In this document: positions 1 to 64,000 of the stretch, in pieces
Layout of the letters: each line of letters starts with the position of its first letter
How positions within the stretch are numbered: the stretch's first letter is position 1
Source of the DNA: Clavelina lepadiformis
Lineage: Eukaryota > Chordata > Ascidiacea > Aplousobranchia > Clavelinidae
DNA length: 64,000 bases
Direction of reading: 5' to 3'
NCBI RefSeq assembly: GCF_947623445.1
Contig: NC_135241.1
Span: 21,144,501 to 21,208,500 of the forward strand
Made by a program: the position numbers and the translations under genes
The notes under the pieces: model-generated
What the model was told of the DNA's origin: nothing
Databases searched by the model: none
The model's input: the letters and a program-made list of their open reading frames with translations, nothing else

Positions 1-66
1 GTACATTACATCACCGGAGGATGTTCAGAGTTCAGACAGCCGCATGTCGATAATGTCAAACCCTTA

Positions 67-1765
67 AGGCTGGTTTACACTGAAGGCAACGAAAGCGACA
101 CAAACTTTATTCCGTCAGATGCGCGAATAAAGATGGTTTACAATACGTGCGAAAGACGCAAACAAAATACTTATTTGTTGTTAAACGTAAGCGGCGTAAA
201 TCATAAGCCAAGTACCATACTGTAGGCTACAGTGGTAGACACAGGAAATGTATGAACTTTATAAAACTTCGAAATAAACGGCTTTGCGGAAAATATATAA
301 ACAAAGAAGGGATATTGTTTGCACTGCGGTTTATTTAAGCTAAGCTTAAACAGTAAAGTCAATTTGAGTTTATCCAATTTCGGTAAGGTGAGATAAATTT
401 GATGTGGCAGTATGACACAAGTTGTAGTATTGCCATAAAGGGGGTAGCTTTGTCTATATATCCAGACCGTGTACAGTCGTGCATTGTGTGTCACAGTCTT
501 TTGTGACTGCTTGTTAGTTGCTACTCCATTCTGTTGCCAGAAAGAATAGCTACGTCGTCCATTTTATCTCAGCATGTGAATATAAGCTGTGATACTAGCT
601 CTAGCACATCATTCATCAAATTGCAAAACACAAAACCACCCACATGCTGACAAGAAGGAAATTGATTGCAACAGCCAAGGTCTTGACTTTGCCTATCTAT
701 ATAAACTAGGTCAGGATGTCTATCACTGTCTTTTTGTGATAACTATCATATCCCACTAATATTACTATATTGCGAAATAAAATAGCTTTCTTCTGTTCAT
801 TTTCTGCGTAGGAATATAATCGGGTCTAATGCACAACCAAATGACGTCACAATTTGAGTAGCTGGGGTCTAAAATACAGATGCATCCTGTGCTTGTGCAC
901 TTCTACACTAGACCGACATAATCTACAGAGGTGGGCAGTCGGTACTTTGAAAGTACAGTCGGTAACGGCACCGGTACTTGGCAAAAAATATACCGACGGT
1001 TCCGATATTCGATACTATTTTTAAAAAGTAGTTCGGTACTCGGTACTTTTTGTGTAAAAGATGCTGCTGCAAATACCATGTTTGCTGCTAGTATGCCCCC
1101 GGCGAAGGTTACTCCAGGTCAAAACATATGTGACGTTAATCGCTTGCAATTGGACTTGACATTTCTAGATTAAAAAAGATCAACAGAAGCTAAAATTAGT
1201 ATTAAGGATTAATTACTTTAACATTTTTATTTGAAAATGTACCTGTTAAAATTTTGAAGTTATCACGTAAAAAGTACCGAGTATCGGGACCGACTGAAAT
1301 TTCTTGAAAAAAGTAATACGGTACAGAGATTCGGTTCTTTTTCTCAAAAATACCAACAGTATCGGTAGCGAAATAGTACCGCGGTACAGTAATTCGGTAC
1401 TATATGACCGCGGTACTGCCTACCTATGATAATCTATATACGACACCCTGCTTCGGAAGCCTATAGAACTATTTAATCCAACTTCGCCCTCTGAAATATA
1501 GGCTATTAGTCCTAAAATATAGTTGTAATTGCAAAACATTAGAATAATAACTGTGCATATAAAATGAAAACGCCTTGGCGGTCACATCGCTACGGCCTAA
1601 TAGCTTTCGATTTTCGCGCGAATCCGATCTCTGTTGCTCCTCCATCAACCCAGACGCGAAGCTCGTGAAGGCCAACGCGAAGTTTTGGGGAAGCTTCAAC
1701 GTTTCTTAAACAAACAAAGAAATTTCGCGTCGCTTGCTTCGATCGTGCTCAGTGTAAACGGGCCT
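67..1765. mobile_element. Harbinger-like non-autonomous DNA element, with a nested insertion
   Basis: The ends are inverted repeats: AGGCTGGTTTACACTGA at 67-83, and the reverse complement of 1749-1765 reads AGGCCCGTTTACACTGA (15 of 17 match). Both are flanked by TTA (64-66 and 1766-1768), a 3-bp target duplication typical of PIF/Harbinger elements. No transposase is visible, so it would be a non-autonomous copy. A hAT-type element lies inside at 926-1428; without it the host element is about 1.2 kb. The interior carries CG-containing words (gcgaag, cgcgaa) unlike the AT-rich flanks. The superfamily rests on termini and TSD only. Two separate elements sharing terminal motifs is the alternative. 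Confidence 0.55.
926..1428. mobile_element. hAT-type MITE with perfect 8-bp TSD
   Basis: A 503-bp element bounded by ATAATCTA at 918-925 and again at 1429-1436, a perfect 8-bp target duplication. Its ends are imperfect inverted repeats: CAGAGGTGGGCAGT on the left, and CATAGGTAGGCAGT as the reverse complement of the right end. The 8-bp duplication and the CAGNGGTGGGCAGT-like terminus are characteristic of hAT elements. Many copies of a short CGGTAC/GGTACT word cluster near both ends, as expected of subterminal transposase-binding repeats. There is no transposase gene. The clean TSD suggests a fairly recent insertion into the surrounding Harbinger-like element. Confidence 0.85.
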
Positions 1766-1768
1766 TTA

Positions 1769-2640
1769 TGCTACAGAAATAATCAAGCAAACAACACGGC
1801 AATTACCTTGCTCTTACGCGATCTGGTAACTAACACCAAGACAGCAAGACATTTTTTCTAAGACGCTGCAGTATTCCAAGACCAAAAATGCGGTTGCTCT
1901 TTGAAAGTGAAAAATGGTATTCAATAGACGCCCTATGTGACTGGCGCCAGTAACAAGAGATAATCTGCAAGAATCCGCTTCTGGAAAGGCATCGCTCTAT
2001 CCGTCAGAAAGGGAAGAAGAACAAACGTTATACATACTGAATATGTTATGGTGCTATGCTAGTATAGGCTAGAGATACTATCGTGGGAACCTGAAAAGAC
2101 TGTCCTTGCATTGGATTGCAAGCTGAAGGACTTGAGTAAATGACTTAGTAATTGAACAACTCTATGAGTGAACAGTAATTGTTAACTGAAACGTTATCGT
2201 AATTATTGCTTACAGATATCAATGCCAAGTGACGAGTGTATGTGAGCGTAAACAATATATCTTATACATTTGCTGCTGGCCGTATTCGTTTGTTCCAAAA
2301 GTCAGTAGGTTGCTGTAAGCGAAATTATACATTAAAACCCACGAAATAATGCTCTTCCTAAATGAGCCCATATCGCGCTAATTAGTCATCGTCGAGGCAA
2401 TCAATTGTGACAAAGACTTCAATCAACAACCAACAAAACAACTTGTAGTCACACAACCACACATTCTGTTGAATGTGCAGAAATGTTATAAATGGGATAA
2501 GACTAAATGTAAGGGCCTATGCCTATAATTACGACACAAGTAATTCGACTGCCGTTTAGTATTAACATATAAATAAAGGTTAATCGTTATGTAAATTGTC
2601 ACTTGGTAGGCCTTTGCTTTAAGAAATTAAGAATTGAACT
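1769..2640. other. Intergenic, nothing recognised
   Basis: No coding exon, RNA gene or clear repeat boundary was recognised here. Open frames are short and carry no domain signature. Confidence 0.5.
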
Positions 2641-2877
2641 TGACTTGATAAAAAATACATGACTCGACCCGACTAGCTTGGCTTTTCTTGGTAATAAATT
2701 TAAAGCGACTATTAGTTACTCGACTTGTGTTATAACCTTTAAGACTTGTTTCCATTAAAAAGAAACTAAAACTTGGACTTGATCAAAAATACATGACTCG
2801 ACTACCTTGGGAATAAATTTAAAGTGGCTGTTAGTGACTCCACTTGTGTTACAACCTTTAAGACTTGTTTCCATTAC
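2641..2877. repeat. Diverged tandem duplication of about 105-117 bp
   Basis: Two neighbouring units share the words TACATGACTCGAC, AATAAATTTAAAG and AACCTTTAAGACTTGTTTCC in the same order. Unit 1 is about 2641-2757 and unit 2 about 2773-2877. Unit 1 carries a few extra bases near 2670-2690. The divergence points to an old local duplication. No coding function is seen. Confidence 0.75.
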
Positions 2878-4147
2878 TATACTCTCAACTATACTGGAGT
2901 TATTTGAATAGAGGTCGCGACTGGTATTCTTTCTTTTAAAGAATTTTGTGGTACTTCTAAACGTGAGGAACTGTTTACGTAAGTAAGTATGTCTACGGCA
3001 TTTTTTTCTTTTTGCAATCTGGGTCAGACAAACGCTGCAATGCAGGTTAATCTTGTGCAAAGCTGTAGCCAAGGGAGATGGGATCATGTCCTCTTCAAAT
3101 CTTTAAATTACAGATTCCTATTTAAGTTTAAATTTTTGATAGAAAAGTGGTCATACGTTTCTATTATTACCAATATATTCCATAAAGGAAATAACTTGCC
3201 TAGTGGTCGAAAAAAGGAATACGCGGTATAGGCTTTAGGCTAGCCTATACTCTTAAAATCTTCTCAGATTATTTCCAATGATGGATTTGATTGGATAGGC
3301 TACCATATAGCAAAATATGTGCAAATTACGTGCACCAATGTAATTGGGTTTTAACAACTATCGTGGACTTGAACTTTTCGTTTTATCTAACAAAGGAATA
3401 ATATTAGTAGCGCCCATTTTGAGTCTCATAAATATTTCTCATATCAATTGAGAAGTGGACTTGTGCAAGGGAAGTGCTGTTCGGATATTTGTGAATAGGG
3501 TGATGGATGTATGGTTGTTGATTTCTTTTGCATCATATTATTATTGATCTTTGAATTGGTTAAAAGACAATTTTCTGCTCTTGGTTCTGTGGTGTGTCTC
3601 TGTTTTAATTGAGTTTAATTGTTTTAATTGAATCAATTAATTGTTAATTAATTGAGTTTTAGTTTTTTTTCTATCCGTTGTACTTTTTTTGTAATAAAAT
3701 CTGGGGCAACTGACCTGGATGACCGTGAGGTCTTTTCGCTGCCCCACACCAATCAATTGTGTTAAATTGTATTGTAATACTTTAGTTTTTACTTTGAATT
3801 GTGAAATAAATTCTCTCTCTCTCTCTTTTGTCGTTCGCTGCAACTATAATCGTTCGCTGCAACTATAACTACTATATAAACGAAAAGTTACTTCCAAAGA
3901 TCACTACGTAAACGCACGGTTACTTACCACCTTTGTGGTGCGAATTGGCTACACCTCTTTTTTTGTTGTATAATTATAGCTCGCGGCAGCTGGCGAGAAC
4001 TGATGTTGTTCATCTCCGCTACCATATCACAAAACTTGTGCTTTCGGTGTAAAAGCGTTTGTCTGTTATACTGGCAAGCTGCTTACTGAAAAAGTTACTC
4101 TATTATTGACGTCAAACATTCTGGAGATTGTGTGTAAAATTTCTGTC
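2878..4147. other. Intergenic AT-rich stretch with a TC microsatellite
   Basis: No gene was recognised. Around 3605-3660 there is a run of TTAATTG/CAATTAA words with dyad symmetry. At about 3813-3828 there is a (TC)n microsatellite directly after an AATAAA at 3805-3810. Immediately after it, an 18-19-bp word (TCGTTCGCTGCAACTATA) occurs twice in tandem at 3831-3868. The AATAAA followed by a simple repeat could mark the 3' end of an old retroposed sequence, but no reverse transcriptase is visible. Confidence 0.45.
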
Positions 4148-4225
4148 GGCTCGGTACCAGAGTAGTTGGAGTGCTGGCCTTCAACATTGGGGGCTTTGGT
4201 CGATACCCAGTTTTGCTACCGTAGT
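4148..4225 (+). repeat. Decayed tRNA-like sequence, possible SINE head
   Basis: The stretch has an A-box-like region (ACCAGAGTAGTTGGAGTGC), then GGCCTTCAACATTGGGGG where an anticodon arm and variable region would lie, then a B-box-like GGTCGATACCC. Spacing is about that of a tRNA, but the arms do not pair well, so it is not a working tRNA. The word pattern is what tRNA-derived SINEs look like after decay. No tail or target duplication was found. Confidence 0.4.
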
Positions 4226-5034
4226 AATAACTTTGAGCATGGCATAAACGGGGCTTGTTTTCATTCATTAGGTTTTATAAACAATTTGGATTTTCGGCAA
4301 TAAAGTTAAAAAAGTTAAAAAACAAATAAAAAATATAAATCAATCGAAACTTGCACAACGACAAGCTGGATAACCCGGACTCGACCCGTCGGGCGATTAG
4401 GAATCATCAAGTTCTGCAATGTGCCAAAGACTCTCAGGCGTTCGAGTTTAAACATATTATGATACCATATCAGTAACACTATACTTGTGTATTATGGCCC
4501 AATGCCATTGCATGGCACACTCCGCAAAATAGCCATAGATAACAGCAGTCAAATACAGAGTGGTAACTTGCTTTCGATCATTGCACTAATAAAAAAATCC
4601 TTGGTATGTATTTTTTTAACTTTTCATCTTCAGCAGGCAACAGTTTACAAAAATGAATTCAAAATTTTAAGAAACAAGGAAGCGCTAGTGTTGCATGCAT
4701 TTAAGTGCTTCGATATAGGCAACTGCATGGAGATAAAAACCATAGCATCTCGCCAAGATTTGTCCAACCGAGTAATTAAGTTTTAACTGTCCAACACAGC
4801 CGTGCACTCTGGTAGGCTAGCTGTGTTGTGACACGTTTTTTGATCGGTTTTGGGAACTTAAATAAACTAAAAGGTAAAAACTAATTGCAAAACTCTAAAC
4901 GGGCAATTAACAATCTAACTTACTTATAATTTAAACTTACAGTTGCATAATTTCTCCAATAAACATTTTTATTTAATTTTTTTGTGGCTGTTCTGACGGA
5001 TGTGTTCCCTGTGTGATGATATTGTAATTAATGT
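4226..5034. other. Intergenic, nothing recognised
   Basis: AT-rich sequence with no supported gene or RNA. Confidence 0.5.
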
Positions 5035-5485
5035 GGTGTACAGATTAAATAAGATATAAAATTCTCGTCTTTAGATATCGAATCAGCGAAGCATAACACT
5101 GCGTGACGTAATCCATTACTTCCTGCCTATATATTGCCTGAATTATTCGTTCTTCATTATTCGTTCATTATTTGGCTTGCTAAGAGAATGCAATATGGAA
5201 ACTCTATGCTGTTGATATGCCAATGTTTTGTCTAAATGTAATCGTTCAAAGAAGTTACAATATAATCAGTTTATATAGTTGTCATTCCTGTGAAACTATT
5301 ATTGAATTCGATTTGAAGAAGTTCAGTATCAAATTAGACAATTTTGTTATCAGTTTCATAATCATAAGACAATAAGCCGTTAAGGTGAATAATTAAATCC
5401 GAGGTTGAAAACGCAGACAACGACCCTATGAGACTCGTATACCATCGACCGCAATAAACAATTCAACTAGCAAACATTGTAGTGA
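5035..5485 (+). repeat. Dispersed repeat, copy A (partner at 42745-43290)
   Basis: This stretch aligns colinearly by eye with 42745-43290. Shared words include CAATGTTTTGTCTAA, TATAATCAGT, TTGTCATTCCT/TTGTTATTCCT, GACAATAA and GCAATAAACA, ending in TTGTAGTGAAGTGG. Both copies have a TATA-like word in the first third and AATAAA close to the end, a layout that would fit a solo LTR. Clear terminal TG/CA and target duplications were not found, so the family is left open. Both copies lie about 0.55-0.6 kb before the start codon of a plus-strand gene. Confidence 0.65.
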
Positions 5486-6073
5486 AGTGGATCGACGTGT
5501 CAAGTTCAACGTCACATACATCACCTTTTCATTACACCTGCCTTAGAACGTATATCGTTATTACGACTCCTTAAATTAAAAATTTGTTGAATGGTTGCAT
5601 AACGTAAGGACACTTATTCCGTGTCGAATGCGGCGAAACTCGTAGCTAGCCTGCATTTCTCAAGCAATGCTTAACCAAATCTAAGAGGAGCTAAATTTCG
5701 AAAATACTTTTTTGTAGGAAAAAGTTTTGATAAGTTTTTGGCAATGGCAAATTTTGATCATATTTATTATCCACATAACAAGAGGCTATAAATCAATTTT
5801 TACTATATTCAAGTAAAGCAAACCTAACTTTAACTTTGTGATGTTTCAAATACGATAATAATAATTATCAATCAATTGATTAAATTATAATCAATTGGTT
5901 GTTAAATCGTCCGTATCATTATCGTTCTTCTTATGATTTTTATGACTTGAAGTAGCGCCATGTAACTTCAGAATGTGTTAGCTTGTACGCAGCGGTGCTA
6001 ATTGGTTGCGTTACTTGATGTTGAGCATTTTGACTGTGAGATTGTGAAAGATAACGGCCAGAACTTAATTCCC
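5486..6073 (+). other. Upstream region of glycerol kinase
   Basis: No coding sequence is seen. This non-coding interval lies between the dispersed repeat and the glycerol kinase start codon, so the promoter and 5' UTR should lie here or in the repeat itself. No TATA box at a convincing position or other definite control site was identified. Confidence 0.4.
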
Positions 6074-10558
<4,485 letters not shown>

Positions 10559-10824
10559 GTTAAGCAAAGCTCTGCGCGTGTTACCTTTTTAGAAAATCAC
10601 TTGCTTTACTCAGCACTCTTGCATGCTGGCAAAGTGTTTATGTTGTTGATCAAACCAACGTTTTGCGACATCAGTATTATGCAAACATTTTTTGCCACTT
10701 TTTTCTTCACCATTTAAAAATGCAAACATCTAACGATACCCTTAGACAATTTTCGCAGTCATGGTGTTCTATTTGTTCCTGAATATGCTATTTTTTACTA
10801 TTTTGAAACCTATCTTGCGTGCAG

Positions 10825-10895
10825 TCAGGGATGCAGAACGTGACATCGCAGTGACAGAAATGTCAAAGCTTAAACTGTTTGTTTTTCCAGAAAAT
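10825..10895 (+). other. Candidate alternative 3' exon of glycerol kinase
   Basis: The interval has a good acceptor (TGCGTGCAG before 10825) and a perfect donor (GTAAGT at 10896). If GK exon 15 is spliced at the donor at 10449 (after GCAG), the one-base remainder joins this 71-bp exon in an open frame reading VRDAERDIAVTEMSKLKLF and onward. The result would lack the hydrophobic tail. This would give a soluble GK isoform next to a membrane-tailed one. It is inferred from splice signals and phase only. Confidence 0.4.
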
Positions 10896-11643
10896 GTAAG
10901 TTGAAGGCTTATCATGGGCGGACGTACTCCAACATCTAAAATCTCAAAATCGCGTTTTCATTAATTATATTAACCTATAATTAATTAAACTAAACAATGC
11001 TGCGCAACAAGCGTGTGTTATATTAATCACTCGATTACTAATCTTAGCTGCGATAATTCTAGCTTCATTCAATGAATCCTGTCGCAATTTATGCCCGACG
11101 ACCTTTTAGTACATTAAAGGAAATGATGTTGCAAAAACTAACGTCACATCCTCCGAATGAAGGTGCATGCTTCTTAGTAGCAAAAATGAACATTGTCGAC
11201 TTATTATAACCTGTAGTAACTTATCATCCATGCACCCACCCTTAACCCTGTCCTGCACGAATAGTACGTCACTTTTGATAGGTCTTGAACTAATTGTTTG
11301 GACCTGATTTTGTAATTTGTGCTTTGCTCACTTCGTTAATTAATTATCTGTTATATTATACCCTGCCGAAGAAATGCAATAAAATGGTTTTTACTGGTTA
11401 TGTCAATTGGTTTGATGATGGGAGTCAGCATTAGAAAAAATAGAATTCTTATTTCAACGCAAATTATACTGAATGTAAATCGACGAAAAACGTTCAAGTT
11501 AGACGGTTTCAGAAGCTGCTGGTTCGACTTCAACTTCTTTAGGCTTGCTCGGGAGGTTTGCTTTAGGAGTTGACCTTGACTCTCCGTATTGTGAGGATCG
11601 ATGAAAACCCTTTTCCAACTTGATAAAAATATCCCAAGAAATT
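10896..11643. other. Convergent intergenic region between GK and the FAM227-like gene
   Basis: Holds the probable 3' ends of two converging genes. A minus-strand frame at 11499-11646 (WDIFIKLEKGFHRSSQYGE region) looks protein-like, but does not join in phase to the preceding exon and may be 3' UTR. Confidence 0.4.
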
Positions 11644-13629
11644 TCACGAATGCAAACATTCAGGTTGCTAGTTACTTTTGTAAGCATTAGGGCACTCCGC
11701 GGTCATAGCATAAAAATATATCAAAACATTAAATGTTGTCATAAACTTACCGCTAGTTCGAGCACTCTGTCGCTTCTTATCTTGATCTCAATTGGATCTG
11801 TGAGCGTTTTTTCTAGGATTTCAACCTCCTTGATCGCCTTTCTTCTCTCCTTATGAAACTTCAAGATGTCATCATGTGCAGCCATCTCCGACCTTAAAGC
11901 GCAAAGCAGTTTCTCATAAATTCTGTGGTAGCTTGCTTATTTTTGCACACAGCATTTTACTCAATTGAAAATCAGTTATCTGTTTGTTAACTCAAGACTT
12001 TTCAGCAAATTGGTGATAAATTTAGTGAATAATTTGACTAACTTACTTTTCGCGCTGTAATCTTAAGCTTTTTACTGTTCTCTTTGATTTCTTAATGACG
12101 TCTTGAAACGTCATATCTGACGACGTAATCATATGGCGATGATAAACATGATCAAGGAAAACAAGGTAGCAAATGGCAAAACAATATTTCAAGGGCACAA
12201 ACAACTTATGAATTAATTGCTGATCCGTAAGCTCTGGAGAAATTCACTGCTTACAGAAACGCGCGAAAAAGTTTGATGGCATCTTTTGCACGCAATGTTT
12301 AGTCAGTTAACGTTTAAGCAATATTTATTCAGCCTCCCAGGTCATTTATAAAAAAGGGCGAAGCCGCCAAACACAGAATACTAAAGACATCTAACGTGCA
12401 ATAAGCGGAAAATGGGCACGTTGGTGCTTAAAACTTTGTGTGGGCGATTTAAATCATTCCTTATTCGAAAAAAGAAACTTGTGATGCTGGAATTAAACCC
12501 CGGAAACCACCTACCTTGCGTAGAATAGTTGGGAGAAAATTTCTACCTAGGGACCAGGTGGCGGACAATAACGTCACGTGTTCATTTCACGTGACTTGAT
12601 GTCACGACCGCGGAAATCTATTGTGGAATAGAATAGAGAACCATTTCCCACATGTCAGGCTAACCTGTGTTGGTTTGACTACAGTAAACGGATGACGATA
12701 GTATTACGTCAAAACTAGATGGTTACACATTAACAGGAGCAATTACCCTGTTAAATTTATGTTAAAGCGCAGTAATGATCCGTTACGAGGGCTTATGGCA
12801 TCACTTCAGGTATTGGGTGTGGGGCCATTAATCTTTTTTCACGTGAAGACGACGTCTATACGTCACAAAACTCTAAACAGCCTTAGACCGCTCTAACCCG
12901 GTTTGAAAGCGAAAGAACTGACAGAAGCTGTTCGTATCAAAAGGATATGATTGCTGTAACACTTCTGTTCTTTTCATTGTCCTTCCGATCTGTTGCTTAT
13001 CCCGAAGATGCTTCATGTACAGATGATGCGTCACTAGCGGGCTCTTACCGCCAAGATTGAACAAGACACGTTCGTAGTCTGGGCCTGGGCCAGCCGGCGC
13101 AGAATCTGAAAAAAGGACCCTTGTTTTATTTGTTGGTTTTTGGTGTTGGTTGGTTTGTATTCATTTCTTTCTGGTTGAAACTTTAATACTTTTCTCGGAA
13201 GAACTTAACTTTGGATGAAAAGTTTGACTCATAATTTGGGTCAGAATTACGTCTGGATTACTCACCGTCAGGAAACAAATGCTTTTTATCACGCGGCGCT
13301 ATACTGATCGATTTTGAACAAACAGTCCGGGACGCTGATGAACTAACGGATTTCTTTGAAGGCCTGTGAGAAATAGAAGTTTCGTTTTAGACCCTACGTG
13401 GGTTACGGGATCAAGTAAAATCATGAGATTTTAGTGGCATTTTAAGAAATATCTGTAGTCAAACAAAAGTGCCATTTATCGCAGTTGGAACACTTCACCG
13501 TACGCCAAATCCGTGCCAACCTGATTTGCCCGCTTTCGTCAGTAAGCTTAACCGACACCAGAGGCATTGTGCCGCTAGACGACGCGCCAGTATCACCGGC
13601 GTTGTTGCCCAAGTCCAGTTCAAAATTTA
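11644..13629 (-). CDS. Candidate C-terminal exons of the FAM227-like gene
   Basis: Six minus-strand exons are compatible in phase: 13629-13494, 13363-13266, 13105-12923, 12116-12047, 11892-11751 and a short last exon 11667-11644. The first starts with the two bases needed to complete the codon left open by exon 9 of the FAM227-like gene at 37421. The product contains VLFNLGGKSPLVTHHLYMKH, then a TMKRTEV motif, then TFQDVIKKSKRTVKSLRLQ and a charged helical stretch (FHKERRKAIKEVEILEKTL) likely to form a coiled coil. A closely similar order (SPL motif, RTE motif, Y/FxxVI motif, helix) is what I recall of FAM227 C-termini. The donors at 13494 and 12923 are non-optimal. If the 12923 donor is not used, the exon runs to a stop at 12873 and this is a separate small gene. 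Confidence 0.5.
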
Positions 13630-16600
13630 CTGGAAAAAAATGCATGTCGATTAGATTGAAATGTCATTAGAAATATGAAAATTACATATTGATAAGTTTG
13701 TGGTGTTGGTACTTCCGTTAGCAGAGCTTAGTTCGAAAAGGCGTTCGCATAGACAGCGCTCAAAAGGTGTAATTAAGCAGTTATTAAGCAATTAAATTCT
13801 CACGTAAAGTGAGTTATCAAGCATAATTTATAAGCCAAAAGAATCTTTACAGCTGAAGGATTTTAGCTTGAATGAAGCAATTCTTTGTGAGATGCGTTAG
13901 GCCAGGACAAGATTTTGTGCAGTTCTCATTTTCGTCAATTTTCTTCCGAACCAACCTAAGAAAAAATCTGTGACGCATAGTACAGTATTGTGACGTAGGT
14001 GCACTTGAAGCCTCTGCCTATTAGAATGACAGGAATTTCACCAGCACGCGAGATCGACATCGCTTGGTACCGTACACTGGTCATGCAGGAAATTAAATTT
14101 AATGCCATGTTATAATTGCGGAAAGCAAAGAGTTAATTAGGCTGTAAAGAGCTGCTATTACACTTGATCATTTGTCCGCGCTGTATCAGGACATGGTTAG
14201 ACGCATGTCAATTGCGTCGTAAATTTTGAAATTCCTCAAAATTGTCACATTCTTCAGGGTATGACATTATCGTACAACCAAGGCAATACCGTGTTTACCG
14301 GAAACATACCGAAAACCACGAGACTATTTCCATAACTACAACAACATTACAACGACGACTTAAACAACAAAAATCCCCCAACTTGCCTAAAAAAGCGCCC
14401 TAAAAATAGGGGGTTGTCAAATTCCGCGCAAACCCAGTTTAGTTCGTTGTGTAAAGTGATGTGAAAAAATTTTCTGTTGACATTTGCGATTATCATGGCA
14501 ACAGATGATAAACAAAGCTAATGCCCAAGTAAAAACTGCAGAAGAATCAACCGAAAAATTGCACAGGTGTTCTGGTTTTAAGGAAGGGATATTGCAACTA
14601 AACAATGCCTGGCTCGAACCTTGGAAAGTGTGCAGTGCTGTAGAAACGGCCTAAATGTCAGCAGAGATTTTCCGTAAATAATGCCAAGTTCTATTTTTCC
14701 TCACTTCCTGCTAAAAATAGGTAATCTTGGCCGACTATCGCATTAAGCGCAACGAAACCAGTGGTTTGATTACAGACAACGTGACCAGATTGCAAATGTG
14801 AAAATAACAACACTGCTACTCGCCATAGCAACTTGGCAGAGAGAGAAAACCCGATAGTACCCGATTTCTGACTGACAGCGTAAAATAACTGGTTTTGGAG
14901 CGACGTTCCCAAACAGAACTTGCCTAGCCGTTGGTATACGTGACACAAAGCAGGTGTAGGGTGTTAAAAAATTGTAGGAAATCGTTATACGAAGACATAG
15001 GGAACAAAACCAATGACAAGGGCGTAACGTAACCATTAAACTCAACTGCAATATATTCCGCAAAAATTGGACACCACATGATGCCAATCAAAGGCATAAC
15101 GGCAAAATTACAATTCTTGAACAGTTTTTATCACAACGTACACAATCTACATATCAGACGATGACTCATCACATCGAGAACTTGCCCACTGCTTCTTACC
15201 ACGCAGCAAAACTCGACTAGCAAAAAAACGAGATACGAAACGCTCATGTTTTGTCATGTGTCAGTAGACCTGACAATCTGATATCAACCAAAAGCCGACC
15301 TGCGTCATATTGCACTTGAACCAAACGTGAACCGTTACGCAATATAAAAAGGGTCAGATCAACTAACATGCCTTAACGACTCAACATGACGTTTCACCGT
15401 AAGAGAGGTCACGAGTTTTGGCAAAGCGACAAAAATGACTAAATCAACGTGAAACGTTGAAGGTCACATAAAACCTGACATGGGGTTGTGGCATTGGCAC
15501 AAAATTCTAAGTCGAAAAGTGCACACTCCGACGACCTGGCTTACAAAACCATGTCATTTTGGACACGCTTAAGTACTAATTTTCAAGTCAGGCGTGGGAT
15601 CGCCCAGGTAAATAAAAAAGCCATAAAATAACCATTTGCATAGCAAATATGCACCAGAGTGGCGATTTACAGTAAGTCAAAGAACCTTTCGAGCCCGCTG
15701 ACCAGTAGTTAGAATTAATTGAGCCCGAATTAGATATTACTTAAAAACCCCTATTTGGAACTGGTCTAATGGTTGCTTTAGGGGCATGTGCCATTCTGCA
15801 AGGCGGAAAAAGGCACAGCAAAATGTCAAATACTTTTCAATTATAACAGAAAAATGTCACCATTCAAGGGAAAAAAATTGAAATTTGGCCCTGACATCCA
15901 TGAGAAAACTGGTCACTTTAACAAAGCGATTAAGGTCGATTGCCTTGTTGCGGTCGCTCGCACGGGAATGAGTCACGTGATGAAGCCGTGAGCAAATGAT
16001 TTTTTCGTTTGGCGGCCGGTTACTGCAATCGCTTGTGCTGCTATAGGCGTGCAAATAAAAATAAAGTAAAAATAAGTCTAACTGGATAATTAAACCACAA
16101 ACAAAAAAATATTCCGAATCAAAAAATGTAATTAACCATTCAGAAAAAACGTGTCAGTGCAATTAAAGCTTGTTCCTGTCGGCGTTAAAAGCCAAACAAT
16201 ATGAAGCCCTACGAATTTTATGGGTGGCATCGGTGGCATGATTGCATGCAAAGGAATAATTTATTCTTGCACGGTCGGTAGTTAAACACAGTAAGCGCGG
16301 ACCACTCCTAAAAATTCAGCGACCATAGCCAGCTAGCCTCTATTCAAGCAAGTTTAAAGCGGCCATTTCGCACGCAACCGTCAACGAAGTTTTTGCATAT
16401 CAAGCTGCAAATAGGATCCAGATAAAAAGAGTTCTTCTTGCAGCGCGGAGACAATTCGATTTATCACAATTAAGCAAGCAACATGAAGCGATTCGAGCCT
16501 TGAAAATGGGCTAAATTTACGGCAGCGTTAATCAAAATATTACGGCCGTCGTTGACTGATGCTCGTGGGAATTTTTTCTCAACGCGCCAAGGTAGAAAAG

Positions 16601-19600
16601 CAAAAAACAGCGCGCTCCACATCAAATTCGAAACACCTATGACTGTTTGAATTCTCACGGTAGGCAATTAAGGTGAGAATTCAGGTGGTCTTAAGGCGAT
16701 GACGCAGTTTGGACGTCAAACGAAGCGTGACCACCGTGCAGAGAGCAGATAACCTTCGACGGACATTTTTGTTTCTCGATGCAGAAGACACACGAAAACG
16801 TGGGCACCGTATGCGGTAACTTCGTGCTGTTTGTGCCCACCGAGATATTAGCGACGCTCCCATTGAGAAAAATGATGACTTCTCACTTAGATTAATCCTC
16901 AAAGGGGGCTGTTTTGTGCAAACAAATGATGAGTAACTACCCCGGATCGAAAACGTCACGCAGTGCACCAGCTAGAAAAAATCGCACAGATTTGCACACC
17001 TGTTGCCAACAGGAAAGGTAAACGATGGTTCATCTGCATTGACATGAAACTAATGAACTACCCCATGAAATTGCGTTTGTGCGCCAAAGACCCCTGATGT
17101 TCACCGCAAAACTGACGCGACATCACGCCATTGAAAGTCGACAACATCGGTGTTTAATACGTATCACAGGAGGCTGTTTGATGAGGCGTGTAACGTGACA
17201 AAAAGATTGATACCGCTTGGCTAAAAAGTGGAGGCTAACGACCGACTACGGCGATATAATACAAGTAACTGCATGGCTTAATTTCGGCCATTTTGTGAGC
17301 TTGGACTTGTTTGCGGGTAATCCGGCCCAACCCCACATTTGGGTGGCGAGTGACGTTAACTGGTTGCGAGCTGACAGAAATGACTGACAGCGAGTGCTCT
17401 CTGACGTCAGAGACTTCATTGGCCGCGACAATCTGTTCATATCAGAATGGAGGTTACCGTTTCAGTTGACCTACAAATTTTTTCCAACATATCGACCGCA
17501 AAGGATCACCCTGCAAAAGGTCTTTGCCACCATAATGGATCATTCAGCGGGTCGTTAAGGATGGGACCCTGAGCGCGGTTTTGCCGTAAATTTAGCGAAT
17601 GGCGCACACACGTATTCTGATACCGATAAAATGACTCTGCCCTACACCACACGTCCGACGACCTTCTGCAGAGGGCCAATCTCGTGCCGTTCCCGCGCTC
17701 CGAACCAATGGAAACTGACCGCACCTATGACGTAGCGACGAATGGGAAAACCGCGTCGACTGATTTTTTATTTCGTCACCGACAATTAAGAAAAACAATC
17801 GACAATAGTGGGTATGGAAAAATAATGAACCATGATTTGATCTTTGTAACGAGCCAAAATAGAGATGTGCGTCATTTAGTCAACGCAAGGAAACTGTAAC
17901 CTATGTGAGCCGGCAGCAGTGTTGGTGGTCGGCTGCCTTAAGTAATGCTCGCCGCGTGATCAAACGTAGCTGGGCGACAAGTTGATCAGTTCAGTCTATA
18001 CCGCGATCAATTTGGAAATCAGTCAACGTTTTAGAATTACACTCCTCCGGCATTGAAGGAGCCAAATCCGGTGAGCCTACCTTCTTATACCCGAAGCCGC
18101 TGAATTATACTAACACAAATGGTTCAACACGCGTCTAAGCTTTCTTTACGTCAGCCTGACAGAACAAAATACAAATCTACCAGCGGTAATTAGTGCAATT
18201 GACGTGTCATGTATTTAAACTGAACGTATGCAATAGGACACAAAGTGTTTTATAAAAGTGCTAAAATATTGTTTATGGCAACAAGGTTAGCGGGGATTAT
18301 AAAAAAACATGTCGAAACCAGGACATCATATGACACAAATTTCTCAGATAACGCTCGAAGATGTCTTGAATGTCGAAATTTTACTCCAGCAAGCCGGGAC
18401 CAGACTTTTTTTCAGGAAAGTATAACAAATCCACGCAATAATGAGGGAAGAAAAAAACTTATCTGCAAGCAGAGAAGTGAACGATTTCTTCGTCAAATTG
18501 TGCCGGGTTCAGAACGCTGTGTGGCTTCTCCTACACTTTTTCCAACGATTTCAGCAAAGAGGGACTCCGTGTCTTACAAATGAGGCCAATACCAAGGCAA
18601 ATCTTCCCATGTCAATCATTGCAAGAAAAAAGTCAAACGTTGTTTTAGACATTTATCTGCGTAATTAGATCTTTTTCTTTGATTGCGAAAGCGGTAGTTT
18701 TTCAAGGTAATGCTTTCGAAGAAGGAGACCACACAAAACACTATTGCATTCACTTTGTCAGCCATCAAACTAAAAAACTCTACTTGTGAAATATCAAGCA
18801 AGCTGGCCTTTCAAAGTGGGACGCTAAGTAAGTCAAAAACCCTCATTCGACCGAAGGTTGAAGATAGTGGCCTAACCTGTAAAAGGAATATGGCCGGGGC
18901 GCGCCAACACCCAAACTTGACACAGGCAATTTATCACCTGTCTTCGGCTTTCAAACGATCCAGCAAACAAAATTAATCTTGTTATTACAAGCTTTTCAAT
19001 ACAATCATTTCCCGCCCAAACGTCAAGCCTTGACGTTGAATAGGGTGCTTTTGCCGACCCCAAGGGGTTGGGGTGGGGCCGTATTAAGATAACGACAATG
19101 ACAGGTTTAATATGTTACTGCTAGCACACATCGTCAGGGAGCGGGTGGAGAAAATCTCACGCATCGGAGCAGTCACCCATTAGCAGAGCCACCGCAGGTG
19201 CAGTGGTGTTTGTGTTTGTCACAACACCGAGTTCTACTTATTTTATTGATGGTCTTATTGCTTACCGTGATGCGACATGTACAGAATATCTTGCAGGCGC
19301 ACATCGCTTTAAAGTACGGGTACTTTTGTTTTCCTGTTTTCTTCTTGTTTTCATTAAAAGTTTTACGATCATTGTACGTATCGCGTGATCATGTTACTCT
19401 CGACACCTTATAATAACCCTTTTCAATTTATTTTTCTTTTATCTTTCATAATTAGGCGATTTTACGTGCGCTTGTTATCCGCAATTATAACAGGTTCAAA
19501 TTTAATCATTGTAACGAGAGACGCAGATTCGCTTTATTCTGAGAAAGTAGACGACTTAAAATACATCAATTGCAGCACGGCAAACTTTCCAGCTCATGGG

Positions 19601-22600
19601 AAAATGACACGATCCACGCCATGTAATATACAACATCTGTGCAAACTGCAAAGTCAAAGGAATGCTGTCAACTGCTGACCGTGAATGACGTCGGCAAAAA
19701 AGTTCATCGCGGGCGCCACACACCGCGGAATCGCGCAAATTAAAACCCCTTTGGAGTGAGATGTCAGCGTATAATTACCGTTATTAATAGGTTACAGGCA
19801 TTTAGTGACTATTTCCAAGCCAAGCCGACTCGAAGAACACAATTAACCACCTATATAGCACGGCGTCAAAATAACCGGATCAACGCAAATCGTCTTAGAA
19901 ACGATAAAGTACTGGTGTCCATAACGCGAAGTGAATTTCCATAACAGAGCGATTGTATGTAAGTTCAATGCAAGTACCAGCAACAAAGTACAATGTGTGT
20001 AACGTAGTTCGCTGGGCGCATCGATTAGGAGAATGGACTTTTAGCATTACAACATTTCGGCGATAAACGGCTTATAGTGATTGGCCAATTTAGGAGTAAT
20101 TATAAGATAACATACGGACGTATACATGTACTTATATATAACCATAGCTTATAAGTTGGCAAAAGTACTGTTTGCATGCTTGGCGAAGGACCTGTAATTG
20201 TAAAGAACCGCTTTTAAATTCTGTTCGATCAAATCAGCTTTAGGTACCGAGTAGTTGTGAAGTTCAGATTACCTCCTGTTACTAACAAAGTTAATTAGGC
20301 ATTAGGTACGCCTAACTAACCAAACGATTTAGACTATGCTACTGTAATCTTGCCCTAGGCCGAAAACTTCTCAGTAGAATCATTCGGATGATAAAAATGA
20401 GATGTTTCGGACATTGGACCAAAACAAAGCTTTCTTAAAGCTTTTTTAACAAATGCAATGTTTCCATGCAATTTCAGTTTAACACAAAATCTTCACCGAC
20501 AGAAAAACAAGGAACGGAGAAAATACGATGTGAGCCATTTACTCAAAAGATTGCAACCCAGCTCTTGATTGCAGTCATGAATAAATGTCAACAATCTCGG
20601 TTCCTGTTGACAGACGGAAGGTTCGATGTTTATAAATTGATGTCTTGCGGGAAAGGCAAAAACAAAACCTGTAGAGACCCCACACAGATATGAAAGCAGC
20701 TAGAAATCTGTTAACTTCCGCGCAAATCCAAGTTTTAACGATAAGGCGTTCTCGGCAAAAAAAATTAAAAACACCGATCTCAAACCGTATAAACATCAAA
20801 CGGAAATCGCACGTTGAAAGCAGAGGAAAATGTTTTAACGAATTCCATTTTATGCGAAAACAACAACACATTCATTGGGATTTTCATCACAATCTCGTAG
20901 TGTGGTATTAAAGCGCTAATCCTCTGGCAAATAAAACCAGCTGCTTGCTATATCGAGTTTCCCGAACAAACCGTGCTTCGTTTGTGATGACGTCACTGCT
21001 TCCAACAAAAATATAAGATGGTTACCGCCAAAAAAACAGACTAATCGTTTTTTTGCAGAAATTCCAAAAAAAATCATACACGGCGTTTTTTAAAACGCCA
21101 CTGAGTACCCATTGTTTCATGAAAACACAAGGAAAAGGTTAATATTGATACTACGTACGTAACGATATCAGTTAACATAAAGCCGGTGACAAATATTCCT
21201 TTGTTTTCGAGATCAAACATGCAATTACGTCGTCACTCTTACATTAGCGACGCGCCATGAAAAGACTACAGATGTATGGAATTTTGAACTTTTTAAAGTG
21301 TTGTATATGTACACTTAAGACATAACAATGACTCCTTGGTCTTAGTGGAGTAATGGATTCGATGGGAAATTTTTAAGAGATTTCATAAACAACAAGGGTC
21401 TAAGTGTCAAGGCAAGCAAAACATAGGCAAATAAGTTCTGTCTAAGATGATCAGACGATAATGACAAGTCAAACAAATGTTAATGAAATTTACAAGAGTG
21501 GATCACTTTCGTATTCGACCCACGGCCCATGTAGCCGGTACCTCACAAAGCGGCCCCTTGTGGGCGTTTTGAGGAAAACGGGTTAGCCCCAATTATTGCA
21601 AACGTGACTTTGGGTAAAACGGAGGCGGGGTTGTTCCGTTTGATCAAGAATGACGTAGCTTTTCCTCCAACAGATTACGCCGTGACCCTTGACATAGTAA
21701 TAAGACGAAAGTTTTAAAACGTCAGAAAATTGGACAACAAGGTCGTAACTTGGCAAGGCAACCCCATTTCGAGCCACCAGGGTCTGTTTGCGGCCCCGTC
21801 GGGCGCATTAAGGCAGCCTGGGAAAATTTTTAAGGCATGTCGTCCTGCCAAAAGGAAAAGCGAAATAAAGTGATAATCCCAGACTCCTGGGTTAACGGGC
21901 GGTCGAAAGCAAGCGAAATGAGTGGCACCGTTTCACCAAACACACCCTAATGCAAACAGCGAAATGTAAACATAATGACAAAATCCTAACAGCCCACCTA
22001 AGCTCTACTTCAACTAATAAGCGATTGTAGTTCAAAGCGCGGGAAGTAAATCCTTCCTTTATTGTGGCGCTCTTTGGAAGAAAATGTGACGAAAACTTGA
22101 CCGATAACTCACGATTACAAACCCCGTTTTGGAGTGAATCATCCCGAAAAAAAGAAAACCGTTGAAAAACGCGCAGCCGACAGTCGGCGGGCATAACTCC
22201 TCCGGCAAAAGTTACGCGAAACGAAACAAGCGAATGCACAAAGTTAACCGTCATAGCAAGGATCAAACGAGGGAAGTCACTAATTTAAAATGAGTCACAA
22301 GTCTGAGATCAGAGGGTCCTGGTACGCTTGAAAGGGTGACCACAATCACGACCCCGACTAAATATATTTTGGCTACCTCTGAAGTTTACAATGTTAAAGT
22401 CCCAACGACCGAAATTACTGGGAGAGGTTTAACGGTAATTTCTTTCCGATGCCGGGTACAATAATCTTTTCCTAAATATCTTGTTTACGCTATCCCCATC
22501 CTCTGAAGGGTAAAATCACAAAAAAGGGTGTTTTCTTTACTTTATATATACATTCAATGTAAGGCTTGAACGTCGCACAAGTCATAACAAATCAATGTAA

Positions 22601-25600
22601 TGTTAATGGCCAAAAATCAGAAGCAAAATTAACGGGGAGAATTTGTTGAAAATTTTGTTATGCAACAATTATAGTAGCATTTGTAATGAGTAAGATAATT
22701 TACAGCTTAAATTTTTTGACAAGAGATTTTAACCTACCGTCATGCCCCATTAGGAAAATAAAACAAGCTTTTTCTTTCTGAATAGACTTCACATATGGGC
22801 TGGAAAAATAGAGAAATGGAATTTTCTTCAGCTATGTCACACAGTACCGCCTTTCCTGTATCGTTAACACAAAGTTCCCAGACGCATATAACACTAAAGT
22901 TGTAAACAATTTATGATTTACTACATTTTTTAAAAACTTGACATCATTGAACAATACAACGAAAACAAATTCGAAGCAAATTATTACATCTACACGAAAT
23001 AGAAAAAAGATTAAAAGAGAAACAATTCATACAAAAACTGACTAAAGAAAACGGTTGTGACGACAAAGAAGAAGAAAAAGTCTCCCTCGTCGCCATCGGT
23101 TGACAACTTTACGTAACCTGATAAGGACACGTCTCAACACAGATTGTTGTGATAACAACTGTTTGCAAAACTTTTCCGGGATACTCATTGTTCTTCGTGT
23201 GCCTTAGATGCCCAATCCGCATGTCCAAGCCGCCCACTGAGCCGTCCTTTTGCAGTTTATTAGCAACCGAGGACAACATTGTCGTTGTGCGGGCGCAAAA
23301 CAGCGTAAAAAGTCGTCGGGGGAAGCAAAATAGCAGTGCTTCGTTTTTGCAACAACATCAAATTTGAAGGGCGTATGCTGCAAATTGACCTCGTAAACGT
23401 GGTATGACGTCACTGGTATATTTTTAGCTGCTAAACCTTATAACAATAACGAAAAAATCGCGAGCGTTAGGGAGGTGGCCGATGTTGAAAACAGGTTAAA
23501 CGAATAAGGGTTGTAATGTGATAGCCTTCAGCTACCCGAAGTGAACTCAAACGAAACTTAAAAAACAAGTGATGTGATTAAAGTAAGTGTTTACTAGCGA
23601 GGCAAGTTGCAACCCATAACTATAGCTGCAAAAAGCCATCGAATGACATTTCTTATCAAGTGGGGGGAGCCCAAGTCCAGTGCAAGGCAGTTTCTAGGAA
23701 TCAAGGGTCCGGTTATGTTTTTCAAGTGCAAAGTTCAATGGCGTCAATATTACCGCAGAGGCGACAGAATAAAGTAAGCTTGTTGCAACAGGGGTAAAAT
23801 ATTTACCTTTCTGGGTGTCATGTGTGAAGTAACCCTTTACCCACCTTTTTAGAAAAAACCTGACCCATGACGACAGTGTAGGGTTTACTTTACATTCCAG
23901 TCACCTATTAAACAGGGTTCAGCTTACAAGTATTGCCTCAAAATGGGGCAAAATGGCACACTTGCTCCCAAGTAAGACCAAACTTTCTGCCTTGATCGGG
24001 ATTTCTAGTTGAACAAACGCGACAAATTGGCCAGTTTAATAGCACATGGCGAAGTAATTGCGGGTAAAACGTGTTGCCGTGCCAGCAAAAAAGGCAACAA
24101 TTTGCAAGCAACGTTAAATAAGGTCCAACAACGTTGACGACTGCTGGCTAAATGAGCCAAAACTTGTCGGTCAGGCGCGTGTAGATAATTATAAAATCGC
24201 AAAAGTGTGTAATAGCCCGTTGATAACTTGTACTTTTCGCACCAGTATTTCCTTCAATGATTACTGGACTACTCTTCTTCACATACTAGAAAGCTTGTTA
24301 AACCTAATAATATGGGTTAATGTTACCTTAAATGAACGTGGTTAAGACTAATTCAGCTGTGATAAGTAGGACTTATTATAATGTTGAGTATATAAAGCAG
24401 CATCAAACAAGTTTAAACCGGTTTGAAAGCGGTAAATGCTTAAAGTCAAGGACGAAAGGAAATGGACAAGACTGATCACGAGATTGAAAAATAAACGATT
24501 CTAAGAAGGATAAATTAGTGGCGAGTGTATATCCCCGGCAAATGTCCTTATTTGGTTAACTACGCTCAAAATAATCGGACCTTAAGATCAGGGAAGACGT
24601 GTTAGGGGCGTTACAAGTAGGTAGTGGGCACGGAAACTTCAAACCAAACCGATAATTTCCAAGCTCGAGACAGCAAGTAATTGAAAGCTAGGAACTTCCC
24701 AATGAGACGACTTGCCTATAACGCAGGTGCTGGCGAAATTGCAGAAGTCACCTCTTGTGGCAGACGCGAACAACGAACATCGTGTAAACAAGTTCACCAA
24801 CTTTTCGCAAAATGTCAATGCGTAAAATTTGGCTTCGTATCGTCCCATACTGGTTCCATACTGGCAATGACACCAATATTGCCGTTTTGATCTACAATTA
24901 ACCTCAAAACAAGCGTATTGCGCAAAAGAGTTACAATACGGGCAAGAAAACTATTTGCGTGCACTTCTGCGTTGAATTGATTGGTTCTCATACTGCAAGT
25001 AATCATATACCAGTTAATTTATAGCAAACGGAAAGGAGGCAATTACATCAGTGTTCAATTAAATTCAATGCTGTACACATATGCGTTGAAGTATTGAGAA
25101 TTTGACCAGAAACACGTGCTTGAAAACTACGATCCTCTGCAGCACACTGGCTGTAGTCACTAATACATGTTAAGCTGGTTATGTATTTGATATCGGTGTA
25201 AACGTAACTATGAGGAGTAAGATAAGGATCAATAGTTATCATTAATGCGCAATTGCATCCACAAACGATTTGCCTATACGACCATAGGCCTGATGCTGGT
25301 CAGAAACGAAATTGCCAAAATCAGAAACGGGCATTGCCAAACGTACATTTTCCTAATAAACCTATACGCGTGCGAACACGTCTTGAACGACATAGCGAAG
25401 GCTAATAAAGTACTTCAGATGTATTAATTATAGTCTTACTTGTATACCTGCAGCAATAAATGCCCGGTGTTTGACAGAAAAAAAGGAAGACGAATTTACC
25501 TGTTCCGTGGGGAATTTTGGCAAATAGTAATTATACAGCGAGCCTCCTTGATTTAGCTTTAAATTGCGACAAAACGTAAAGTTTCAGTTGGATTTACAGA

Positions 25601-28199
25601 ACTTCGCATGCACAAGAGCATATCTAAGCGGCATGCAGCAATATGCACAAAGCGACCACTAGGTGTACCTTTCACGAGATACGAGATCCATGTAGTTTTT
25701 AAACGGTCAATCATGATGACGGTCATTTCATGATGACGCACGCAAGTTAGAGTAAACTTTTAGAAAATGCTGTTTTAGTTTTTTTAGTCAGCAGTAAGGT
25801 ACAGTATTCAGTAATAAGCTTGTTTATGAAGTTACCGGTTAAGTCACCTAGCAATAATTAACATATCTTTGATGAGAAAATGTCAAAGTTGTCGAGTGTT
25901 AAGCGACAAATTATTTCCGATTACGTAGTATATGAGGTTAAGAGATAAAGCAGTCGAGCTATCAAAAGCGTTCTTGTTTACGGAAACAAGAAACAATGCA
26001 TAAACGACAAAGCCATCGTCATATTCTCTTTTAATCCACTGTATAGCGTATTGTTGCAAAGACGCAATGTATAACGTTGATGAGATAAAGCTAATACACC
26101 ATTCTAGATGTAACTCGCTATGCCTAAAGCCGATGTAAGTAAGACGAAAATGTACACAAGAAAAATGCCCGCACGGCCGCTACAATGCACGTAGTTATAG
26201 TTTGGCGACGAAGGTAATCTCTGAGGCTTAACGGGTTGTGTAGGCATCGGAGGCGGCTATCAAGGCTTGCATTTTACTAATTTAATTACACGTGCCCAAG
26301 GGGAGAAAAGGCTAACACAACAATCCGGGCGTACAGAAGCAGGTAGAAACTTGCTTATATGGACTTTGATTGTTTTCTTCAGACGTGTAAATGTACAAGC
26401 CTGGCTATAAAAACACTGAATAGCAAGTGTGCGGGTCACTGGCTGCGTTTAATGGTTTGTGGAAATAACAGCGGGAACGCATAGTTATTTCTGCAATCGG
26501 TTTATTGATCACCCATTGACCACACGAAAGCGTTTACATCTCGGCCGAGAGATAGAAGTTTACCGTATAAAAACACCAGTAACGCAGTAAACGCCTCCAT
26601 GATTTATCGGAAGCTTTCCCAACCACAACACAGCGGGAAGATCAATATTTTTGACAGTTGAGGTATCGAAGTTCCGGTAGATGATTAAAAACCGCCTCCC
26701 GTTCGCCCTGTGGCCAACTGATGTGAGTTTTTAGACGATTGGAAGAGATGAAAGTTGTTTTTGTTTGGAATTCTCACAGTAAATAAAGAAAAGAAATCAT
26801 CACTTGAATTAACCAGCTCTAAGAACGGTATATATATACATTCAAAGACTGTGTGCTTGAAGTTAAGGTACTAGACGTTGCTTGAGCAAACCTAGTATAA
26901 TAAGTATATAGAGATAATTCGGTCAAGTTTCCTGCACAATATCTCTAATCACAAAAAGTTGCACGTGAAATCACTGGCGATGTTCTGGTATTCAACTTAC
27001 ACCACTCCTAGTAAGACACCATCGTATCGTTGAGAAAGCCTGTAGAAATTATAGGTTTCGCACGAAATAGGGGGAAAGCGAAGCTTCGCGTCTCGTAATA
27101 AAAAAAAATGTCAAAAAACGCCCGCCTTATATATATATATAAGGACATGCGTAACCTTCATCAAACAAGTTTAGGTTAATAAAGCGGGTATGATGTTTGC
27201 GAATGTAAACGTAAGGAATTACATCGAGGTTTTTAAAATGTTTCGCCGCGGTGAAACACTCCGATGTTAGGCGGGATGACAAATTTTTTCCAGCCTATCG
27301 ATTTATGTATCAGGTTATTTTCATGATATCAAGGACTTTCACAAGAGATGAAATAAAAATAAAAACTCATCTCGGCGCTAAAACGTAACACTTAGTCGCA
27401 TCTCGAAGTTGTTTTTAAGTTGTGACGCATTTTAAGGTAACGTTACGCCTATACTCAAACTAAAAAGGCGAAAGTTGGAAGGAGATTTTCCGAATTACTG
27501 AGGCACCAAATTCGGCGAGTTATTAACCATCGTTTAGCTTGCAACACGCAACGGTAGCCCGCAATACTTCACAACCTTCACCCAGTTAAAAGGTTACGAA
27601 AAAATACAAGGCATAGGGTGGAACGCACCAGCAACAATTCTGAGGGATTTAGGGTTAGATCGCACAGAATGGCAGGGAAGAGCAGCTTAAACTTCAAGTA
27701 GAAACTTCACAAACGTGAAAATTATTTTGGCAGCTCGGTATTAACAGCCACAGAGTCTTGAAAAGGCTGCCACACACAGATGACGGATTTTGCAAAATAA
27801 CTGAAGCGATTGGACATTTGAGGATTAGCGATGATAGCTGAGTGGGGTCCAGACTGGGTCCAATTTTTGAAGAAACGCGAAAGAAAGATTTTATATCCAA
27901 ACAGCACCTCTGCATACAGCATCCTTTTATTCTGGGATGCCTTTATACATCACAATTTACCTAGTGCTTTAAGCGTTTGTTCTCGCTATATGCGTTATTA
28001 GTTTTAGAAATTACGTACTATTTAGTTGCGATGGTTCAATAACACGAGAGACAGATAGGTGGTTAGCCACGCTTCTCGCTGTCAAGCAAAATTAGTCGAA
28101 ATTCTGATAAGTTTGTGAAAAATAACAAAAAATTCATGTCAGACGCAACAACCAACTTAAATTAGATTTTTCATTTAACAACGTTCTTTGTTTGTGCAG
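13630..28199. other. 14.5-kb stretch without recognised genes, upstream of the FGF
   Basis: No exon of a known family was recognised on either strand. Open frames up to about 124 codons are scattered and carry no domain, codon or splice logic. The base composition looks less AT-rich and richer in CG dinucleotides than the flanks (judged by eye, for example 21540-22200). A short (TA)n palindrome lies at 27129-27141. In the proposed gene model this is intron of the FAM227-like gene and at the same time the 5' flank of the FGF, so enhancers of the FGF are the most likely function. No individual control site can be supported. Confidence 0.45.
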
Positions 28200-28641
28200 T
28201 TTTCAAGGACAGCCGAGGTATTTAAAGTACAAATGCTTTGATGAAGTTGATAAGCATATTGAAGTGACAATGTACGATCAAAGCGACATGTCTAAGACAG
28301 TTACGTTTTCAAGAGTAGGCGGGGTTTCAAGGAAAAAAAATCAGCTGTACTGTCATCATTCGACGACGAAGGGAGAAAAGATGCCAAGTGGCGGAAGTCC
28401 GTCAGATAGAAAAGCGGATGACTCCATCTGTTCCCTTGACCCTTCATTCACTGAAGAAGTGCAGAAAGATGTGATTCAGATACGCTTCGCATCGGAAGAA
28501 GTAGACGAGAAAATGAAAAGATTATTGTGCTTCGACATCCGCTTCCTGCAACCGAACAAACTGTTCTTTTCAACCGGTCATACTGACCGGAATTATACGC
28601 GGATAACTTCAGTCAGCAATTCTATCCGCGGGTTCGCTCCG
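28200..28641 (+). other. Open upstream segment of FGF exon 1 (5' UTR or longer N-terminus)
   Basis: A strong-looking acceptor (TTTGTTTGTGCAG) ends at 28199, and the frame of the FGF is open from there to the signal-peptide ATG at 28642. In-frame ATGs occur, including those of MYDQSDMSKTV and MPSGGSPSDRK. The residues do not resemble a known domain and would bury the signal peptide, so I treat them as 5' UTR of a first exon that may have a further exon upstream. An extended N-terminus cannot be excluded. Confidence 0.4.
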
Positions 28642-31600
28642 ATGCAAAACTGTGTATCGTTGACTTACAGCCTCATATTCTCCTTGCTACTGGTCACCAG
28701 CACGATAGCGTCTCCTTTAACGGGGATATCTGGCTCTGATTCCGGCTACCAAGCCACGCAAAGCCCGGGTATTATATCTTCACGGTCGCAAGTCAATTAT
28801 ATCACAGCCACCAACAATAACGCAACCGGTAACAAACTTCATGTACGGGTGCAACGCGACGCCCTAACCCCTGATGCCCGGGACGCGGGAACATCCCCGC
28901 AAAAAAGGGACGCAAGTACCTATATGTTACACGACGGGTACCTTAGCCTGTTCGGAAAATACGGATTCTATCTGGAAATTAAAAAGAATGGAAAAGTCCG
29001 GAGCACATTGCGAAAGAATTCAAACAGTAAGTGCTTTGTACATGTGGCTACAACATATCGTAACGTGGTAACATTTGTTCGTAAATAACGTATATGTTTC
29101 CACCCAGCCCGACCTGTATTCTGACGTGTACCAAACCGCACATGATTGAATAAGTTAACGAGGGCGCCGGACAAGACAAATCAAGGGAAATGACGTTAAA
29201 ATGAACGCTTATGCCACCACTACTACACCCATTAACAATTCTTACTCATTATGCCCAACGGAAGGGGTATCATAATTAGACAGACGTCTGTCAGAACGTC
29301 AGTTATGTCATACTTAGTAAAGGATGTGGTGGATAAAAAGACATGTCGGGGCTAATAACCGCCTTGTTTTACGGTTGTCACAATTACGTTTTATTAACTC
29401 AAAATGAATCCGGCAATATCTGACGGAATTTTTGCGCCAGCAAACATCAGAACGTTGCTGGCTTTTGTCAATTTTTTGGAAACAAATATGTAGACACAAT
29501 AACAGCACGAGTAACGTAAACGTGCTTTGTCATTACAACAACAAGTAAATACATTACCGAGAGTCTTCATAGGCCGTACAAACCGCAAAATTTTCAATAA
29601 CACGCTCAAACTATCAATTAAAACATAAATGTGCGGCACCGAAACACGCCACGCCTCGCTAACGCAAACGTCATTCGTTGGTTAGGTTTCCTTCTACACA
29701 TACAAGCGTCTCTATGGCAAGAGTTATCCTTATACCACGCTAAATTGTGGTAGGTGCAACCGCTCTCCATGACTACAATCGTAATTTTTCGCGATAAAGT
29801 TAACTTTAATTGCGGCTAGATCAAAAATAGTGGTGAGAAATCAAGAATGTTCGCTGGTTTATTCCTAAGTACCGTTACTACAAGCGATCAATACACAACG
29901 AAAAAACGAAGCGTTGTTTGGTAGTCGTTGTTACCACGTCGCCGTGCCTCGCTCCTCTAGGGAGTTGCCAGAGACTCCTAGGAGGCCCATTTAACCACAT
30001 AAAGGTTAATAGCCTCGTATCTCCCAACAATAACAAACTGTGTGGTCATGGCAATCCTCTGACGTCGACACACGTTCTCGTCTTCAACTTGTGACGGCCG
30101 GTCACGTGACCGTTTTAAAAATCGTAACTACTAGCGTTCGGCGAACATTACATCGATTTATACTTTGTTGCAGAAGGGACCCTTTTGATCATCTGCTAGC
30201 TTAATACCGTTCTACGAGCGTTTAACAGGCACTTGGGCCGCAATTAGGCTGACAACTCGAGCACGCCAAACCATGGCTCGTGTTAGCACTTGTCTGATGT
30301 AAACTAATGTTTTTTAAACAAGATCCCGCGAATTGCCCAAATAAGTTGAACAGGCAATTCAGCCTTAAAACCTCATCTGTAGCAATTGAAACATGGCAAC
30401 GTATTCACACGTGACTTTTGCAGACGACACTTACGCCATAGCTTTGTGGTAAAAGATGAAGTTCGAAATTCAGGTTGAAACGTTTAATCCAATGTCAAAC
30501 GGCCGCGTAAGGGACTTTCACAGAAAAAATCGTAATCGAAATGGCATCTGTTCTTAGATAAAGCTGGCAAAAAATGCAAAAACTTAACAGCTTTCCGCTT
30601 TGAAATACAGATGAACGCATCCTATCCTATAAATAATTGCCAGGTAGCAAACCGTTAAGCAGGTTTACAAATTGAACTCGATCGGTGTCAATCTCTACTG
30701 CGACACGCAATTAAGATTTATGGAAAGCTAACGACAGTGGATCGACAACAAACTGGACAAAGATTGCATGCCACTTCCCTTCCAAAACTTAATCTTAAAC
30801 GTTGAAAAATTTTGGCGATCGGTACTATGATTGCCGCATTTGGATAAAGGGCGATTATTCCCCCTGGTAAAATTGAAATGGATTACCGAATTCAATTTCG
30901 TAAAAGAACGACAAATCGTACGATGTAAATTGATAATTCGATACCACCTAATGACTGGTTCTATATTAAACCTAAACTAAGTATAGATGACGAAGGCAAC
31001 GTAGCCCGGCAAAAAGGTGGCACTTACATCCTGCGTCAAAGTGGTTCCCAAAGACAGCATTCTACGTAGTTTCTTACACTTGTGCAACATGTTTTATCAA
31101 ACAAACAAAAAACGCTTGTTAACAAATCGATAGACAAAGCGACAGAAGTGTAGAAGAAAAACGTGCTTCCGTAATTTAAACATTCCCAAGTCACGTGACT
31201 CCGTTGTGGGCAGCCTCAGGTAGACGCATAGTCTATAAATAAATCAATGGGCTTTGTTATGGTTAGAGTTGGGATTAGTGGAAATTATACCATCGATAAA
31301 TCCACGGATTTTCACCTTGCCCGATCCGCGTAAGCAACCGCGTCGTTGAACAATAAACCTTACCTAATAAATGACGTCAAGGGCTTAGAAATATAATAAA
31401 CAGCCTGTTTTAGTTTTCCATCCATTTCCTGATATTAGACATTGTCCGATGGAACAGCTGACAACTTACAAGCGGCGGCAAACTTCATTAATTCTGCGAT
31501 TATATTAAGGTCTATTTAAGGCGAGTTTAGGCGTTAAGCTGAGCAGATATTCGAATGAAAACGAGTAATTTTAAGACGTAAAAAAATCCCCGTTGAAGCA

Positions 31601-34600
31601 CCTAAAAACCGATTCTGGGTCTGCAAGCGCGAAAAAAATATACTAAGAACAACTTTAACGTGTCCATTGACGAGATTTTCACCCAAAAAAAACTAACTTA
31701 ACCTCAACTCTAAATTAATCCGAATTCTGCAATGGCACAAAAAAACCTAACTAAGAGGTTTTTGCAAATATTGATGCCCCTAATCGACCCGAACCCGAAC
31801 CCGAACCCGAACCAGCATTATTCGAAAACTTTGGAAATGTGGACACATTTCTATTTTCAGCCTACTATTTCTTATATAGTGGGATTATTCCGACGCAGGT
31901 ATATCGCTGGTTCCCGCAAAAACAAATGTCAAGATCTTCAGAAGACCTTAATGCGACTAAGCAGCTCCGCACTGCCGTAATCTATAAATTTCGTTTCGTA
32001 TAAGTCATGAGTGGTTTCAAGCGAGATCTTGTAATAACGGTCCTTAATCAAAATAAGGCATAACAGAACAATAACAGTAATCAACGGAACAGAATACAAC
32101 TTCCTGAAGGGAGTGATAGAACGGGTTTTGCAAACGTGATGCACGAACATAACTTTCATGGTTGCTATTTGCCGAACAACAAAGGCGAAACCGCTTTTTC
32201 CAGTTCTTATCGAGCGAAAACTTGCCAGCACACGCTGGTGTATCTCCATTGCTACTTCCAATACATGAAGGGCCCGCAGGCTGATCTTTTTGCCGAGATT
32301 TCCTGTCAATTTTCCGGCCGTAAATATTAATTGTGGTCGAAAGGAAGTCATTATATTTAAAAGGGTCTGAAGAAACAAATACTTGCACCAAACCAAGCAG
32401 GGCGGACCACCCATGTTTTAACCGGCTCGTAAATGAGTTGATTTTCGCGAACCGCTCTTCACTTGCTTACAAATGTGGAACTGTAATTCCGGGTTAAATG
32501 GAGAAGCGAAAACATGAGAAAACCATTGCCAGAAATCTTATCAAACGTAAACAGGAACTAAAAGATACAATAGGTGCAGACGTTCAAAACTAAAGTAAAA
32601 TTAATATCGACAAAAAAAAGTAAACTCACGTGAAAGGTTACATAACTGATAACGCAAGTGGTCTAAAAAAGAATATCAACGGATATATACAAAGAAGGCG
32701 TATGTTCCGCAATTTAATGCGAATCCGAGTCTAATTTCAACCTGAAAGTAAATACAAAGCCTTTTGGGGAAAAACAAGCCTTCATTTTGGGCGTAACGAT
32801 GACATTTCCACTTTCCAACAACGTTAGGTTGGTAAGGCAGCCAACACCGTTAACGCATAAAGTACCCCTAAGTAGGATATGATATAAGTGGGTCCTCGAA
32901 ACCATGTCATTTTTCGCTTTTTCGCCGGGTGGAGGACAAAATTGAACGATTATACCGATCAAATTTCGGTCTTTGTAAACGGTTCGTGCAGGGCCCGCTC
33001 AAAAACGCCCATACAAGGAATCCGGGTGTCCCTGGGTTATTATATAAAGGGGTTCGTGAAATTAGCATGGGACTGTCGTGTTGTTACTGCACCCCTATCA
33101 CGCTAAAGTTAGGTGTGGTTAATGAAAGATGTGCAGGCAGTAAACCTGGGGGTTTGTTTAGGGTATTTTGTGGAATTCCGCAAATCTCGTTGCGCCATTG
33201 CCTTGCAAACTGCAGTAGGATATCCAAAAACAAAGTTTTAGAGAACGATCGATTTTCACAAGGGGTGTAACAAAAGTACTTTTTAATAAATAGCATGGCT
33301 TAATCTCACTGTTTTCAGCGAGTATATTCTAGTCAGATCGTTAAACCAAAATTTCTGGTTTGTTTTAATTCCATAGACTTAAAACGCGTTTAAAAAGCAG
33401 TAGAAATTCCATGCTATGCAGTGCGGGTTCGTCGTGATTGATACCAGTTGACATGGTGTGGTAAACAGATTAGATTTTAACGCGAATCGGGGATAATTTC
33501 TGGGCGTAATCATTTAAGCGATTGCTAGAACGCCCATACAAGAATGGTTCTGATGACGCAAGCGACCTCAACTGGTCACGCTTGATCTGTCAGGGAGACT
33601 GAGCCAATTGTGTGTGGAGTACAGAAGCAGAACTGTACTCATCAAAGCAACGACGAGGTTTTTTGTTGTTGATCGGTTAAATAAGAGCATGTGTGCCATT
33701 TCTGAGCCATGGCTTTTAAAACCAGCAGGCGCACGACCTGCCACGTGATGGCGCGAAACAAACGTCGCAATTAAGAAGTCTGTTTTGGCATTTAACTTCG
33801 GTGTGAAACTGGGTCGGTTGGGTACCATAATAATTGCAAGAGGAGACGTCAATCTTCTTTGGGACTAAAGATCTTATAGTTGTCTAGACAGTTTACGATT
33901 TTTAGTTAGTTTGTGTCGTCCTGGCAATGGTACTGCAATAATCAAATTAACTCATGTAGTTTAGCCGGGTTTTTATTAAACGGGACCTCGGCGTTCAGCG
34001 CGCTAAACTCCGCGGTCGCGTGACTACCAGAATAACTCACCACTTAGTCAGATTAAACATCGATTAAATAGGAGATGCTTCTGCCGACAAATACACAAAT
34101 GTCAAAATCTGTAACCCGACTCTCAAACCGCCTTTGAAGTTGAATAAGAGCTAGTTTGTCATTATCCCCAAAACAGAACCCCAATGCGGGTTTGGGGTCC
34201 CTTGCGTGTTACAGTAATCTCTAATAATGTCGATAATTTACGTCACGCAAGTATAATTTGGGTGATACATTCATTTCCAGACAAAATCGCGTGCAAGACG
34301 TGTTTTCTCGCCTGTCGTTTTCGACAGCAAGATTTAGATAAATATACCCCGGCAAATATTAACGTTACTTTTTTTCACAGGCGTCCTGGTGATGTATTCG
34401 ATCCGTACCGGTGTCGTCGCCATAAAAGGAAAAAAGAGCAAGCGATACCTGGCAATGGACAAGTCCGGCAAACTAATTGGAATGGTAAGTCGATAAAATA
34501 TGTAATTTTAAAAGTCTGAACGGTTAATAAATTAAAGAGCAAATAAAGGCAAAACGTGAAGGGCGTACCAAACCGCTTGCAGGCAACCATCAAATGGAAA

Positions 34601-35531
34601 CCCGAATCCTCAAAATCTGACTAAAACAAAACGATCTAAATTTGTAATTTTTTCTGATATAATCGCACCGCAGACCGTGTGGATAAAAAATCTTAAACTA
34701 GCAGCTAGGTGGCTGTTTTTCGTTTGCAAGCCAAATCCCATTAAGGTCCATGTAGACTAGTTGCGTGCAAACCCAAAACCACGATTGATTGAAAGGCGCC
34801 CATAAATTGAGGTTAATTCTGGCCGATCCTAAGATGCCACCGACACACAGACAAGCATTAAAAGTACAAAAAGTATAAAAGGCAATAAAAAGACGCCATC
34901 ACACTCCAATTTCTTTTATAGCGTTTAACGATTATAGGATTTGTAAATAATGGTCATGGATTTGCCGCGTGTCAGCATTCCAGCGTTTTCATTGTGGTTA
35001 TGGCGGTTGATCATGTTTTAAAAAAACTTAATAAGCATAACGCACGATCGACCCGCAGATATTTCGGGTTCAAAGCCCAGGTTAACGCGGCTATATATTC
35101 ACAGCACCTTTCATTAACAAAAAGTGTCCAGTAATGCAAAGTTATAGATTCTCACAATTTGTCAAATTCTATATGCTTTGTAATTGCAGAAAAATTACTC
35201 GGACTTATGTAACTTCCACGAAGAACTAGTGGAGAATCTTTACTTCATTTTCTACCAACGCGCGACTGTGGGAAAAAAGAAGAAATATGTCAAAGAAAAC
35301 TTCATTGCATTCGACAAGCGTGGAAGACCGAAGCGAAAGAAGGTGACACGAAACGACAGCGCGGCACACTTCCTCAAGACACCGGCAAAGAAGATGAAGA
35401 AAAAGAAGAAGAAGACTGTAAGACGCCGCAGACCCCCGGGAGCTCGGAGGCCCGCCGGTGCAAAACGAAGATCCAGAAAAGGAAGAAAAAGATCAAGAAA
35501 CCCGTCAAAGTCAAGGAGACCAAAACCGTAA
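28642..35531 (+). CDS. Secreted fibroblast growth factor, FGF3/7/10/22-like, 3 exons
   Basis: A secreted ligand for FGF receptor tyrosine kinases. Exons are 28642-29026, 34381-34484 and 35190-35531; the middle exon is 104 bp, the classic size in FGF genes. The predicted protein is 276 aa. It begins with a signal peptide (SLIFSLLLVTSTIASP) and a spacer with one N-glycosylation motif (NAT). The beta-trefoil core follows: GFYLEIKKNGKVRSTL, then GVVAIKGKKSKRYLAMDKSG, then CNFHEELVENLYF and a closing HFLKTP. GVVAIKG...RYLAM and the FYLEIKKNGKV strand are closest by eye to FGF3, FGF7 and FGF10; orthology needs a tree. The last 45 residues are an exceptionally basic Lys/Arg tail, which should bind heparan sulphate or act as a nuclear signal, as in FGF3. 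The gene lies on the opposite strand inside a large intron of the FAM227-like gene. Confidence 0.9.
31786..31813. repeat. Short (CCCGAA)n microsatellite in FGF intron 1
   Basis: About four and a half copies of a CCCGAA hexamer lie in tandem. It is not the TTAGGG telomere unit. No function is implied. Confidence 0.8.
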
Positions 35532-37420
35532 TTGTTTCCTACGGTGGTCATCCTTGACTTTAACAATTAAATCCTACGCTTTAGCCATTTTATTTAGTTC
35601 GAGTTCAGTCAGAATAGCACTGGACCGGCGATCGTCGCGATCAAATCACAAGCGTACCAGGGCGTCCAATGCTCCGATAAGTCACGTAAAACGACTTCGA
35701 AGAATCGAATGGATTCACCGTCACTCTTACGTCACCGACCAGTTGTCGCTATCTTTGGTCAATAAAGATTGACGCAGTTTTGAAACTTTCTCAAGCAATC
35801 TAATCAAATGCCACCTGCCAATATATGGCCAAAATAATCGTCTCAGCACATTTGTAAGCGAACTTCAAACCATTAAGCAGCAAAGCGTGATGTATTGCCC
35901 GCCGCATTGCGCAAAGCAAACGACGAGAAGCTAGCAAAAATTCAAAACCAAATTTGAAATCGGGACGCGAATTTAATTTCGATCTTTACCTTTGAAATAT
36001 TTATATTTCTGTGTCCTTTTTACTTATGCAAATATCTTATTTATCTCGACTTACGTTTCGCGTCTTTTCAGGCGTTTTCTTGTTTCGCAATCGAGTCGGC
36101 CCGCTTTAAACCGGTGTTAATACCATTCCGTAACTTTACGGGTGGTTTCTTCGCTGCAAAGAAATTTTTAAACGGTGACCAGTTTATGCAAAATATTGCG
36201 GTCGATTGTGGTGCGTTTCAGTTTTTATCTATTTATATTAGAGTTTCTCTCCTACCCCGAACTACAGTTCTTCAAAGCTTCGCATTTTCATGACCCTGCT
36301 TGCCAGATTTAAACTTCAATCTATATTGGAAGAAAGCTTTACCCAGTTGATCTGGAGCTAAATTTTTTCGGGCAAAATCGTCTTTCCCGTTTTCTTTTTA
36401 TATTGATTTCTATGTCGATTCGTTTCCCATTACATCAGCAAACCATGTTTCGTGATATGAACGGGACAATGAATGCGCCTGTACAGTGATGATTATTTTT
36501 TTGCAAAAAAGCGCTGGGCTAATATACCAAGGTAATATTTTGAGTTTTTTTGCGATAAATTACTGATATTTGTATTTTCGTAATCGAATTTAAATACAGT
36601 CTATTTGCACTTGTCATCTAAACAATCGACTCCATTTCATATTTCTTTGACTTTGTTTTTTCGCCTTATTGTCTTGTTTGCACCGGGCCTTCAAATACGT
36701 GTAGTGACTTTGCGTGTGTCCGTGTGCGTGCTTGAAATGTAAATATGATTATACGTGTTTTTATAATTACCGCAATTCCAACGACGTCACATTCTTAACG
36801 TGAAATATAAGCACATCAGTCAATTTTGTCGCTCGCACTTTTTAACAGCTGGTTCAGGCAGACCAACTCTGCAAATGACAAAACCAAGTCGCCTATTCAA
36901 ATCATGTTATGGGACATAACGGCCGTCATAAAGTATCCACTACGACTACATTGGCGAGCCACCGAGTCGTAAAAAGAGACAGCTGACGACCGACTTCGTT
37001 CTAAAATAAGCAAGATCAAGGCACCGTAGTTGGAGACGGATACGAGTGTGTGGTAGTTTAAGCGGGAAAGTCAAATGTCGTCTTTTGTTCATCTGAAGCT
37101 TAAATGAGTTAAACGTTGACAATAGACGCGATTTTATGGTTAACAAACACGTCAAAATATGACCAACGTCAATGCAAGAAACATGTCGACGCATTTTCAG
37201 GGAAAGCGTGATACGAAGGCGACGTCGCGTACGTATAATGCAAATAATCTTACGTCACATGAGATATATTAAGTAATAATTGGACCACTTTTCTCCTTCG
37301 CCGAGTGCTTCGCAATGACGTCATAAAATTTAAAAAGAAAGTAATCTGGTTGCCAAAGCCAGACAAAAACAACCCGGGCTGCGCTGTCCCTCACAGCTAC
37401 AAGTTTTCGCTTTTACTTAC
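35532..37420. other. 3' flank of the FGF within the FAM227-like intron
   Basis: No exon was recognised. The FGF 3' UTR should lie at the left edge; an AATAAA word occurs at 35761-35766, about 230 bp after the stop. The rest shows nothing definite. Confidence 0.45.
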
Positions 37421-40400
37421 GTTCTTTTGCAGGCTTTGATTGTGGACGTAACCCTAGCGTCACCCCGCGGTCAATATTGAGTACGTTGTCGTCCGCTTGT
37501 TCTCCAGGGCGGGCACAGAGCTTTCTCCACGGCCATTTCTTCCATTGACCAACCGGAGGCTTGACACCTGACAAAATACAACAAATCGATTTTGCGAATT
37601 TAAGCATTTTAATTTATTAGATGACTATAATATTGCACAATAGCAAACATAACAACAGTGAAAAAGTGTCAGGACGAACGAATAGAAGTGTTGGCCTCTG
37701 CTGCGAAACGCCTTTGGAGGTAACAGAATCAGAGGCGATTGTCCTGGCGATAAGCATGTGGCATGATAAGGCAAAGTTGCTCTTCTTATGGAGCGAAGTG
37801 GTTTTCTCATTGGCTGTCAGACTCAGAAACATGATCACCCACCTGTTATCCACTCCGACACAAGAGAGAAAAGTTCAGAGACAAATTCTTCTGTAAATTG
37901 GTCAGTGGATTCCGGAAAAGCTTCACAGAAAGCGAGATAAACACACTGGGCTAGACAGCGGGGATATTCCTGACAACAGCAAAAATCAGCCAATATGTTT
38001 TTATTAAGCCAATTCTTTGTTAAATTAAAATCCTCGTGAGTGTTTAAAGATTTCGGCAACAGTATTTTTCAACTGGTATCTTGGTTCTAGTGCTATTAAA
38101 CTTAAAGATAAATTTTTTTTTCCTAATTAGTGTTTTCAGTTTTTCAAACTACAGTATAAATGTAAACTACATTTAAATATAAACAAGCGTGGTAAACATA
38201 AATACATATTACAACCTGATCTTATCAGCTTGTAATAGCATAACTACCTTAAAGAATTTGTCTCTTATATCCGGATGGGCGCTGAAGAAAAGTGCAATGT
38301 AGCTATCAGCAATTCGGGTAAAAATCTTGTCTTGAGCAGCAGGGTGATGCTACAAAAGAATCACAAATTGTCACCAAATTTACCTCAAAACCTTGCAACA
38401 TGCAATTGAATTTCAAGCTGCACAACACCTCAAATGTCTCCAGAAAGAACCACCAAAATGTATCTTGTAATAAGGCAACCGATGCTTCGGATAAAAATAA
38501 CTTTTTCCAGAATTGGTAAAATCCTCTCTGTTTAAAAATAAGTTAAGACTTTAAAGTTTACTGTACATACTGCCGATATTGTTAAAACAAAGTTTTCATC
38601 ATCCCATTTGGAGTGTAAACACGTTTTCTAAAGAAACGGCAAAAGAAAAACTGTTTGTAGCTGAAACAAACAAACTACAATTTACTGAAAAGGTTTGAGC
38701 GTCTGTAACATGGTTGAGCAGTTGAGGGGCTTCCAACTGGCTGGGCAACTCTGTCAGTTCTTTGAGGCGAAAGCCAGGAAAGCTCACATACTTAAAAGAA
38801 ACAAAACGGGCCATTTAACAAGTAGGCCGATATTAACGGAGAATATATAAATTGCAGTCTGTAAACTAAGTTGACAACATTATACTCGAAGATAATTATC
38901 AACAGCAAAGAATAAAAGCCGAGTGCATGTGTTGCACAACATCACTTTCATTTCCGTATTAATGTTGATAATAATGTTGACAATATTTTATTGTTCTTAT
39001 CATGTTCACATCTTACATTAATATTTCTTGTTCTTGAGGCCTGTGCTGCCTCTTTCATGGTCTGTTTCATGTCTTTTTTCTTCTTTTTTCTGCTATGGTG
39101 CAATTTGACCGCATCGAATTCTGCAGCTTTGTCCAAAATTTCTGTAAAAATCCATTAAGATATGGACTGGAAAGAAATTCTGACTGCTGACTGAAACTCC
39201 AACCCAAATTCAAATTAAACTTAGCAACGTGTTGATATTGTTCTATTTTCACATTGAATAGTAGCCATGCTCAAAAGTAAAGCATACATCAGTGTCAGCA
39301 AAGTTAATGCACATCATGTCACCTTTTCTTGGGGCATGAAACAGTTTATCTGGGATTCGTGATGGTCTCTCTTCAGCACTGGACAAATGAAAAGCAAAGG
39401 ATTCAAGCTGATTGGAAAAGTCATTCAAATAATTCTCCAGATCATCGAAGCATTCGAAACCATAAGCTATGTTGCAAACAACAAAGCAGCAAGTTGAAGT
39501 TATATTGCAACTGGAATTACAGACGAAAGTAAATGTTGTCAAGGAGAAGGATTAAAAATAGTAGCACTACCTGTCAGATGCAATGATGATATCAAAGAAT
39601 AAATGACGCAAAGAATGTATTTAACTTATTAATTCATCATCATTACATTAATGTCACATTCATCATTAATTTGATTTAGATGATTAATTTATATCTCTAT
39701 CCAAGTATTGTAATACAGTAGAATCCACTTAATATGACCACCTGCTTTATAAAACCATTTCATAAAACTACTGTGGTCCTGAATTGTGCCAGATAAAACT
39801 CTCCATTTACTATGTCCAGTCTTAGGATATTATGACCACCTTCTCCATCTTTTCAGATTTTTCTATCAATTTTTTGCATCAATTAAGCAACTGACAGCAA
39901 CTATTGTGTCATTTGTATTCTCAGTTCACCTACTGAAATTTATTTTAATGTTATAGCTTAATTTTAATGACAAAAAGGATGAATTTGACATATTCCGTCT
40001 ATTTATGCCTAATACCTAATAGTATTGATCTTGGTGTGGTAAAACTGTACGGTAGCAGTTTCGGTTATGGTGACCATTCAGAAATTACGACCAAAATGGT
40101 TTGGTACCAAGTTGGTGATAATAAGCGAAGTCTACTGTAACAAATTGATAAATAGTATTCATAGGTATGCACTATGTTGTTGAAATCATAGTTAACATAC
40201 GTGCGTTTTTTGTTAATTCTTCAATGATATCATCATGGGTCCATATCTTTGGGCTTTCACTCAAATCCAATATTCCTTCAGATGTCAGACGTTGGGGCCA
40301 TTCTTTCTATACAATGACATAGTTTCAGCATAAATATACAGGGTGGTTTTCAAAAAATAAGGGCATTAATCAATTAACTATATTTCTTCAACTTAAGCTT

Positions 40401-40594
40401 AATTTTTCTAAAACACATTTTTAGAAAACACTCACAATATTTTCTGCCTTTAAATATTCTTCATAGTTAATTGGAGGATGGGCAATATGCTGCTTTGGTT
40501 TAGCTTTTCTCTTTTCAGAATTTATGCCAATGCTTGCCATCAATGCAGCAATTTTTGGATCCTTGAGAGGATCATGGCCAGTTGGTAAAGCCAT
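37421..40594 (-). CDS. FAM227 family (FWWh domain) protein, N-terminal and central exons
   Basis: Nine minus-strand exons join in phase: 40594-40436 (start ATG), 40306-40201, 39466-39323, 39141-39017, 38790-38686, 38527-38429, 38349-38248, 37969-37843 and 37567-37421. The product starts MALPTGHDPLKDPKIAALM. Exons 5-9 carry the FAM227 core: FPGFRLKELTELP, then FYQFWKKLFLSEASVALLQ followed by the DTFWWFFLE motif that names the FWWh domain, then RIADSYIALFF, EYPRCLAQCVYLAFCEAFP and SEWITGVKPPVGQWKKW. Biochemical function is unknown; vertebrate members are mainly expressed in ciliated tissues. The exon 3 end is uncertain: 39323 keeps the frame, while a donor at 39288 does not. After exon 9 the protein must continue, and the best candidates are at 11644-13629. 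With them the total is about 588 aa, in the range of human FAM227A (about 570). Confidence 0.8.
39716..40137. mobile_element. pogo/Tigger-like MITE in a FAM227 intron
   Basis: A 422-bp element flanked by TA on both sides (39714-39715 and 40138-40139). Its inverted ends read CAGTAGAATCCACTTAATAT on the left and, reverse-complemented, CAGTAGACTTCGCTTATTAT on the right. TA duplication and CAGTAGAA...CTTA termini are typical of pogo/Tigger elements of the Tc1/mariner superfamily. There is no transposase frame, so it is non-autonomous. It sits entirely between exons 2 and 3 of the FAM227-like gene. Confidence 0.8.
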
Positions 40595-40880
40595 GTAATT
40601 ATGTCAGTTGAGCAGATTGTTTAGATTACCTATAAAAATGGTTACACGGTACAAATGTACAATTTTACTCTACATGTGCAAAAAGGTGAAATGGTAAAAA
40701 ATTGACAAAAATACAAATTGAAAACTGGCCAACCAATATCTGTATCTTTACCACAGCTAAAAGGCTGACTTTGTTTTAGTTTAGCAAGACTGTCTGTTGA
40801 CTTTCTTTTCATACCAGCCAAGATTGTAAGCAAAACAAATAAAAAATGTATCTTTTCTTTCAGAAAAAAACAGATATATT

Positions 40881-41775
40881 GATAACATTACGTACTGAAT
40901 GGGGGGATACAAAATGGGAGCATACATCATCGACGTACCGATTGGGGGGGAGGGATTTACGAGAAAAGTAATCATCACTAACGACCAATCATAGACAATA
41001 AATTAAACTGTATCAAAAAAAGAAAACAAAGCCACATGGTCATTTCTAAGTTTGTGTTTACTTATTCTATTTATAGTTATTTATTTATGTAGTAACATTA
41101 GTTGTTAATAATTTACTTGATTAACGTTTATGTTTTAACATATAAACAAACCCTTTGTTTGCAAGCTAAACCTTTACATCAGTGTTGATAGTTTACGTTT
41201 GGTTATTACTATTAGTTTTAAACAGTCCTAGCATTGAAATAACTAAATAAATATTTCAATGCTAGGTCTGTTTAAAACTAACAAGTAAACGTTCAGTTTC
41301 AAAGCTGAAACTTCACTGACATTGCTGACATCAGTAATGTATGCCTCCATTCAGTAAATCAGCTATTTCAATGCTAGGACTGCTTAAAAGTAATAAATGT
41401 AAACACTCAATGCTGACGTTCTGTATTATTTGTGCGTGAGTAACATATGCCCCATGGTATGTCATGTCACATCAGTTATTTCAATGCTGGGACTGTTCAA
41501 AACTAATAAACAAACGTGAACTATCAACACTGATGTAAAGGTTTAAGCGTTACTACATAAATAAATAGCTATGTAAATGAAATAAGTAAACACGAACTGA
41601 GAATTGACCATGTGGCTTTGTGTTCTTTTGATGATACAGTTAAACTTAATGTGTATAATTGGTCATTAGTGAGGATTCTCCTTCTTGGTATATTGATGAC
41701 GTTTGGCCCCATTTCGTATTCTCCCATTTGGTGTGTAACATTACCAAACCTACTCGGAAAAACAAACACATCAGA
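40881..41775. repeat. Large imperfect inverted repeat (foldback)
   Basis: The left arm (about 40881-41246) matches the reverse complement of the right arm (about 41476-41775). Paired words include GCCACATGGTCA, TTTATTTATGTAGTAAC, CCTTTACATCAGTGTTGATAG and CAGTCC(T/C)AGCATTGAAATAAC. The left arm has an extra segment near 41100-41165. The right arm, read on the minus strand, has an open frame (MGEYEMGPNVINIPRRR), while the left-arm counterpart contains stops. The centre is a tight hairpin at about 41212-41288. Arms are clearly diverged, so this is an old duplication or foldback element. No TSD was found. Confidence 0.75.
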
Positions 41776-41869
41776 AGCTTGGTTACAGCCTGGTCTGTAT
41801 TTAATGGCAGGATTCGCAGAGATCTTGGGTGCACAAACCTGCTAACTTAGGAGTGCAACAACTAACCAA

Positions 41870-42095
41870 GTGTGCACCTTCCCGACTGGAAAGTGTGACA
41901 GTTTTCGATGAGAAATCGTGCACGCAAAAACGAAAATTTGGCATGATGATTTGCACTGAAGCCATCTTTGTTTTTTTATTATAAATTGGCGTTCACACAA
42001 CTAGTTTTCTTTGTTTGCTTATTATAACTTTGCGTGAAGATAAAAACGTTCAGCATGCATGTTGATGAATCTCACGTCTGCAGTTGCCAATCAGC
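41870..42095 (+). repeat. Dispersed repeat family R, copy 2
   Basis: Aligns with 6505-6745, 51195-51345 and 51420-51640. It contains CCCGACTGGAAAGT near its left edge, as does copy 3, and TTGCACTGAAGCC and TTATAAATTGGCGTTCA in the middle. It begins about 95 bp after the large inverted repeat. Confidence 0.65.
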
Positions 42096-42744
42096 ATCTT
42101 CCTGAAATCTAATTTTACAGTTCTTAATTTTCATTGCTTTGAAGAATTTAAAACTGTAAAAACGTTGCAAATTACGGGAATATAAAGCTGTGGAGGTTCT
42201 AAAATATAAAAGTTGAATTTTTTTGCAATGCAATACAATTTAGACTATCGAGATTTTTGGCTTTTGCTAACAAGTTGAGTACAAACAACGTCAGTGTAAC
42301 TGAATATATCAGGCAGTCTAAATCTCTAAAACGTAGGAACAACTTACATCAGTCAACAGGTAGCACTGCTGCCAGCAGGTATTCAACTCTCAAATCAAAA
42401 ACAGATGGGTATTAAATTAAGGGAATCCCCGTTGTTATGACGCCAAAAGGCACAAGGTGGTGCTCCGGAATTATCATTTGTTTAAAATGTTTTTTGGGTA
42501 ATTCGAGTGGATCAAACAATTTATTTTTTGTTCCTGTGGCGTTTAACGCCAATCACCATATTCTTTAAAGTTTTCTTTTTGGCGTATAATTTTCATTTTT
42601 TTGTTAATTAGTTTTCTCTATCTCTGTTCATTATCATAAGTTTTACGATTACGTTCGTTTAGTTTCAATTTGTTTCGGGTTGTGATGATAAAGGGATATT
42701 ATAAAATACAAATCGAATACAATATAGGATTCTTATTTTCAGAC
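42096..42744. other. Intergenic, nothing recognised
   Basis: AT-rich sequence without supported features. Confidence 0.5.
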
Positions 42745-43290
42745 GTCTGCTTTACGAGACATGACGTCAATGATTGATAACTTTGCGTACCGATAACTTT
42801 CTGTTTCCGTTTTAAGTCGTGACATAAATATCGCGCCTGCCTATCTTATGTGAGTTATGCACAGCTGTTCAATGCATTCATTCTACTAAGATCAACCCTA
42901 TAACATGGACGTCTTTATGCTGTTGCAATGTTTTGTCTAAGTAGTGTAATTATTCAAAGAAACTTCAGTATAATCAGTATATACAGTTGTTATTCCTATG
43001 TAGCAATTGTTGAATTCTATTTGAATAAGTTTAGTGTTAAGATAGACAGCTTCATTGTCATCTTCACAAAGTAACAAGGACTATGGTCCTATAATATAGC
43101 AGTGGAAAACAAATCATTATAATATTGATCACTGCTAATTGAAGCTAGTCTTCAGACAATAACCCATCAAGGTGAACAATTAAATCTGTGGGTGAGAAAA
43201 GTAGACAACGACTTCATGAGATTCATATATTAATTATCACTCGCAATAAACATTTCAACAAGTACTTATTGTAGTGAAGTGGGTCAACCT
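42745..43290 (+). repeat. Dispersed repeat, copy B (partner at 5035-5485)
   Basis: Diverged same-strand copy of the repeat upstream of glycerol kinase, colinear over its length but with about 70 bp extra near 43080-43150. It ends with GCAATAAACATTTCAACAAG and TTGTAGTGAAGTGGGTC. It lies about 555 bp upstream of the first mu-crystallin ATG. An old solo LTR is possible but not shown. Confidence 0.65.
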
Positions 43291-43844
43291 CTCAAGTTTT
43301 GCCTAGCAGTTTCCTATCATGTTTTTTATTTCGTTGGTCAGACTACTGCACTACTTCTTTTTTGCTGAGTCAAAACCGTAATTAAATTTTAAAATAGACG
43401 TCACAATAGGGATGGAGACATTTTTTGGCACGACACCGGGAATGACCCGACTTTTACATTTTCTGCTTTTGATCAGATCATCAGCAATTAATTATTTTTT
43501 TCAGATCAGATCATCAGCAGTTATTTACAGATTCAAACTGCAGTAAGACTACGAAAAAAATTTTTAATACTTTTTTCATCGTGTAAAGGAACTCGTATGT
43601 TATTTACCTGAGGGAGATCGTTACAATCTGATGCCTAAAACGCTTGCAATTTGAAAAAGAATCAAAGTGAGAGGACGATTTCCTTTGTCGTCACCGAGCT
43701 ACCCTTTGTGCAGTTTTTGATAGATACACACATTTTTTATTCGTTTTTTTATTCTATGTTGGGCAAGCTACTTTAATCTAATATTTAGTGTAGCTTTTAC
43801 ATTTGTTATTCTTACACTATGCTCTTGTTAGGTGTGGTATTTTT
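43291..43844 (+). other. Upstream region of the mu-crystallin gene
   Basis: No coding sequence was recognised. A GATCAGATCATCAGCA word occurs twice about 40 bp apart (43472-43487 and 43506-43521). No definite promoter element was identified. Confidence 0.4.
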
Positions 43845-46545
43845 ATGCAAGAGCCTACCACTTTTAACATGGTTTCTAGGTTGAAGTTAATCAGTAATTC
43901 TGTTATTGAATCCACACTGACTTACAAAGAGTTGGTCCCGGCAATAGAAAAATGCTTGGCAAACTTTTCGGCTGGTAAAGTTGTGCAGCCTCTACGAAGT
44001 GTTGTACCTGTAGAACCACATAATGGGTAATTTTGTGCAGTATTTTTGCATTTGCTTTGTACTTACTGCATACAAATTAAATTTTGATTAAATTCCATTG
44101 TAAAATTGTAAACCATTGTAAAATCGTTTTTAGATTACTTTTCTCTATGTGTGCTCATGATACAAGTGAAGACGTACTTGCATTGAAAAATGTTGCTCTT
44201 TATCCAGATAACCACAAACAAGGTCTTTCTTCACATCTTACTCAAGTGCTTTATTTTCAACCGTCAACTGGAGCTCTGCTTGCGGTAAAGCATTATATTG
44301 TGTTGGTATATATTACCGTCAATGAATGAATTATATTTTATAAACCTTTTTTGCCTAGTGTCCATAAATTGCTGGTGCTAATATACTATGCAAAACTTTG
44401 TTTGGATTATTAATATTCACTCTATTAAAACTTGAAAGTATCAGTTAACTGTATACATGAATTCTACTTTTTATTTTTCATCTCTAAAGTAGCGGAAAAC
44501 AAAATTATAACAAAATATATCTTTAGGAACTTTCAGAGGAAAATTCTAATCCAGGTTTCTATAGCTATATATCGAAATAAAACCTGCTGTTTGATTAAAT
44601 TTTGCAACAATTAAGATCACTTAATTGAATTGTTTAATTAATTTCTCGTGTAATTTAATAGAAACAACAAACACGTTTAATTGAATTGTTTAATTTAATC
44701 GTTTTCTTTCTTCCAATCTTTGAAAATTTGTGTGTGAATATTTATCGTGATGAAATTAATACAGCTGCTTAATTACAGTTGATTCTAAATAAATTCGGTT
44801 CAATCAATCAATCAACAAATCAATCTCCTAGACAGAATCATTTATGAATATCATTGATCTGCATGTAAATCTAAAATATTGTTGCAAAATTATCATGTGT
44901 GCCGATAATTGAGTTTCAATCTTCAGACATACATAAAAAAGCTTTACAAAATATAGAGAAAATTTGTTTTTGATGCTTTTACAGGTTATGGATGGGGAAA
45001 GTATTACCGCCATGAGGACGGCAGCTGCATCAGTAGTCGCGACAAAGGTAATTTAACCTTACTGGGCTTGTGATATTCATTGGCTCTAATTCTGACTGCA
45101 AAATGTTGTCATCGGGTTATTGTCGTCATAACAAAATACACTAATATTTTGTTTGTACATGTTTTATTTAAATTGTAGGTGTAACAATTGTTGAAAACTC
45201 TGTATACAGTGTATACATGCCTTGTTTATATTGTCAATTAGTTAGTTAAGGAGGAAGTGTAATACATTAACTCATATGCAGTACTTGGCGAAGGAGGACT
45301 CAAAAGTTTTGTCGATTTTGGGAGCCGGTGTACAAGCCTATAGTCATGCCAAAGCACTAACAAGTTCTTTCAAATTTGACAAAGTAAGTTTATACTGTAT
45401 CTCAAGGTACTATGCTAGTTTATACTGTATAAATACTCACCTACATTCAACGAATGTGTAGTGTAACTATGGTTAATTTTACAATGTTTACCGGTACTTT
45501 TAATAACAATCTTTAAGTTGATATTATATTGCTCATACTTTTCATATAATTTCGTAGATTTTTATTTGGAATAGAACACAATCAACTGGAGAAAAGTTTT
45601 GTGAAGAAATTAAACATTTAGCTAAAGTTGTGAAGTTTTGTCCAAGCACCAAGGAAGCTGTTTGTGATGCTGATGTAATTGTAACTGCAACTTTTTCTTC
45701 TACACCTATTTTACATGGACAGGATTTAAAAGAGAGTGTCCATATTAACAGTAAGTCACACACTCACACGGCCTATTAATTACTGAATTATTTGTAAGTC
45801 AGGCAACACATATCGAGGAAACAGTTCCTTGTTATGCACCGCTCAGAAACTCAGGTTTTCCTCAGTTAAGTTGTATCCAGTGAAGGATTATTGTATTGCA
45901 GGTGTGGGAGCATGTACACCACATTTGAGAGAACTAGATGATAGGTGTATGGAACTTTGTGCTGTTATCGCAGACAGTCGAGTTTCTGCATTGGCTGAAT
46001 CGGGTGACATCATTTCAGCTAAGGTTTAAATTTTTGCATAAAATGGAATCCTAAACTGTATCTTCTGCTACTACATTTTTAACACCAAATTAATGTTAAT
46101 TGTGCATCTTTGTTATTTGTTCGTTATGTCTCATGAAGCAATTCAGCATTATACTTTAATCATATTTCTAAACAATATTGAATAAATTTCAATAAACTTT
46201 ATGATTCATGTTTTAACAGAAGGAAGTGCTATGTGAAGTCGGCAACATTATTAATGGCGAAGTGGAGGTAAACAGAACAAGACGAACTCTTTTCAAGTCT
46301 TTAGGTAAGCACACTACAAGGGTTGGTACAAATACTGTGCATATACAGTTATTAATATTAGTACAGTATACAGTAAGGAGTATAGACGATGTGATTGCAA
46401 ATTCTCCACATTTCCTAGATATTTTTCTTGCGGTATGTTTTAAAAATTCCAATTAACTTATCTGACAGGAATTGCTGTTGAAGATGTGACAGCGGCAAAC
46501 TTGGTTTGGGAAAAGGTTGGCAAACAACAACCTGTAGGGTTTTGA
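43845..46545 (+). CDS. CRYM: Ketimine reductase mu-crystallin, complete, 8 exons
   Basis: An NAD(P)H-dependent reductase of cyclic ketimines in lysine and sulphur amino-acid breakdown; the vertebrate protein also binds thyroid hormone. Exons: 43845-44026, 44134-44284, 44985-45047, 45282-45383, 45558-45750, 45902-46023, 46220-46304, 46469-46545. The frame closes to 324 aa from the first ATG, or 316 aa from the ATG at 43869 (MVSRLK), which is closer to human CRYM (314 aa) and is the more likely start. Family motifs seen are MDGESITAMRTAAAS, the nucleotide-binding LSILGAGVQAYSHAKAL, CDADVIVTAT, and VGACTPHLRELD. It belongs to the ornithine cyclodeaminase/mu-crystallin superfamily; CRYM is preferred on length and motif match. 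Introns are 100-700 bp. No sign of damage. Confidence 0.95.
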
Positions 46546-48702
46546 GCACTATGCTAAGGTTATTTCTTGTACCCAGACATGTATTAACTGGTGTATACAC
46601 AGTCAGTTATCTGTTGATGCTTATTTATATTTTATGGTCTTCATGTAAGCTATTGTGTAGATATTGCACACACAGTACACAGATAAACCAACACTACTCT
46701 ATGCAGTTCGAACGCTTGTGCTATGTTGGGTATAGTCATAGTCATAGTCTGTATGCAGATGTTGATCATTGTATCAACTGCATGTTGCATTATATTCTTT
46801 CTGCTAAACAGCATTTTCCGCATTGCTGAAGTATCATTGTGAAGCCGGTTATTATACTCTCAATTTTGATATTTTATTGCGTTGCAAAAACAGCTTGTTA
46901 CACGTCATATGCAATTGCTTCCTGTGCAACTGTTTGCTGATGTGTTACTGCATTCATCATGACAGAGTAAGACTTATAATAAGCCCTTTAAGATTTCTTT
47001 TCTTAATGATGAATATTTGTTTATTTCGTTTATGAGGGAATGCAGTTTTTGTAACTAGCAGCTTTGTTATGTTCTGGCATTGATTAAAAATTATTATAGA
47101 TGATGTCAAAAAAATACAACAGATAGTAGCTGAACCAACAATTTTTAAAGGGAAAAGTTAAACGTGCAATAAACGACCTTTGTTAAAGGACACTTATTAA
47201 CTACATACACATCTTAAAATAGATGCTGATACTACGCATTGGGTGATAATATCAAAGATTACTAAGAATTGTAATCTTGGACAATACCATCATCACATTA
47301 GCTGGAATTGAAATAACAAAATATTAAAAACCACTGCTTCGTCCAACCAGTTTAAATGAGCTTTCATCACACATAAATATTTGCTTTAGTTAAAGTATAA
47401 CGAATTGGTCCAAAAAACACAGCCAGTTGGATTGATCAGGGCCAGCTTTATTTGCACTTCTAAACCAGTATGTTCCTACTGACAGTGACAAGATAAGCTT
47501 AAGCTAAGCTGGCAAAAATAAATATAAGCTTTAGATCTGCTAGAATTGTTTTCCAAGACACATATCATGCAAGTTAAGAAGTTAGAGTGAAAGTTTAAAA
47601 AAAATAAAACACTAACGTGAATTGCTTCTAAAATACAAGCAGATAAGTGCCAAAAACAGTGTACAATTGTAGTAAAGCATCAATTCGCATATACCATCTC
47701 TGATACATAATATTAGGTAAAATTACTAATAATATACAACATTAAATAACAACCAACCATGATTTTAACAAAAAATATCTAAGAAATAATATTAAGCTGA
47801 AGAGTTCTACAACTGGTTTGCACAGCCCAGTTTAGGAGGGAAATAATATATCAACCTGCATATGATTGCAGCCTACCACAAACTACACAGTGCCATTGCG
47901 CACCCGAGCAAGTTGAGGCATGTGATGAAGATGATATTTTAAAGTCAAGTCCTGGTTATCAAACATGCAAGTCTATGACTCTATGATAATGATATCAACA
48001 TTTTACATGATTGTCAGTGTGAAGAGCACAATTTCTAGAGTGAAAATGAAGAATTCATGAGCAAGCACCGATGTCGTTCTCACACGAGAGTACATTTTTA
48101 AGAATCAGTTGAACTGTAAAACGTCATTGTTGTTGAATTTTGTTTTAACAACTTCAGTTTACAACAGTTCAGAGGCATTGACCAATCATTAAGCAGGGTA
48201 AAGTTTTTCATTTAAATACTTTTTAGTTAATCCCCATTACAGAAAAATCATCAAACTGCAAACAGCAATATTAAAACACTAAGTCATATAAAACCTATCA
48301 TAGAAATGATAAAACATGTAAAAGTGTATGATTTTATCTTGAAAAGTAATCAATGATATGTATGGGAAAACACCAACACTTTGTGGTTATAGCAACAAAA
48401 AATCATTTCATCTCAGCTAAAAGTAGTAGAGTGTTGAAACACATACAGAGAATATTCTGTACAAATAACACTTATGACGAGGTTATACTGTGAAAACATA
48501 ACTCAATATTCAGTTTGATTTCATACATTTGTTTACTAATCAACCAAAAGGATATCAACGAAGGATGCATAACTTACATACTTATGTTATCAGTGTATGT
48601 AGCAATATTCTTCAAAATGATCCTGAACTTGTAAACCAGAGCAATCCCTTGCAGAAGTCTTAAGCCATAGCTGCACACTTCAAATGCAATCTTCAAGCCT
48701 AC
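46546..48702. other. Convergent intergenic region, CRYM and EEPD1 3' sides
   Basis: No coding exon is supported. Both neighbouring genes end here, so their 3' UTRs occupy part of it. Frames at 46506-46829 and 46823-47035 carry no domain. Confidence 0.5.
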
Positions 48703-50631
48703 CTACGGCTTCAACTGCAACCCTTCAAGACTTTTATTTGCAGCTTCTGCATCAAAGTCTTTATCGGTGAACAACTCAACCCAAACAGGACAGTGATCGG
48801 AAGCCACACCACCCCACCTCCAACCATCAGGAATCCACGGGTTCGTTAATCCATTACGTACAACTTGATATGCTCCAGTGTATAACTTTGCGGCACTGTC
48901 ACTCAGCCATATATTATCATAGCACCGTGATCCTTTCATGTTTTTGGAACTAATGTTGGTTGGAACAGTTTCACGGACAATGGATTTGAACGATTGATTT
49001 CTCAAGATATCAAAATCGGCCTTGTTTGGTTCTAGATTAAAATCGCCCAAAATCACCAGGTCTTTTTCTTCTGGAACCTTCTTCTTTAAAGCTTCTACTA
49101 ACAATTGTAGATTGCGTATTTCTTTATTTAACCGTTCCAAATCAGTCTCAGACCCAACATGACCCACTGCTTTAAGATGAACACTTACAAGTACAACATC
49201 CATTTTCAAAATCTGCAAACAATATAACAGCTACATTACTATTTGCATCGTAGCATTTGGACAAATTAAATGTAACAGTTCAAAACTCTGTGCAATAATT
49301 CTGATTTAAATGCTAAAATTGCTACTATAGATATACCTTAAAATATCCCAGAAAAGGACATCTTACGAAATCTCTTCCATTTGCTGTTTTCTCTAGTAAG
49401 CTGCTGCTGTATAAGTTTATGCTGGCTGCTGAATCCCAGATAAATCCATTGTACTCTGCAGACTGATACATCCTTCCCGCAGGCTTTCTTGATGCCATGC
49501 ACCGCCATAAACCAGAGTTTCCTTTTAGCCTGCAAAAAAACTGCAAATTGATGAGTCAAATTTACAACATATCTTATATACCACTTTTAACTTATGTTAT
49601 AGTTAATTTTTCAAAACCCGAACCACAGAGCATAACTCCTTATAAACATGCCTTTGAATGTTGGGTAAAGTTGGACTGTTTAATTCATCAACAATTTCTT
49701 GAAGGGCCTCTGCATCAGACAATTCCTGTACCACAAGAATCTTAATCCCAGTTTCCAGAATGGTTGCACAAACTACTTCACGCACTCCAGGATTTTGAAC
49801 TTTTTCAAGGCCAAACTGTTGAAGATTCCAAGTTCCAATACGAATGATAGGGCGACCGCTCTTGGTGCTGTTAAATGACTCAACTCTTGCACGATGCGAC
49901 TCAATTGACTCTGGGCCTATTCCAAAAGAAATATTAGATGCAGTATTCCTGACAATTGATGAAGCCGAACTTGCATTTCTTGAATGCTTTCCAGAGTTTT
50001 TACTGATAGCCAAAAATCCCTTAATTTTAAGAAGAGTGTGAACATCAATAAGACCAGAAGGTTCAACCAAATCATTTATGTGATGAAATGAACCATTTGT
50101 ATTTCTATAGTTAACAATTTTGGCAGCCAGCTCATCAGAAATCCCTTCAATATTAGAGAATTGAGCAGCCGAAGCAGAGTTGATATCAACAATCACACTG
50201 GAATTAGATTCACTGTTGTGCAACAAGGACTTGGCAGCATTTGCAGTACTGGTGGAAACATGAATTTCTTTTCTTAATTTTTCAAGTTTGGTGGCTCCAA
50301 TGCCGCTGACAAGAGCCAAATCTTCAACTCTCCGAAAACAACCAATTTGTTTCCGATATTCCACAATATTGTGTGCTATAACTCTTCCGATCATTGGAAG
50401 TGTCATCAAATCTTCTTCCGTGGCTGTATTGATATCTAACGTGCTGAAAATTGTTGGCAGTGGTGTGGCATGAGTTTTAGATAGAGGCACAACTTCAGAT
50501 GGATTGTTCGGTTCATAACTAAATGCTGCACTGATACTTGTACGTCGATGCAAGATACTTCCATGATGTTTGATGGTTGAGTTTCGATCTTTTGGAACTT
50601 GTGGTCGACAGCAAGTGCACAGCCCCCCCAT
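48703..50631 (-). CDS. EEPD1: EEPD1: HhH plus endonuclease/exonuclease/phosphatase domain protein, complete
   Basis: In vertebrates EEPD1 is a 5' endonuclease acting at stalled replication forks. Exons on the minus strand are 50631-49648, 49540-49337 and 49212-48703, giving 565 aa (human 569). The N-terminus MGGLCTCC has a myristoylation-type Gly2 and neighbouring cysteines. Two helix-hairpin-helix units follow, each opened by the same motif (LDINTATEEDLMTLP and VDINSASAAQFSNIEG). The nuclease domain has GTWNLQQFGLEK, NPGVREVVC, VVQELSD, VILGDFNLEP, TNISSKNMKGS, GLTNPWIPDGW and ASDHCPVWVEL. GDFN and SDH are the canonical metal and catalytic motifs of DNase I-like enzymes. Exon 2 has two adjacent acceptors (TTTGCAG at 49541 and a second 11 bp downstream); only the upstream one keeps the frame. 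Confidence 0.95.
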
Positions 50632-51194
50632 TTTGACCTGAATTATCTGATGGTGTTTAAGACATTATACTATACTTTGGTTGGCTATGAAAAACACAAA
50701 ATGCAATTATGGATGCTGTTATGCAGTAAATAAATTAAACAAGTACATGGCCCAAATAAACTTTAAATGCAACAAAGTGAAATAGATCAACAAACTTCAA
50801 CAGCCTAAGCTGTTTTTGAAATTATCGACTAACTATTTGTACTCTTTCTTGTCTAATAAACAGAAAATGGAAGAGGAAAGTAAATGTCTCCTTGTTTAGC
50901 GATTGCACATTTTCCCAAAGTTGACATTCGGTTGTACAGCACAGTTTTTAAAAGCCTTGAGGGTGCAGTTGCCATGCTTCACACTATGGCTACGGGACCC
51001 TATATGACTGGCTGTGGCTTCACTACTTCATGCTTAAGGAAGTATGAACATAAATCAACGAAACTAAAAAATACAGCATGAAATGGTTACATACCTTTTA
51101 CGCCTTGTTCAAACGTATTACAAATTTCGATGGTCAGATGGTAGCAGCAATTGTGGGTATCTAACAGTAATCAAAGTTAAGTTAAACGTGCACG
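50632..51194. other. EEPD1 upstream region
   Basis: No exon was recognised. The stretch 50950-50996 (GTGCAGTTGCCATGCTTCAC and onward) matches the right end of repeat family R, so a truncated copy lies here. EEPD1 promoter elements should lie just above 50631 but none is distinct. Confidence 0.45.
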
Positions 51195-51640
51195 TTTATG
51201 AGCCTCCCGACTGGAAAGTATGGCAATTTTTGACGAGAATTCATGCAAGTAGAGACGCAAACTTTTGGTCGATAGCGTGCACTGAAGCCTCAATTCTTTG
51301 CTTATTTATTATAAATTGACATTCAAACAACCAGCTTAGCTCAGTTCAAACAATTGACCTTAGTGACCTAGGCTATGGTTTTGATTGACACTCACCCTAC
51401 TGGATAAAAATTTTTCTTTTCAAGACAAGTTTTCGACAAGAAATCATGCGTGCAACAATGCAAAGTTTGGCCTTTAGACTGATGCGTCAAATCTATATTT
51501 ATTTATTACAAATTGGCGTTCAAAGGACCAGCTTTTGTTTAATTTTTATAATTCGGCATGAAGATAAAATAAGTTCAGTGTGTACATTGATGAATCTGGT
51601 GCTTGCAGTTGCCACACTTTGCACTATGGAGACGACGACA
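51195..51640 (+). repeat. Dispersed repeat family R, copies 3 and 4 in tandem
   Basis: Copy 3 (about 51195-51345) has CCCGACTGGAAAGTATGGC, GTGCACTGAAGCC and TTATTTATTATAAATTGAC. Copy 4 (about 51420-51640) has TTTCGACAAGAAATCATGCG, TTATTACAAATTGGCGTTCA, GAAGATAAAA and GCAGTTGCCACACTTTGCAC. They are head to tail with about 75 bp between them. Copy 3 is missing its right part. Confidence 0.65.
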
Positions 51641-52026
51641 CTACGCAATTCAAAAACACTTTCGTTTCTAATATTTAACGATCCCTACACTGCAAAAAAA
51701 AATGCCTTATTGTTAGGTTGAAAAAAAAGTGGCTATTTTGTCCTCGTTTTTCGGCTGTATGTTATCCACAATCGAGGCTAGTTATAAGCCGTTAAAAGAT
51801 TGCTAATAGTAAGCGCCTTTCGTTTGCCTAACAGTTAGTTTAAAAACTGGCTGACCCGTAGTTCTGCTAATGCTGTCCTTAAGCCAAAAATATCCTAATA
51901 GCAATCCATAATTTTCTTTTCTTAGCGCTTAGGTAAATACACTTTTTAATAATAAGCCAGTTTTATTTTGCAGTACGTTTTCAAAATGAGAATATGCAAT
52001 GGCCAGAAACAACTTTTAAACAAACA

Positions 52027-53582
52027 TCAATCAAAAAGATTTTGATACACTTTCTGAGTTGGCCGTTTTCCAATGCCAAAAACGTGAAACTCAAGCAAAC
52101 GATACAAAGATGAAGCTTGTGTTGGATACTCATAATCAAATACAAAGTACACAGAAAACAACATCAAAATACATTCAAAGCATGAAACTTTACCGATTGG
52201 AATGTACGATTGATTATTGATCATTAAACAACAGTTACCAGGAAATTCTGGAACACCCATACACATTATAAATGGTTGTTGACGAGATTTATCTTTTATG
52301 TCTAGTAAACATCCATTACTGTCAAACACAATGACATACTTTGAGCCTGCAGAACAGACTTTCTCTGCCAGCCTTTGAAAAACGACATAGCTCCCCTTTT
52401 CTAAGCCTTCTTCTACAAACGAGACGCCAAGAGATGATAGAAAGCTGGACCATCGAAAGGAACAGTTGGAACGGAACTCTTCGTAGCCCTGACTAACTAA
52501 AGCAGCGTATTCCTTGATACACTGCAGAGTAAAATAAAGCAATCAATGAGTAAGATATAAAATTCTTCAACACCTTACTGCCACGTGTAACACATCTTAT
52601 GCCAATTTACCTCAATCGGATGAACGCAATATTGCGAGTATTTTTGAAAGATAACATCAACGTCATTTCTCTTCGCCAGATGACGAATTTCCATCAGTCG
52701 ATGCTCACGATTGGATTCCCAATCATCGGCAGCTCTCTTTCTCTTTCTGCTCTTGCCAAGTTGTACTTGCAGTACCCGATTCATCATCGCTTTTTGATTG
52801 TCCGCTCTTTTGCGGACGGCTAAATCAAGAGCTACCCACGGCTTCTCTCCACCGCATCCCAAAACCGGATACTCCTTTACAATGTTTTTTGATATTAATT
52901 TTCGCTCAGCCCTCTCTGTTTTGCGGCCCAAAGTAACAGATATTATTTCTTCAATACGTTTCACAAGGTATATAAACTGAGAGGCCTGGAGGTTATTTTT
53001 GGTTACAGTGTTAAGAAATTCTTTTTCCACGCCTGAGAACGGAAATTCACTTCCTAGCCCTCCTGGATAAGGTACCAATTGATAGGGTGGAATGGAACAG
53101 CAGCTTGAAGACACCTTGTTAAACGCATGGGAGCCAGTCGGTGCATGAGAGATGGATTGGTTGGAAGACACGTCTTCGCTATTGGTGGATACATTCAAGC
53201 TTATATCACTATCGTTTGCTGACGCGAACGAAAAGGATGTGGACGGTTCATCGGTGTCATCTTCAAGAAGGGTAGGCATACCTTCAGAAATTGCACATGG
53301 TATGCTGTCAAGATCTTGAGTTTCGGTCTGGATAAAACAAACAGTTAACCGTTATTAACCAGCTGTATTTATACAAAAAACTATGTCACTGCATCGTAAA
53401 ACATTAATTAAAAATATTATACGCACCGAATGAAATAACATTTCAGCAAGGAAATTCATTAATCGTGTTCTTTCTCCAAAAGATAATGTGACAAACTCTT
53501 CTTTAACGATAGCATGTGTGAGTGGCAAGTCAGCAACTTGTAATCCACTCTCTAAAAAATAGTCGCCATTTGTTAAAAACAC
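52027..53582 (-). CDS. Accessory (ORF1, SAMD3-like) protein of the two-gene transposon
   Basis: Exons on the minus strand are 53582-53427, 53327-52611 and 52521-52027, all in phase; the true start lies further up (the first exon has an acceptor at its left) and was not identified. The product has an acidic Ser-rich linker (DDTDEPSTSFSF region), then a helical segment VEKEFLNTVTKNNLQASQF, then AERKLISKNIVKEYPVLGCG. A basic KSRKRKR patch and FQKYSQYCVHPIE follow, then a C-terminal region PFIMCMGVP...YFVFDYEYPTQASSLYRLLEF. That order is familiar from fish proteins found beside C2H2-type transposases. Role unknown; DNA binding or assembly with the transposase is a guess. It runs divergently from the transposase with about 1.2 kb between. 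Confidence 0.65.
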
Positions 53583-54809
53583 CTGACATACAGGAAACTA
53601 ACATCATAGGCTAAATACATCGAAATAACCCTTTCAAATTAGATATAGTTCGCTAAAAATTGAAACTTGGCGAAATTCGGAAAAGTTTTAAAGTTTTATT
53701 TAATCAAAAAATAAATTATTACCAAAAATTTGTAATTATAATTATATATTCCTATAGGAATTTTTGGCGTTGGGTTATGGCAAAGAAACGTAAATAATAA
53801 GCCGCAAGCCTATTCCAAAGCACTTAAGACACTACATTATGTTCTAAAATTAACACCACGGGAGGTCAAAGTATAGCTCTGTTTCCTTTCGAAACTAAGC
53901 AAAGGTTAGATAACTTGTAAAACCTAACATTTTATACCAAACGCGGGAAAAAGGTTTAAAATAAAAATGCACGTCATTGCATTGGAGTTGGGCACCGCCA
54001 TTGATGTAACGCGCATTGAAAATAAGTCCAGATGCTTTCTTGTATCGTAACCTAACCGCGTGAAAGTTTACATCGTAGAACTGTTATAATACATAGTAGC
54101 TCGTTTTAAAAGTAAATTGTGGAATTTGCACAGTTGGCAGTATGCTATGCTTAAAAATCCTTAGAAATAGCCGAAGATGCCTTACTGGTAGTGCCACATG
54201 TTGATCTGATGCCAAGACATTGTCACGCAACAATATAAGGAAACCAGCGTTTTAGAGCGAAAATGACATTTCATAAAGCTGGCGTTAAAGGGCATCAATG
54301 CAATAGGAGTTATTTTACGCAATTATTAGGCTATAAATTATACAATTATTATAAATCGAAACAACCAACAAAAGCTAAATCAAAGTGGTTTGGATATACG
54401 TAACATTTCATTCAAGAACAGCCTATGTTTCATATCTATACTTTCTCATTTTGTTCATAATAGCATACAGGAGGGTTTCAATTGCAGCATACCTTTCAAA
54501 GCATCCACAATATTTTCAGATAAGCCATACTTGGCCGCTTCTTCTGCAAGATAACCCATCACCCGACTTGTACAGTGGCGAAGATAAAAAGACAGAGACA
54601 AGTGCGGACATGACAAATAATACCACAATCTTTTTTCTTAGCCATTATGACGTTTGAATGCATAAGTCTCGGTTCTCTTTTTCCGGCAATAACTGAAATG
54701 AGCTTTGGTAAAAAAGAAAAGAAAATGAACCGTGCTAGCGTTGCTAAACTGAAAGGTATTGGACCTTAGACCACACTGTAGTAAAGTGTAGAAAGAATTA
54801 TAGTAAAAT

Positions 54810-57800
54810 ATGTTCTTGTGCCATGTTTGTCGCGGCAAAGGTTCTTGCGAATTCGCTTTTGAAAGTAGCACCCTATACATGCGACACATAAGAAGAGCAC
54901 ATAAAGACATCACTGATAGCTGTTTCCGGATTATTTGCCAAATTGACGGTTGTCCTAAAGAGTTTCACAGTTATGCTGGTTATGTGAAACACCGATGGCG
55001 CAATCACAAAAGTCAAAGTTCTGCTGCTGAGGAACCCATTTTGTCAGAAACAGATCCCTTGTTATTCCAGAGCACAAACAACTGCGAACCTAATGACCAC
55101 AACTCTTTAGAAGAAGAGTTAGTGCAGCAGCATGTACCTGAAGCCACCAAGGAAAGTGACGACTTGGAAACATTACAGACTGAAAGTGAGCTTCAAGTAT
55201 TCCATTTGCAATCGCGACACAATTTAACGCAGGTAAGGAAAATAATTTATACCAAACCTACCATATATGTATGTATATATATATATACATATATATACTG
55301 TATATAAATGCATATACTGTATATATAAAAGCAAATTTAACTTCAAGTTCGTTCCTAGATGTATGTTTTTGGCAATTTTGTCAGGGTTATTTTAGTGGTT
55401 GAAATTTCAATGCTAAGTACAGTACTTTCACATATTATGTGGCTTTGTTGTAACTTAATGCGATAAGTTGGAACGCAGTGGATTGTGGATTGCCATTGGG
55501 TAATTAGGCTGCTTTCTTCACTGAATGATGATTGAAAGCAAATTGCTGTCGACGTTAAGTTTCTGTTATTTAAGTTAACATTAACTCCAACCAAAATTTT
55601 CATATAAAAAGTGGTTAATAGCCTATTGGAGATTGCAGTAGTAGCCTATGTCCGAGACATTTACTAATGGTACACTCTAAAAAAAAACTGACTCTTTGGT
55701 GACTCAAAGATCCTCCCTTACTTTGAAAGAGTCGACGTATCTGACTCTTTTGAAAGTAACACTTGCTCACTCGTGATAAGAGTGACGGTCACTCTTATAA
55801 CAAGTGACACACAACTGACTCTTTGGTGACTCAAAGATCCACCCTCTCTTTGAAAGAGTGAACGACATCTGACTCTTTTCAAAGTAACAAAACTTCACTG
55901 ACGTTCACTCTATATAAAAGGTAGAATAGCAGCCAGCTTCCAAATTTTATGCAGTGGAATTTATTACTCACATGACTTCAGCGAATTTTAATTTCACTTC
56001 ACTTAAAAATGCACTTTGAAAACTCAATCTACAGTATCACCAATACATGCAGTGTTTTGCACACCATTGATGGCAGCAAGAACAGTTTTAACTGAGCACA
56101 CTGGGGTTTTGTTTATAACCAGCACTTCAAGAAGATTGTAGAATGGTGCAAGTCTGGGGTAGTAGGAGATATTACATACCCAAAACGAAGAGAACAAGCG
56201 GTACAAAGCACGCACCACGTCATTTCCAACATAAATGACAGAAAAATCGGCAACAATGTAATATTGATCAGGTTGGGTGCTGTTGCCCACGGCTAAAAGA
56301 AATGGTCGAGTCAGTCCAGAATCTTTGTGGACGGCAAAGTTTGTTGGGTCCGTGCCGGCCTAAAATTTAAAGTTCAAAAATTATTTCAATACAGCAAGGT
56401 GTTAAAAATTACACGTTGTCATGCGAACACAAACCGCCACTATCACTTACCCCAGCAAATTGAAAAATAGCATGCGATTGTGACTGACAACCCTTTCTGC
56501 GGAAGTTTAATGGCGGAAGCAACTTTTCCAGCATGTGAATTGTGTGAAGTTTGTCTGCATAGAAAATAAAAACTGAAGCCAGTGAAAAAGCAAACGACTT
56601 ACTTACACAACAATCAGAAAAGGAAATCGTGTTTAGTGCAGAAGAACATGAGCACAATAAAATTATCAAGGTTGTATAGCTTCGTGAATTAATCAATATA
56701 TAATTAATTGACCATATGGAATATAATGTAACCAAAAAACCAGATGTAAGCAATTTGCAACAACAGTACATGACGTATAGAAAGCCATGACTCCAGAACT
56801 GTCATCTTTTTGTTGAGAGTCAGTTTCAAAATCCTAGCACGTTAACCTTACGCCAAAGTAGAAAGTTGCTTGCTTACTCTCAGTTATGTTGCTTGATGTT
56901 ATATTCTTCAGACGTTGTTGAGATCATTGCTTTTCCAGTTACAGTCAAAAGAACAGGAAAACATATCAAATAGCTATAATATAAATCCAACAAATGCAGG
57001 AGCTAAAATGATGCTGTGAAAAATTGAAAAATTAATGATCATTAAATTGTAATTTTGAATTGAAAAATAGCGTTTCATTTCAATTGGCGGCCTAGCTTAG
57101 TAATTTAATCATGAAAAGTAAGACTTTGGGTGAGAAGGGATTAGTTTTAGGTTAATTTACGGACAAATTAGTGCGTTGTTTTAAGTTGAAAATTAGCGTA
57201 TATTTCAATTTACTGAATAGCGAAATTCCAGTTAACCATGTTCGTCTTTTTTAACTTCGGTAAACGGCGGCCGGTAAAATACGTCTCTACTGCACAGGCT
57301 GCCATTTACTAAGTAGGAAAACACTAATTGCGTAACCGGCTAGCTATTCACCAATATGGCTTTTTCAAAACTCGGCAACCTGCAGCGAAACATTAACGCT
57401 ATGTTAACAAGAAGCTGCGATAATTAACTTTGAACTATTAATTTTTTCTGGTGAAATAGTGGCAGCCAAAGTAAAATCTGCTAACGTCAGCTAGTCACTT
57501 TTTCCACATTACTACCAAATTTAGTACAAAAAGATACAACATTTTATATTGCAAGCAATGAGCCTGTAAGACTATAAGTAGTTAAAACCTATAAACAGAC
57601 CAAAATAGACTTAATACAAATTTGCCTACCTTGCAGCAAATGTTCAGTTTCTTCAGATATGTTTAAATTTTTCGTTAAATACTCACATAGCCTAGTTGCA
57701 CAACTGAAAATTGTATGTCAAAACCGTCAAACTCCATCTAGCAATAAAGTACAGATAAAGATTTTCTTTTAAAACTTTATGGGCCTAGCTTCCAAAACAA

Positions 57801-60036
57801 CAAAAAACTCTGTTTAGCTTGAGGCCTTTGCAGCACGATTTCTGGTGAAAAGTTACGGTAGTTTCCTGTCTGGTTGGTAGGCCTATACTTCATTTTTAGG
57901 CTACACACAAATAGGGCTACCTATTTTTCAAATAGCTATATAAGCTAGGTTTTCATCAACGCTTGCTGTTAGTTTTAATTTATCTTCAAAGTTAAATGAC
58001 CTAGCTCAGTCTACTGAAATCATTATGCCCAGAGGTTAAACCTATTTGCGGTTCGCCTATTCGTTCACCACACGTTAACTTGCACAGGCCCAACGGTATA
58101 CCATACCATACCAGGCCACGTGCAACAGACAGACAACCTAGGTCCTAGATGTAACAATTTGGTAAAAATTTCCATTGCGTAATACGCTGCAAGCCATCCG
58201 TGACGACACCACTCAAATAAAGAGTCACACAAGCAAAAAAATACGAGAGAAGGCAGAAAAAGTAGAATCGACTCTTGAAAGAGTCAGAATCCGTTCTCTC
58301 TTTCAAACGAGTGGAAAAACTGACTCAAGTTTTTTTAGAGTGTAATCACGTCACAGTTATTTAAAATCCACTATCGTAATTATAGTATCCTTTCTGCAAG
58401 CTTTACATCTTTTACTTTTTCGCAGGTAGCGGTGGATGATATTGTACAAATGATGAAAAGGCATGAAGAGGAAATGTGGACAAGGATAAAAACTCTAGTA
58501 TCTGATTCGTCACTTCTTCACAATTTGTCCGCCAAAATTTATCCCTTTCAGCATCGTTTTGATAGACTGGGAAATGCATATAGCAGAAGGCAGGTTTTTG
58601 AACAAAATATAGATTTTTGTCAGCCTCAGGAAGTAATTGTTGGATTTACTACCAAAACCCAAGGATGTCGTGATAACCGAAGCCTTGAACGTCATCCAAG
58701 ATCCATTCAATACATTTCTTTACGGAACACAATCAGACTTTTAATTAACAATATATCGTTCTGTAAAATGGTGAAAAACTATGACGGCATGAAAACGTCA
58801 ATGACACGAGATAACCGGGATCAATATTTAAGAGATTTCTGTGATGGCCAAGTTCTTCAAAATCACCCTTTGTTTACTTCTTCGCCCACAGCTTTGCAGC
58901 TGTTACTTTACTTTGACGATCTGGAATTGTGCAATCCACTTGGTAGCAAATCCCGAAAACATAAAATATCAGTTTTTTATGTTTCATTTGGAAATATAAA
59001 TCCTATTTATCGCTCACGGTTGGCCAATATCTTTTTGTTAGCAATAGCTCATACATCAGACGTGGTGAAGTTCGGAATAGACAAAGTTTTATCAACATTT
59101 TATGAAGAATTGGAAATTTTATCTGACAAGGGTTTTGAAGTTCAATTAAAAAAAGGTGGAGTCATAAATGTGAAAGGATCGTTGCTTGCAGTTATCAGCG
59201 ACACCCTCGCAGCGCACCAAATTACAGGTTTTAAAGAAGGTGTAGGGTTTGCAAAACAGAAATGTCGGCATTGTTTGTGCAATTTTGATGACATGCAGCG
59301 GATGTTTTTTGAAAGCAATTTTAAGTTACGGTCCTTGCAAACTCACGTAAATATTCACTGCAAAAATATCTGCAGAAAATCCTCCACTGAATTTGGAGTA
59401 AATAGATTGTCATCTTTGTTTAAGGTGCCGTATTTCAATCCGTTCCATTGCGTTCCACAAGATCCGATGCACGTAATTCTTGAGGGTTGCTTACCTTATG
59501 TCATGAAACATCTTCTGAATTATTACGTTAATATCAAAAAATATTTCACCATCGAACAGTTCAATGAAAAACTTGAGAAGTTTCCATACTCATACATGGA
59601 CAGACGCAAGAAACCAAGCAATCTGGATAGTAGTCATCTCGAGAAAGATGGAAGTTTGAGACAATCTGCTTCTCAGATGTGGCTTCTCGGCCGCCTTCTT
59701 CCTTTTTTTGTTTATGAGTGGGTGGATATGACATCTGTGCATTGGGGGTGTTTTGTGACATTACTTGAAATCATGTCTACAGTTTTTTCACCATGTGTAT
59801 CTCAATCTCAAATAGCTCTTCTGCGTTGGAAAATTGCTTATCACTTAGATTTATTTAGGCAAAGCTTCCCTGGGGTAAACATAATACCAAAGCAACACTA
59901 TCTTCTTCATTTACCATCGGACATATCCAGGCTTGGACCAAGTATGCATTTTTGGTGCATGAGATATGAAGGAAAACATTCTTTTTTAAAACAATTAACC
60001 AAGATTGCTAATTTTAAAAACATATGTAAATACATG
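54810..60036 (+). CDS. C2H2 zinc-finger/RNase-H-like transposase of the two-gene element, interrupted at its 3' end
   Basis: Exon 1 is 54810-55232 and exon 2 runs from 58426 to at least 60036, joined in phase (678 residues visible). Exon 1 encodes two Cys2His2 units: the MFLCHVCRGKG...HIRRAH stretch, and CQIDGCPKEFHSY followed by KHRWRNH. Exon 2 has ISVFYVSFGNINPIYRSRL, LLAVISDTLAAHQITGFKEG, a cysteine cluster (KCRHCLC), VPQDPMHVILEGCLPYVMKH and MRYEGKHSFLK. The Asp of ISDT, the Asp of QDPMH and the Glu of RYEGKH are candidates for an RNase-H-fold DDE triad. The frame continues KNICKYM and stops being transposase exactly where a hAT element begins, so the C-terminus is displaced. The 3.2-kb intron is long mainly because of the insertion at 55673-58342. 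Confidence 0.75.
55673..58342. mobile_element. Nested DNA element with CACTCTAAAAAAA inverted ends and subterminal repeats
   Basis: The left end CACTCTAAAAAAA at 55673 is inverted at the right end (TTTTTTTAGAGTG, ending 58342), and both are flanked by TA. A roughly 127-bp unit beginning CTGACTCTTTGGTGACTCAA is repeated directly at 55688 and 55815. GACTCTT/AAGAGTC words recur at both ends, as in CACTA-type subterminal arrays. The minus strand carries an ORF1-like coding remnant at 56024-56555. No transposase was recognised, so it would be non-autonomous. It lies wholly within the intron of the host element's transposase gene, so it may be spliced out. Confidence 0.75.
56024..56555 (-). pseudogene. 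ORF1-type accessory protein remnant in the nested element
   Basis: Two minus-strand exons appear. One is about 56555-56447 (LEKLLPPLNFRRKGCQSQSH) and the other about 56361-56024, including PFLLAVGNSTQPDQYYIVAD and RALYRLFSSFWVCNISYYP up to a stop at 56024. The order 'PF(L/I)...; (A/C)xxxLF...; (Y/F)P' matches the C-terminus of the ORF1 protein at 52027-52521, though the two are very different in residue identity. Upstream exons were not found, so it is partial. It suggests that the nested element is a relative of the host element, of a different family. Confidence 0.5.
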
Positions 60037-62279
60037 CAGGGCCGGATTAAGACGAAACTGGGCCTGATGCTGCAGCGCAAAAACAGGCCTATTTTTTCTA
60101 GGCATTGGTACATATGCATTCGACACTCTGACTCCACCGTACACGCGTAATCAGACCGACCAAAGAGCCTTTATTGCTTTCGACGCAGTCAGCCAAATTT
60201 TAATGAACATGAACAATAATAACGACGTGTTATCGTAAAAACTCGAGAGTAACATCAGGCTATGTAACACCAACACAATTCAATACCAATATTGCCTGAA
60301 AAGCGGAGTTAATGAAGAAAAGGCTAATCCAGATCAACTTAACGTTGGCATATTGTCAATGCTGCGCTAGTGCTGCTTACTTATACTACTGTTTTTCGAG
60401 CCTTAGCAAGCGCGAAATCTTCGATCATGTCAGTGCAGTCAAGGCTGCTCAGCACCTCATGTTCAATGCTCATAAGCGCCAGCATGTTTAGCCTTTCCTC
60501 CCTCATCGAGGACCGCAGCTCTCCTTTGACTATTCCCAGTTTTGAGAAGCTCCGCTCGCCGGAGGCATTAGACACCATCAAGCACAGATAGATGCGCAAA
60601 GCAATCTCGACGTTTGGAAATGTTTGAGAAAGGTTCAACGACGACAAAAGCTTGTACATGGTAAGCTCTGCTGACTCGTTCACACTCACCGATTTCTGGG
60701 TGCGCATAAATGCAGCAAACTGTATGAGCTCAGCCACCAGCGTGTCTTCCAAGTCATCTGGATACGAGGAAACGAGATTTTGAGCTTTATTCTCGATCTG
60801 CTTTATGCTCAATGACGTTAGCTCCGAAAGAAATCCGAATGTTGTAGATATATCCTCATACGCCTTCATTCGCTTTTCCAGTTCAGCTAACAGTCTGTCG
60901 ATCATGACCAGATATATATGGGTTTTGAATGTTTCCCTAGGGGTGAGGTTTTCTTCGTTTGCAGCTCCTTCATCAGGCATTCGCTTTCGCTTACGGCCTC
61001 GACGTTCTTCAGCCTTGTATTCGCCGTGAGGAACCTTTTCGATCGCCATCTGCTCATACACGTCAAATCTGTCCCGTGCAAATTGAATCGTGTCGACCAG
61101 TGATGCCAATAAACTAGTTGCCGTATTCAGACTGACTGTAGGGTCTTGGAGGCTAATGCTCGTACTGTTGAGACGGCATAGGATATCGTTCCAGGCAGTC
61201 GCCATAACTGCTGTCTCAAGTTCGTCCATCCTGCGCGAAAATCCGTCGGCCTGGTTTCTCGTATCGGCCTTCTGCTCCTTATCTGCCGCAAGCTCATCCA
61301 GGACTTCTTGAATGCTCTTCCACCCTTCTACTAGCGCTTTGACAGCATCTGCACGTTCACACCATCGGGTTCCAGACAAACCTTTGAGCGTTAATGTGCA
61401 GCGATTCTTCAGTTTCTGCCAGCGATATGTCGATTCAGACAGGAAAACGTATAGTCCATTGACAAAATGAAAAAACCTGGTACAGCCAGCGCAGCTATTA
61501 ACAGCCTGGTCTCCTACCAGGTTTAAACTGTGGTTGCAGCATGGAATAAAAGCAGCATATTTACATTCTCGCTTCACAATTGCCTGGACACCGTTGTACC
61601 GTCCTGACATGTTTGACGCATTGTCATACGACTGGCCTCTGCAGTTAGTAACATCCAAGCCATTTTCCTTCAGAAAGTTCAGAAGTATGCTAGCCATGTG
61701 CGTAGCGGTGTGTCTCATCATAGGCAAGAATGTCAGGAACCGTTCAACTGGACCCAACGGCAGAACATATCGAATAACAATCGTTAGCTGGTCGAGGTGT
61801 GATACGTCAGGTGTAGAGTCAATCGAGACAGAGAAATACTTCGCCTTCTTGGCTTCTTTCAGGATGGTGTCCTGCACCTTTTGTCCCATGAGCTGCACCA
61901 GCTCCTCGCAAATTGTGGATGACAAATAAGAAATGTGACCTTTCCCGCAGTTCGCATATTTTCTAATATGGCTAGCCAGCAGAGTATCGTACTCCGCCAA
62001 CAACTCAATGATGCCAAGGTAGTTACCATTATGAGGGGAACCTATGATCTCATCCGCGCCCCTTATAGCAAGGCCACGCTTAGCTAGGAATATCAGAACG
62101 TCGATGAGCCGCTTTACAATCTGGCGCCAGTAACACCGCTCTTCCTCGACCTGTTTAGCGGCTAGGTAGTCAACACGACCGGCCTCCCTCTGTCGGCTCG
62201 CAAAAGACAACATAGCCTTGCGATGACCATCGCTTGGTTTTACAATAGTTCCGGGTAGTGAACAATCGTCACGGCCCTA
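60037..62279 (-). mobile_element. hAT element, ZMYM1-like, copy 1
   Basis: Begins at CAGGGCCGGATTAAGACG (60037), a typical hAT terminus, exactly where the host transposase frame is interrupted. The transposase is on the minus strand. The right limit is set at 62279, where the sequence changes to a ZBED-type fragment. The last bases (CGGCCCTA) could pair with the left end, but they also lie in an open frame continuous with the transposase, so the right side may be a truncation. The 8 bp before the element (AATACATG) are not repeated after 62279, so no target duplication is visible. Confidence 0.75.
60381..62213 (-). CDS. hAT transposase, ZMYM1/TTF-type, 610 aa, N-terminally short
   Basis: Cut-and-paste transposase of the hAT superfamily. 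Motifs in order: FSVSIDSTPDVSHLDQLTIV (first catalytic Asp region), DVTNCRGQSYDNASNMSGRY (second Asp region), then FIPCCNHSLNLVG with the C..H signature. A basic RRGRKRKR nuclear signal follows in mid-protein. At the end is the dimerisation region, LRIYLCLMVSNASGERSFSK (catalytic Glu context) followed by LNMLALMSIEHEVL. The frame is intact. Relatives usually start with a TTF-type zinc finger and a longer N-terminus; here the open frame runs only about 66 nt upstream of the first ATG before a stop at the element limit, so the DNA-binding part is missing. Confidence 0.85.
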   Translation of the reverse strand: MLSFASRQREAGRVDYLAAKQVEEERCYWRQIVKRLIDVLIFLAKRGLAIRGADEIIGSPHNGNYLGIIELLAEYDTLLASHIRKYANCGKGHISYLSSTICEELVQLMGQKVQDTILKEAKKAKYFSVSIDSTPDVSHLDQLTIVIRYVLPLGPVERFLTFLPMMRHTATHMASILLNFLKENGLDVTNCRGQSYDNASNMSGRYNGVQAIVKRECKYAAFIPCCNHSLNLVGDQAVNSCAGCTRFFHFVNGLYVFLSESTYRWQKLKNRCTLTLKGLSGTRWCERADAVKALVEGWKSIQEVLDELAADKEQKADTRNQADGFSRRMDELETAVMATAWNDILCRLNSTSISLQDPTVSLNTATSLLASLVDTIQFARDRFDVYEQMAIEKVPHGEYKAEERRGRKRKRMPDEGAANEENLTPRETFKTHIYLVMIDRLLAELEKRMKAYEDISTTFGFLSELTSLSIKQIENKAQNLVSSYPDDLEDTLVAELIQFAAFMRTQKSVSVNESAELTMYKLLSSLNLSQTFPNVEIALRIYLCLMVSNASGERSFSKLGIVKGELRSSMREERLNMLALMSIEHEVLSSLDCTDMIEDFALAKARKTVV

Positions 62280-62280
62280 A

Positions 62281-62602
62281 TGTTTGGTGTGCTCCCAAAT
62301 TCTGCCAAATGACGTTATGAAACCTTCTAAAGTTGTTCGTCACTTTCATTCAAAGCACAACAATCTTGAAGGCAAGCCACTTGAATATTTTGGACGAATA
62401 TTCTCTGATATGAACGATTAAAAAAAGCAAATGAAAAGATGACGACTACCGAAAAATCCTTTCTTCATGAATCCTATCTAGTTTCTCTACGAATAGTTAA
62501 AACCAAAAAAAGCATACACGATTGGGGAAGAGTTAATAAAGCCGTGCATCTTATCTGCGGCTGAAGTAATGAAGGGCCCTGAAACAGCTCGAAAAGTGTT
62601 AT
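62281..62602 (+). pseudogene. Broken ZBED-type hAT transposase fragment
   Basis: The plus strand reads CLVCSQILPNDVMKPSKVV, then RHFHSKHNNLEGKPLEYFGR. This is a BED zinc finger (C..C and H..H) with the MKPSK and KPLEYF motifs typical of ZBED5/FAM200-like hAT transposases. After a stop, the next conserved segment appears in other frames: FLHESYLVSLRIVKTKKSIH, then, after a frame change, TIGEELIKPCILSAAEVMKG. So it carries at least one stop and one frameshift and stops at 62602, far short of the full length. It belongs to a different hAT family and strand from the flanking copies. Confidence 0.8.
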
Positions 62603-62682
62603 AATTTTTCATCTTAAATAAGTAGTCTATGCCAAAATCTTGCTTTATCTTACGTGCCTAGGCGTAACACTGTGCCTAGGCG
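62603..62682. repeat. Spacer with an 11-bp direct repeat next to hAT copy 2
   Basis: GTGCCTAGGCG occurs at 62654-62664 and again at 62672-62682, the second directly abutting the left terminus of hAT copy 2. Each contains the palindrome GCCTAGGC. It may be the subterminal part of an older hAT element, as such words are common in hAT ends, or the join of a tandem duplication. Confidence 0.5.
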
Positions 62683-64000
62683 CAGGGCCGGATTAAGACG
62701 AAACTGGGCCTGATGCTGCAGCGCAAAAACAGGCCTATTTTTTCTAGGCATTGGTACATATGCATTCGACACTCTGACTCCACCGTACACGCGTAATCAG
62801 ACCGACCAAAGAGCCTTTATTGCTTTCGACGCAGTCAGCCAAATTTTAATGAACATGAACAATAATAACGACGTGTTATCGTAAAAACTCGAGAGTAACA
62901 TCAGGCTATGTAACACCAACACAATTCAATACCAATATTGCCTGAAAAGCGGAGTTAATGAAGAAAAGGCTAATCCAGATCAACTTAACGTTGGCATATT
63001 GTCAATGCTGCGCTAGTGCTGCTTACTTATACTACTGTTTTTCGAGCCTTAGCAAGCGCGAAATCTTCGATCATGTCAGTGCAGTCAAGGCTGCTCAGCA
63101 CCTCATGTTCAATGCTCATAAGCGCCAGCATGTTTAGCCTTTCCTCCCTCATCGAGGACCGCAGCTCTCCTTTGACTATTCCCAGTTTTGAGAAGCTCCG
63201 CTCGCCGGAGGCATTAGACACCATCAAGCACAGATAGATGCGCAAAGCAATCTCGACGTTTGGAAATGTTTGAGAAAGGTTCAACGACGACAAAAGCTTG
63301 TACATGGTAAGCTCTGCTGACTCGTTCACACTCACCGATTTCTGGGTGCGCATAAATGCAGCAAACTGTATGAGCTCAGCCACCAGCGTGTCTTCCAAGT
63401 CATCTGGATACGAGGAAACGAGATTTTGAGCTTTATTCTCGATCTGCTTTATGCTCAATGACGTTAGCTCCGAAAGAAATCCGAATGTTGTAGATATATC
63501 CTCATACGCCTTCATTCGCTTTTCCAGTTCAGCTAACAGTCTGTCGATCATGACCAGATATATATGGGTTTTGAATGTTTCCCTAGGGGTGAGGTTTTCT
63601 TCGTTTGCAGCTCCTTCATCAGGCATTCGCTTTCGCTTACGGCCTCGACGTTCTTCAGCCTTGTATTCGCCGTGAGGAACCTTTTCGATCGCCATCTGCT
63701 CATACACGTCAAATCTGTCCCGTGCAAATTGAATCGTGTCGACCAGTGATGCCAATAAACTAGTTGCCGTATTCAGACTGACTGTAGGGTCTTGGAGGCT
63801 AATGCTCGTACTGTTGAGACGGCATAGGATATCGTTCCAGGCAGTCGCCATAACTGCTGTCTCAAGTTCGTCCATCCTGCGCGAAAATCCGTCGGCCTGG
63901 TTTCTCGTATCGGCCTTCTGCTCCTTATCTGCCGCAAGCTCATCCAGGACTTCTTGAATGCTCTTCCACCCTTCTACTAGCGCTTTGACAGCATCTGCAC
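62683..64000 (-). mobile_element. hAT element, ZMYM1-like, copy 2 (runs off the window)
   Basis: By eye identical to 60037-61354 at a constant offset of 2646 bp, starting at the same terminal base CAGGGCC. It includes the transposase C-terminal part at 63027-64000 on the minus strand (282 residues from an internal Met, identical to copy 1). The bases before it (CCTAGGCG) differ from those before copy 1 (AATACATG). The lack of visible differences means a very recent event, a tandem duplication, or an assembly duplication. Confidence 0.85.
63027..64000 (-). CDS. hAT transposase, copy 2, partial at window edge
   Basis: C-terminal part of the same transposase as at 60381-62213, with the RRGRKRKR nuclear signal and the SNASGERSFSKLG dimerisation motif. 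The remainder lies beyond the window. Its stop codon at 63027 corresponds to 60381 in copy 1. Confidence 0.85.
   Translation of the reverse strand, partial: ADAVKALVEGWKSIQEVLDELAADKEQKADTRNQADGFSRRMDELETAVMATAWNDILCRLNSTSISLQDPTVSLNTATSLLASLVDTIQFARDRFDVYEQMAIEKVPHGEYKAEERRGRKRKRMPDEGAANEENLTPRETFKTHIYLVMIDRLLAELEKRMKAYEDISTTFGFLSELTSLSIKQIENKAQNLVSSYPDDLEDTLVAELIQFAAFMRTQKSVSVNESAELTMYKLLSSLNLSQTFPNVEIALRIYLCLMVSNASGERSFSKLGIVKGELRSSMREERLNMLALMSIEHEVLSSLDCTDMIEDFALAKARKTVV

Follow-up and report, generated by a model that had tools for sequence, protein, structure and literature searches.

A CACTA/EnSpm-like transposon of the ascidian Clavelina lepadiformis with a candidate accessory protein

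The DNA transposon that begins at position 51688 of the window (the whole 64,000-nucleotide stretch of Clavelina lepadiformis DNA that was analysed) is of a kind already known, the CACTA/EnSpm transposons, and is probably a variant with a conserved second protein that helps movement. The preferred reading, to which we assign a probability of about 0.6, is that of an animal cut-and-paste element of the CACTA/EnSpm type (CMC clade) in which the second protein, ORF1, would act as a TNPA-like accessory protein.

Complete copies and element ends

The genome (209 Mb in 95 contigs) was searched with the DNA of the transposase exon. This gave three near-identical copies of the family in the window, here called family A (window copy; C2:15.70 Mb; C5:16.04 Mb), along with two copies of a related family, B. 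The C2 and C5 elements are complete, were read whole and measure 6848 bp and 6852 bp, respectively. In 3/3 of the family-A copies found in this way, CACTGCAAAAA...TTTTTGCAGTG ends enclose both genes. The features of the window, with strand where there is one, are as follows.

51686..51687: target duplication TA, left copy (right copy at window-equivalent 66844-66845)
51688..60036, plus strand: stretch of the family-A element ahead of the hAT insertion, nested element included (remainder outside the window)
51688..51716, plus strand: left terminal inverted repeat of 29 nt, differing from the right repeat by a single mismatch
52027..52521, minus strand: ORF1 exon 4 with stop codon
52611..53327, minus strand: ORF1 exon 3
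53427..53551, minus strand: ORF1 exon 2
54493..54559, minus strand: ORF1 exon 1, containing the start codon; family B has a homologous exon
54560..54809: stretch between the two start codons, 250 bp, presumed two-way promoter
54810..55232, plus strand: transposase exon 1 with two C2H2-like fingers (zf-C2H2 E=0.021, below cut-off)
55673..58342: nested family-C element, CACT-ended, in the transposase intron, foreign to the outer element
58426..60036, plus strand: second transposase exon, carrying the motifs D, D, C(2)C, H(3)H and E (the hAT element cuts downstream of these)
60037..64000 and on to window-equivalent 65668, minus strand: hAT element with ORF 60384-62276 (minus), foreign to the outer element

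The left terminus at 51688 is common to two further complete copies with unrelated flanks, which confirms it as the true terminus that the initial annotation had taken it to be. The family-A left end (CACTGCAAAAAAAAATGCCTTATTGTTAG) is the inverse of the right end, with 1 mismatch in 29. Aligned to the C2 and C5 copies, the window copy begins at 51687/51688, skips 55672 to 58342 and breaks off at 60036. The span first annotated stops at this last point as well, but the sequence resumes past the hAT element and continues to a right end at window-equivalent 66843, outside the window. The full copies in which the right end and target site duplication (TSD) were to be sought supplied both, the TSD being 2 bp: CA at C2, TG at C5 and TA at the window copy. 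Both ends were read in 10 family-A copies, 8 of which have a perfect 2-bp TSD, the exceptions being C4:23.62 (TA/TG) and C8:7.12 (CA/AC); three of the ten (C3, C5:0.36 and C9) have ends 7-11 kb apart and were each counted as one interrupted element. Among the family-A flanks read, a pyrimidine-purine (YR) step was found at 11/11 left and 12/13 right flanks. Near-identical copies occupy different sites, which implies recent movement.

In the complete copies a single, shared set of ends encloses both genes, the opposite of separate elements or an unshared 51688 end, and the pair is repeated in family B. The proposal of one transposon with two genes was thereby borne out, and the possibility of chance neighbours (two unrelated adjacent genes) was ruled out by the complete copies. 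The stretch next to a further ORF1 site proved to be a fragment of family B, in which no match to the transposase was found.

Gene structures and later insertions

ORF1 runs on the minus strand from 54559 to 52027 in four exons with GT-AG borders and encodes 467 aa. It is open in the window and C2 copies and breaks off after 406 aa in C5. The transposase, on the plus strand, has two exons, the second starting at 58426, and encodes 830 aa in C2 and C5; the C2 copy is therefore open in both genes. In the window, the transposase exons are open to 60036, so that both genes are undamaged up to the hAT cut, as first described. Exon borders were read from the sequence and are supported by the homologous family-B gene; the structures are predictions. 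The start codons, at 54559 (minus) and 54810 (plus), are only 250 bp apart, and the 250 bp between them are presumed to be a two-way promoter; the shared 1.2-kb control region of the initial annotation was not borne out.

Two later arrivals interrupt the window copy. The nested family-C element in the transposase intron, overlooked in the earlier reading, is 2670 bp long with CACTCTAAAAAA ends and its own TA duplication (55671-55672 and 58343-58344), and both other family-A copies are empty at the site. Five full-length copies of this element were found, three at 100% (rounded), the one in the window among them; the searches used 55673-58341, one base short of the element's end. The hAT insertion (60037-65668), which is of later date and breaks the window copy at 60036/60037, produced the 8-bp duplication AATACATG, and its ORF at 60384-62276 (minus) matches Dimer_Tnp_hAT and DUF4371. 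The neighbouring gene at 49606-50664, presumably EEPD1-like, has HHH domains (Pfam).

Related families

Family B comprises two copies, 99% identical, with CACTGTAAAAA ends and a divergent gene pair as in family A. The TSD is TA in one copy; the other has an altered first base and is without a clear duplication. Both are damaged: in copy c8 a stop interrupts exon 2 of ORF1, and the B transposase is spread over more than one frame. Between families A and B, 159 of 448 ORF1 residues are identical (35.5% aa), as are 293 of 555 in the transposase core (52.8% aa), and the three introns of ORF1 agree in position and phase. Synonymous sites are saturated over this distance, with pS of 0.75 for ORF1 and 0.80 for the transposase and pN of 0.46 and 0.32.

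One copy of family D was read (C1:6446328-6454506, 8179 bp), with CACTG ends and a CA duplication. Its transposase ORF (L076:6074-8536) is 33% identical; 19 of the 80 rows of the transposase search, those reaching residue 603, were set aside as matches to the hAT tail in the query. In family D, ORFs resembling ORF1 come after the transposase, in the same orientation. The likeness concerns a stretch with KRYPSL..KPWV (E=0.23 in a set of 212 ORFs) and the C-terminal domain (E=0.077 in a set of 1737 ORFs, where the next match, a chance one, has 0.17); each match is weak, yet order, strand and place agree. In copies C6 and C7, the transposase, the region preceding it and the C-terminal exon are kept at 99-100%. 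A Pfam search of a 48-aa family-D exon returned no SAM family at E<=10. As far as these comparisons go, a second gene accompanies the transposase in two families of the same genome and probably in a third as well. The divergent layout described initially stands for families A and B but is not a general rule, since the second gene of family D is in tandem.

Class of the transposase

The family-A transposase has the motif residues D304, D400, C421xxC424, H632xxxH636 and E656, none of which changes in the alignment of A with B. A DDE set with C(2)C and H(3-4)H in its second half, from the second D to the last E, was read in families A and D. The series D..D..C(2)C..H(3)H..E is a mark of the CACTA/Mirage/Chapaev/Transib clade, and by this sequence criterion the transposase is CACTA/EnSpm-like and not KDZ. 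The termini are CAC..GTG inverted repeats with CACTG or CACTC ends, apart from the family-B copy with the altered first base. In the excerpts of PMC12730594 used here, the second D and the last E of CMCT-clade transposases enclose C(2)C and H(3-4)H, and the elements have CA..TG ends and a TSD of 2-5 bp. The clade, including Plavaka, ESTA and Transib, agrees with the present elements in all three respects (PMC12730594, in part). Plavaka differs in its TGT..ACA or CATCA..TGATG ends, and ESTA duplicates TA (same excerpts).

In profile searches, the family-A transposase matched no Pfam family at E<=10 and no relative in the PDB, by sequence or by profile. The family-B core matched Transposase_21 (E=1.2e-4, 21.8 bits, below the cut-off of 28.6) and the family-D transposase matched DUF4218 (27.4 bits, just over the cut-off of 27.0). 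The profile comparison called for in the initial annotation thus gave a match under the cut-off for family B, a marginal one for family D and none for family A, and the suggested CACTA link is upheld by the ends, the 2-bp TSD, the transposase motifs and the matches of the sister families. A search of the same genome with PF02992 gave no match, the control being equally silent, and no relative was confirmed in viral contigs.

A transposon of the KDZ type (Kyakuja-Dileera-Zisupton), one of the groups that the initial annotation named for comparison, is highly improbable. The family-D transposase does match the model of Plavaka, formerly placed near KDZ (E=7.8e-5, below that model's cut-off), but the duplications made by Zisupton are 8 bp long and Plavaka is now assigned to the EnSpm side, according to the same excerpts (PMC12730594), and the elements here have CACTG ends. 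The type was rejected on the 2-bp TSD and the motifs.

ORF1 and the subterminal repeats

The spliced ORF1 of families A and B matched no Pfam family, including SAM and Transposase_24, at E<=10, nor did three ORF1 exon frames scanned singly against Pfam at the same threshold; single-exon Pfam and NCBIfam searches were uninformative. A sequence search of the PDB gave chance matches only, and single-sequence AlphaFold models had mean pLDDT of 34.3 and 45.3. The SAMD3-like label of ORF1, a likeness judged by eye, was not confirmed, no SAM family having been found in either spliced protein. No description of this ORF1 was found in PMC full text, judged by title and abstract, with Repbase and most subscription papers beyond the scope of the search; SAMD3 and a transposon are mentioned in the same PMC full text in 6 papers, once in each, all on other subjects by title.

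Candidate subterminal repeats were derived for each family: CTTATTGTTAGT in family A (6 terminal sites, of which 5 at the right end and 1 at the left, against 1 internal), CTAATTATTAGTC in family B (13 terminal, 1 internal) and CTGACTCTTTNAA in family C (7 terminal, 0 internal). These counts cover both strands, and the motifs were derived from the very ends in which they were counted; resampled ends, generated for A, B and C only, held at most 2 sites in 200 trials. In family D, GTGTTTA occurs 8 times in the left 263 bp, 8 times in the right 200 bp and once between. Subterminal repeats thus appear to mark the ends in four families (A, B, C and D).

This arrangement recalls the plant CACTA elements, in which TNPD serves as transposase and the subterminal repeats are bound by TnpA (PMC8195511, PMC1636069, both in part). 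According to the same portions of these sources, plant En/Spm resembles the present elements in its CAC..GTG ends, subterminal repeats, two proteins, Transposase_21-kind transposase (weakly, for family B) and derivatives without a transposase. It is unlike them in its 3-bp TSD (2 bp here) and in expressing one alternatively spliced unit, whereas the genes here are divergent with separate starts (tandem in D). ORF1 has no detectable likeness to plant TNPA, Transposase_24 being matched by neither the A nor the B protein, and for this reason it is said to work like TNPA and not to be TNPA. The animal TRC elements such as SmTRC1, relatives of CACTA, are alike in their 2-bp direct repeats at the ends and in the D-X-M-H-X3 motif and CXXC of their transposase, but TRC ends begin CCC (CACTG or CACTC here). 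Their short proteins PrA and PrB were not found in any other TRC element according to the portion of PMC1636069 used, while ORF1 is present in more than one family here.

Under the preferred reading, the transposase would recognise the element ends through its C2H2-like fingers, and its DDE core would cut the ends and insert them, with a stagger of 2 bp, at a 2-bp YR site. ORF1 would bind the family-specific subterminal repeats and help to pair both ends, like plant TNPA, and may regulate the intervening promoter as well. The two proteins would act in trans and mobilise deletion derivatives too. An unlikely alternative places ORF1 outside the cutting complex of a CACTA element, where it would protect the element, for instance by relieving promoter silencing or countering host defence. 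Its position as its own divergent gene adjoining the transposase fits this, as does the action of plant TNPA on its own promoter (PMC1636069, in part), but nothing in the ORF1 sequence indicates chromatin or defence functions, there is no Pfam match, and the subterminal repeats are left unexplained, although the transposase fingers could bind them.

Deletion derivatives

Eight of 16 family-A right-end matches start at one same internal point. Three loci cross the junction, joining element positions 1-3012 to 6586-6856 (~3.26 kb), and keep ORF1 while the transposase is lost; coordinates are those of a C5 reference with 3 extra bases on the left and 1 on the right (the C2 copy having 3 extra on the right). 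Because their ends are the same as those of the complete element, copies with ORF1 but without the transposase are deletion derivatives, and such derivatives have reached several copies. In family D, the final exon of the ORF1-like gene is retained in at least 82 rows of relatives.

Selection keeping ORF1 in transposase-less derivatives was considered and is unsupported. Private changes in the family-A derivatives numbered 40/456, 30/455 and 38/456 at codon positions 1 to 3 and 127/1634 in noncoding sequence (for this count, ORF1 exon 2 included 31 surplus bp at its start, in the correct frame), so there is no codon-position bias, and 4 of the 5 family-D derivative exons read have a stop codon in common. 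ORF1 is thus not needed by those copies in cis; this fits trans-acting proteins, but a need for ORF1 is not thereby shown.

The same observations bear on a further rival, less probable than a protective role, in which ORF1 is a dispensable passenger or leftover retained through linkage. It is favoured by copies with a broken ORF1, such as C5, by the derivatives (no codon bias, the shared stop codon) and by the comparison of C2 with C5, where ORF1 has dN 0.016 and dS 0.015, that is, no constraint over a short span (transposase: dN 0.003, dS 0.010). However, the ORF1 frame and introns are kept from family A to family B despite saturated synonymous sites, and trans-acting proteins account for the broken copies equally well.

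Implications

A broader and speculative proposal, which we hold to be improbable as it stands, is that ORF1 represents a helper family specific to animal CACTA elements, unrelated to TNPA and reading the subterminal repeats peculiar to each family, and that SAMD3-type host genes are tamed copies of it. While travelling with a C2H2-DDE transposase, it would vary from family to family both in its head, SAM-like or C2H2, and in its position, divergent or tandem. Movement of plant CACTA elements depends on two proteins, and a dedicated helper in animal CACTA elements is little described in the PMC literature. With defined ends, a 2-bp target and candidate binding sites, the helper role would be testable by a small plasmid assay, and ORF1 may offer a definite starting point for the question of a transposon origin of SAMD3-type host genes.

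The nested element in the intron of the window transposase (55673-58342) belongs to family C, as do L063 and L064, and its ORF at 56027-56359 (-) is similar to the C-terminus of ORF1 (E = 8e-4, 1055 ORFs searched). L063, the longer family-C copy, contains a C2H2 pair (zf-C2H2, E = 1.3e-4) followed directly by ORF1-like exons on the same strand, an arrangement in which, judged by eye from the sequence, ORF1 may have acquired a transposase-type head. Using the family-A transposase as the tblastn query, nothing in L063 was matched beyond the finger part. L063 also has ORFs at 4268-5120 resembling a PHD finger and a pogo-type transposase, and by eye this segment looks like an additional insertion.

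The complete family-A copy at C5:16.04 Mb (L006/L007) differs from the C2 copy mainly at element positions 1500-3000. At 30 of 41 diagnostic sites, the C5 copy agrees with the ORF1-only derivatives, a pattern that may have arisen when a full copy was altered through gene conversion with a deleted one. Directly left of the family-A element in the window, dispersed repeat units were found at 50964-51634, including a 57-nt pair (81% alike); units of this region also adjoin the family-B copy c5b. The hAT element that interrupts the window copy comprises the following features.

Features of the hAT insertion
60037-65668, hAT element, 5632 bp
60384-62276, (-), hAT ORF, open, 631 aa

Many broken transposase relatives (~30-50% amino acid identity) are densely clustered at one end of contig C4 (0.8-3.4 Mb), and this crowding suggests that the contig end is a transposon graveyard.
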